Shown piece by piece: positions 1 to 39,708 of a stretch of 39,708 nt of DNA. Numbering within the stretch: the first letter of the stretch is position 1; each line of letters opens with the position of its first letter. The notes below the pieces were generated by a model. That model saw only the letters and a program-made list of their open reading frames with translations, ran no database searches and was not told where the DNA came from. Made by a program: the position numbers and the translations under genes. Source of the stretch: Aeromonas molluscorum 848 (GTDB taxonomy: Bacteria; Pseudomonadota; Gammaproteobacteria; Enterobacterales; Aeromonadaceae); assembly GCF_000388115.1 (NCBI RefSeq), contig NZ_AQGQ01000016.1, positions 1 through 39,708 of the forward strand. The letters are read 5' to 3'.

Positions 1-10
1 AAACGCGACT

Positions 11-23
11 GTTATATTATAAC
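11..23. promoter_or_regulatory. Zur box (zinc uptake operator)
   Basis: A perfect inverted repeat, GTTATA-T-TATAAC, lies 30 bases before the znuC start. It matches the core of the gammaproteobacterial Zur operator (TGTTATANTATAACA type). In E. coli the equivalent site lies between divergent znuA and znuCB. Here it probably represses znuCB when zinc is replete, and perhaps a divergent znuA just left of the window, which cannot be seen. Confidence 0.85.
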
Positions 24-52
24 TCTCACTGGCTGTAAACCCCGGAGCTGTC

Positions 53-811
53 ATGACCCAATTGGTGGAGCTCAAAGAGATCTGTCTCTCATTCGATGGA
101 CGACTCGTGCTCGACAAGGTCTCCTTTACCCTCAATAAAGGCAAAATCACCACACTTGTGGGTCCCAATGGCGCAGGCAAGAGCACCCTCAGCAAGCTGG
201 TGCTGGGACTGCTCAAGCCAGACTCGGGGCAGATAGTGCGCAGGGGCGGCCTGCGGGTCGGTTATGTGCCACAACGACTTTATCTGGATCCGACACTGCC
301 ACTCACCGTGCGCCGCTTCCTGCAACTCGGCAAGAATGGCCGCCTCTCCATTGAGGAAGCCCTTGCCCGGGTCGGTGGCCAGAGCCTGCTCGATAACCGG
401 ATGCAAAAGCTCTCCGGCGGTGAAATGCAACGAGTGCTGCTGGCCCGCGCCTTGCTGGTCAAGCCGGAGCTCCTGGTACTGGATGAACCGGTGCAAGGGG
501 TCGACATCAATGGTCAGATCGAGCTCTATGCCCTGATAGGCAAACTAGCGGCCGAGTTCGACTGCGCCGTGCTCATGGTCTCCCACGACTTGCATCTAGT
601 GATGGCAAGCACCCATGAGGTGATTTGTCTGAACGGCCACATCTGTTGCCATGGAGAACCGGAAAGTGTGGCCCGCCATCCGGAATTTGCGCGCCTGTTC
701 GGCCGACCCGAGCAGGAGGTGCTGGCCGTCTATACCCATCACCACCACTGCGATGGCCAGCATGAACATGTGGAGCCAGCTCCGCTCATCCGCCTGCCGT
801 CGCGCAAATAA
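53..811 (+). CDS. znuC: ZnuC, zinc ABC transporter ATP-binding protein
   Basis: This is the cytoplasmic ATPase of the high-affinity zinc importer ZnuABC. The 252-residue protein has every ABC motif: Walker [10 protein letters not shown] (37-45), signature LSGGE (120-124), Walker B ending LDE (to 145) and the H-loop histidine in SHD (178). The C-terminal tail has a histidine cluster (229-239, HHHH then HEH) typical of ZnuC, possibly a zinc sensor or ligand. The ATG at 53 follows GGAG (44-47). The Zur box just upstream gives zinc-responsive control, and znuB follows after 89 bases. The motifs, His-rich tail and operator together make the assignment firm. Confidence 0.95.
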
Positions 812-900
812 GCCGACGACAGTGCAAAGCCCGGATAAATCTTGAGCCAGACCCGGCCTGAACCTCCTTTCGCCAACCGATTGCAAGTAAGGATCTTAAC

Positions 901-1680
901 GTGGACAGCTTTTTGTTATATGCCCTCGCCGCCGGTCTCGGCATCGCCCTCTTGGCCGGGCCGCTGGGCAGCTTCGTGGTATGGCGCAAGATGGCCTATT
1001 TTGGCGACACCCTCTCCCACGCCTGCCTGTTTGGCATCGCACTCGGCATCTTGCTGCAAGTGGATCTCACCCTGGCAGTGGTGGTCTGTTGCCTCGCCAT
1101 GGCCATGCTGCTCGTCGTCATGAGCCGCAACCAGCAGGTCGCCACCGATACCCTGCTCGGCATCCTGGCCCACAGCGCACTCTCCCTGGGCCTGGTGACC
1201 TTGAGCTTCATGGACAATGTGCGGGTCGATCTGATGGCCTATCTGTTTGGTGATCTGCTCTCGGTCCAGCCAGTGGATCTGCTCTGGATCTACGGCGGTG
1301 GCGCACTGGTGCTGCTCACCCTGTGGCGACTCTGGGATCCCCTGCTCTCCATGACCATCTCGGAAGAGCTGGCGCGGGTGGAAGGGGTGCGGGTCGATGT
1401 GCTGCGCTGCGTGCTGATGCTGCTGATTGGCCTGGTGATCGCCGTGCCATGAAGTTCGTCGGGGCGCTGATCCATCACCTCCTTGCTGATCATCCCGGCT
1501 GCGACGGCGCGCCGTTTCAGCCAGACGCCGGAGCAGATGGCCGGATTTGCGGCACTGATTGGTTGCCTTGCCGTGTTGGGTGGTCTGAGCCTCTCCTGGT
1601 TCCAGGATACCCCGGCGGGCCCATCCGTGGTGGTCTGCGCTGCCAGCCTGTTTGTCCTCAGCCAGTTCAAGAGAGCCTGA
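901..1680 (+). pseudogene. znuB: ZnuB, zinc ABC transporter permease, with two compensating frameshifts
   Basis: This is the inner-membrane permease of ZnuABC. The GTG start at 901 is preceded by AAGGA (889-893). Residues 1-183 are a normal hydrophobic ZnuB sequence, but the frame hits TGA at 1450-1452. The expected continuation (MKFVGAL...) is one frame off from 1449 to about 1472. The original frame then resumes from 1474 ([15 protein letters not shown]...) to the stop at 1678-1680. The pattern fits one missing base near 1446/1447 (GTG-GCC read as GTGCC) and one extra C near 1473. The net length is a multiple of three (780 bases, about 259 aa), the normal ZnuB size. As written, the product would be truncated at 183 aa. 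Two opposite single-base indels 26 bases apart suggest either sequence error or a decayed gene. Confidence 0.85.
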
Positions 1681-1698
1681 TGCGCTGACCTGCGCATC
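1679..1698 (+). terminator. Hairpin at the end of znuB
   Basis: GATGCGC-TGACCT-GCGCATC forms a 7-bp stem with a 6-base loop overlapping the znuB stop codon. There is no clear U-run after it, so it is only a possible terminator or 3'-end stabiliser between znuCB and the convergent LysR gene. Confidence 0.35.
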
Positions 1699-1716
1699 TC
1701 ATCGTTAGGCTGCCAT

Positions 1717-2610
1717 CTAGGGTGGTGGCAGGCTCTGGCAGGTTTCCAGCAACAGCCATTGACGCAGGCGGTTAATGGCGGGCTCATGGGCCCGCCCGCG
1801 CTTGCAGGTGAAGTAGAAGGCATCCCCTGTCTCCAGCTGATGCACCGGCAGACGTACCAGTTGGGGATCATCGGGTCGCACCATGTAATCATTGACGAAA
1901 GTCACTCCCTGATCCCAGGCCGCCGCCTCCATGGCCAGCAAGACATGGCTGAAATGATGCATGCGCACGCCCTCCGGCACCGTCAGCCCGCCCGCCTCGG
2001 CCCAGCGCAGCCAATCCTCCCCCCGCGACTTGTAGATGGACTGCACCGACAGCAGGGGGAGTTGCCAGATGGCATCCGGCCACTCCCCTTCCACCTGCTG
2101 CAACAACCGACGGCTGCACACCGGGAAGAGCCGCTCCTGATAGATAAGATCATGGCTATAACCACGCCCATTGGGGCAGACAGTGATGAAGCAATCGGCC
2201 ACCCGATCGGAGAGTTCCGGATCCTCGGCCACCATCTCCAGGCTGAGGTCGAGCTCGGGGCACTGCTGGCGCAAACTGGCCAGACGCGGGATCAGCCACT
2301 TGACCGCAAATGAGCTGTAGACGGCGAGTCGCAGCTGCATTTGCCCCCCTCCTCTGAGCTGGGCGCTGCTCTGGGCTATCTGACCAAGCCCGGCTGCGAT
2401 CCCCTCAAAATAGATCTCCCCCTGCAGCGTCAAGGACAAGAGCCGCCCCTGACGCAGCAGCAATCGCTCACCGAGGAAATCTTCGAGCAGGCGGATCTGA
2501 TGGCTGACGGCACTCTGGCTGACATGGAGCTCGATGGCGGCGCGGGAGAAGCTCAACAGGCGGGCAACTACCTCGAAATATTGCACGGCACGCAGTGGGG
2601 GCAGTTTCAT
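1717..2610 (-). CDS. LysR-family transcriptional regulator (GcvA-like)
   Basis: This 297-residue protein has the standard LysR plan. An N-terminal winged helix-turn-helix occupies roughly residues 1-60 (LPPLRAVQYFEVVARLLSFS, then SQSAVSHQIRLLE), followed by a linker helix and a periplasmic-binding-protein-like effector domain from about residue 90. The N-terminal wording resembles GcvA/AmpR-type regulators. It is divergent from an EamA transporter gene, the usual arrangement for a LysR regulator controlling its neighbour. A palindrome in the shared spacer (2612-2630) is a plausible operator. The effector and real target are unknown. Confidence 0.85.
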   Translation of the reverse strand: MKLPPLRAVQYFEVVARLLSFSRAAIELHVSQSAVSHQIRLLEDFLGERLLLRQGRLLSLTLQGEIYFEGIAAGLGQIAQSSAQLRGGGQMQLRLAVYSSFAVKWLIPRLASLRQQCPELDLSLEMVAEDPELSDRVADCFITVCPNGRGYSHDLIYQERLFPVCSRRLLQQVEGEWPDAIWQLPLLSVQSIYKSRGEDWLRWAEAGGLTVPEGVRMHHFSHVLLAMEAAAWDQGVTFVNDYMVRPDDPQLVRLPVHQLETGDAFYFTCKRGRAHEPAINRLRQWLLLETCQSLPPP

Positions 2611-2611
2611 T

Positions 2612-2630
2612 ATCTATAAATCTCATAGAT
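2612..2630. promoter_or_regulatory. Candidate LysR operator palindrome
   Basis: ATCTAT-N7-ATAGAT is an inverted repeat two bases upstream of the LysR start codon and about 70 bases upstream of the divergent transporter. Its size and dyad symmetry suit a LysR-type (T-N11-A) recognition site, and its position suits autorepression plus control of the transporter. This is inference from position and symmetry only. Confidence 0.5.
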
Positions 2631-2700
2631 GGTCTTTATTTATCATTTTACCAAATAGTAAGCCCACCGCTACCCTGATCCCATCAAGTCAGGAGGTGGT

Positions 2701-3564
2701 ATGAATTCAGTATCGGCAGGCATTCTCTATCTGGTCTTCGGCAATGTGATAGCCGTCTTCTCGGACGTCCTGGTCAAGGTACTGGATCCTGATCAGCCCA
2801 TCTTCCAATTCGTCTTCTTTCGCCAGGTCTCGGCGGCGCTGCTGCTCGCCCCCTGGCTGCTCTGGTCCTGGCGTCGCCACCCACCGGTCGCCCTCAAATG
2901 GCATCTGCTGCGCGCCCACATCTGGGCGGGGGGCGTCTGCCTCATGGTGATAGCCCTGACCCAGTTACCGCTGGCCACAGCCAATGCTCTCTTCTACGCA
3001 GCTCCCTTGTTGATGGTGCCGCTCGCGGTCTGGATCGCGGGGGAAGCCATGTCCCGGCAAAAAGTACTGACCGCGCTGATGGGGTTCATCGGCGTGTTGA
3101 TCGTGCTGCGCCCCACCGAGGTGAACTGGGCCGCACTGGCGGCGCTCGGCGTCGCACTCTCCCTGGCCCTCAACAACCTGCTGATAAAGCGCCTCCCCCT
3201 GCAGCAGCCGATAGTCCAGACCCTCTTCTTCACCAACGTGCTGAGCATGCCCATCATCTTCGCCCTGGCCTGCTGGGATCCGACGCCCTGGCAGTGGCAG
3301 CTGCTCTGGCCCGCATTCGGCTCCTCGGCGCTGATCATGGTCTATGCGGGCCTGTGCGTGCTGGCCTATCGCAAGGCGGAGGCGAGCAAGATTGCCTCGG
3401 CCGAATACACCGGCCTGCTGGCGGCGGTTGCCATTGGCGCCTGGTTGTTCGATGAGCAACCCGGTCTGCCCCTGCTGGTTGGCTGCCTGTGCATCATCAT
3501 TCCCCTGGCCGCCATGGCGCGGGGAAAAGGCAGAGCCAAGCCTCTGACTGAGCCTGCGGCCTAA
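2701..3564 (+). CDS. EamA/DMT-family transporter
   Basis: This 287-residue integral membrane protein is built from two EamA repeats, about ten hydrophobic segments in all, as in drug/metabolite exporters. The first repeat is roughly residues 5-135 and the second 145-270. It starts at an ATG with a strong AGGAGG (2691-2696). The divergent LysR regulator probably controls it. The substrate cannot be told from sequence; family members export amino acids, metabolites or drugs. The C-terminal end is basic and short, as usual for the family. Confidence 0.85.
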   Translation: MNSVSAGILYLVFGNVIAVFSDVLVKVLDPDQPIFQFVFFRQVSAALLLAPWLLWSWRRHPPVALKWHLLRAHIWAGGVCLMVIALTQLPLATANALFYAAPLLMVPLAVWIAGEAMSRQKVLTALMGFIGVLIVLRPTEVNWAALAALGVALSLALNNLLIKRLPLQQPIVQTLFFTNVLSMPIIFALACWDPTPWQWQLLWPAFGSSALIMVYAGLCVLAYRKAEASKIASAEYTGLLAAVAIGAWLFDEQPGLPLLVGCLCIIIPLAAMARGKGRAKPLTEPAA

Positions 3565-3654
3565 ACAAGAATCGAGGGGGGGTAATCACGGCCTCGGAGT
3601 CCGCTAACGAAAGGGCAACATCGAGCAGTGAGGCCAGCATCGCCGGTCCAGTTG

Positions 3655-4236
3655 TCAGGGAAACAGGGTAGCGACTCGGGTGCGCAACTCGGGGACGACG
3701 TCGGTCTCGAACCAGGGATTTTTGCGCAGCCAGAGGGTGTTGCGCGGAGAGGGATGGGGCAGCGGCAGCCAGGCATCGCCATAATCACGCCAATGCTGCA
3801 CCGTCTCGGTCAGGCTGGCGCGACGTGCCTTGCCGAGGTAGTGCTGCTGGGCATATTGGCCGATAAGCAGGGTCAGCTCGATATGAGGCATCAGCATCAG
3901 CACCTTGTCATGCCAGGCGGGGGCGCACTCGGGACGAGGGGGCAGATCCCCCGACTTGCCGCGCCCCGGATAACAGAAGCCCATGGGCATGATGGCAACC
4001 TTCTTTTCATCATAGAAATCGGCCGGAGCCAGCCCTAGCCAGTCGCGCAGCCGCCCGCCGGAGGGGTCGTCCCAGGGGATGTCGCTGGCATGCACCCGAG
4101 TGCCTGGGGCCTGTCCTATGATGAGCAGCCGGGCTTGCTCACTGCCCCGGATCACGGGATTGGGCCCCAGCGGCAGATGAGCCTCACACTGGCGGCAGGC
4201 GCGGATCTGTTCAAATAGCGAGTCGAGTCGGTTCAT
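3655..4236 (-). CDS. Uracil-DNA glycosylase family protein
   Basis: The protein is about 193 aa from the ATG at 4236. An in-frame ATG at 4245 and longer forms to 4290 are possible, and no candidate has a convincing Shine-Dalgarno. It carries superfamily motifs: GQAPG in the position of the family 4 GEAPG motif, and HPSPRN near the C-terminus in the position of the catalytic HPS motif. Four cysteines follow the pattern C-x2-C (14, 17) ... C-x15-C, the arrangement that binds the [4Fe-4S] cluster in family 4 enzymes. It would therefore be an iron-sulfur DNA-repair protein or a relative. The Q replacing E in motif A means uracil excision itself is uncertain. It is divergent from rarD. Confidence 0.75.
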   Translation of the reverse strand: MNRLDSLFEQIRACRQCEAHLPLGPNPVIRGSEQARLLIIGQAPGTRVHASDIPWDDPSGGRLRDWLGLAPADFYDEKKVAIMPMGFCYPGRGKSGDLPPRPECAPAWHDKVLMLMPHIELTLLIGQYAQQHYLGKARRASLTETVQHWRDYGDAWLPLPHPSPRNTLWLRKNPWFETDVVPELRTRVATLFP

Positions 4237-4386
4237 GGCGAGCATGATAACAGTTGAAGGTCCTGAGCACAGCGCCCGCCAGCGTGCCATCCAGGCTCAT
4301 GGATTTTGTCGCCCAGGCCGCTTGTCGGCTCCGGCATCGCGGCCTATGATGCGGCCCAAATTGTTTAATTTAATAAACGAGAAAGA

Positions 4387-5277
4387 ATGAAAAGCTGGAT
4401 GGGAACGGGCGGTGCAGCCCTGTCGTTCGCGCTCTGGGGCCTGCTGCCCCTCTATTACCAGTTCATGCCCGAGGTCAACATGTGGGAGCTGCTCTCCCAC
4501 AGAGTGCTCTGGTCCGTGGTGCTGCTCGCCCTGCTGTTTGCCCTGTTCGGCCAACGGCTGCCCTGGGAAAGATTGCGCCAGGAGCCCCGCAAGCTATGCC
4601 TGATCCTGCTGGCCGGCCCCATCATGTCCGTCAGTTGGTGCATGTTCACCTGGTGCCTGACCACGGGCCAGGTGCTGGCCACCAGCCTCGCCTTCTTCAT
4701 GACTCCCCTGTTCAACATCGCCTTTGCCGTGCTCTTCCTCGGTGAGCGGCTCACGCCCCAGAAACACCTGGCGGTTGCCCTGGCGCTGGCAGGGTTGGCC
4801 TACATGCTGTTCTCATACGGGCAGCTGCCCTGGTTCTCCCTCATCATGGGGGCCAACTTTGCCCTCTACGGCCTGCTCAAGAAGAAGGTACATTATGAGG
4901 CGAGCACCAGCCTCTATCTCGAATCCCTGGTGCAACTGCCCCTGGCCCTGCTGTTCATCGGATGGATCACATGGCAGGGCCAGGGCACCTTCATACAGGG
5001 GGACTGGGGGGATCGCCTGCTGCTGATGGGCAGCGCGCCCGCCACCCTGCTACCGGTTGGCCTGTTCTGCTATGCGGTGCTGCGCACCCGAATGAGCACT
5101 GTGGGCCTGCTGCAATACATAGAACCAACCCTGGCCTTCCTGCTCGCCATCTTCTGGTTCAAGGAGCTGCCGGATCCCGTCAAAATGGTGGGCTTCGCCT
5201 TCGTCTGGGCGGGCCTGCTGGTCAGTCTGCTGCCCCTGCACAAGCTGCGGCGCGGCAAACGTTACGCACCTGAATGA
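4387..5277 (+). CDS. rarD: RarD, EamA-family permease
   Basis: This 296-residue inner-membrane protein has about ten hydrophobic segments. It matches RarD strongly: an N-terminal SFALWGLLPLYYQ segment, LLSHRVLWS, and the second-repeat motifs SxVGLLQYIEPTLAFLLA and FAFVWAGL. RarD proteins belong to the DMT superfamily and were named for a link with chloramphenicol sensitivity; their physiological substrate is not established. The start follows a GAGAAAG stretch, and the gene is monocistronic or transcribed with the GIY-YIG gene 99 bases downstream. Confidence 0.9.
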   Translation: MKSWMGTGGAALSFALWGLLPLYYQFMPEVNMWELLSHRVLWSVVLLALLFALFGQRLPWERLRQEPRKLCLILLAGPIMSVSWCMFTWCLTTGQVLATSLAFFMTPLFNIAFAVLFLGERLTPQKHLAVALALAGLAYMLFSYGQLPWFSLIMGANFALYGLLKKKVHYEASTSLYLESLVQLPLALLFIGWITWQGQGTFIQGDWGDRLLLMGSAPATLLPVGLFCYAVLRTRMSTVGLLQYIEPTLAFLLAIFWFKELPDPVKMVGFAFVWAGLLVSLLPLHKLRRGKRYAPE

Positions 5278-5376
5278 TGTGCCATCTGTCCTTACTCCTT
5301 GCCCTGTGCCTGGCCGGGGCGATAATGAGCCCAGGCCAACCCGGGACAGATCGGGTGTCAAAGACGAGAGCACAAG

Positions 5377-5760
5377 ATGAGTGAATCCCTTTCCCGCCCC
5401 CCTCAGCTCAGGACCACCGAGCAACAGGGCGCGCCGAGCCGCCCCGCCGGGGATGCCCCGCCCATCTGGTCCATCTATATGGTGCGAACCCGCAGTGGCA
5501 GCCTGTATACCGGGATCAGCACGGATCCTGAACGCCGTCTGACCCAGCACCAGAGCGGCACTGGGGCACGGGCGCTGCGCGGCAAGGGGCCCCTCATCCT
5601 GGCCTGGCGACAGGAGGTTGGGGAGCGCGCCGTGGCCCTGCGCCTCGAATATCGACTCAAGCAGCAGAGCAAGGCCAGCAAGGAGCGCCTTGTGCTCAAC
5701 CCCGATGACTGGCAAGCCTTGGCGCAGCAGTGGTTGCTCACCTCAACCCGCAAGACCTGA
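5377..5760 (+). CDS. GIY-YIG domain protein, YhbQ-like
   Basis: This 127-residue protein contains a single GIY-YIG nuclease-type domain, about residues 31-115. The hallmark pair is WSIYMVRT...LYTGIS, followed by the conserved ERR of the alpha-helix and a [13 protein letters not shown] segment characteristic of the UPF0213/YhbQ family. YhbQ-like proteins are stand-alone GIY-YIG domains with proposed DNA-end or structure-specific nuclease activity; the role is not settled. The first 30 residues, rich in Pro, Arg and Gln, extend beyond the usual family start, so a later start is possible, but no better ATG lies before the domain. Confidence 0.85.
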
Positions 5761-5821
5761 GCCAGCTGCCAGTGAGAGTCTGAATCCGGTGATGGGGGCA
5801 GGGCGCAGGAGCCGGTGTCAT

Positions 5822-5847
5822 AAAAAAGGCCACCGCAAGGGGTGGCC
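5822..5847 (-). terminator. Rho-independent terminator of the psp operon
   Basis: Read on the minus strand, GGCCACC-N6-GGTGGCC forms a 7-bp GC-rich stem followed directly by a run of six T. It lies about 150 bases after the pspG stop and is the natural 3' end of the pspACG transcript. It also sits downstream of the plus-strand GIY-YIG gene, but the T-run favours the minus strand. Confidence 0.8.
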
Positions 5848-5998
5848 AAGGCAGGATAGGTGTCGCTAGCGGGAGCTTTATCGGGGCACTCTTATCCAGA
5901 TACTCTTATTCACATTCCCTTATCCAGAGGCTCTGGGCAAAGGAGTGTCATCCAGACAGGCTTTAGCCCATCGCAATCAACAACGCTGGCACCATGGC
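5848..5998. other. Spacer between psp terminator and pspG, with degenerate repeats
   Basis: This is a 151-base gene-free stretch. It holds three degenerate copies of a CTTATCCAGA-like unit (at about 5891, 5904 and 5918). No promoter or open frame is convincing. If the terminator at 5822-5847 ends the psp mRNA, this forms its 3' untranslated region. Confidence 0.4.
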
Positions 5999-6223
5999 TC
6001 AACGGTAACTATTGGGGCGGCCGGTGCGGCGCCGGTTGCCCAGCAACCAATAAACCACCAGACCCAGCAAAATCCAGGGAGCCAGCTTGAACACCAGGCC
6101 TATCATGCCTGCCAGGGCACCGAACAACATGAAGACCCCACTCACCACCACCATGGCCAGGACGGTGAATCCGGCCATGGCCATGACGATCAGCACCGCC
6201 AGCAAGACCAGAAATTCCAACAT
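5999..6223 (-). CDS. pspG: PspG-like phage-shock membrane protein
   Basis: This 74-residue protein is almost entirely two or three hydrophobic segments, with a basic tail (NRRRTGRPNSYR). The start MLEFLVLL, the glycine-rich middle and the KLAPWILLGLVVYWL segment resemble PspG, the inner-membrane phage-shock protein of enterobacteria. The ATG follows GAGGAG with good spacing. In E. coli pspG is unlinked to pspA; here it is the third gene of the psp operon, 90 bases after pspC. Assignment rests on short hydrophobic similarity plus context. Confidence 0.65.
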   Translation of the reverse strand: MLEFLVLLAVLIVMAMAGFTVLAMVVVSGVFMLFGALAGMIGLVFKLAPWILLGLVVYWLLGNRRRTGRPNSYR

Positions 6224-6313
6224 ATATACTCCTCGCAGCCGGGCTGCTCATGGTTGTCCGGGGTCAATACCGCCAGCGGGTGATGACAGGCGGGGCTGAC
6301 GGCCCCGCCTTGC

Positions 6314-6520
6314 TCAATCCAGCCAGCGTTTCAATTCATGGCGCGGTGGCATCAGCAGCACCGCCAGCAGATAGGCAGCCAGGGTGAAGGGGGGTAGCAG
6401 GATCAGGGCAATCAGCGCCACTATCCGCACCGTCACTCTGGAGAGCCCCAACCGATTGGCAATGCCGGCGCAGACGCCCGTCAACTTGCGATGTGCCAGG
6501 TCTTTCGGCCAGGGCGTCAT
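6314..6520 (-). CDS. pspC: PspC-domain protein, minimal form
   Basis: This 68-residue protein is a bare PspC domain: a basic amphipathic start (RKLTGVCAGIANRLGLSRVTVRI) and one hydrophobic segment ending in LLMPPR. Classical PspC is about 120 residues with a periplasmic or cytoplasmic extension that works with PspB to bind PspA; that extension is absent, as is a pspB gene. It probably acts as an inner-membrane partner of PspA. Its ATG lies two bases after the pspA stop, and its ribosome site GGAGGTG is embedded in the last pspA codons, implying translational coupling. Confidence 0.85.
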   Translation of the reverse strand: MTPWPKDLAHRKLTGVCAGIANRLGLSRVTVRIVALIALILLPPFTLAAYLLAVLLMPPRHELKRWLD

Positions 6521-6522
6521 GA

Positions 6523-7185
6523 TTACACCTCCACCTTTTGGCCTTTCAGACGAGCCAGCTCACGCTCTATCTCGTCATTGAGTTCCAGCTCGCGAAATTG
6601 TGCTTCCAGAGACGGATTCTGACCCAGAGTCGCGGCTTCAAGTTGAGCCTCCAACTGATCAACCCTGCCCTGCACTCCGTCGAAGCGGGCCATCAGCTCA
6701 TGCATGCGACTGCTGTCCATCTGGGCCCTGGCGCGGATCCGGCTGTGAGCCGTCTGCTCACGCAAGGCCAGCAACTTCTGCCTCTCCCGCGCCTCGGTCA
6801 GCTTGGCGCCAAGCCGCTCGCTGTCGGCACTGAGCTGGGCCAATACCTCGGCCAGCCGATCCCTGTCCTGCTCCAGCTGTGCGAGGCGCTTGGCCTCGGC
6901 CAGTTTCTCGCCAAGAGCGGCGCGGGCCAAATCTTCACGGCCCTTGCCAATGGCCAGTTCGGCCTTGGCAGCCCAACCCTGCATCTGTTGACTCAGGGCA
7001 CTTTGCTGGCGTTCCAGCTGCTTTTGTTCGGCAATGAGGCGGGCGGCCTGGGTTCGCATCTCGATCTGCACCTGCTCCATCTCTTCGATCATGAGCCGCA
7101 CCATCTTCTCGGGCTCCTCACTCTTGTCGAGCAAGTTGTGCAAGTTGGCGTTGATGATATCGCTGAGGCGGCTAAATACACTCAT
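6523..7185 (-). CDS. pspA: PspA, phage shock protein A
   Basis: PspA is the peripheral inner-membrane ESCRT-III-like protein that stabilises damaged membranes and, in enterobacteria, restrains the sigma-54 activator PspF. The 220-residue protein begins MSVFSRLSDIINANLHNLLDKSEEPEKMV, the conserved amphipathic helix, and continues as a long coiled coil to its acidic-basic C-terminus, the usual length. The ATG at 7185 is preferred because AGGAG precedes it with proper spacing; an upstream in-frame extension to 7260 would cover the promoter. It is the first gene of pspA-pspC-pspG, with a candidate sigma-54 promoter at 7249-7264. Confidence 0.95.
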   Translation of the reverse strand: MSVFSRLSDIINANLHNLLDKSEEPEKMVRLMIEEMEQVQIEMRTQAARLIAEQKQLERQQSALSQQMQGWAAKAELAIGKGREDLARAALGEKLAEAKRLAQLEQDRDRLAEVLAQLSADSERLGAKLTEARERQKLLALREQTAHSRIRARAQMDSSRMHELMARFDGVQGRVDQLEAQLEAATLGQNPSLEAQFRELELNDEIERELARLKGQKVEV

Positions 7186-7248
7186 GGTCTGGCTCCTTGT
7201 CATGGGATGGGCCTGGGCCCTGGTTTCAGTCTCTAGTGCCATAACTAC

Positions 7249-7264
7249 TACAAGAGCCATGCCA
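7249..7264 (-). promoter_or_regulatory. Candidate sigma-54 promoter of the psp operon
   Basis: On the minus strand the sequence TGGCAT-GGCTC-TTGTA matches the -24/-12 consensus TGGCAC-N5-TTGCA except at two bases, with exact spacing. It lies about 65 bases upstream of the pspA start codon. psp operons are classically sigma-54/PspF dependent, so position and family agree. A pspF gene is not in this window. Confidence 0.55.
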
Positions 7265-7365
7265 GAATATTTTTTCTTTTATTTACAGTTAGATATAAAA
7301 GTCACCTCCAAACCTCGCCGCAAAAGTTAGCATTTTTAACCAATCTAAATGGCGAAAATAACCAA

Positions 7366-7395
7366 TAAAAAAGGGAGCCAGCGGCTCCCTTTTTT
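7366..7395 (-). terminator. Bidirectional terminator downstream of plsC
   Basis: GGGAGCC-AGC-GGCTCCC forms a 7-bp stem flanked by an A-run on one side and a T-run on the other, so it can work on both strands. It lies 17 bases after the stop of the minus-strand acyltransferase gene and is its obvious terminator. Confidence 0.85.
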
Positions 7396-7411
7396 ACATG
7401 ATGGCACCCGA

Positions 7412-8140
7412 TCAGGCGGCGCTATCCCGCTCGATGGCCGCATCCAGCTCGACCAGTTTGGCGCTCATCTGCTCGCGGCAGTGCTCGGCCAGCTCGCGGA
7501 TCCCGGCAGCGCCATGCTCCTTGCTGCACAGGGGAGGCAACATCTCGAGACGCACCTCGCCATTGTCCCAGCGATTGAGATCTATCTGGCCGAAATAACT
7601 GGAACAGACGATGGGCACCACTGGCACCTCCGCCTGCACCGCGGTATGGAAGGCACCCGCCTTGAACGGCAGCAGGCCACGGCCCTGGGAACGGGTCCCC
7701 TCTGGGAACATCCAGATGGAGGTGCCGCGACGTTTGATGCGATCCACCACCTGGCCTATGGTGCCAATGGCACGGGAGCTGTTGGAGCGGTCGATCAGCA
7801 CATTGCCCGACAGCCAGAAGATGAGGCCGAAGAAGGGCAGCCACAGCAGGCTCTTCTTGCCCACCGCCACCACGCCGGGGCGCACGGCACCGGTCACGGT
7901 GAAGATGTCGAAGTTGCTCTGATGGTTGCAGATGTAGACGGCGGGGCCGACATGCTTCACTTCATCCGGGATGGTCAAGGTCACCTTGACGCCGATCAGC
8001 GGGCAAACGGCATGGTACATGCGAGCGAAGACGTAGACATTGTTGGCATGGCCGGGACGCACCAGACAGAGCAGCAAAGCCAGGATGAACCAGACGACAA
8101 GCAGCAGGCCAAGCAGCAGAATACGGGCAAATTTGAGCAT
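7412..8140 (-). CDS. plsC: 1-acyl-sn-glycerol-3-phosphate acyltransferase (PlsC type)
   Basis: PlsC makes phosphatidic acid by adding the second acyl chain to lysophosphatidic acid at the inner membrane. The 242-residue protein has an N-terminal membrane anchor (about 4-27), the catalytic HX4D motif NHQSNFD (His73, Asp78) and the FPEGTR motif (145-150) that binds the glycerol phosphate, at the usual length. Paralogous acyltransferases share these motifs, but the HQSxxD and FPEGTRS wording suits PlsC itself. It has its own terminator downstream and a divergent membrane-protein gene upstream. Confidence 0.88.
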   Translation of the reverse strand: MLKFARILLLGLLLVVWFILALLLCLVRPGHANNVYVFARMYHAVCPLIGVKVTLTIPDEVKHVGPAVYICNHQSNFDIFTVTGAVRPGVVAVGKKSLLWLPFFGLIFWLSGNVLIDRSNSSRAIGTIGQVVDRIKRRGTSIWMFPEGTRSQGRGLLPFKAGAFHTAVQAEVPVVPIVCSSYFGQIDLNRWDNGEVRLEMLPPLCSKEHGAAGIRELAEHCREQMSAKLVELDAAIERDSAA

Positions 8141-8282
8141 CGAACACCTCTAGACAAGATTCGGCGCAGTATACTGAGGCCGCTTTGGGTGAACAAGTGT
8201 TAGCCAAACAAAACCGGGCCGGGATGACGGCATGGCCCTGCCGCCCTGCTCCCTACCGCGCTCCACTTGTCTGTTTGACACC

Positions 8283-8302
8283 AAAAAAGCCTCTTACGAG
8301 GC
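8283..8302 (-). terminator. Terminator-like hairpin upstream of plsC
   Basis: On the minus strand GCCTC-GTAA-GAGGC is followed by TTTTTT. It resembles a short intrinsic terminator but lies about 140 bases upstream of plsC on plsC's own strand, with no minus-strand gene ahead of it. It may block antisense read-through, end a small transcript, or act as a leader attenuator. Confidence 0.4.
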
Positions 8303-8377
8303 CATAATAATCCGGGCGACTTGTATAGATAAGAGCGGCCCGTTAGGATGTGGCCCTCTTTAGACGATGGGCCCGGT

Positions 8378-8743
8378 ATGACACAACCACAGCGCACAGC
8401 AACACGACTCCTGCTACTGGTGTGCATACTGCTGCTCAACTGCGCCGCCCAGCCTCTGCTCAAACTGGCCCAGCTCGACCAGGCACTCAGCTGTCAAATC
8501 TTGGCATCCACCGACGAAACGGGCCAGAGCCAGGAGAGCCCGCAGCCGAGCAGTTGCGAACTCAAGGGCAAGTGGCTCAGCGCCGCCCAGCTCGCCGCGT
8601 CCGAGCTTGTGTTCTTCGTCGTCGCCCTTCTTATTGCCGTGCTGGCGCCACTGTGGCGCTATAGTCCCCCCCTGCCCCCGCCCCGGGAAGGCAGAGCACC
8701 CAAACTCCGATTACACCTCCAGCTGTGTGTGCTGCGCGAATGA
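8378..8743 (+). CDS. Small Cys-containing membrane protein upstream of scsB
   Basis: This 121-residue protein is not recognised. It starts with a hydrophobic anchor (about 9-24). A probably periplasmic stretch with two cysteines (about 39 and 60) follows, then a second hydrophobic segment (about 78-97), a proline-rich linker and a basic C-terminal end with a further cysteine (LQLCVLRE). The ATG at 8378 is preferred; an in-frame ATG at 8348 would add an acidic ten residues and its GG is too close to act as a ribosome site. It ends 51 bases before scsB. Position and size recall ScsA of Salmonella, but no sequence similarity is claimed. Confidence 0.65.
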   Translation: MTQPQRTATRLLLLVCILLLNCAAQPLLKLAQLDQALSCQILASTDETGQSQESPQPSSCELKGKWLSAAQLAASELVFFVVALLIAVLAPLWRYSPPLPPPREGRAPKLRLHLQLCVLRE

Positions 8744-8794
8744 GTTATCCGCCACTTTAGACGGATCCCAACTTATTTATTGCGAGACACATCA

Positions 8795-10837
8795 ATGACT
8801 AGATTGATCAAAACGGCGCTGCTGCTGGTCTGCCTTGGCTGGCAGGCGATGGCTATCGCCGCTGATAGCGGCTGGCTGACCAGCGCGCAAAACGACCATG
8901 CCCGTGTACGGCTGCAAGGGGATTTCAGCAACCCGGTCCAGAGCCGCCTGTTGCTCGAGGTCGAACTCGAATCCGGCTGGAAGAGTTATTGGCGCAGCCC
9001 GGGGCAGGGGGGCATAGCACCCCAGATCCTCTGGCAACACGAAGCACCAACCCAGGTCCAATGGCACTGGCCGACCCCAAAGCGTTTCGAGGTCGCCGGG
9101 CTCAGCACCCAGGGTTACCAGGGGGACGTCCGCTTCCCCATGACCCTGAATGCGCCGAAAGGCAGCACCTTGAGCGGCATACTGCGCCTCTCCACCTGCA
9201 GCAATGTCTGCATACTGACCGACTTCCCCTTCCAGCTGGTACTTGCTGACGCAGCCCCTGCGGGCTTTGACTTTGCTTATGCCCAAGCCATGAGCACCCT
9301 GCCCCAGGCGATGGCGAGCGACATCCAGCTAACGGCCGGGTATGGCGCCAATGAGTTGCAACTGGTTGCCGAGCGCCCCCAGGGCTGGCAGCAGCCGGCC
9401 ATCTTCCTCGACGGTCAGGCAGAGGCCGAGTTTGGCGAGCCCAAGCTGCGGGTCGAAGGCCAGCGCCTGGTGGCCCGCATTCCGGTCAGCGATGGCTGGC
9501 AAGGGGATGCCCCGGATCTCAAAGGGAGACTACAGGGCTTACTGCTGGTCGATGGCGAGCAAGCCTGGCAGGGAGAGACGTCCATCAATGCCCCCCTGGC
9601 GCTGCCAGCGGCCGGGTCTGACAGTGGTCACTCGCTACTCTGGCTGATCGGCACCGCGCTGCTCGGTGGCCTCATTCTTAATCTGATGCCCTGCGTACTG
9701 CCGGTGCTGGCCCTCAAGTTGGGTTCCATCCTGCAACTGGAGACGCGAGCACGTCGTCCCATCCGTCTGCAGTTTCTGGCCGCCAGTGCCGGGATCCTGG
9801 TCTCCTTCTGGGCATTGGCCCTCATGAGCACCTTGCTGCGCGCCACCCAGGGTGCCGTCGGCTGGGGTATCCAGTTCCAGAGTGTCTGGTTTATCGGCTT
9901 CATGGTGATGGTCACCCTGCTGTTTTGCGCCAACTTACTGGGATTGTTCGAGTTTCGCCTGCCAAGCCGCCTCAGTACCCGACTCGCCACCACGGGTGAC
10001 AACAGCCTCGGCGGCCACTTCCTGCAGGGCAGCTTTGCCACCCTGCTGGCAACCCCTTGTTCGGCGCCCTTCCTCGGCACTGCGGTCGCCTTTGCTCTCG
10101 GGGCGCCCCTGGGTCAGCTCTGGCTCATCTTCACCGCCCTGGGTATCGGCATGAGCCTGCCCTGGCTCGCCATCGCCGTCTGGCCCAGCCTCGCACTCTG
10201 GCTGCCAAAACCCGGCCCCTGGATGGGGCGACTGCGCATGCTGCTCGGCCTGATGATGCTGGGTTCCAGCCTCTGGCTGCTGAGCCTGCTCTCTGCCCAC
10301 CTCGGCAGCCTGACCACCGGCTGGCTGATGGCCGCTGTGCTGCTGGCACTGCTGGTCGCCATCGGTTGGCGCCATGGCGTGCGTGGCTTCACCCTGACCC
10401 TGGCGCTCTCTGCCCTGATTGGTGGCGCCCTGCTGCTCGGCGGCGCCCTCACGGCGCCAAATACCCCCCAGAGGGAGACGGTGCAGTGGTTACCCCTGTC
10501 GGAATCGGCGCTGCAACAGGCTCTGACCGATAACAAGCGGGTCTTCATTGATGTCACCGCAGACTGGTGTGTGACCTGTAAGGCCAATAAATACAATGTG
10601 TTGCTACGAGATGAGGTGCAAAGCGCCCTCTCGGCACCGGATGTGGTTGCCCTGCGGGGTGACTGGACCCGGCCCAACGACAGCCTGGCCGCCTTCCTGC
10701 GCGCCCGAGGCGCCGTGGCCGTGCCCTTCAACCAGATTTACGGCCCCGGCCTGCCCAAGGGAGAGGTGCTCTCCCCCTTGCTCGACAAAGCCGATCTGCT
10801 CACCACCTTGCACAAGGCTGGCACTACTCGCTTCTAA
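8795..10837 (+). CDS. scsB: ScsB, DsbD-like thiol:disulfide reductase
   Basis: ScsB carries electrons from cytoplasmic thioredoxin across the inner membrane to periplasmic partners such as ScsC. The 680-residue protein has a signal peptide (about 1-25) and a periplasmic DsbD-alpha-like region with CSNVC (Cys135, Cys139). The polytopic DsbD-beta domain has redox cysteines in MPCVLP (Cys300) and TPCSAP (Cys422). A C-terminal thioredoxin-like domain has WCVTC (591-595). All three cysteine pairs needed for relay are present. The ATG at 8795 is used; an upstream TTG at 8780 is unlikely. It is followed after 10 bases by scsC, so the operon order is scsB-scsC-scsD. Confidence 0.92.
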   Translation: MTRLIKTALLLVCLGWQAMAIAADSGWLTSAQNDHARVRLQGDFSNPVQSRLLLEVELESGWKSYWRSPGQGGIAPQILWQHEAPTQVQWHWPTPKRFEVAGLSTQGYQGDVRFPMTLNAPKGSTLSGILRLSTCSNVCILTDFPFQLVLADAAPAGFDFAYAQAMSTLPQAMASDIQLTAGYGANELQLVAERPQGWQQPAIFLDGQAEAEFGEPKLRVEGQRLVARIPVSDGWQGDAPDLKGRLQGLLLVDGEQAWQGETSINAPLALPAAGSDSGHSLLWLIGTALLGGLILNLMPCVLPVLALKLGSILQLETRARRPIRLQFLAASAGILVSFWALALMSTLLRATQGAVGWGIQFQSVWFIGFMVMVTLLFCANLLGLFEFRLPSRLSTRLATTGDNSLGGHFLQGSFATLLATPCSAPFLGTAVAFALGAPLGQLWLIFTALGIGMSLPWLAIAVWPSLALWLPKPGPWMGRLRMLLGLMMLGSSLWLLSLLSAHLGSLTTGWLMAAVLLALLVAIGWRHGVRGFTLTLALSALIGGALLLGGALTAPNTPQRETVQWLPLSESALQQALTDNKRVFIDVTADWCVTCKANKYNVLLRDEVQSALSAPDVVALRGDWTRPNDSLAAFLRARGAVAVPFNQIYGPGLPKGEVLSPLLDKADLLTTLHKAGTTRF

Positions 10838-10847
10838 GGAAAACTTG

Positions 10848-11582
10848 ATGAAACCGACCCTGATCACCCTGACCCTGCTCGGCGCCCTGTCCACCCTGGC
10901 CCCCAGCCTGCATGCCGCCCCCTTCACCCCGGAGCAGGAGGCCCGTATCAAGGAGCTGATCCGCGAGACGCTGGTGGCCAACCCGAAGATCCTCGATGAG
11001 GCGGCCGACGCCTGGGAGAAGCAGAACACGGCGGATCAAGCCGCCCAGCTTGGCAACATCATAATAAGCAACCAGCAAGCGCTGTTCATGAGCCCCACCA
11101 GCCCGCGCCTGGGGGCCAAGCATCCCAAGCTGACCCTGATCTCCTTCACCGATTACAACTGCCCTTACTGCAAACAGTTCGATCCGCACCTGACCCGTCT
11201 GCTCAAGGAGCATCCGGATCTCGGTCTGGTGATCAAGCTGCTGCCCTTCAAGGGGCAAACGTCCGCCAAAGCGGCCCAGTACAGCCTGACCCTGTGGCAA
11301 CAGGATCCGGCTCGCTTCCTCCCACTCCATGAAAAGTTGATGAGCAAGCAGGGCATGTTGACCGAGACGGACATCAACAAGGCGCTGGCCGCCACCGGCA
11401 ATGTGGCTCTCAAACCAGAAGACAAGGCGACCGAGGAGCTGCGCACCAGCCTGCGCCTGGGCACCTTGCTCGGCGTGCAGGGCACACCGGCCACCCTGAT
11501 TGGCAGCCAGCTGGTGCCGGGAGCCATCTCCTATGACGAACTCGAGCGCCTGGTGAAGGCCGAGTTGGCCAAACAGAGCTGA
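10848..11582 (+). CDS. scsC: ScsC, DsbA/DsbG-like periplasmic thiol-disulfide protein
   Basis: ScsC is a periplasmic thioredoxin-fold isomerase or copper-binding reductase kept reduced by ScsB. The 244-residue protein has a signal peptide (cleavage near LHA-AP, 21-24). An N-terminal helical stalk follows (about 27-80), like the one that trimerises Proteus ScsC. The thioredoxin fold carries the active site CPYC (105-108), and the cis-proline loop is GTPAT near the end. The ATG at 10848 follows AAGGAAA, ten bases after scsB. The 3' end looks altered: a 150-base structured insertion separates the present stop from what appears to be the original overlap with scsD. Confidence 0.92.
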   Translation: MKPTLITLTLLGALSTLAPSLHAAPFTPEQEARIKELIRETLVANPKILDEAADAWEKQNTADQAAQLGNIIISNQQALFMSPTSPRLGAKHPKLTLISFTDYNCPYCKQFDPHLTRLLKEHPDLGLVIKLLPFKGQTSAKAAQYSLTLWQQDPARFLPLHEKLMSKQGMLTETDINKALAATGNVALKPEDKATEELRTSLRLGTLLGVQGTPATLIGSQLVPGAISYDELERLVKAELAKQS

Positions 11583-11744
11583 TCGCGGATGCTGCGCTCG
11601 GAGAGCGCGGCATCCGGCACTTGGCTCGGCATGCAAGGCGCTCTCTATACAAGACGACCAAGGTTGAGGAGAGCGCATCTCCCAGCAAGCGCTGCAGCGC
11701 CCCTTGTTGCCGAGCTGACCAAACAGGAAGAAGAGACACCATGA
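11559..11744 (+). repeat. Palindrome-rich 150-base insertion with flanking direct repeats
   Basis: Copies of an 18-base sequence (GCCGAGYTGRCCAAACAG, two differences) start at 11559, the end of scsC, and at 11709, just before scsD. They are exactly 150 bases apart and in the same reading frame. Reading on from the second copy gives an alternative scsC ending that stops at TGA 11742-11744, overlapping the scsD ATG as ATGA. The DNA between holds several GCGCTC/GAGCGC inverted motifs: hairpins at 11588-11614 and 11638-11676, and the palindrome GCGCTGCAGCGC at 11689. This looks like a small insertion or duplication that broke an original scsC-scsD stop/start overlap. Confidence 0.55.
11588..11614. 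repeat. Strong hairpin after scsC
   Basis: GATGCTGCGCTC and GAGCGCGGCATC pair over 12 positions (one G-T wobble) around a three-base loop, six bases after the scsC stop. No U-run follows, so it is more likely a processing or stabilising element than a terminator. It belongs to the insertion between scsC and scsD. Confidence 0.6.
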
Positions 11745-12262
11745 CAGACGCTGTGAAAAAGAGGGCACGCTGGCGGCGTTGGGGCAAAGAGGCGCTCTGG
11801 CTGCTGTTGTTTGCCGTTATCATCTCCACCGCGCTGGACTTCTGGCGCGGCCCGGCCCTGCCAGAAGGGAGCCCACTGCCAACGCTGATATTGAGCGATG
11901 GCAGTCACGCCGATCTGCTGACCCTTAGCCGGGACAAGCCGCTGCTGGTCTACTACTGGGCAAGCTGGTGCGGCGTGTGCCGCTTCACCACCCCGACGGT
12001 GGAGCAGATGTGGCAAGAGGGTGACAATGTGCTGACGGTGGCACTGCGCTCGGGCAACGATGAGCAGCTGCGCCGCGGTATGACCAAGAAGGGACTGAGC
12101 TTCCCGACCCATAACGACGAGCAGGGCACACTCGCCGCCCGTTGGCAGGTCGGCGTCACCCCCAGCTTCCTGATCCTCAAGGATGGCAAGGTGGTCGGCA
12201 CCACCACCGGCTGGAGCAGTCGCTGGGGATTGAAGCTCCGGCTGCTGTGGGCAAGCTGGTAA
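11741..12262 (+). CDS. scsD: ScsD, membrane-anchored thioredoxin-like protein
   Basis: ScsD is a TlpA/ResA-type thioredoxin tethered to the outside of the inner membrane. It acts in the Scs redox system linked to copper and oxidative tolerance. The 173-residue protein has a basic N-terminus, one membrane anchor (about 18-32), a periplasmic thioredoxin domain with YYWASWCGVC (active site 76-80), and the cis-proline loop GVTPSFLIL. The ATG at 11741 follows AGGAAGAAGAG. It ends the operon before a strong terminator at 12275. Confidence 0.9.
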   Translation: MTDAVKKRARWRRWGKEALWLLLFAVIISTALDFWRGPALPEGSPLPTLILSDGSHADLLTLSRDKPLLVYYWASWCGVCRFTTPTVEQMWQEGDNVLTVALRSGNDEQLRRGMTKKGLSFPTHNDEQGTLAARWQVGVTPSFLILKDGKVVGTTTGWSSRWGLKLRLLWASW

Positions 12263-12274
12263 TCCAATAAGAAG

Positions 12275-12303
12275 GAGCCCGGTGATGAGCCGGGCTCTTT
12301 TTA
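12275..12303 (+). terminator. Terminator of the scs operon
   Basis: GAGCCCGG-TGATGAG-CCGGGCTC forms an 8-bp GC-rich stem followed by a run of six T, 12 bases after the scsD stop. It also separates scsD from the convergent EF-hand gene. Confidence 0.9.
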
Positions 12304-12326
12304 AATTGGCATCGGCACCGTCTCCG

Positions 12327-12746
12327 TTATTGCGCCGCAGGCATGGCCCCAGCGCCTAGCCTGGCTTTGGCGTTGGCCCGTTCGGTTTCATCGCTCACGC
12401 CATCACCGTTCTGATCCAGACGGGTAAAGAGGGTTTCATGACGCGCCATGAACTGTTCCTTGGTGATGTCTTGCATGGGTTGTCTCTTGCCCACGCGCCC
12501 CGGCATGACCTTGCCTGAGTGCTTCATCCTATCTTGCATCCTGACCATAGCAGCCTCCCTTTCGGCAACCGACAAGATGCCATCACCATTGCTGTCCTGG
12601 CGGGTGAAACGCTGCCCGGCTCTGTCCATGAACTGGGCCTTGGTGAGGTCCCCCTTGATAAGCACCAGGGGCTCATCGAAGAACTCATCGGCGACGACGG
12701 CGAGGCCGCCCAGCAAAGCCAGAGGCAGAAGATAAAGTTTGAACAT
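12327..12746 (-). CDS. Secreted EF-hand protein
   Basis: This 139-residue protein has a hydrophobic N-terminus typical of a signal peptide (about 1-19). It has two canonical EF-hand calcium loops, DSNGDGILSVAE (51-62) and DQNGDGVSDETE (111-122). Each loop is preceded by a similar helix (LTKAQFMDR...FTR and ITKEQFMAR...FTR), so the protein is an internal duplication of a 60-residue unit. It should be a periplasmic or exported calcium-binding protein. It is convergent with scsD; a link with the redox locus is possible but unproven. Confidence 0.82.
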   Translation of the reverse strand: MFKLYLLPLALLGGLAVVADEFFDEPLVLIKGDLTKAQFMDRAGQRFTRQDSNGDGILSVAEREAAMVRMQDRMKHSGKVMPGRVGKRQPMQDITKEQFMARHETLFTRLDQNGDGVSDETERANAKARLGAGAMPAAQ

Positions 12747-13112
12747 GGCTGTTTATTCCTTTTGATGGCCTCGGTCTTGCCGAGTCCTGATGAGGATCGC
12801 CAGGGCAGGCCCCTTGTCACATGCACACCCGGTCCAGCGATGTGGCACCGGGGCGAATGCACTATCCACCCGCCACAGGTACCCTCTGTCAGGGTAGTCC
12901 CCATGGCGGGATGCCCCTCCCGGGTGCTGCCGGACCGGAATATAGAGGACCGATACCAGCTCACGGCAAACTCATTTGGCGGATCACATCCTATTCATGG
13001 CAGAGCGGCGCTATTTCCGTTAAAATGACGGGTTTTTCGCCGTACCTGGTTTTCTCCGCCCAACCAGGGCCAGCATTGTGACTTCTCTGTTGCCAGTGAG
13101 GCAGGATCTGCC
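12747..13112. promoter_or_regulatory. Divergent intergenic region, EF-hand gene / J-domain operon
   Basis: These 366 bases without a gene separate two divergent units, so promoters for both should lie here. An inverted repeat ACCCT-CTGTC-AGGGT at 12881-12895 is a possible operator. A -10-like TAAAAT lies at 13021-13026, about 90 bases before the J-domain gene, but no good -35 is spaced for it. No small open frame is convincing. Confidence 0.4.
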
Positions 13113-13397
13113 ATGAACAACTACTTTCGGGTGCTGGGTGTAAAATCCAACGCCAACGAAAACGACATCAAAAAAGCCTATCGACGACTGTCGAACCAGT
13201 ATCACCCCGACAAGCTGCTCGGGGCCACCGAAGAAGAACAAGCGCGCGCAGCCGTCTTGCTGCAACAGGTGAAACAGGCCTACGAGGTTCTTTCGGACCC
13301 CAAGAAAAAGGCCGCCTTCATCAAGGACTTTAACAACGTCATTGTGACCGACCCGACCTCTGCCATGCAGGAGTTATGGGATCAATTCTATCCCTGA
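13113..13397 (+). CDS. Short J-domain (DnaJ-like) protein
   Basis: This 94-residue protein is essentially only a J domain: helix I YFRVLGV, helix II DIKKAYRRLSNQY, the HPD tripeptide (31-33) that stimulates Hsp70 ATPase, and helix III EQARAAVLLQQVKQAYEVLSD. There is no Gly/Phe linker, zinc finger or substrate-binding domain. A 25-residue tail ends MQELWDQFYP. It would act as a dedicated DnaK co-chaperone whose specificity comes from partners. It heads a tight four-gene unit with three unrecognised proteins; the next gene starts six bases after its stop. Confidence 0.9.
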   Translation: MNNYFRVLGVKSNANENDIKKAYRRLSNQYHPDKLLGATEEEQARAAVLLQQVKQAYEVLSDPKKKAAFIKDFNNVIVTDPTSAMQELWDQFYP

Positions 13398-13403
13398 GGC
13401 TGT

Positions 13404-13931
13404 ATGAAAAAGACATTGGATCTGGCGCGTATCAAGGCGCTGATGAGTGACGCCAGCGAGAACATCGAATCCTACCGTGATGTGGACCAGCCCAAGGCGC
13501 TGGAACAATTCACCGGCAAGATGAAAGCGCTACTGCTGGCCGACATGAGCATGCTGGAGTTCATGCCCGAATACCTGCCGCTGGCCCTCTATGGCCGGGT
13601 GCAGTTTTCTGTCCAGGCCAAGCCGGCCTGGCGCAACTGGATCGGCCAAGGCGAGCAGCCCAGCTGGGACGAATTCAAGACGTCCGTGGCCTTCAACAAC
13701 GCCGACCTGCCCCTGGTCAAGGCAGTGCGAGCCCAGAGCGAAGATACCCTTATCGAAGCCTGCGCCGTGCTCTATCTGCTGGACAATCCCCTGCCCCGCG
13801 GCGCCCGTGATGACGACTACGCCATGCCCCGCGATGAAGACGAGGACGAGGGAGAAAACGCCGACGCTGACTACGACGGCGGCGAGGATGAAGAAGGCGA
13901 GCAGGATATGTACAACGAAGTGCGTTTCTAA
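13404..13931 (+). CDS. Unrecognised protein with highly acidic tail
   Basis: This 175-residue cytoplasmic protein, second in the J-domain operon, is not recognised. Residues 1-130 are mixed helical with no signal peptide or membrane segment. The last 45 or so residues are extremely acidic (runs such as DEDEDEGEN and GEDEEGEQD) and probably disordered, ending MYNEVRF. Such tails can mimic nucleic acid or contact basic partners or chaperones. The ATG lies six bases after the J-domain stop, implying co-translation. Confidence 0.8.
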
Positions 13932-13954
13932 TTTGAAGCAACTTGGGGTAAAGA

Positions 13955-14716
13955 ATGAATAGTCTGATTGAAATTGCCGCCATCGAGATCAAAGAACTGG
14001 CCGTGATCGAGCCCAAGCAGGCCAGCGAGAAATTCGAGCTGATCGCCATGACAATGTCCGACGATCAGTTGGCTGAAGTCATTGAAAATATTGATATCGT
14101 CACCCTGACCCAGATCAACGGCCAGCATGACATTTCCTTCCCGTCCATCATCTCCGAGCTGATGACTCCGGAGCGGATCCGCGACATCGTCTGCCAGCAG
14201 CCGCTCTACTGGGAAGAGGCCATCAAGAACAATGCCGAAGAGCTGCAACAGCACACCTTCGACTTCCTCAACTACCTGATCCGCACCCAGGAGAGCGAGG
14301 CCAAGCAGCGCGAGATCCTGGAGTGCATCGCCGAGGATCCGGCTGGCCTCTTCTACCTCGCCATCCCCTTCATCGAGTTCTATCGCGGTGAGCAGCTTGA
14401 CGACGAGGATGGGGTGCCGGATCTGCTGCACGCCGAAGAAGAAGATCTGGAAGAGGCGCTCTCCTACAGCGATCGTCAGCTGAGCGAGAATGCCCATGAC
14501 TACTCCCTCGACGATCCGCGCAGCTTGCTGATGCTGATCCGCCAGCAGGCTCCCGAGGTGGAGCAGGCCATCAAAGCCCTGCTACGCAACGAGAACAGCA
14601 GCTGGGATGGCATCATCAACAAGTTTGCCGCCGAGCTGGTGATGCAGGCCAAAGACAAGAACCAGGTCAGCGACGAGTACAGCGAAGTGGACGACATGTT
14701 CAGCTTTCTGGATTAA
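13955..14716 (+). CDS. Unrecognised helical protein of the J-domain operon
   Basis: This 253-residue soluble protein is acidic and predicted largely helical, with no signal peptide or membrane segment, and is not recognised. The N-terminal 120 residues contain repeated short helical units (for example MSDDQLAEVIENID and LMTPERIRDIV). A Glu/Asp-rich stretch follows (about 148-172) and it ends DDMFSFLD. It starts 23 bases after the previous gene and ends 11 bases before the next, firmly placing it in the operon. Confidence 0.8.
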   Translation: MNSLIEIAAIEIKELAVIEPKQASEKFELIAMTMSDDQLAEVIENIDIVTLTQINGQHDISFPSIISELMTPERIRDIVCQQPLYWEEAIKNNAEELQQHTFDFLNYLIRTQESEAKQREILECIAEDPAGLFYLAIPFIEFYRGEQLDDEDGVPDLLHAEEEDLEEALSYSDRQLSENAHDYSLDDPRSLLMLIRQQAPEVEQAIKALLRNENSSWDGIINKFAAELVMQAKDKNQVSDEYSEVDDMFSFLD

Positions 14717-14727
14717 GGGGCGCTTCG

Positions 14728-15645
14728 ATGTCACAGGTAACGCAGCTAGTCATACGCGAGTCCAATCAGGGCCCCTTCCTCAGTCAGGTGCTGCGTTTTG
14801 GCACTGACAGTGAACGCTTGAGCACCCAGCAGCTGGCCGCCATCAAAGGCAAGGCCGTGTTGATGAGCCTGAAGTTCGCCGACAAGTACTACAACAAGTA
14901 CAAGATGCATCTGCTGGAACAAGCCGCCCACGATGTCATTGGCGTGGTCAGCCTGGGGTTGCAGGAGCTCTCCCAGCGGGACGCCGCCAAGGCACTGGCC
15001 CTGCTACAAGCACCGGAAGGCCCCATCAAGCCGTTCCAGAAGGGCTGGTCCATGCTGATCTCGGTCAGTCCCAAGCCGCTGGGCAGCAACAACCTCTTTG
15101 GCGACGTGGATGCCCGTCTGCTCGATAAAATATCCAGCCCGCCGGATGTGGAAGAGTGGCAAGGGTGGCAGGAGTACGAGAAGGCGCTGGTGGAGCATAA
15201 CAAGGCCCGCCTGATGAGCCTGATTGATCAACACTTCTTCGCCTGCGAGAACGATCACCCCACCATGGAAGACAAGCTGGCCGAAGCCCTGCTCTACCGC
15301 ATCCTCTGTGGCCAGGGCAGCGGCACGGCGCCATTGAAGGTGAAGCAGGATCTCAAACGCCGTCTGGCGCGAGACATCGTGCTGCAAGAGGCCTGGTATG
15401 ATACCGACTATCTGGCCGCCCAGCTGGATCTGATGCTGACCGAGCTGCCGGGCGAGTTGATCGCCGGCCTGCGCCAGGAGCTCAGCCGGGGTTTTGTCAG
15501 CAACCTGCTGCACACACTGGGTTTTGTGCGCCAATACCAGCAGTTGCAGCAAGAGGGGGCCTCGCCGGAGAAGCTCGACAACATGGAGATGCGTGCCGGT
15601 CTCAAGCATCCCCTGCTCGGCTGGCCCCTCTACCACGACTTCTAG
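14728..15645 (+). CDS. Unrecognised protein, last gene of the J-domain operon
   Basis: This 305-residue soluble protein is predicted mostly helical, with no signal peptide or membrane segments, and is not recognised. Notable stretches are KFADKYYNKYKMHLLEQ (about 49-66), a central acidic-aromatic region (WQGWQEYEKALVEHN) and the helical end GFVRQYQQLQQ. It starts 11 bases after the preceding stop. A GC-rich hairpin 25 bases after its stop (15674-15692) probably closes the transcript. Confidence 0.8.
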   Translation: MSQVTQLVIRESNQGPFLSQVLRFGTDSERLSTQQLAAIKGKAVLMSLKFADKYYNKYKMHLLEQAAHDVIGVVSLGLQELSQRDAAKALALLQAPEGPIKPFQKGWSMLISVSPKPLGSNNLFGDVDARLLDKISSPPDVEEWQGWQEYEKALVEHNKARLMSLIDQHFFACENDHPTMEDKLAEALLYRILCGQGSGTAPLKVKQDLKRRLARDIVLQEAWYDTDYLAAQLDLMLTELPGELIAGLRQELSRGFVSNLLHTLGFVRQYQQLQQEGASPEKLDNMEMRAGLKHPLLGWPLYHDF

Positions 15646-15670
15646 TGACTGGTTGTGCCTTAGCCTGCTC

Positions 15671-15706
15671 CAACGCCCGGCCCGCCGGGTGTTGTCATAT
15701 CTGCAT
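15671..15706. repeat. REP-like hairpin repeat, copy 1
   Basis: A GC-rich hairpin (CCCGGC-CC-GCCGGG core) is followed by TGTTGTCAT and CTGCA. Nearly the same 36-base sequence recurs at 16225-16260, also just after a gene. The pair looks like a dispersed 3'-end element, either a terminator with a TTGT tail or a REP-type palindrome. Confidence 0.6.
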
Positions 15707-15987
15707 CAAGCCATCCGAAAAAGGCCGGGATACGTTTTGGCCATAAAAAGGTCGCCCTATAAGCGCTAGCGTACAGACGCCCCTGCTTACGCGAGGGAAG
15801 CTGGTGTCATCACCCGAAGGGCGAGTGCCCGGCCGATACCCGCTCCCAGGTCAGGGGCATCCGCGATGTCCGCCAACGCCGCCATCAAGCAACCACTATC
15901 CGGGCTGATGCGTTGGGGGATAGGCAACCACCTCAGGGCAGCTTGCCCAATAGACCTGACATACGAAAAGCATCAAGAGGTAACCCC
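15707..15987. other. Intergenic region upstream of osmB
   Basis: Together with copy 1 of the hairpin repeat this makes a 342-base gene-free gap. It should contain the osmB promoter, but I see no confident -10/-35 pair and no convincing small open frame. Several GC-rich short inverted repeats are present (for example around 15818-15838). Confidence 0.35.
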
Positions 15988-16203
15988 ATGAACAAGATCC
16001 ATGGTTTGGCACTAGGGGCTGTGGCAACGGCCCTGCTGATTAGTCTGACGGCTTGCTCCGGCATGTCGCAACAGGACAAGAGTACCGCAGTGGGGGCCGG
16101 TATCGGTGCCGTCGGCGGCTCGGTACTGACCGGCGGCAGTGCGGCTGGCGCCATTGGCGGTGCCGTCGTCGGTGGCGTCATTGGCCACGAAATCAAAAAG
16201 TAA
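15988..16203 (+). CDS. osmB: OsmB-like osmotically inducible lipoprotein
   Basis: This 71-residue lipoprotein has a type II signal with lipobox LTAC (Cys at about 20), so the mature protein is membrane-anchored by lipid. The mature part is a glycine-zipper domain (GAGIGAVGGSVLTGGSAAGAIGGAVVGGVIGHEIKK) matching OsmB of E. coli almost throughout. OsmB is an outer-membrane lipoprotein induced by osmotic and stationary-phase stress; its precise role is unclear. The ATG at 15988 follows AAGAGG; an upstream in-frame extension lacks the signal logic. Confidence 0.88.
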   Translation: MNKIHGLALGAVATALLISLTACSGMSQQDKSTAVGAGIGAVGGSVLTGGSAAGAIGGAVVGGVIGHEIKK

Positions 16204-16224
16204 CCTCCTCTGCCCACATATCAT

Positions 16225-16260
16225 CCAGCGCCCGGCTCGCCGGGCGTTGTCATCGCTGCA
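16225..16260. repeat. REP-like hairpin repeat, copy 2
   Basis: This is the second copy of the 36-base element seen at 15671-15706, with a perfect GCGCCCGG-CTCG-CCGGGCGT-type stem followed by TGTCAT and CTGCA. It lies 21 bases after the osmB stop and probably serves as its terminator or 3'-end stabiliser. Confidence 0.6.
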
Positions 16261-16383
16261 GACGGCAGCAATCCCTTCTCGCCTTCACCAAGCTCCCTTG
16301 CTCAGACTACCTCCTAAGCGTCATTGGCCCACAATTTGTAAGGGATATAATGCCCCCCCATACCCGCAGCAGGGAAGCAAGTC

Positions 16384-16665
16384 GTGAGCAGAAAACCCGA
16401 CCGTATTACCGCGATGCAGCAGATCATCGACGCCGTGAAGGCGGAATTTCCGATCTATCAACCGGATACCTTCAAATGCGGGCCAGACAATAGCTGCATC
16501 GGCTGCCCCAAGAAGCTGATGGAGCTGGTCGACACTGACTTATCCTATTGGCAATATCAGATAGGTCGCGGTATCGCGCCCAGCTTCGACGAGATTTATC
16601 GCTTCGGCAAGATGTGCAAAAACATCCGTCGAGCACTGGTGAAAAGTGGCCGCATTCCCGCCTGA
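16384..16665 (+). CDS. Small cysteine-motif protein of unknown function
   Basis: This 93-residue cytoplasmic protein starts at GTG 16384 and is preceded by an AGGGAAG stretch. Four cysteines stand out: C32-x5-C38-x2-C41 and C78 (in KMCKN), a pattern suited to a zinc or iron-sulfur site. The remainder is mixed, with a basic C-terminus. I do not recognise a named family. It is flanked by the osmB hairpin repeat and an unlinked small gene. Confidence 0.7.
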   Translation: MSRKPDRITAMQQIIDAVKAEFPIYQPDTFKCGPDNSCIGCPKKLMELVDTDLSYWQYQIGRGIAPSFDEIYRFGKMCKNIRRALVKSGRIPA

Positions 16666-16697
16666 TGCTTTATAAAAATCTGCACAATTTGAATGTT

Positions 16698-16738
16698 GCA
16701 GATCTCTTCATCTGCCAGAACAAGGGATAACCTTGTTC
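16698..16738. other. Two tandem hairpins between small genes
   Basis: GCAGAT-CTCTTC-ATCTGC (16698-16715) is followed directly by GAACAAGG-GATAA-CCTTGTTC (16718-16738). Neither has a U-run. They could end the upstream transcript by a Rho-dependent route or form the leader of the next gene. Confidence 0.35.
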
Positions 16739-16849
16739 GCTAAGGCGCCGTTGATTGTTTGCAATGAAACAGGCTGGCCGCTGGTCTAGGATGACAGCTC
16801 TCTTAGGCTGACCGAGCTGATCCCACATCACAATTCAGGAGGAAACATC

Positions 16850-17224
16850 ATGACCCAAGAAAGGATCCAGACCCGATACCGGCTCGATGGCCCCCTTGCC
16901 ACTCCGGCCGAGTTGGAGCAGGCCACAGCCCGGGCAATAGAACACCACAAGCAGGACTTCTTCCCCCTGCTGGAGCGGCTGGTGGACGTGGGAGACAGTC
17001 GGGTCAAGCTCAGTCAGAAAGATCCGCTACGGGTACTGGGGGTGGAGCTCAATGGGGCTCTGACCGGTGGCAGCGCCCGCCTCAACTACGAATCTAATTT
17101 CGCCGAGAGCTGCCGCCTTATCGACGAATATGACCAGCACCAGACCAGCGTGCCCTTTCGCCTGGAAGGGGATGAGCTTCTCTTCGACCTTGAGCTGCCC
17201 ATAGCGTGGAATTTCAATAACTGA
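16850..17224 (+). CDS. Unrecognised small cytoplasmic protein
   Basis: This 124-residue protein has no signal peptide or membrane segment and is not recognised. It starts with a strong AGGAGG eight bases before the ATG, indicating good translation. Its sequence suggests a compact alpha/beta fold: an N-terminal basic-polar strand, a helix rich in Glu/Ala/His (ELEQATARAIEHHKQDFFPLLERL), and strands near the end. Codon use looks like the surrounding core genes. It is probably a single-gene unit closed by the hairpin at 17233. Confidence 0.7.
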   Translation: MTQERIQTRYRLDGPLATPAELEQATARAIEHHKQDFFPLLERLVDVGDSRVKLSQKDPLRVLGVELNGALTGGSARLNYESNFAESCRLIDEYDQHQTSVPFRLEGDELLFDLELPIAWNFNN

Positions 17225-17232
17225 CGGCTCGG

Positions 17233-17261
17233 CGGTGCAATTCAGCTTGTTTATTGCACCG
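17233..17261 (+). terminator. Hairpin after the 16850-17224 gene
   Basis: CGGTGCAAT pairs with ATTGCACCG across an 11-base loop, starting 9 bases after the stop codon. The stem is perfect over nine pairs but no U-run follows, so terminator function is only likely. Confidence 0.5.
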
Positions 17262-17639
17262 GCAGCATATGTGAAATCGATGGGTGTCACTCATGGTGCC
17301 ATGGGCAGAATGAAGCGGCAGTCAGGAAGGCGTGTGCCCCATTACACCTTGATGGTTGGTATTTAAATAAAGATGCAAGAGCCGTCAATTAACCTAGTCA
17401 TCTGGTATGCGGTTATTTCCAGGACAACAAATTGAAATATCGAGGGTCACCATGCGTGAGGTAACAATACGAGGACACCCACCTTTTTGGACAGGCATCA
17501 CTAGGTCAATGACTCGACACTTCGTGGACGTGGCTGCAGCAACAATATCTCTGCTCCGCCTCCGGTTCAGGCAGTACGAGTAAAAACAGGCTCAGCGACG
17601 CTATGAGAAGCGAGAACGGTTGGGGAAGGTGAGGGTTGT
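17262..17639. other. Left flank of the accessory insertion
   Basis: This gene-free stretch is more AT-rich than the core genes. It contains the left inverted repeat of the RAYT element (17473-17493). No open frame is convincing. The change in composition begins about here and continues to 19650. Confidence 0.4.
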
Positions 17640-18660
17640 CTAGTCGCTAGGCTGGTAACAACGCAGCTGACCACAATGCAGTGCAAACTGTTGGCGATGC
17701 TGATGGTCGCCTACCGCTCTGATACCCCGCCGCCGGAACAGAGTCACCTGTCGAAGCCAGACGGATTTATCAAGTCCTAGTCGTTCCATAATGGCAGCAA
17801 GGTGAACCGGTATGTGGCCGCGCTTGTCTGCTCTGATGGCGCGCCCTGTCCAATCGACCAGCATCAGATAATCGGTAAAGGCATAGGGCAAGCAGCCGGA
17901 CTTCTCCTTATCGGCAAACGCTAGCAACAGCGGGGGCAAGGCTTCAGCTAGGAGCGTATTATCAAGGCGTTGCTTGATACTTGTGTAGTCGCTCTGCTCT
18001 GGTCGGTCGGCAAGGGCTGCCCGCACCGGATTGAGATCTACATAAGTCATGCAAGCCAGCAAAGCTGATTCGGTGAGCAGCGCCTGACTTTTAAAGCGAC
18101 CTTCCCAGAAATGGCCCTTGCAGCCATCTTCCAGATTGGCCTGGCGAGCCAGAGTTTCATTGAGCAGCCGCACAAACCAGCTGATGGAGTAAAGCCGCTC
18201 GCGCCACTGCCCTATCAGTTGTTTAACCACTGCAATCTCAGGTTCAATCAGGGATTCCCCCTGATACCAGCGCCCCACCAATAGCGGCCATTGGAACAAG
18301 CCAGCCCAGCGCTCGGCCACCTCCCTTTCACTCCAGTTGGCGGCAGTATCGGGCTCAACCTTGAGCACCAGGTGGTAATGGTTGCTCATCACTGCATAGG
18401 CGCAGATGCCGATGGCAAACAGCCTCGACAGCTGGCCCAGCTTGTCGACCACCCACTGGCGCCGATGTTCGTAACTCTGGCCAGAATGGGTGTCTTCCCC
18501 ACACAAAAAAGCCCGCCGCACACAGCGACTGACCACGTGGTAGTAAGGCGTATCCTGCAAACTGATTTGACGTGAACGGGCAATGGTCATGGCGCATCCC
18601 TCGACAGTGACTCCTCAAGCCAAGTACAAGGTTACGCCGCTGTCAAAAAGGTGGGTGTCC
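17473..18660. mobile_element. RAYT element bounded by inverted repeats
   Basis: GGACACCCACCTTTTTGGACA at 17473-17493 is, apart from one extra G, the reverse complement of 18641-18660 (TGTCAAAAAGGTGGGTGTCC). The repeats enclose the Y1-type transposase gene at 17640-18590. The layout suits a REP-associated tyrosine transposase unit, and a further REP-like hairpin lies just outside at 18747. Whether it is still mobile cannot be judged. Confidence 0.7.
17640..18590 (-). CDS. REP-associated tyrosine transposase (Y1/HUH, RAYT)
   Basis: This 316-residue protein belongs to the single-strand-DNA HUH transposases related to IS200/IS605 TnpA. The metal-binding histidines are in NHYHLVL (71-73) and the likely catalytic tyrosine is Y183 in MTYVDLNPVRA. 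GHFWEGRFKSQ (about 159-169) is a typical family segment. The C-terminal extension of about 120 residues is as in RAYTs, which act on REP palindromes rather than a classic IS. It appears intact. It is bracketed by inverted repeats and lies in an accessory gap beside parC. Confidence 0.88.
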   Translation of the reverse strand: MTIARSRQISLQDTPYYHVVSRCVRRAFLCGEDTHSGQSYEHRRQWVVDKLGQLSRLFAIGICAYAVMSNHYHLVLKVEPDTAANWSEREVAERWAGLFQWPLLVGRWYQGESLIEPEIAVVKQLIGQWRERLYSISWFVRLLNETLARQANLEDGCKGHFWEGRFKSQALLTESALLACMTYVDLNPVRAALADRPEQSDYTSIKQRLDNTLLAEALPPLLLAFADKEKSGCLPYAFTDYLMLVDWTGRAIRADKRGHIPVHLAAIMERLGLDKSVWLRQVTLFRRRGIRAVGDHQHRQQFALHCGQLRCYQPSD

Positions 18661-18746
18661 CAGTTTTTGCGTCGCTAATCAGACCTATGGCCCTGGGGAT
18701 GTGGAGGCGGAATCAACGCCAATAGCAATGCAGTCCGGTAGGGTTA

Positions 18747-18762
18747 ATTAGCGAAGCGTAAT
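18747..18762. repeat. REP-like hairpin
   Basis: ATTAGCGAAGCGTAAT can fold as ATTAGC-GAA-GC-(G)-TAAT with a bulged G, the form of many REP palindromes mobilised by RAYTs. It lies about 90 bases beyond the right inverted repeat of the transposase element. Confidence 0.45.
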
Positions 18763-18884
18763 CGGTCGCCATACACCACCAGAGAGTCGTGTTTAACAAA
18801 GGTCGGCACGGATCACGAAAGGAACCATTCGGTTTTGGTAAGCTGCTAATCAATAGTGTTGAATTTAAGATGTTGGGCTAGTAT

Positions 18885-18912
18885 TTGGCAACGTGTAAAA
18901 ATAGGCTAATAT
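18885..18912 (+). promoter_or_regulatory. Candidate sigma-70 promoter of the AT-rich gene
   Basis: TTGGCA (-35, five of six consensus bases) and TAATAT (-10, four of six) are separated by 16 bases. They would start transcription about 12 bases before the ATG at 18931. Confidence 0.4.
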
Positions 18913-18930
18913 CAAACGAGCACCTATATA

Positions 18931-19599
18931 ATGAGCGAAGAAAATATAAAACCAGATAAGATCACGAAACCAATCCAACTGTTAGCCGCTTGGCTTGTGG
19001 GGTTAGTGGCATTAGATAGTTGCTTCCTTATAGCTGCAGCTAATTTGGGAACGGAGTCTTGGCAATCTGGTATATTAGTTATTGCCGCAACTCTGAATGT
19101 TCCTGTTTTTCTAGCGGCTGTTTTCTTATTGCAAACAAAGTTTAGACCTGAGCTTCAGGAAGACTCCTATTACTCATCATACTTAAGCAATAAAACAAAT
19201 GAAATCATTAAAATAAAACATGACGAAATTACTCTTCACAATAATCACGTAACTTCTGAATACATAGAAAAGCTGCCGAGAATATCTAATGAAAATGATA
19301 GCTCGCTAGAAAACTTAGTGATTGGAATTAATCATCACTTGCAGGACAAAGATAAGATAAAAGAAAAACTTTTCCAACTAGGAGTGTCCCGTGGAACTCT
19401 TTTCGGATCCGACCAACAACCCAATGGTAGAAACGTTTCAATCTCACAATATTTACCTGAAAGTATGGTAGGTGAAATAATAAAGATGGGGAAAGAATTA
19501 GGCTTTGATTCATATAATTTTTATGACAACCATGAGGAAAACTCGGAGGAAGATGTCTTGTTGGGCTCTTATGGTCAAGCCACATATCTTATTCTATAA
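18931..19599 (+). CDS. AT-rich orphan membrane protein, unknown function
   Basis: This 222-residue protein is not recognised. Two hydrophobic segments near the N-terminus (about 17-37 and 47-67) form a membrane hairpin. The remaining 150 residues are polar, rich in Asn, Glu, Lys and Ile, and probably cytoplasmic, ending LGSYGQATYLIL. Base composition is strikingly AT-rich and codon choice (AAT, ATA, TTA) differs sharply from every neighbour, so recent acquisition is likely. It has its own candidate promoter and terminator and sits beside a RAYT element. A membrane hairpin plus soluble domain recalls some phage-defence effectors, but nothing more supports that. Confidence 0.75.
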   Translation: MSEENIKPDKITKPIQLLAAWLVGLVALDSCFLIAAANLGTESWQSGILVIAATLNVPVFLAAVFLLQTKFRPELQEDSYYSSYLSNKTNEIIKIKHDEITLHNNHVTSEYIEKLPRISNENDSSLENLVIGINHHLQDKDKIKEKLFQLGVSRGTLFGSDQQPNGRNVSISQYLPESMVGEIIKMGKELGFDSYNFYDNHEENSEEDVLLGSYGQATYLIL

Positions 19600-19626
19600 A
19601 TTAATTTTATTTACTGTTTTAATTAA

Positions 19627-19646
19627 AAGGGCGCTTTTGCGCCCTT
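19627..19646. terminator. Bidirectional terminator between the AT-rich gene and parC
   Basis: AAGGGCGC-TTTT-GCGCCCTT forms an 8-bp stem between the convergent genes ending at 19599 and 19656. A/T-rich flanks on both sides let it serve either direction. Confidence 0.7.
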
Positions 19647-19655
19647 CTATATCTA

Positions 19656-21950
19656 TTACCCTTCCTGATTTTCTCCGGCTACCGGTTCTGCGCCGGCGAC
19701 AGGTTCAATCTCGATACGATCGACGCGCTGCAAACCGCGGGGCAGCTTGGCGCCGCGGCGGCCGCGCTCGCCGCGGTAGTAGTCAAGGTCAGATGGCTTG
19801 AGAGTCAGCTTGCGCTTGCCGGCGAACAGGGTGACATATTGCCCCTGAGGGATAATGGCGGCCATCACCATAAACTCCTCCCGCGCCTTGACCCGCGCCG
19901 ACGGTATGCTGATGAGCTTGTTGCCCTTGCCCTTGCCAAGTACCGGCAGGGTATTGAGCGGGAACAACAGCATGCGCCCCTCGTTGGAGATGGCCATGCA
20001 GAGATCGGTCTCTGGCGAGCCAATCTTCTGGGGTGCCATCACCAGGCCCCCTTCCGGCACGCTGAGCAGCGCCTTGCCGTTCTTGTTCTTGCCGACCAGA
20101 TCCTCATAGCCACAGACGAAGCCGTAACCGGCATCGGAGCAAATCAGATAGGGTTCCCCCTCGTTGCCCATCACCAGATGACGCACCTCTTCCCCCGCCC
20201 CCAGCGCAAAGCGGCCGGTGAGCGGCTCGCCCTGACTGCGCGCAGATGGCAGACCGTGCGCCTCCAGGGCGTAGGTTCTGCCAAGGCTTGAGAGGAACAC
20301 CGCCTGCTGGTTGCTGCGGCCACAGGCATGGGCCAGATAGCCATCCCCCGCCTTGTAGGAGAGCCCCGCCACGTCCACGTCGTGGCCCTTGGCGGCCCGC
20401 ACCCAACCCTTGTCAGAGAGGATGACGGTGACCGGCTCGCTCGGGGTCAGCTCTTTCTCGGTCAGAGCTACCGCGCTGGCACGCTCCACCAGCGGGGTGC
20501 GGCGATCGTCGCCGTACTTCTCGGCATCCGCCAGCAGCTCCTTCTTGAGCAGGGTGTTGAGGCGACGCTCGGAGCCCAGCAGCAGTTCGAGCTTGTCGCG
20601 CTCTATGGCCAGTTCGTCCTGCTCGGCACGCAACTTGAACTCTTCCAGCTTGGCCAGGTGACGCAGTTTCAGCTCGAGGATAGCCTCGGCCTGGGTCTCG
20701 CTGATGTTGAAGCGCTCCACCATCACCTTGCCCGGCTCATCCTCGGTGCGGATGATCTCGATCACCTCGTCGATGTTGAGGTAGGCCACCAGCAAGCCTT
20801 CGAGGATGTGCAGGCGAGCCAGCACCTTGTCGAGGCGATACTGCAGGCGACGGCGCACCGTCTCGCGGCGGAAAATGATCCACTCGGAGAGGATCATCTT
20901 GAGGGTCTTCACCTGGGGGCGGTTGTCCAGCCCCAGTATGTTGAGGTTGACCCGATAGTTCTTCTCCAGATCCGTGGTGGCGAACAGGTGGGCCATCAGC
21001 GCCTCCATGTCCACCCGGTTGGAGCGGGGAATGATCACCAGACGGGTCGGATTCTCATGGTCCGATTCGTCGCGCAGGTCGGTGACCATGGGCAGCTTCT
21101 TGGCCACCATCTGGGCGGCGATCTGCTCCATGATCTTGGCGCCGGAGGCCTGATGGGGCAGCGCCGTGATGACGATGTCGCCATCCTCCTCGTTCCACAC
21201 AGCACGCTGCTTGATGGAGCCCTTGCCGGTCTCGTAGATTTTGCGGATGTCATCGCGCGGCGTGATGATCTCGGCGCTGGTCGGGTAGTCGGGCCCCTGA
21301 ATGTGCGCCATCAGCGCATCAAGCCCGGCGTTGGGGTTGTCGAGCAGCTCTGCACAGGCGTAGGCCACTTCCCGTGCGTTGTGGGGCGGAATGTCGGTCG
21401 CCATCCCCACGGCTATGCCTGTGATGCCGTTGAGCAGTATGTGGGGCAGGCGGGCGGGCAGCACCACGGGTTCCTTCATGGTGCCGTCGAAGTTCGGCGT
21501 CCAGTCCACAGTGCCCTGGCCGAGCTCGGAGAGCAGCAGCTCGGAGAAGCGCGACAGGCGCGCCTCGGTGTAACGCATGGCGGCGAAGGATTTGGGATCG
21601 TCCGGCGCCCCCCAGTTGCCCTGACCGTCCACCAGCGGGTAGCGGTAGGAGAAGGGCTGGGCCATCAGCACCATGGCTTCATAACAGGCGCTGTCGCCGT
21701 GGGGGTGGTACTTACCCAGCACGTCACCCACGGTACGGGCGGATTTCTTGTGCTTGGAGAGGGCCGACAGCCCCAGTTCGCTCATGGCGTAGATGATGCG
21801 CCGCTGCACGGGTTTGAGGCCATCGCCGATGTGCGGCAGGGCCCGATCCATGATGACGTACATGGAGTAGTTCAAGTAAGCCTGTTCGGTAAAGGCGCGC
21901 ATCGGCTGGCGCTCTACCCCGTCCAGACTGAGCTCGATAGCATCACTCAT
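19656..21950 (-). CDS. parC: ParC, topoisomerase IV subunit A
   Basis: ParC is the DNA-cleaving subunit of topoisomerase IV, which decatenates daughter chromosomes. The 764-residue protein matches the family throughout. The catalytic tyrosine is in [10 protein letters not shown] (Tyr127, equal to E. coli Tyr120), and a C-terminal beta-pinwheel with repeated GxG blades starts near residue 490. In the quinolone-resistance region the residues equal to E. coli Ser80 and Glu84 are Ser87 and Glu91, both wild type. A GAAGA ribosome site precedes the ATG. parE lies upstream on the same strand, 145 bases away. Confidence 0.97.
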
Positions 21951-22095
21951 GTGATTCTTCTCTTTCGGTTCGGGAGCCGCCCATGAGCGACTCCGGCTGA
22001 TATGCTCGCTGATCCGATGATGGGATCAGCCAATGGCAACGGACTGCTGGCTTGGAGGATGGCGTGCCTGGTTTGGCTGCCAGCCATCAAACCCC

Positions 22096-23991
22096 TTAGA
22101 TGATGGCCAGGTTGCCCTTCTCTTCCAGCCACTCGCGACGATCCGGGGCGCGTTTCTTGGCCAGCAGCATGTCCATCAGTTGCAGGGTTTCGTCCCCCTC
22201 CTCCAGCTCGCCCATGGTGAGCTGCACCAGGCGACGGGTGTTGGGATCCATGGTGGTTTCCCGCAGCTGCTTCGGGTTCATCTCACCCAGCCCCTTGAAT
22301 CGGGTCACCATCACCTTGCCCTTCTTCTTCTCGGCCTCGACCCGCTGCAAGACGCCGTTCTTCTCGTCCTCATCGAGGGCATAGAACACCTCTTTGCCGA
22401 TATCGATCCGGTAGAGCGGCGGCATGGCCACATAGACGTGGCCCTTGTTGACCAGCGTCCTGAAATGCTTAACAAAGAGGGCGCAGAGCAGGGTGGCGAT
22501 GTGCAGACCGTCCGAGTCCGCATCCGCGAGGATGCACACCTTGCCGTAGCGCAGGCCGGAGAGATCCTCGGAATCCGGATCCAGGCCGATGGCCACCGAG
22601 ATGTCGTGCACTTCTTGCGAGGCGAGCACCTGACCGGCCTCCACTTCCCAAGTGTTCAGGATCTTGCCGCGCAGGGGCATGATGGCCTGGAATTCACGGT
22701 CCCGCGCCTGCTTGGCGCTGCCGCCCGCGGAGTCCCCCTCCACCAGGAACAGCTCCCCCCGCATGGGGTCGGCGCAGTTGCAGTCAGTCAGTTTGCCGGG
22801 CAGGGCCGGGCCTTGCGTTATCTTCTTGCGCACCACCGTCTTGGCGGCACGCAAGCGGCGCTGGGCGCTGGAGATGCAGATCTCGGCGATCTGCTCCGCC
22901 AGCTCGGTGTTGCTGTTCAGGTACAAGCTGAACGCATCTTTGACTATCCCGGAGACGAAGGCCGAGCTCTGGCGCGACGAGAGCCGCTCCTTGGTCTGAC
23001 CGGCGAACTGGGGATCCTGCATCTTGATGGAGAGGATGTAGGCGCAACGATCCCAGATATCTTCCGGGGTCAGCTTGACCCCCCGCGGCAGCAAGTTGCG
23101 GAACTCGCAGAACTCGCGCATGGCGTCGAGCAGGCCCTGGCGCAGGCCGTTGACGTGGGTACCGCCCTGAGGGGTCGGGATCAGGTTCACATAGGATTCG
23201 GCGAGGCACTCGCCCCCTTCCGGCAGCCAGCACAGGGCCCAGTCCACCGCGGATTGATCCGTACTGAAGGCGCCGACGAAGGGCAGCTCCGGCAGGCAGG
23301 TGAACTGCTTGACCGCATCGATCAGATAATCCTTGAGACCATCTTCGTAGCACCACTCCAGCTTGATGCCGGTGTTCTTGTCGAGGAACTTGATGGTGAG
23401 GCCGGGGCAGAGCACGGCCTTGGCCTTGAGCAGATGTTCCAGCTTGGTGACCGAGAAGCGGGGGGAGTCGAAATAGCTCGCCTGGGGCCAGAAGCGCACC
23501 CGGGTACCTGTGTTGCGGCGCCCGCAGGTGCCGGTGATGGTCAGATCAGACACCTTGTCGCCGCGCTCGAAGGCGATGTCATAGACCTGGCCGTCGCGAC
23601 GCACCGTCACCTCGACCCGATCGGAGAGGGCGTTCACCACAGAAATGCCCACCCCGTGCAGACCGCCGGAGAACTGATAGTTCTTGTTGGAGAACTTGCC
23701 CCCCGCGTGCAGCTTGCAGAGGATCAGCTCCACACCGGAGACCCCCTCCTCCGGATGGATATCGACCGGCATACCACGGCCATCATCGATCACCTCCAGG
23801 GACTGGTCTTCAAACAGGGTCACCTCCAGGGTACGGGCATGGCCCGCCAGCGCCTCATCGACGCTGTTGTCTATGACCTCCTGGCCGAGGTGATTGGGCC
23901 GGGTGGTGTCGGTGTACATGCCGGGACGACGACGCACCGGTTCAAGGCCATTGAGGACCTCAATGGCATCGGCATTGTATTGAGTGGACAT
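22096..23991 (-). CDS. parE: ParE, topoisomerase IV subunit B
   Basis: ParE supplies ATPase strand-passage power to topoisomerase IV. The 631-residue protein has a GHKL ATPase domain (IDNSVDEALAGHA, then DDGRGMPV and GLHGVGISVVNALS) and a TOPRIM domain with EGDSAGGSAKQARDR and the metal-binding DADSDG, at the usual length. The start MSTQYNADAIEVL at 23991 fits the family; an open N-terminal extension to 24141 is not used. It precedes parC on the same strand, so the two subunits can be made together. Confidence 0.97.
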   Translation of the reverse strand: MSTQYNADAIEVLNGLEPVRRRPGMYTDTTRPNHLGQEVIDNSVDEALAGHARTLEVTLFEDQSLEVIDDGRGMPVDIHPEEGVSGVELILCKLHAGGKFSNKNYQFSGGLHGVGISVVNALSDRVEVTVRRDGQVYDIAFERGDKVSDLTITGTCGRRNTGTRVRFWPQASYFDSPRFSVTKLEHLLKAKAVLCPGLTIKFLDKNTGIKLEWCYEDGLKDYLIDAVKQFTCLPELPFVGAFSTDQSAVDWALCWLPEGGECLAESYVNLIPTPQGGTHVNGLRQGLLDAMREFCEFRNLLPRGVKLTPEDIWDRCAYILSIKMQDPQFAGQTKERLSSRQSSAFVSGIVKDAFSLYLNSNTELAEQIAEICISSAQRRLRAAKTVVRKKITQGPALPGKLTDCNCADPMRGELFLVEGDSAGGSAKQARDREFQAIMPLRGKILNTWEVEAGQVLASQEVHDISVAIGLDPDSEDLSGLRYGKVCILADADSDGLHIATLLCALFVKHFRTLVNKGHVYVAMPPLYRIDIGKEVFYALDEDEKNGVLQRVEAEKKKGKVMVTRFKGLGEMNPKQLRETTMDPNTRRLVQLTMGELEEGDETLQLMDMLLAKKRAPDRREWLEEKGNLAII

Positions 23992-24168
23992 GGAGGGCCT
24001 TGCGAATTGACGTTTGGGGAGAATCTTACTCGTTGAGAGGGCCTTGGACAAATTAGACGACGGCAAAGAGTGACCGGGGCGAGGGAAATGACCGCCAAGG
24101 CCGGGCTTCATCACTCGGCCGTCCCCGTTGCTGGTTGGCAAGGGAACAGAGTCCGACCAAGAACCGGC

Positions 24169-26184
24169 TCAGTCGCTGGGCAGCGCCTGTTGCAGTTGGG
24201 AGAGCGAGCTGGACAACCGCCAGATGAGACCGGCCAGCGCGCGGGACTCCCTGTCCGGATGGCGGGCAAGCAGCGCATCCAGGCGTGCCAGCTCGCTCAG
24301 GGTGTGGCCAAGCCGCTCCTGCTGCACCCCTCCCTCGGTCAATATCCCCTTCAGACTGCGAATGCAGCGATCTCGAACCGGATAGAGGGCGGGATTGAGC
24401 CCGCGCCACTCCCGCAATTGCCAGACGATGTGGCTGCAGTTGAGCAACACCACCCCCCAACGCAATACCCAGAGCCGGGAGTGCTGATCCTGGCTCAGGC
24501 TGAGCTGGCTGATGGCATGATAGATGCGCGATTCGAATTCGTGCTCACCCAGGCGCGGCCCGGTGCGCAGCTGATCCATAAAATCCCGACGCAGACGACG
24601 CATCAGGCGGCGGCTCTTGCGGCTATCGGAACTCGGCCGCAGGATCTGAAACGCCAGCCCGGCCGCCATCACCCCCAGCATCTGGGCCAGACTGCCGTTG
24701 ATATAACCGAGGTAGTCATAGCGAGGGGGATTCGAGATGGCGAGAAAGGAGCCAAGCATCACGATCAACTGCCCCCAGAGCGCGGCGCTGGCTGGCCGCT
24801 GCAACTTGATGAGCTGCATGGTGACCAGCGTCGGCAGCAGTAGCAGGATGAAGGGCCAGAGCGCCTCCAGCCGGATCATCAGGCCAAACTTGACCCCGAA
24901 GCAGACCAGACTGAGCAGCACTATGGCCTGCAACATGGTCGTCACGCTCTTGAGCGGCGCCGGAACCGCGGAATAGAGCACGCAACTGATCGATAGCAAG
25001 GTCAGCGCCGAACTGCCCGCATCCCACTGGGTCTGGAACCAGAAGATGCAGCCAAGCAGCACACAGAGGAAAGTGCGCGCGCCGTTATAGGCCGCCTCAT
25101 AGCTGTCGGTGTGCATGGCGAGCGGTGCCAATCTGGGAGGGGCGGGCCAGTGTGCCGGTTCGTCCTGCCCTCTCTGCTTGGCCTGCGCCAAGCGATCCAG
25201 CCAGCGCTGCGCCTCCAGATAGCACCAGCAGAAGTGGCGCAGTCGCTGCCAGAAAACCTGAGTGCGATAATCCTCGCTCCCGGCCAGGGGCGCCAGCAGG
25301 CGGGCGATGCGCAGCTTGTCACAGTCGGGGGCGGCCAAAGCCCTGGGCAGCTCGGCGAGCAAGGCGTCCAGTCCGGCAGGCGGCGCAGGCCAGTTGTGCA
25401 GCAGGCGGCGCACCCCGGAGATGAGGCTGGTCATGCGCAATTGGCGGTGAAGCAGGTAGTTGAACAGCCGGTTGTGGCGTCTGAACCTGTGATGGCTCCA
25501 TACCGCCTGGATACGCAGCACATTCATGGTGAGGATCTGGCTGATGATGCCCTGGTGGGCGTGGCGGATCTCGGCATTGCTCTGCCCCTGCCAGAGCAGC
25601 TGGGCATGTTCGAGCAGGCGGGCCTGACTCTGGCGCAGGGAGCCGAGCAGGGTCTCGCCATCGCCGGTACTCGGCAGCAGCATCATCATGAAGGCGCCGC
25701 AGAGGATGCCGGTGATCACCTCGCTCACCCGCGCCTGGGCTATGTCGAAGATGTAGAGAGGGTCATCGACGTTGACGCAGGAGAACGCAATGATGGCCGC
25801 CGTGTAGCCAGCCAGGGCAAAGCCGTAAGAGACATTGTTCTGATAGTGGTTGGAGACATAGGTGCACAGCCCTATCCAGAGTGCAATCAGCAGGCTGAAC
25901 AGCCAGGGGTCGGCCAGGCCATAACTGGCGATCAAGATGGCGGCCACGGCTCCCATCAGACTGCCCAGCACCCTTCCCAGGCTCTTGCTGATGACGCCCC
26001 CCACGGTGGGGAAGCTCACCACGGCGGCCGAGGTCATGGCCCAGTAAGGTGAGTCGAGTTGCAGCACGAACGCGAGCCAGAGTGCCAGACACATGGCAAG
26101 GCCATTGCGCAGGGCATAGCGCCATTGTTCCGCGCTCGCCTTGCCCCAGGGGCTTTGGTGCCAGCTCGGCAGTGCCAGCTTCAT
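24169..26184 (-). CDS. FUSC-family efflux transporter (AaeB-like)
   Basis: This 671-residue inner-membrane protein has two membrane blocks (about residues 20-165 and 365-510) separated and followed by soluble helical regions, the FUSC plan. Family members such as E. coli AaeB export aromatic carboxylic acids together with a HlyD-type adaptor. The ATG at 26184 is preferred over the adjacent GTG because GAGGG lies well spaced upstream. It is third in a DUF1656-HlyD-FUSC operon, the aaeXAB arrangement. The exact substrate is unknown, and TolC, encoded 5 kb away, is a plausible outer-membrane partner. Confidence 0.85.
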   Translation of the reverse strand: MKLALPSWHQSPWGKASAEQWRYALRNGLAMCLALWLAFVLQLDSPYWAMTSAAVVSFPTVGGVISKSLGRVLGSLMGAVAAILIASYGLADPWLFSLLIALWIGLCTYVSNHYQNNVSYGFALAGYTAAIIAFSCVNVDDPLYIFDIAQARVSEVITGILCGAFMMMLLPSTGDGETLLGSLRQSQARLLEHAQLLWQGQSNAEIRHAHQGIISQILTMNVLRIQAVWSHHRFRRHNRLFNYLLHRQLRMTSLISGVRRLLHNWPAPPAGLDALLAELPRALAAPDCDKLRIARLLAPLAGSEDYRTQVFWQRLRHFCWCYLEAQRWLDRLAQAKQRGQDEPAHWPAPPRLAPLAMHTDSYEAAYNGARTFLCVLLGCIFWFQTQWDAGSSALTLLSISCVLYSAVPAPLKSVTTMLQAIVLLSLVCFGVKFGLMIRLEALWPFILLLLPTLVTMQLIKLQRPASAALWGQLIVMLGSFLAISNPPRYDYLGYINGSLAQMLGVMAAGLAFQILRPSSDSRKSRRLMRRLRRDFMDQLRTGPRLGEHEFESRIYHAISQLSLSQDQHSRLWVLRWGVVLLNCSHIVWQLREWRGLNPALYPVRDRCIRSLKGILTEGGVQQERLGHTLSELARLDALLARHPDRESRALAGLIWRLSSSLSQLQQALPSD

Positions 26185-26262
26185 CACCGCAGCCCTCGAT
26201 CGTCGTCGCCATCAGAGCCAAGCCCTGCGATCAAAGCCAACCAGGTTGCTGGCAAGGGTGTA

Positions 26263-27129
26263 TCAGTCATGGATGGCTATGGAGGCGGTGGTGCCGGCTA
26301 TCAGAGTGACATCAGCGGGCACCTTGTCGAGTCGAATGCGCACCGGCACTCGCTGGGCGAGGCGCACCCAGGGCACATTGGGTTTGACATCCACCAGCAA
26401 CCCGGAGCCTGACTCCAGGCTCTGATCATGGATGGCGCGCCCTATGCTTTCCACGGAGCCGGTCAAGGGCCTGTCCGAGCTGTAGAGCACTATCTCGGCC
26501 CGCCTGCCGATACGAATATGGCGCAGCTTGGTCTCCTCGAAATAGCCGAGCACATAGAAGGAGTTGGTATCGATCAGCGCCACCAGCGGGATCCCCGCGC
26601 TGGCATAGTTGCCAACTCGGGTCTGCAAGTTGGTGATGTAACCATCCGTGCTGGCATGGATATCCGTTTTGGCCAGGGACCACTGTGCCTGCGCCAGATT
26701 GGCCTTGGCCACCTCAAAGGCCGCCTGCATCGCCTGTTGGGTCAGCTCGGCTTCATCCACCGCCTCCGCCGAGATGACATTGCGGGCCAGATTGCGCCTG
26801 CGGCTCGCCTCATGACTGGCCTTGGCAAAGTCGGACTCGGCCTTGCCCAGGGCGGCAACGGCATTGCGCTCGGCGATGCGATAGGGTTCAGGATCGATGC
26901 GAAACAGCAGATCCCCCCGCTTCACCAGCTGGTTGTCCTGCACCCGGATGTCGAGCAGCTTGCCTGATACCTCGGGGGTGACGCTCACCAGCTCGGCCCG
27001 CACCTTGCCATCCCGGGTCCAGGGGCCCTGCATGTAGTAGCTCCACAACCACCAGGCCGCCCCTAGCGCCAAAGCGCAGACCAGTAGGGTGGACAGATAT
27101 TTGAGAGTCGCCAGCGGTGATTTAACCAT
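26263..27129 (-). CDS. HlyD-family membrane fusion protein (AaeA-like)
   Basis: This 288-residue periplasmic adaptor links an inner-membrane pump to an outer-membrane channel. It has an N-terminal signal anchor (about 12-30), a split biotinyl/lipoyl-like domain ([30 protein letters not shown] and the matching second half), a central alpha-hairpin rich in Ala/Glu/Arg and a beta-barrel domain. Its start ATG overlaps the stop of the preceding DUF1656 gene by eight bases (ATGGTTAA), a sign of coupled translation. The FUSC pump follows after 78 bases. Confidence 0.88.
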
Positions 27130-27340
27130 GTAGCAAGATCCAGAGAGCGCCGCACACGGCGAGTACGAAGAGGGAGAGATCCATCAGCATCGGGTGCCAG
27201 ACATCGCCGCCATAGAGCCAGTCACGCACCAGGCGATGCAGAGGCAACCAGCCAAGCAGGCCGAGCAACACCGCCTTGAACAGGGGCGGAAAATAGAGCG
27301 AAGCGCCCAGGATCAGATCGGGCAGTGCTGAGGGGGTCAT
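27122..27340 (-). CDS. DUF1656 small membrane protein (AaeX-like)
   Basis: This 72-residue protein has two hydrophobic segments (about 17-36 and 50-70) and the family hallmark [16 protein letters not shown]1656 proteins (AaeX) precede HlyD/FUSC efflux genes, and their role is not established. The ATG at 27340 is chosen because it gives the usual length and ordering; a longer open frame to 27430 adds an unrelated N-terminus. It overlaps the adaptor gene by eight bases. Confidence 0.85.
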
Positions 27341-27438
27341 CGCTGGCGTGCTCCCTATTGGCAAAGAAGGGCCGAGGCAATCGGCCATGGTCTGCATGCA
27401 GAGCAGACTCGCCAAGGTTAACACAGTCATTTTCAGTG

Positions 27439-27855
27439 CTATAGGGGCAGATGGCTCCCTGATCGGTCAGCCGGGTGATTGACGCCATCGCGCAACGGCA
27501 CCTCGCCCAGTTCAAACGGATTGACTCCCTCGAGACAGGCGAGGTTGTAACCATACTCGGCCGGGTTGGAGCGGCGTTGGTGATGGGTATAGATGCCGCA
27601 GACACTGCAGAAGTAGTGCTGCGCGGTATGGGTGTTGAACCGGTAGCAACGCAGCACCGCCTCTCCCCGCAGGATGCGGATGCCCGCCAGCGGTACTGAG
27701 GCGACGATGGCGCCGCGCCGCCGACAGAGGGAACAGTCACAGCGGCGCGGATCCACCACGCCGTCCGGCAAGGCGAGTTCCAGCACCACAGCTCCGCAAT
27801 GGCAGCTGGCCCTGTGCTTCTCTTCGATGGGGGTATTGCCAATGCGCTTGATCAT
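27439..27855 (-). CDS. GFA-family zinc-binding protein
   Basis: This 138-residue protein has the GFA (glutathione-dependent formaldehyde-activating enzyme) fold. Its zinc-ligand cysteines are in [21 protein letters not shown] and [12 protein letters not shown]. Only some family members have been shown to act on S-hydroxymethylglutathione, so function is provisional. It is on the same strand as the neighbouring efflux and NUDIX genes, but 98 bases from the DUF1656 start, so operon membership is uncertain. Confidence 0.85.
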
Positions 27856-27891
27856 GCAGCCTCCTTGCCGCTGGGCCTCGCCCTGATGGGA

Positions 27892-28584
27892 TCAGTCGAA
27901 CAGGGTATCTGGTCGTCCTTGCTGCACATGGGTATGCAGGGTACGCAGTTGCGACGCCACCACCCTATGGCGCGACAGCTCGGGCAAGGCTTCCAGAGGG
28001 AAATAGGCGGCGTCTTGGGTTTCATCCGTCTCGGTGAGCAGCTGACCGCCCGTCACCTCGCACAGGAAGAAGGCTTTGTGGGCATGGGGCAGTTGCGGCG
28101 GATGGGGATGCCTGAGCTTGTCAAATAGCGCCAGCAGCTGCACGGCGCGGCAGATCAATCCCGTCTCCTCGACCACTTCGCGCTCCACGGCCCCCGCCGG
28201 TGAGTCACCGATATCGCACCAGCCACCGGGCAGGGTCCAGCAGCCATCGCTGCGCTCGCGCACCAACAGCAACTGCCCCTGCTCGTTGAGGATCAGGGCG
28301 CGCACATCCAGTTTGGGGGTGGGATAACCGCTATCCAGGGCAATCCAATCGGCGATCCGCACAGGATCCAGGGTGCTCTGCTCAGCGATAAGGGCGGCGG
28401 TGGCATCGCGCAGGGCATGAAAGCGCCCTATGTCGAAGGGATCCTTGGAGTAGGTCAGTCCGGCCTGGGCCGTGGCCAGCACCTGTTCCAAAAAAGCAGC
28501 CAGCCGATGCTGGTCTGGGCCGGGTCGCGAGTCCGGGGCAACGGCCTCCTGGGGATTCAACTCGGGACTGATACCAGCAGCCAT
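27892..28584 (-). CDS. NUDIX hydrolase with N-terminal NUDIX_N_2-type domain
   Basis: This 230-residue enzyme hydrolyses a nucleoside diphosphate linked to another group. Residues 20-85 match the helical N-terminal domain found with this NUDIX class. The catalytic NUDIX box is GWCDIGD-x7-REVVEETGL, conforming to the pattern except that the first conserved Glu is Asp; the metal-binding REVVEE core is intact. The substrate is unknown. The ATG at 28584 lies three bases after the yqiA stop, so it is co-translated with yqiA, cpdA, yqiB and nudF upstream. Confidence 0.85.
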
Positions 28585-28587
28585 GAT

Positions 28588-29175
28588 TCACAGTCCCAGA
28601 AAATGCACTATCTGGGCCGGATAACGCTCGAAGCCGACGAAGCTGTGATCGCCGCCGCACTCGAGGGAGAGCCGGGCAAAGGAGTACTCACTCAGCGCCT
28701 TGCGATAGTCGAGCACCTCATCCTCCTGCTGTTGCAGCACCCAGAGTCGCTCCGGTACCGTCACCGGCACAGCCAGCGCCCTGAGCTCGTCCATGTGCCG
28801 GGGCAGCAGTTCATAGCGCTCATGGGTATAGGGATTGGTCTGCGGTCCTAGAAAATCTTGCAGCAGCTCATAGGGGCGCACCGCCGGGTTGATCAGGGCG
28901 GCGCGGCAGCCATAACGCTCGCTCACCCGGGTCGCCATAAAACCGCCCAAGGAGCTGCCCACGGCGCCGAGTCTGAGCCCATCGCCATGGCGGGCCTGCG
29001 CGGCTTCTATGGACTGCGCTATGGCCGCCCAGGCCGCCGCCGGGGTATTGGGCTGAGCCGGGATCAGCACCTCGATGTCGGGTCTGTGCTCGGCGAGCCA
29101 ATCAGCCATCTGACGAGCCTTGGCCGAACCGGGTGAAGAGTTGAAGCCATGCAAATAGAGCAGAACCGAGCTCAT
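28588..29175 (-). CDS. yqiA: YqiA esterase
   Basis: YqiA is an alpha/beta-hydrolase esterase acting on short acyl esters. The 195-residue protein has the oxyanion HGFNSSPGS motif near the start, nucleophile elbow GSSLGG (Ser75), the likely acid Asp in QEDEVLDY and catalytic His in GGDHSF, all at expected spacing. It is nine bases downstream of cpdA, as in E. coli where yqiA sits between cpdA and parE. Its physiological substrate is unknown. Confidence 0.92.
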   Translation of the reverse strand: MSSVLLYLHGFNSSPGSAKARQMADWLAEHRPDIEVLIPAQPNTPAAAWAAIAQSIEAAQARHGDGLRLGAVGSSLGGFMATRVSERYGCRAALINPAVRPYELLQDFLGPQTNPYTHERYELLPRHMDELRALAVPVTVPERLWVLQQQEDEVLDYRKALSEYSFARLSLECGGDHSFVGFERYPAQIVHFLGL

Positions 29176-29184
29176 ATCACTCCC

Positions 29185-30009
29185 TCAATAACCGGTGGCA
29201 TCGGGGTCGGGGACGAACTGCCCCAGAGGCAGACGCCACACCTGGCTGGCGATACGGCCATCGGGATACAGGGTCAGGTAGCGCCAGCCCGGGCCAGACT
29301 CATCCAGAGTGAAACCCTCACAGAGCGGTTTGAACTGGATGCAGGTGGAGGGGCTGGCGATGAGACGCACTCCCTGATGTACCTCGTCAAACTCCTGATG
29401 AACATGACCAAACAAGATGGTTTTTTGCTGCGGATGACGAGCCAGCACGGCGAAGAGGTCATCGGCATTCTTGAGGTTGTGCTGATCCAGCCAGGCGCAA
29501 CCCACGGGCACCGCCTGATGATGCAAGGCGATGAGGGCATGGCGATCCGGGTGCTGGCGCAGAGCCAGATCCAGGGCCGCCAACTGGTGATCCCCAAGCA
29601 CCCCATGGGGTTTGCCGCGAACCTGGGTGTCGAGCAGTATGATCTGCCAGTGCTCGCCCACCAGCTGCTTCTTCTCACTGATCCCGGCCGCATGCAGGTA
29701 CTCGGTCATCAGGGGGCCGTCGTCGTGGTTGCCGGGCAGCCAATAGATGGGGCGCGACAGGGGCGCCATCATGGAGGCAAAGCGTTGATAGGATTCCGGA
29801 CTGTGATCCTGGGAGAGATCCCCGGTCGCCAGGATAAGGTCGAACGGATGCCCGTTGGCCTGCACCCGTTCAAGCACGGCCGCCAGGCTGTCGGCGGTCC
29901 GCACGGCCAGCAGGCTGCCTTCACCGCTGGCGAACAGATGGGTATCGGTTATTTGTAACAGGCGCACACTGCCGTCGGGCGCCTGAGGTAGCTCTGTTTC
30001 CAAAATCAC
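29185..30009 (-). CDS. cpdA: CpdA, 3',5'-cyclic AMP phosphodiesterase
   Basis: CpdA hydrolyses cAMP to AMP and so modulates CRP-dependent gene control. The 274-residue protein has the class III metallophosphoesterase motifs in order: ITDTHLF (metal-binding D-x-H), ATGDLSQD, LPGNHD, ALHHQ and FGHVHQE. The end, QFVPDPDATGY, matches E. coli CpdA. The GTG start at 30009 agrees with family length; a weak AGAAG lies upstream. It is between yqiB and yqiA in a same-strand operon. Confidence 0.94.
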   Translation of the reverse strand: MILETELPQAPDGSVRLLQITDTHLFASGEGSLLAVRTADSLAAVLERVQANGHPFDLILATGDLSQDHSPESYQRFASMMAPLSRPIYWLPGNHDDGPLMTEYLHAAGISEKKQLVGEHWQIILLDTQVRGKPHGVLGDHQLAALDLALRQHPDRHALIALHHQAVPVGCAWLDQHNLKNADDLFAVLARHPQQKTILFGHVHQEFDEVHQGVRLIASPSTCIQFKPLCEGFTLDESGPGWRYLTLYPDGRIASQVWRLPLGQFVPDPDATGY

Positions 30010-30029
30010 GCTTCTTTTTATTGGTTCAA

Positions 30030-30470
30030 CTAGAAGATGTTAATCAGACTGGTACCGTGCCTGAGACAAAACTTGAGCCAATCGGCGAGGAACAGATTTA
30101 CCTGCTCTTTTTCATCCCGTTGGTGCATTTTTGTATTGGGGTAATCATAACGTGGTTGCAGTCTGGAAATCTGTTGCGCCGCACACACTTCCGCCATTCG
30201 CACATCATGATACAAACGAATCTCTATGCGGGCCTGCAAATAGTCGGGCAATTCCGGGTTGTGCTGACTGAGCACCACTTGCGTAGTGAAACGGCTCTCA
30301 CCAACCAGACTGAGCTGAAACTGCAGGCCGTTACCCACCTGATAGCGCCGCAGGGCACCGACCTCTCCTCCCGCTGGCAGCAGCTTCATCAGCGCCATGT
30401 AGTTGACCTCGCAGGTGCGCTGCAGGGACATGAGGTCAGGCACATAACGCCTGGCGTGAGCAAGACTCAC
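30030..30470 (-). CDS. yqiB: YqiB, DUF1249 protein
   Basis: This 146-residue cytoplasmic protein of unknown role is conserved in gammaproteobacteria next to cpdA and nudF. The family hallmarks are RYVPDL...CEVNY, the strand-rich centre, RLYHDVRMAEVCAAQQI, RYDYPN, MHQRDEKEQVN and FLADWLKFCL. The GTG at 30470 is chosen: it lies one base after the nudF stop, with GGAG in the final nudF codons, giving tight coupling. The open frame extends further upstream over nudF but without a better start. Confidence 0.9.
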   Translation of the reverse strand: MSLAHARRYVPDLMSLQRTCEVNYMALMKLLPAGGEVGALRRYQVGNGLQFQLSLVGESRFTTQVVLSQHNPELPDYLQARIEIRLYHDVRMAEVCAAQQISRLQPRYDYPNTKMHQRDEKEQVNLFLADWLKFCLRHGTSLINIF

Positions 30471-30471
30471 C

Positions 30472-31113
30472 TCAGCGCTCCGCCAACCAGCGCGCACGGA
30501 GCTCGCCATGGTTGAGTGCCAGCCACTGCAAGGCGATGACGGAAGCGGCATTGTCGATGCGCCCCTCTTTCAACCAGGCATAGGCCTGCTCGCGGCTCAC
30601 CCTGTGCACCCGGATGTCTTCACCCTCCTCGGCCAAACCATGCAGACCCTGGGCCTGGCTGGCATCGACCTCGCCCACGAACACCTCGATACGCTCCGTG
30701 CTGCCCCCGGGGCTCACCAGATAGCTGATGGCATGCTCACAGCGACCCACATCGATGCCCGCCTCTTCCACCGCCTCCCGGCGCACCACGACTTCGGCGG
30801 TCTCCCCTTCGTCTATGATGCCGGCCACCAGCTCCAGCAGCCAGGGGGTGGGACTGGTCTCGATGGCACCGATACGGAACTGCTCGACCAGCACTATCTC
30901 GTCTCGCACCGGATCATAGGGCAGCAAAGCGGCGGCATGCCCCCGCTCGAACAGCTCGCGCACTATGGGCTCATTCCAGCCTCCGGCAAATAACCTGTGC
31001 TGCAAACGATAGACATTCACTTTGAAAAACCCTTTATAACCAACTGATTTTTCAATGATTTTTACATCTTCAATGCCATAATGGCCGTTATCTGGCAAGG
31101 CTTGCTGCGACAT
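30472..31113 (-). CDS. nudF: NudF, ADP-ribose pyrophosphatase
   Basis: NudF splits ADP-ribose to AMP and ribose 5-phosphate. The 213-residue enzyme has the full NUDIX box GIIDEGE-x7-REAVEEAGI preceded by the family segment LLELVA and the domain-swapped N-terminal strand region. The ATG at 31113 follows GGGAG. It is first in the run nudF-yqiB-cpdA-yqiA-NUDIX and divergent from tolC, as in E. coli. A TetR-type palindrome lies 55 bases upstream. Confidence 0.93.
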   Translation of the reverse strand: MSQQALPDNGHYGIEDVKIIEKSVGYKGFFKVNVYRLQHRLFAGGWNEPIVRELFERGHAAALLPYDPVRDEIVLVEQFRIGAIETSPTPWLLELVAGIIDEGETAEVVVRREAVEEAGIDVGRCEHAISYLVSPGGSTERIEVFVGEVDASQAQGLHGLAEEGEDIRVHRVSREQAYAWLKEGRIDNAASVIALQWLALNHGELRARWLAER

Positions 31114-31420
31114 CAGCTACTCCCGTCGGCTTGACTTGGCCCGGTTAGACCATAAAATCCGAGTTCATGAATGAACATTCATTCACTCACCCTTGATATC
31201 GATGAGCGATGGATTTTAGCAGTCACAGGGCATTTGGCTAGGCGTTCGCGGGAGAAAAACCCCGCTGTTTTTGTTCCTTTTCTTCAGGTCAGAACCGGAC
31301 GGCTTTCGTGAAATTTTGCAGATAGTGACTCGATTAAGCTGAAATCCAGTTTGGTTGGTGACAATATCTTTCCTACATCCAGTGGCAGCTTCGAGTTAAT
31401 ACATAAGGTTAAGAGAATCT
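31114..31420. promoter_or_regulatory. nudF-tolC divergent intergenic region
   Basis: These 307 bases without a gene must carry the promoters of both nudF (left) and tolC (right). The most evident signal is the palindrome at 31168-31185. No confident -35/-10 pair for tolC was found. Confidence 0.5.
31168..31185. promoter_or_regulatory. Palindromic operator, TetR-type
   Basis: TGAATGA-ACAT-TCATTCA is an 18-base near-perfect dyad 55 bases before the nudF start and 236 before tolC. Its length and wording resemble operators of TetR/AcrR-type repressors. No TetR gene is in the window, so the regulator is unknown. Confidence 0.55.
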
Positions 31421-32761
31421 ATGAACAGAACACTCCTGTCAGTCATGGTCCTGCTCGGCCTCAGCGCCAGTGCCCAAGCTGAGAACTTGCTCGACATCTA
31501 TACCCAGGCGCAACAGAAGGACACCCAGCTGCTGGAGTCCAAGGCCCGCCGTGATCAGGCCTTCGAGAAAATCAATGAGTCTCGCGCCTCTTTGCTGCCC
31601 CAGATCAACCTGGGTGCCGGTCTCAACTACCTGGCCAACAAAAATGATACCCAGACCAATGGCAACGCCACCGGTAGCCTCTCTCTGGATCAGTCCATCT
31701 ATCGTCGCAGCAACTGGGTCAACCTGGACCTGACCGAGAAGAGCGCCACCCAGTCCGACGTCAGCTACAACCTGGAATATCAGCGCCTGATGCTGCGCAC
31801 CTCCCAGGCCTATTTTAATGTGCTCAAGGCCCAGGACACCCTGGAGTTCGTGCGTGCCAACAAGGCCGCGGTAGAACGTCAGCTCGAGCAGACCCAGCAG
31901 CGCTTCGAAGTGGGACTGACCGCCATCACCGACGTGCATGAAGCTGAGGCCTCTCGCGATCAGGCTCTGGCCGACGAGATCAGCGCCGAGAACAGTCTGG
32001 ATAACAGTTACGAGACCCTGCGTGAGCTGACCGGTGTCGATCACCGCAATCTGGACGTGCTCAACACCGAACGCTTCACGCCGCAAAAAACTGGCTTTGG
32101 CTCCGACAAGTGGCTGGAGCTGGCTCTGGACAAGAACCTGGAGCTGCACAGCGCCCGCATCGGCAAAGACATCGCCAAGGAACAGATCGATCTGGCCAAG
32201 ACGGGTCATGAGCCGACCCTGGACCTGGGCGCCGGTCTGAACACCGGCTATTACGATTACAAAGACGAGACCATGAACTCGGACGGTAACGATAACCAGG
32301 CCAACATAGGGCTGACCTTCAAGCTGCCGCTCTATACCGGCGGTGCCACCACCTCCCAGGTCAAACAAGCTCAGTACAACTACGTTGCCGCCAGCGAGCA
32401 GCTCGAGCGCAGCTTCCGCTCCGTACAGAGCAGCGTGCGTTCCTCTTATAACAACGTGAACGCCAGCATCGGCTCGGTACGAGCCTACAGCCAGTCCGTG
32501 ATCTCAGCCGAGAGCGCCCTGAAGGCGACCGAAGCCGGTTACGAAGTGGGCACCCGTACCATAGTCGACGTGCTCGACTCTACCCGCAAGCTGTATGACG
32601 CCAAGCAGAAACTCTCCGAGGCGCGCTACAACTACATCCTCAGCATCCTCTCCCTCAAGCAGGCGGCGGGCGTGCTGGAGCAAAAAGACATAGTGGACGT
32701 CAACCAGGGCCTGAAAGTTGCCCCGGCCGATGCCCCCAAGAGCAGCAGCCGCACCTATTAA
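31421..32761 (+). CDS. tolC: TolC, outer-membrane efflux channel
   Basis: TolC forms the trimeric outer-membrane duct for tripartite drug pumps and type I secretion. The 446-residue protein has a Sec signal peptide (about 1-20, ending AQA before EN). It has the duplicated TolC structural repeat: LLPQINLGAGL with RTSQAYFNVLKAQDTLEF and VGLTAITDVHEAEAS in the first half, and the parallel FKLPLYTGG and VGTRTIVDVLDSTRKLYDAKQKL in the second. It is divergent from nudF as in E. coli and ends with its own terminator. Confidence 0.95.
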   Translation: MNRTLLSVMVLLGLSASAQAENLLDIYTQAQQKDTQLLESKARRDQAFEKINESRASLLPQINLGAGLNYLANKNDTQTNGNATGSLSLDQSIYRRSNWVNLDLTEKSATQSDVSYNLEYQRLMLRTSQAYFNVLKAQDTLEFVRANKAAVERQLEQTQQRFEVGLTAITDVHEAEASRDQALADEISAENSLDNSYETLRELTGVDHRNLDVLNTERFTPQKTGFGSDKWLELALDKNLELHSARIGKDIAKEQIDLAKTGHEPTLDLGAGLNTGYYDYKDETMNSDGNDNQANIGLTFKLPLYTGGATTSQVKQAQYNYVAASEQLERSFRSVQSSVRSSYNNVNASIGSVRAYSQSVISAESALKATEAGYEVGTRTIVDVLDSTRKLYDAKQKLSEARYNYILSILSLKQAAGVLEQKDIVDVNQGLKVAPADAPKSSSRTY

Positions 32762-32778
32762 GCGACACAGCTCGAATG

Positions 32779-32806
32779 AAAAAGGCGACCCCGGGGTCGC
32801 CTTTTT
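32779..32806. terminator. tolC terminator
   Basis: A perfect 28-base palindrome, AAAAAGGCGACCCC followed by its complement, lies 18 bases after the tolC stop. Its GC core and A/T flanks let it act in both directions. Confidence 0.9.
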
Positions 32807-32851
32807 CATGGCTGTTGTTTGTCATCCCGACCCGGCTGCCGCTGCCTAACC

Positions 32852-32890
32852 GACCATAAAAAAACCGGCCTTGGCCGGTTCTTTATGGTC
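32852..32890 (-). terminator. hldE terminator
   Basis: AACCGGCC-TT-GGCCGGTT is nested inside outer arms GACCATAAA and TTTATGGTC. On the minus strand the GC stem is followed by seven T. It begins 11 bases after the hldE stop. Confidence 0.85.
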
Positions 32891-32900
32891 TAGCCATCAC

Positions 32901-34328
32901 TTATCCACGTTCGCGGATGGTCTTGATGATGTCGCTGGTCGAGCAGCCATCTTCGAAGTTGAGGACTCGCACCTCGCCACCGTTGGCGGTCACCTCGTCA
33001 TAACCGGCAATCTCTTCGGGCTTGTAGTCGCCACCTTTGACCAACAGATCCGGCAAGATCTCGGCGATCAGGCGCTGGGGGGTATCCTCGCCAAAGGGCA
33101 CCACCCAATCCACGGCGCCCAGTGCGGCCAGCACGGCCATGCGACGGTCGGTCGAATTGACCGGACGACCCGGCCCCTTGAGGCGACGGACCGAGTCATC
33201 GGTATTGACCGCAACGATCAATCTGTCCCCCAGTTTACCGGCGTTGGCAAGATAGGAGACATGGCCAGCGTGCAGGATATCGAAGCAACCGTTGGTCATC
33301 ACCACCTTCTCGCCACGACGACGAGCGGCATCGACCGCGATCTTGAGCTGTTGCTCGGAGAGCACCCCAAAGCCGGTCTCGTGCTCGTTGTAGAGCGCAT
33401 TGGCGAGCTCGACCGGGCTGACAGTGGAGGTGCCCAGCTTGCCGACCACTATGCCCGCGGCAGTGTTGGCCAGAGCACACGCCTCGTCCAGGGTCTTGCC
33501 TGCGGCCAAGGCGGTGGCCAGGGTCGAGATGACGGTGTCACCGGCCCCGGTCACGTCATAAACCTCATGGGCCTGGGCGGGCAGATGCAGCTCGTCCTGA
33601 CCTGCGCGGATCAGGGTCATGCCATTCTCGGAACGGGTCACCAGCAAGGCGTCCAGTTCGAAGCGCTTGACCAGCTCCAGTCCACGACTGACCAGTTCCT
33701 GTTCATTCTTCACCTTGCCCACCACTGCCTCGAATTCGGACATGTTGGGGGTAAGCAGGGTGGCGCCACGGTACTTCTCGAACTCGGTGCCCTTGGGGTC
33801 GACCAGCACGGGAATACCGGCGGCACGGGCGCGAGCTATCATGCCCGGCACGTCGTTGAGAGCCCCCTTGCCATAGTCGGAGAGGATCATCACATCGGTA
33901 TGAGGCAGAGCCTGCTCAACCTTGCCCATCAACAGCGTGGAGTCGACATCGTGGAAGGCTTCCTCGAAATCGAGGCGCAGCAGTTGCTGGTTGCGTGACA
34001 ATACCCGCAGCTTGGTGATGGTGGGATAGTCACCAAGGCGCACGAAGTCGCAGGCAACCTTGACGCCAGCCATCTGGCTCGCCAACGCATCGGCGGCCTC
34101 ATCCTGCCCGGTCAGGCCCAGCAGCACGGCGTGGGCACCGAGGGCAGCCGAGTTGAGCGCCACGTTGGCCGCGCCACCCGGGCGCTCCTCGATGTGCTCT
34201 ACCTTGACCACGGGGACCGGCGCTTCCGGCGAGATACGGCCGGTGGGGCCATGCCAGTAGCGATCCAGCATGACATCGCCGACAACCAGTACGCGGGCTT
34301 TTTCAAAATCGGGCAGGGTGATCTTCAT
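32901..34328 (-). CDS. hldE: HldE, bifunctional heptose kinase/adenylyltransferase
   Basis: HldE makes ADP-heptose for the LPS inner core: the N-terminal PfkB-like kinase phosphorylates D-glycero-beta-D-manno-heptose 7-phosphate at C1 and the C-terminal domain adds AMP. The 475-residue protein shows the kinase motif [11 protein letters not shown] (about 260-270) and the nucleotidyltransferase motif [16 protein letters not shown] (about 345-360). The domain order and length are those of the E. coli fusion. It is divergent from lpxL, another LPS gene. Confidence 0.95.
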
Positions 34329-34479
34329 CTGTATCGACTCTCAAAACCGGAAAAATCAGCAGAGGATTTTATCACAGTCTCTGGCGCCGTGTTAACAAAG
34401 CCATTGGCCACGCCATTCGCCAGCGGCCGTGTTTTTCGGCTAGAATCCCCCGACTGAGTTTGCGAACACGAGAATCTTC

Positions 34480-35403
34480 ATGGCCCAAGATAATGCTCCC
34501 CGCCTCACCCCTCATCTATTTCACCCCCGCTATTGGGGTAGCTGGTTAGGTCTTGCCCTGCTCTGGCTGCTGGTCTTGCTACCTTGGCGTACCCAGATGT
34601 GGCTGGGTCGTGGCCTGGGCGCCCTCGCCCGCCGTCTGCTCAAATCCCGGGTGAAAATTGCCCGTCGCAACCTGGAGCTGGCACTGCCGGAACTGAGCCG
34701 GGACGAGCGTGAGGTGCTGCTCAAGGAGAACTTCGCCAGCGTAGGTTGCGCCATCTTCGAGGTGGGTATGGCCTGGTTCTGGCCCGATTGGCGCATGCGC
34801 AAGCTGATGACCATCAAGGGGGAAGAGCATGTGCACAACGCCGTGGCCCAGGGACAGGGTATGTTGCTGCTCTCCTGCCACTTCCTCACGCTTGAACTAA
34901 ATGCGCGCTGTTTCGGCCTGGTCAGGCCCGGCGTCGGCGTCTACCGCCCCAATACCAATCCGGTGCTGGAATATGCCCAGTATCATGGTCGCTGCGCTTC
35001 AAACAAGTACCTGGTCGATCGCACCGATGTGAAGGGCATGATCAAGACGCTGCGCAATGGCGATGCTCTCTGGTACGCACCGGACCACGATTACGGCAGC
35101 CATGCCAGCGTCTTCGTCCCCTACTTCGCAGTAGAAAAAGCCGCCACCATCACTGGCACCGCCACCCTGGCGCGGGTCAAAAACAGCGTCACGCTGCCCT
35201 GCTACAACATTCGTACCGCCAAGGGCTACGAACTGAATATAGGCGCGCCCCTCGCGGACTATCCTAGTGGGGATGAGCTGGCGGACGCCACTCGGGTCAA
35301 CCGGGAAATTGAGGCCGCGGTACGTCGGGCCCCCGAGCAGTACATGTGGCTGCACCGCCGCTTCAAGACCAGACCCAGCAAGGAAGAACCCGGCTATTAT
35401 TGA
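34480..35403 (+). CDS. lpxL: LpxL, lipid A lauroyl (late) acyltransferase
   Basis: LpxL transfers an acyl chain, usually laurate, from acyl-ACP to Kdo2-lipid IVA at the inner membrane. The 307-residue protein has one N-terminal anchor (about 21-40) and the catalytic HX4E motif in CHFLTLE. It also carries the LpxL-typical stretches GVYRPNTNP, LVDRTDVKGMIKTLRNGD, WYAPDHDYG, VFVPYFAV and the C-terminal PEQYMWLHRRFKTRP. The wording favours LpxL/LpxP over LpxM. It is followed by a clear terminator. Confidence 0.92.
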   Translation: MAQDNAPRLTPHLFHPRYWGSWLGLALLWLLVLLPWRTQMWLGRGLGALARRLLKSRVKIARRNLELALPELSRDEREVLLKENFASVGCAIFEVGMAWFWPDWRMRKLMTIKGEEHVHNAVAQGQGMLLLSCHFLTLELNARCFGLVRPGVGVYRPNTNPVLEYAQYHGRCASNKYLVDRTDVKGMIKTLRNGDALWYAPDHDYGSHASVFVPYFAVEKAATITGTATLARVKNSVTLPCYNIRTAKGYELNIGAPLADYPSGDELADATRVNREIEAAVRRAPEQYMWLHRRFKTRPSKEEPGYY

Positions 35404-35417
35404 GTCAGTTCCTGTTG

Positions 35418-35441
35418 AAAAAACCGCCTTTTGGCGGTTTT
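35418..35441 (+). terminator. lpxL terminator
   Basis: AAAACCGCC-TTTT-GGCGGTTTT forms a 9-bp stem 16 bases after the lpxL stop and ends in a T-run. Confidence 0.88.
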
Positions 35442-35545
35442 CCTATCATTTCTGACAGCAAAAGGTTTTCAATCGCAGCTTGATATTTTATTAATAATCA
35501 GAATGATAGGCAGGACAGGGCGCCAGGGCCCATGAAGGGAAGCAA

Positions 35546-36019
35546 ATGAACAAGATCATCGTATTGAGCGTCGCACTACTCGGGATCAGCGCCTGTAGCC
35601 AGCAATCCCAATCTCTGGATTTCGGTCCCAGGCCGCTCAGTTCGGCCAGCGACGTCGCCGCTAACTGGCAACCCAGCCACAAGGTGGAGCCCCGCTACCC
35701 CAAAGAGGCGGTCGCCGCCGGCGAGATGGGCTGCGCCACCTTGGAGTACCTGATCACCCCGAGTGGTGAGGCCGCCCAGATGCGCATAGTGTCGCGCACC
35801 GATGAGCGCTTCTCCGATGCCGCCATCGAGGCACTCTCCCGCTGGCAATGGCAGCCGACCGAATTCAACAAGAGCCATCAAACCCTCAAGAGCCAGACCC
35901 GCTTCGATTTTTGCATCGAACTCAACGGCGAGCCTTGCAAGCACAGCCTGCTCGATCAGACGTGCGAAGGAAGCAGTAGCGTGACCAGTACCGCCAAGAT
36001 CTATACCCAGGTACGTTAA
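35546..36019 (+). CDS. Lipoprotein with TonB C-terminal-like domain
   Basis: This 157-residue protein has a lipoprotein signal with lipobox ISAC (Cys17, then Ser, favouring the outer membrane). Residues 42-115 match the TonB C-terminal fold: PRYPKEAVAAGEMGCATLEYLITPSGE...ERFSDAAIEALSRWQWQP. Real TonB has an inner-membrane anchor and long Pro-rich spacer; both are missing, so it is not an energy transducer for import. Four further cysteines could form disulfides. Family relatives are poorly characterised. It appears monocistronic with its own terminator. Confidence 0.82.
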   Translation: MNKIIVLSVALLGISACSQQSQSLDFGPRPLSSASDVAANWQPSHKVEPRYPKEAVAAGEMGCATLEYLITPSGEAAQMRIVSRTDERFSDAAIEALSRWQWQPTEFNKSHQTLKSQTRFDFCIELNGEPCKHSLLDQTCEGSSSVTSTAKIYTQVR

Positions 36020-36026
36020 AGCCGCG

Positions 36027-36057
36027 TCCAGACAGACGACACCGGATCCAGACAGAC
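36027..36057 (+). repeat. 11-base direct repeat after the lipoprotein gene
   Basis: TCCAGACAGAC occurs at 36027-36037 and again at 36047-36057, between the stop codon and the terminator. It is probably a local duplication without known role. Confidence 0.5.
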
Positions 36058-36092
36058 AAAAGGAACGGGGCCCAAGGCCCCACTCCTTTTTT
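36058..36092. terminator. Terminator between the lipoprotein gene and ygiF
   Basis: GGGGCC-CAA-GGCCCC with outer AAAAGGA/TCCTTTTTT arms forms a strong hairpin ending in a T-run. It serves the plus-strand gene and, read in reverse, the minus-strand ygiF. Confidence 0.85.
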
Positions 36093-36140
36093 GTCATCTC
36101 TAGTAGAGCGGTTTGAGATGCCCTGAACCTGGGCGACTGT

Positions 36141-37092
36141 TCAGGATTGCAGCCAGGCAATGATGGCAAGCTGCAGCGGCACATAATCTGCTCGAGACAG
36201 CCAGGTCGCTTGCCCTGCCTCATCCAGCTTCGCAAGCTCTGTGCGGGTATCGGTCAGACGCTGGACCCACTCGGGATGTGCGTGTCCGGCATCCAGCCCC
36301 TGCGCTATCAGCGCCAGACCCGCCATCAGACCGGGCCAGCCGCTCATATCTTGCTGCAGCACGCAGATCTGCTCATGATGCTGCCAATGTTCGAGGCCAG
36401 CCTGTACTCGCTGGCGCAGCGACAGGGCATCCCATTGCGCCAATGAAGGGACGATGCGCGGCACCAAGGCCTTGCCGAGCCCCGCCAATCGATAACCGCG
36501 CTGGGCCTTGGACTGCACTCCCAGTCTCAAGCCGGGAATGGCCCCCAGGAGCGCAGCCAAGGCGAGCAGGGCCGCCGTCGACCCCGTCTTGAGCTCCAGC
36601 TCCAACTCATCGATAGCCTCATATCCCCCCTTGCCCGCTATCTCCCCCTGATCCCAGGCCAGCTCTATCTCTGCTCCCTCATAGGCGATCAGCCAGTGGC
36701 GGCGCAGGAAATCGGTTCGAAACTGGGGAAAAAAGTGCAGCCTGCAAGGCGGCCAGATCCTCCCCCTGGGGCCAGATAGTGGCAGGAAAATCGCCCAAAT
36801 TCGGCGAGTCCCCCGTAACAGGGGCATTATATTCAGGTCTGGCATGCAAACCACCCACTCCCTGGCCCCGACACTTGATGGTTTGTTCAGCGAAATCATC
36901 GCTTCGGCGGATGCGCAACCCCATGTCGAGACGACGCAGCGCCAAGTCTGCGGTATCAAAGTAGGTGTTGCCGAGCAAGGCTTGGGAGTGAGAGATAATA
37001 GTGAGTGAATTCAAAAAGATATTCAGCTTATGCGCCAAGTCATCATGGGGGGCGCTATCGATGAGAAATTTGATTTCAATCTCGGTTTGCAT
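36141..37092 (-). pseudogene. ygiF: YgiF-like inorganic triphosphatase (CYTH-CHAD), frameshifted
   Basis: YgiF hydrolyses inorganic triphosphate through an N-terminal CYTH tunnel domain and carries a C-terminal helical region. The ATG at 37092 (MQTEIEIKFLID, the EIEIKF motif of CYTH) follows GGAAAA. The first 120 residues read normally (DMGLRIR, ARPEYN), then the frame fails in a run of six T on the coding strand (36729-36734 on the plus strand). Past it, the next frame resumes the family sequence (FRTDFLRRHWLI..., IDELELELKTGS) through to the stop at 36141. Deleting one T would join both halves into one protein of about 316 residues. Causes may be sequence error, mutation, or slippage in the run. 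Confidence 0.82.
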
Positions 37093-37263
37093 AGGTTTTC
37101 CGGGCAAAAAGGGAGTTTAGGGAGGCGGCCACCAGGCGGCGCGGATATACTGCCTGCGTGACGTTAAGATGAAGTTCGCTGTTTTATTGGTCGCGCAGTT
37201 CGGTTACCATGCGCGCCTCATAGAATCGTATCGAGTGTTTTTTCACCGACACAGGTTTTTACC

Positions 37264-37944
37264 ATGCCAGTAAATACTATTTTAGGGCTTTTTGCCAAGT
37301 CGCCCATCAAACCTCTGCAAAAGCACATAGTGAAAGTTCACGAGTGTTCTCAGCAACTTATCCCCTTCTTTGACGCCATCGCCGATGGTCGTTGGAGTGA
37401 TGCCGAACGTATTCGTCAGCAGATCTCCCAACTGGAAAAAGAAGCCGACATCCTCAAGCGTGAAATTCGTCTGAAACTGCCTCGCGGCCTGTTTCTGCCG
37501 GTTGCGCGTACCGACTTGCTGGAGCTTTTGACCCAACAGGACAAGATAGCCAATCGTGCCAAGGACATTTCCGGCCGCATGTTGGGCCGTCATATGGAAT
37601 TCCCCACCGAGATGCGTGCCGACGTCATGGCCTATCTCAAACGCTGTATCGATGCGACCGCCCAAGCCGAGAAAGCCATCGGAGAACTCGATGAGCTGCT
37701 CGAAACCGGCTTCAAGGGACGTGAAGTAGAAATGGTTGCCGAGATGATCCACCAGCTGGATTTGATCGAGGACGATACTGACACCATGCAGATTGGTTTG
37801 CGGCAGAAACTCCAGACCGTGGAGCACAACTACAATCCGATCGACGTTATCTTCCTGTACAAGATCCTCGAATGGGTAGGTGATCTGGCGGACCAGGCCG
37901 AGCGTGTAGGCGCCCGTCTGGAACTGATGCTAGCTCGTTCCTAA
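37264..37944 (+). CDS. DUF47/PhoU-like phosphate-transport accessory protein
   Basis: This 226-residue, largely helical cytoplasmic protein has the DUF47 (PhoU-like) plan with repeated metal-binding-type helices (QLEKEADILKREIR and QLDLIEDDTDTMQ). Proteins of this family are usually encoded just before PiT transporters and are thought to regulate them. Here the pit-type gene begins 25 bases downstream, so the pair forms an operon. The ATG at 37264 gives full family length. Confidence 0.9.
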   Translation: MPVNTILGLFAKSPIKPLQKHIVKVHECSQQLIPFFDAIADGRWSDAERIRQQISQLEKEADILKREIRLKLPRGLFLPVARTDLLELLTQQDKIANRAKDISGRMLGRHMEFPTEMRADVMAYLKRCIDATAQAEKAIGELDELLETGFKGREVEMVAEMIHQLDLIEDDTDTMQIGLRQKLQTVEHNYNPIDVIFLYKILEWVGDLADQAERVGARLELMLARS

Positions 37945-37969
37945 TCGACTGACTGGGTAAAAAATACTA

Positions 37970-39235
37970 ATGGACATTATCGCGAATTACGGCACCACCC
38001 TGGTGATCGTGGCGGCCTTGTTCGGCTTTTTGATGGCCTGGGGTATTGGCGCCAATGACGTTGCCAATGCCATGGGCACGTCGGTCGGCACCAAATCCCT
38101 GACCATTCGTCAGGCCATCATCATCGCCATGATCTTCGAGTTCGCCGGGGCCTATCTGGCCGGTGGTGAAGTCACTGCCACCATACGCAATGGCATCATA
38201 GATACCAATGCCTTCACCGATAGCCCGGATATACTGGTGCTCGGCATGATCTCCTCCTTGCTGGCGGCAGGTCTTTGGCTGATCCTGGCCTCCTACTTCG
38301 GCTGGCCAGTGTCGACCACTCACTCCATCATTGGCGCCATCGTTGGTTTTGCCGTGGTGAGCGTGGGTCCGGAAGCGGTACAGTGGAGCAAGTTCGGCGG
38401 CATAGTCGGTTCTTGGATAGTGACCCCTGCCCTCTCCGGGGTCATCGCCTACTTCATGTTCATCAGTGTGCAGAAGCTCATCTTCAACACCGATGATCCG
38501 CTGGGCAACGCCAAGCGCTACGTCCCCTTCTACATGTTCCTCACTTCTCTGGTGATCTGTCTGGTGACCATAAAGAAGGGGCTGTCCCACGTAGGTCTGC
38601 ATCTGAGCAACAGCGAGGGCATTCTGCTCTCCGTGGGTATCTCCATCGCCTTGGCCATTGCGGGTTGGTTCTACATCCGTGGTCAGAACTACAACCCGGT
38701 CGATGACAACAAGATGCACTTCGCCAACGTGGAGAAGGTATTTGGCATCCTGATGGTGATCACCGCCTGTGCCATGGCTTTTGCTCATGGCTCCAACGAT
38801 GTCGCCAACGCCATAGGCCCGCTCTCCGCCGTGGTTTCCACGGTCGAGAGTGCCGGTCAGATCACCGGTAGCTCCTCTATCGCCTGGTGGATATTGCCGC
38901 TCGGTGGTATTGGCATCGTCATTGGTCTGGCGACCATGGGCGAGAAGGTGATGGCGACTGTCGGTACCGGTATCACCCACCTGACCCCGAGCCGTGGTTT
39001 TGCCGCCCAGCTGGCAACCGCCGCCACCGTGGTCATCGCGTCAGGGACGGGTCTGCCCATTTCCACCACCCAGACACTGGTGGGTGCCGTCATGGGGGTG
39101 GGTCTGGCTCGCGGTATCGCGGCCCTGAACCTGGGTGTGCTGCGCAATATCGTGGTTTCCTGGGTCATCACCCTGCCCGCAGGTGCCATATTGGCCATCA
39201 TCATCTTCTATGTGCTGGAAGCCTGCTTCTCCTGA
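37970..39235 (+). CDS. PiT-family inorganic phosphate transporter
   Basis: This 421-residue inner-membrane protein has about ten to twelve membrane segments and the two PiT signatures, GANDVANAMGTSVG near the N-terminus and GSNDVANAIGPLSA near residue 275. The internal duplication is typical. Family members carry phosphate with H+ or Na+; the coupling ion is not decidable. At 421 residues it is shorter than E. coli PitA (about 500), resembling the short DUF47-linked type. It lies directly after the DUF47 gene and before a strong terminator. Confidence 0.92.
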   Translation: MDIIANYGTTLVIVAALFGFLMAWGIGANDVANAMGTSVGTKSLTIRQAIIIAMIFEFAGAYLAGGEVTATIRNGIIDTNAFTDSPDILVLGMISSLLAAGLWLILASYFGWPVSTTHSIIGAIVGFAVVSVGPEAVQWSKFGGIVGSWIVTPALSGVIAYFMFISVQKLIFNTDDPLGNAKRYVPFYMFLTSLVICLVTIKKGLSHVGLHLSNSEGILLSVGISIALAIAGWFYIRGQNYNPVDDNKMHFANVEKVFGILMVITACAMAFAHGSNDVANAIGPLSAVVSTVESAGQITGSSSIAWWILPLGGIGIVIGLATMGEKVMATVGTGITHLTPSRGFAAQLATAATVVIASGTGLPISTTQTLVGAVMGVGLARGIAALNLGVLRNIVVSWVITLPAGAILAIIIFYVLEACFS

Positions 39236-39254
39236 TGCAATCCATTCAGCCAGC

Positions 39255-39287
39255 AAAAAGCCCGGGTCACTGACCCGGGCTTTTTTT
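39255..39287. terminator. Terminator between the PiT gene and cca
   Basis: GCCCGGGTCA pairs with TGACCCGGGC over ten positions and is followed by seven T, with A-rich flank on the other side. It terminates the phosphate operon and may also serve the convergent cca. Confidence 0.92.
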
Positions 39288-39333
39288 ATCGCCACTCTCC
39301 CCCCAAAGGCGATGCGTCAAAACACCCGCAGCA

Positions 39334-39708
39334 TCATGCCTCGTCCAAGAAGGTCCACTCATCCCTGACCCGACTGATGGCATCGAGTCGCCGCTTGGCG
39401 AGCTGCTCGCGGATCTCTTCTCCCTTGAATCCTGCCGCCACTATCTCCTTGACCGGCACGGCCTGGGCCGCAGCGAGTGCCTGCGCAACATAATCCGGCT
39501 CGGCATAGACCCGCTCCTCAAAGCCGGTACGACCATGGAAATCGGCGCGACAAGCATCAAGCAGCTGGGCAAAGCGCTCCGGTCTGCGCCAGGCGTCGGC
39601 CTTGTCGAACACCTTGAGCAGGGTGGCGGGCTTGAGCTCGAAGGCGATGTGGATATGGGTGTGTAGATCGCTCACCAAGAGCGCCAGGTCCCGGCAATCC
39701 CCGGGCAC
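39334..39708 (-). CDS. cca: Cca, tRNA nucleotidyltransferase, C-terminal part
   Basis: This is the 3' end of cca, cut by the window edge. Cca adds or repairs the CCA tail of tRNA. The visible 124 residues match the C-terminal region of the E. coli enzyme: RDLALLVSDLHTHIH, ELKPATLLKVFDKADAWRRPERF and the GRTGFEERVY segment. Its catalytic N-terminal part lies outside. It is convergent with the PiT gene. Confidence 0.92.
   Translation of the reverse strand: MPGDCRDLALLVSDLHTHIHIAFELKPATLLKVFDKADAWRRPERFAQLLDACRADFHGRTGFEERVYAEPDYVAQALAAAQAVPVKEIVAAGFKGEEIREQLAKRRLDAISRVRDEWTFLDEA

Follow-up and report, generated by a model that had tools for sequence, protein, structure and literature searches.

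An Aeromonas molluscorum orthologue of the Shewanella atcJABC cold-adaptation operon, and a strongly diverged atcJABC-like gene set

Among described systems the closest is atcJABC of Shewanella oneidensis (SO_1850, SO_1849, SO_1848 and SO_1846), an operon named by Maillot et al. in 2019 (PMC6715715). In that species AtcJ is a 94-residue protein with an HPD tripeptide at residues 31–33 and a tail of 21 residues. The J domain can stand in for the one in DnaJ; it also stimulates DnaK, and the substitution H31Q almost abolishes this activity. At 7 °C growth is strongly impaired by deletion of atcJ, atcB or atcC and not by that of atcA; at 28 °C the atc mutants match the wild type. The affinity of AtcJ for AtcC is high (Kd 7 nM, and 80 nM for the tail peptide alone), the tail peptide raises the melting point of AtcC from 31 to 44.5 °C, and AtcC binds AtcB directly; for AtcA, no partner was detected. 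Synteny is kept across 80 genomes of Shewanella, Moritella and Aeromonas, and in 74/80 of them the gap between atcJ and the next gene is 8–24 bp (PMC6715715). A meeting report states that AtcB contacts RNA polymerase (PMC7871303). According to a 2023 workshop report, the Atc mechanism has yet to be elucidated; for the conservation of Atc in environmental proteobacteria it refers to Weber et al. 2023 (PMC10939069).

AtcJ resembles class C J-domain proteins in lacking the G/F, zinc-binding and C-terminal domains that class A DnaJ has. HscB, the J protein of iron-sulphur assembly, has its own client-binding domain. The HscB–IscU pair is like the Atc system in that a specialised J protein is encoded with its partner, an analogy drawn in the Discussion of PMC6715715; HscB works with HscA, whereas AtcJ, which carries no more than a short tail, acts with DnaK.

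Four genes of A. molluscorum 848 are almost certainly the Aeromonas atcJABC, orthologous to the S. oneidensis cold-adaptation operon. They lie at 13113–15645 of the window, by which we mean the whole 39,708-nucleotide stretch of contig NZ_AQGQ01000016.1 that was analysed. All four proteins match NCBIfam equivalog models above the curated cut-offs and are named AtcJ, AtcA, AtcB and AtcC by them. The first gene, atcJ (13113–13397), encodes a J-domain co-chaperone of 94 residues (NF050028, 174.6 bits, cut-off 150; the match spans model positions 1–93 of 93). It is followed by atcA (13404–13931), whose 175-residue product has an acidic C-terminal stretch (NF047888, 257.6 bits, cut-off 200), atcB (13955–14716; 253 residues; NF047889, 473.1, cut-off 440) and atcC (14728–15645; 305 residues; NF047890, 383.1, cut-off 370). 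Each gene starts with ATG, all are on the + strand, and the intergenic gaps are 6, 23 and 11 bases in the order J-A-B-C; the open reading frames thus bear out the arrangement, protein lengths and spacing given in the preliminary description of this DNA. Genes and order are those of S. oneidensis, as are the length of AtcJ, the position of its HPD and the length of its tail. The atcJ–atcA gap differs, at 120 bp in S. oneidensis (PMC6715715) versus 6 bases in the window, the latter just under the published 8–24 range.

The AtcB of the window shares 98% identity with its counterpart in A. rivuli DSM 22539 and 86–90% with the copies in the other 24 named Aeromonas loci found. Compared with canonical copies from families outside its own, identity is 63–77% for AtcB and about 47–54% for AtcC, the least conserved partner between the genus of the window and others. 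The genome contains one AtcB match and four J-domain matches, three of them over the Pfam cut-off.

Proteins 2–4 seemed unassignable because other libraries offer little for them. AtcA, AtcB and AtcC reach the cut-off of no Pfam family; in PHROG, AtcA and AtcB have no match, AtcC has one at E 0.16 and AtcJ has J-domain matches only; and PADLOC holds no family for any of the four proteins. The preliminary description had called three of the proteins unrecognised and had put the locus, one J protein with three proteins it could not assign, forward as a candidate for an undescribed system. The one observation on the side of that proposal is this absence of a Pfam family over its cut-off, or of a useful PHROG or PADLOC family, for proteins 2–4. 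The NCBIfam scan refutes it, with equivalog matches for four of four proteins and the published gene order, and we give it practically no credence. Because the operon, the cold phenotype and the chain of interactions have been in print since 2019 (PMC6715715), with Aeromonas named there, we dropped the candidate as an undescribed system; atcJABC, including its occurrence in Aeromonas, is already known. A defence or phage system was likewise rejected (no PADLOC family; in PHROG, only the J-domain matches of AtcJ and the AtcC match at E 0.16). Similarities to CTLH in AtcB (14.3 bits, Pfam cut-off 26) and to type III needle E in AtcC (15.7 bits, Pfam cut-off 22) were set aside as under threshold.

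The four genes are maintained as coding sequences. Between the window and the nearest relative found, an A. rivuli locus (L006), dN/dS is 0.05 for AtcJ (from 6 changes only), 0.08 for AtcA, 0.04 for AtcB and 0.15 for AtcC, and these values of 0.04–0.15, with conservation across loci, rule out chance open reading frames. Predicted isoelectric points are 7.9, 4.2, 4.1 and 5.9 for AtcJ, AtcA, AtcB and AtcC, respectively, so the earlier characterization of the last three proteins as acidic holds for AtcA and AtcB and only mildly for AtcC. One promoter-like site was found, at 12997–13026 (chance mean 1.4). Terminator-like sites number six (chance mean 2.9), and none of them is on the + strand downstream of atcC; we build nothing on either count.

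AtcJ has the organization expected of its published counterpart. PF00226 matches residues 3–69 (E 1.7e-19) and is the sole domain over cut-off, as the earlier reading of a J domain with intact HPD had anticipated; the PDB search matched J-domain structures over the J domain only. The protein ends 25 residues past this domain, which fits a class C J-domain protein, with no further DnaJ domain over cut-off. The HPD tripeptide (13203–13211, +; residues 31–33 by direct reading) corresponds to the DnaK-activating motif of S. oneidensis (PMC6715715). The last 21 residues (13332–13394, +), which had been overlooked when the protein was described as having no substrate-binding part, correspond to the published AtcC-binding site (PMC6715715) and by homology would form an AtcC-binding tail here. 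Counting the window's own copy (also present as L005) once, the HPD is present in 58/58 AtcJ copies, a tryptophan near the end of the tail in 58/58 and a tail "DP" in 56/58. These counts leave out L063, where AtcJ is cut by the contig end, and L057, a contig without AtcJ; one further genome with the operon (G266) is not among the fetched loci, and some species may occur in both of the collections from which the loci come.

AtcB carries a second conserved C-terminal element. Among 60 copies, the window included, D-[DE]-M-F lies within the last 12 residues in 60/60, and DDMFSFLD stands at the very end in 52/60; in the window this sequence occupies 14690–14713 (+). A structure model of AtcB, built like that of AtcC from a shallow alignment of 27 rows, is all-helical (mean pLDDT 70, pTM 0.69), with residues 236–253 under 50. 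Because the motif is conserved and the tail that carries it is poorly ordered, we treat DDMFSFLD as a candidate docking motif. The AtcC model is mostly helical and of low confidence (mean pLDDT 58, pTM 0.47), too low to support a fold search. Foldseek with the AtcB model returned no match at E 0.001 or better. VIA-align returned diverse helical proteins, the best at Z 8.1 over 70 residues (an annexin) and others including TOG domains and the MgtE cytosolic domain; these may reflect only a common arrangement of helices, and we claim no family from them. In profile searches of the PDB, neither AtcA nor AtcB had a hit below E 0.05, and the single match of AtcC, to Crov588 (E 0.0004), was set aside, as no stretch of it passed alone; we accept no relative of AtcA, AtcB or AtcC from these searches.

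The four genes occur together across the order. In a sample of 247 genomes searched at E 0.001 or better, AtcA, AtcB and AtcC each match 35/247 genomes and exceed the cut-off in 31/247, an identical set of genomes for all three. For AtcJ the search was limited to E 1e-22 or better so as to exclude other J domains; it exceeds its cut-off in 30/247, all within those 31; in the lone exception (G320) the contig begins 48 bases before atcA, which starts at base 49. The co-occurrence check that the preliminary description had called for thus favors it on this point, and its view of the genes as a functional unit is borne out by this joint distribution and by the published AtcJ–AtcC and AtcC–AtcB binding (PMC6715715). 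A class-wide draw, in which 1/219 genomes exceeds the cut-off of each family and is the window's own, carries little weight, since among the genomes listed there is a single other member of this order. In 217/219 class-wide genomes, including the window's own, there are J-domain matches under the AtcJ cut-off, which were not counted as AtcJ. About 4 kb past atcC in another genome (G286, contig C58, 26234–26350, +), a 69-codon frame contains a 39-position match to positions 233–271 of the AtcC model (E 6e-5), possibly an AtcC fragment or a chance similarity.

The operon is present in 11/13 of the same-genus genomes listed, and G372 and G447 are without all four genes. All four are also missing from 5/5 genomes listed for g192, another genus of the family; the operon is therefore dispensable in parts of the family. 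In G447, genes known from upstream of window atcJ, including ScsB-, ScsC- and ScsD-like ones, occur in the absence of the four. In G372, a single 14-kb stretch holds genes that flank the window's operon on either side and none of the four atc genes; it has no Scs-like genes either, so the gap is wider than the operon.

A ScsC-like gene lies upstream of the operon in 20/25 named Aeromonas loci, and in four loci (L015, L016, L026 and L029) none of seven tested flanking proteins is present. Beside copies outside the genus no flanking protein was found, which is a weak test because most of these loci extend only about 0.6 kb past the operon. In the window, three thiol-redox genes on the + strand (8780–12262) encode a DsbD-like protein, a protein with ScsC N-terminal and DsbA domains and a thioredoxin-like protein; this trio looks like scsBCD. 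An open reading frame at 12327–12746 (−) has two DxNGDG-type stretches, presumably EF-hand-like, with no Pfam family at E 0.001, and lies upstream of atcJ in many, not all, other Aeromonas loci. Another, at 17640–18590 (−), resembles REP-associated tyrosine transposases at scores under the curated cut-offs of both libraries. Three further frames on the + strand (7349–8203, 16384–16665 and 16850–17224) have no Pfam or NCBIfam family at E 0.001 and are still conserved in other Aeromonas loci or same-genus genomes.

The best explanation of the locus as a whole is an atcJABC orthologue acting as a DnaK-targeting chain (probability about 0.9). By homology, the J domain of AtcJ would engage and stimulate DnaK, its last 21 residues would dock on AtcC, and AtcC would in turn hold AtcB. 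With AtcJ on AtcC and AtcC holding AtcB, DnaK would therefore be brought to whatever AtcB binds. Orthology makes it highly probable that the Aeromonas copy has the same chain of interactions as S. oneidensis. In favor of the explanation are the four equivalog matches, the published gene order with short gaps, the joint occurrence of the genes and the conserved HPD and tail tryptophan of AtcJ; the low conservation of AtcC between genera, the absence of the operon from parts of the family and an atcJ–atcA gap just under the published range weigh against it. The expectation that a J domain needs partners, and that its neighbors are likely ones, agrees with the published AtcJ–AtcC and AtcC–AtcB binding; it applies to AtcC and AtcB and not to AtcA, for which PMC6715715 reports neither a detected partner nor a cold phenotype. 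RNA polymerase would be the best candidate for the AtcB target, and the chain would then be a device that directs DnaK so as to keep transcription working in the cold. One sentence of a meeting report (PMC7871303) bears on this point, and we regard RNA polymerase as the functional target at even odds.

The published biophysics can also be read with AtcC or AtcB as the DnaK client, AtcJ handing over a cold-labile AtcC–AtcB pair for folding, much as in HscB/IscU, instead of directing DnaK to a third party. AtcC melts at 31 °C alone and at about 44 °C with AtcJ or the tail, and the authors include substrate transfer among their hypotheses; they also consider an affinity of 7 nM unusually tight for a co-chaperone and its substrate (PMC6715715), and the reported contact of AtcB with RNA polymerase (PMC7871303) also argues against this reading. 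We consider this arrangement unlikely, if the most serious competitor to the targeting chain. Less likely again is that Aeromonas has the same protein network in a general role that is not specific to cold. Expression in S. oneidensis is nearly flat from 7 to 37 °C and its authors allow an alternative role, which would suit such a function; the wild-type-like growth of the mutants at 28 °C and their impairment at 7 °C speak for a role in the cold (PMC6715715).

A strongly diverged atcJABC-like gene set is present in 4/247 genomes of the order-wide sample (G296, G328, G369 and G411), which belong to two other genera of the order; its AtcA, AtcB and AtcC matches score far under the cut-offs. The operons lie at 2807–5322 of L061, 1473–3962 of L062 and 2741–5309 of L064; the fourth, in L063, is partial, its J gene running off the contig. 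The three loci have the same J-A-B-C order with wider intergenic gaps (54–120 bases) and J proteins of 86–88 residues (for L064, counted from a chosen internal ATG, the listed frame being 111 aa from a TTG). Identity to the window in these three aligned loci is 18–19% for AtcC, 29–31% for AtcB and 17–19% for AtcA. NCBIfam, run on two of the four loci, gives AtcJ scores of 62.8 and 65.0 bits (cut-off 150), and generic DnaJ models score higher. The diverged J proteins end in LITDP...W, resembling the AtcJ tail. Retained in the branch as a whole are the J domain followed by a T-D-P...W tail, the N-terminal part of AtcC, and, in AtcB, most of the N-terminal part together with the D-D-M-F tail.

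Our tentative reading, which we think clearly less likely to be right than wrong, is that this is a second atcJABC branch, and that the features common to both branches mark working contacts: the AtcJ tail with the N-terminal part of AtcC, and the AtcB tail with its target, possibly RNA polymerase. If this is true, the target-binding site of AtcB would be a short C-terminal motif and directly testable. For questions about atcJABC in general, the field of search is made smaller by the diverged branch and by the conserved tail of AtcB.
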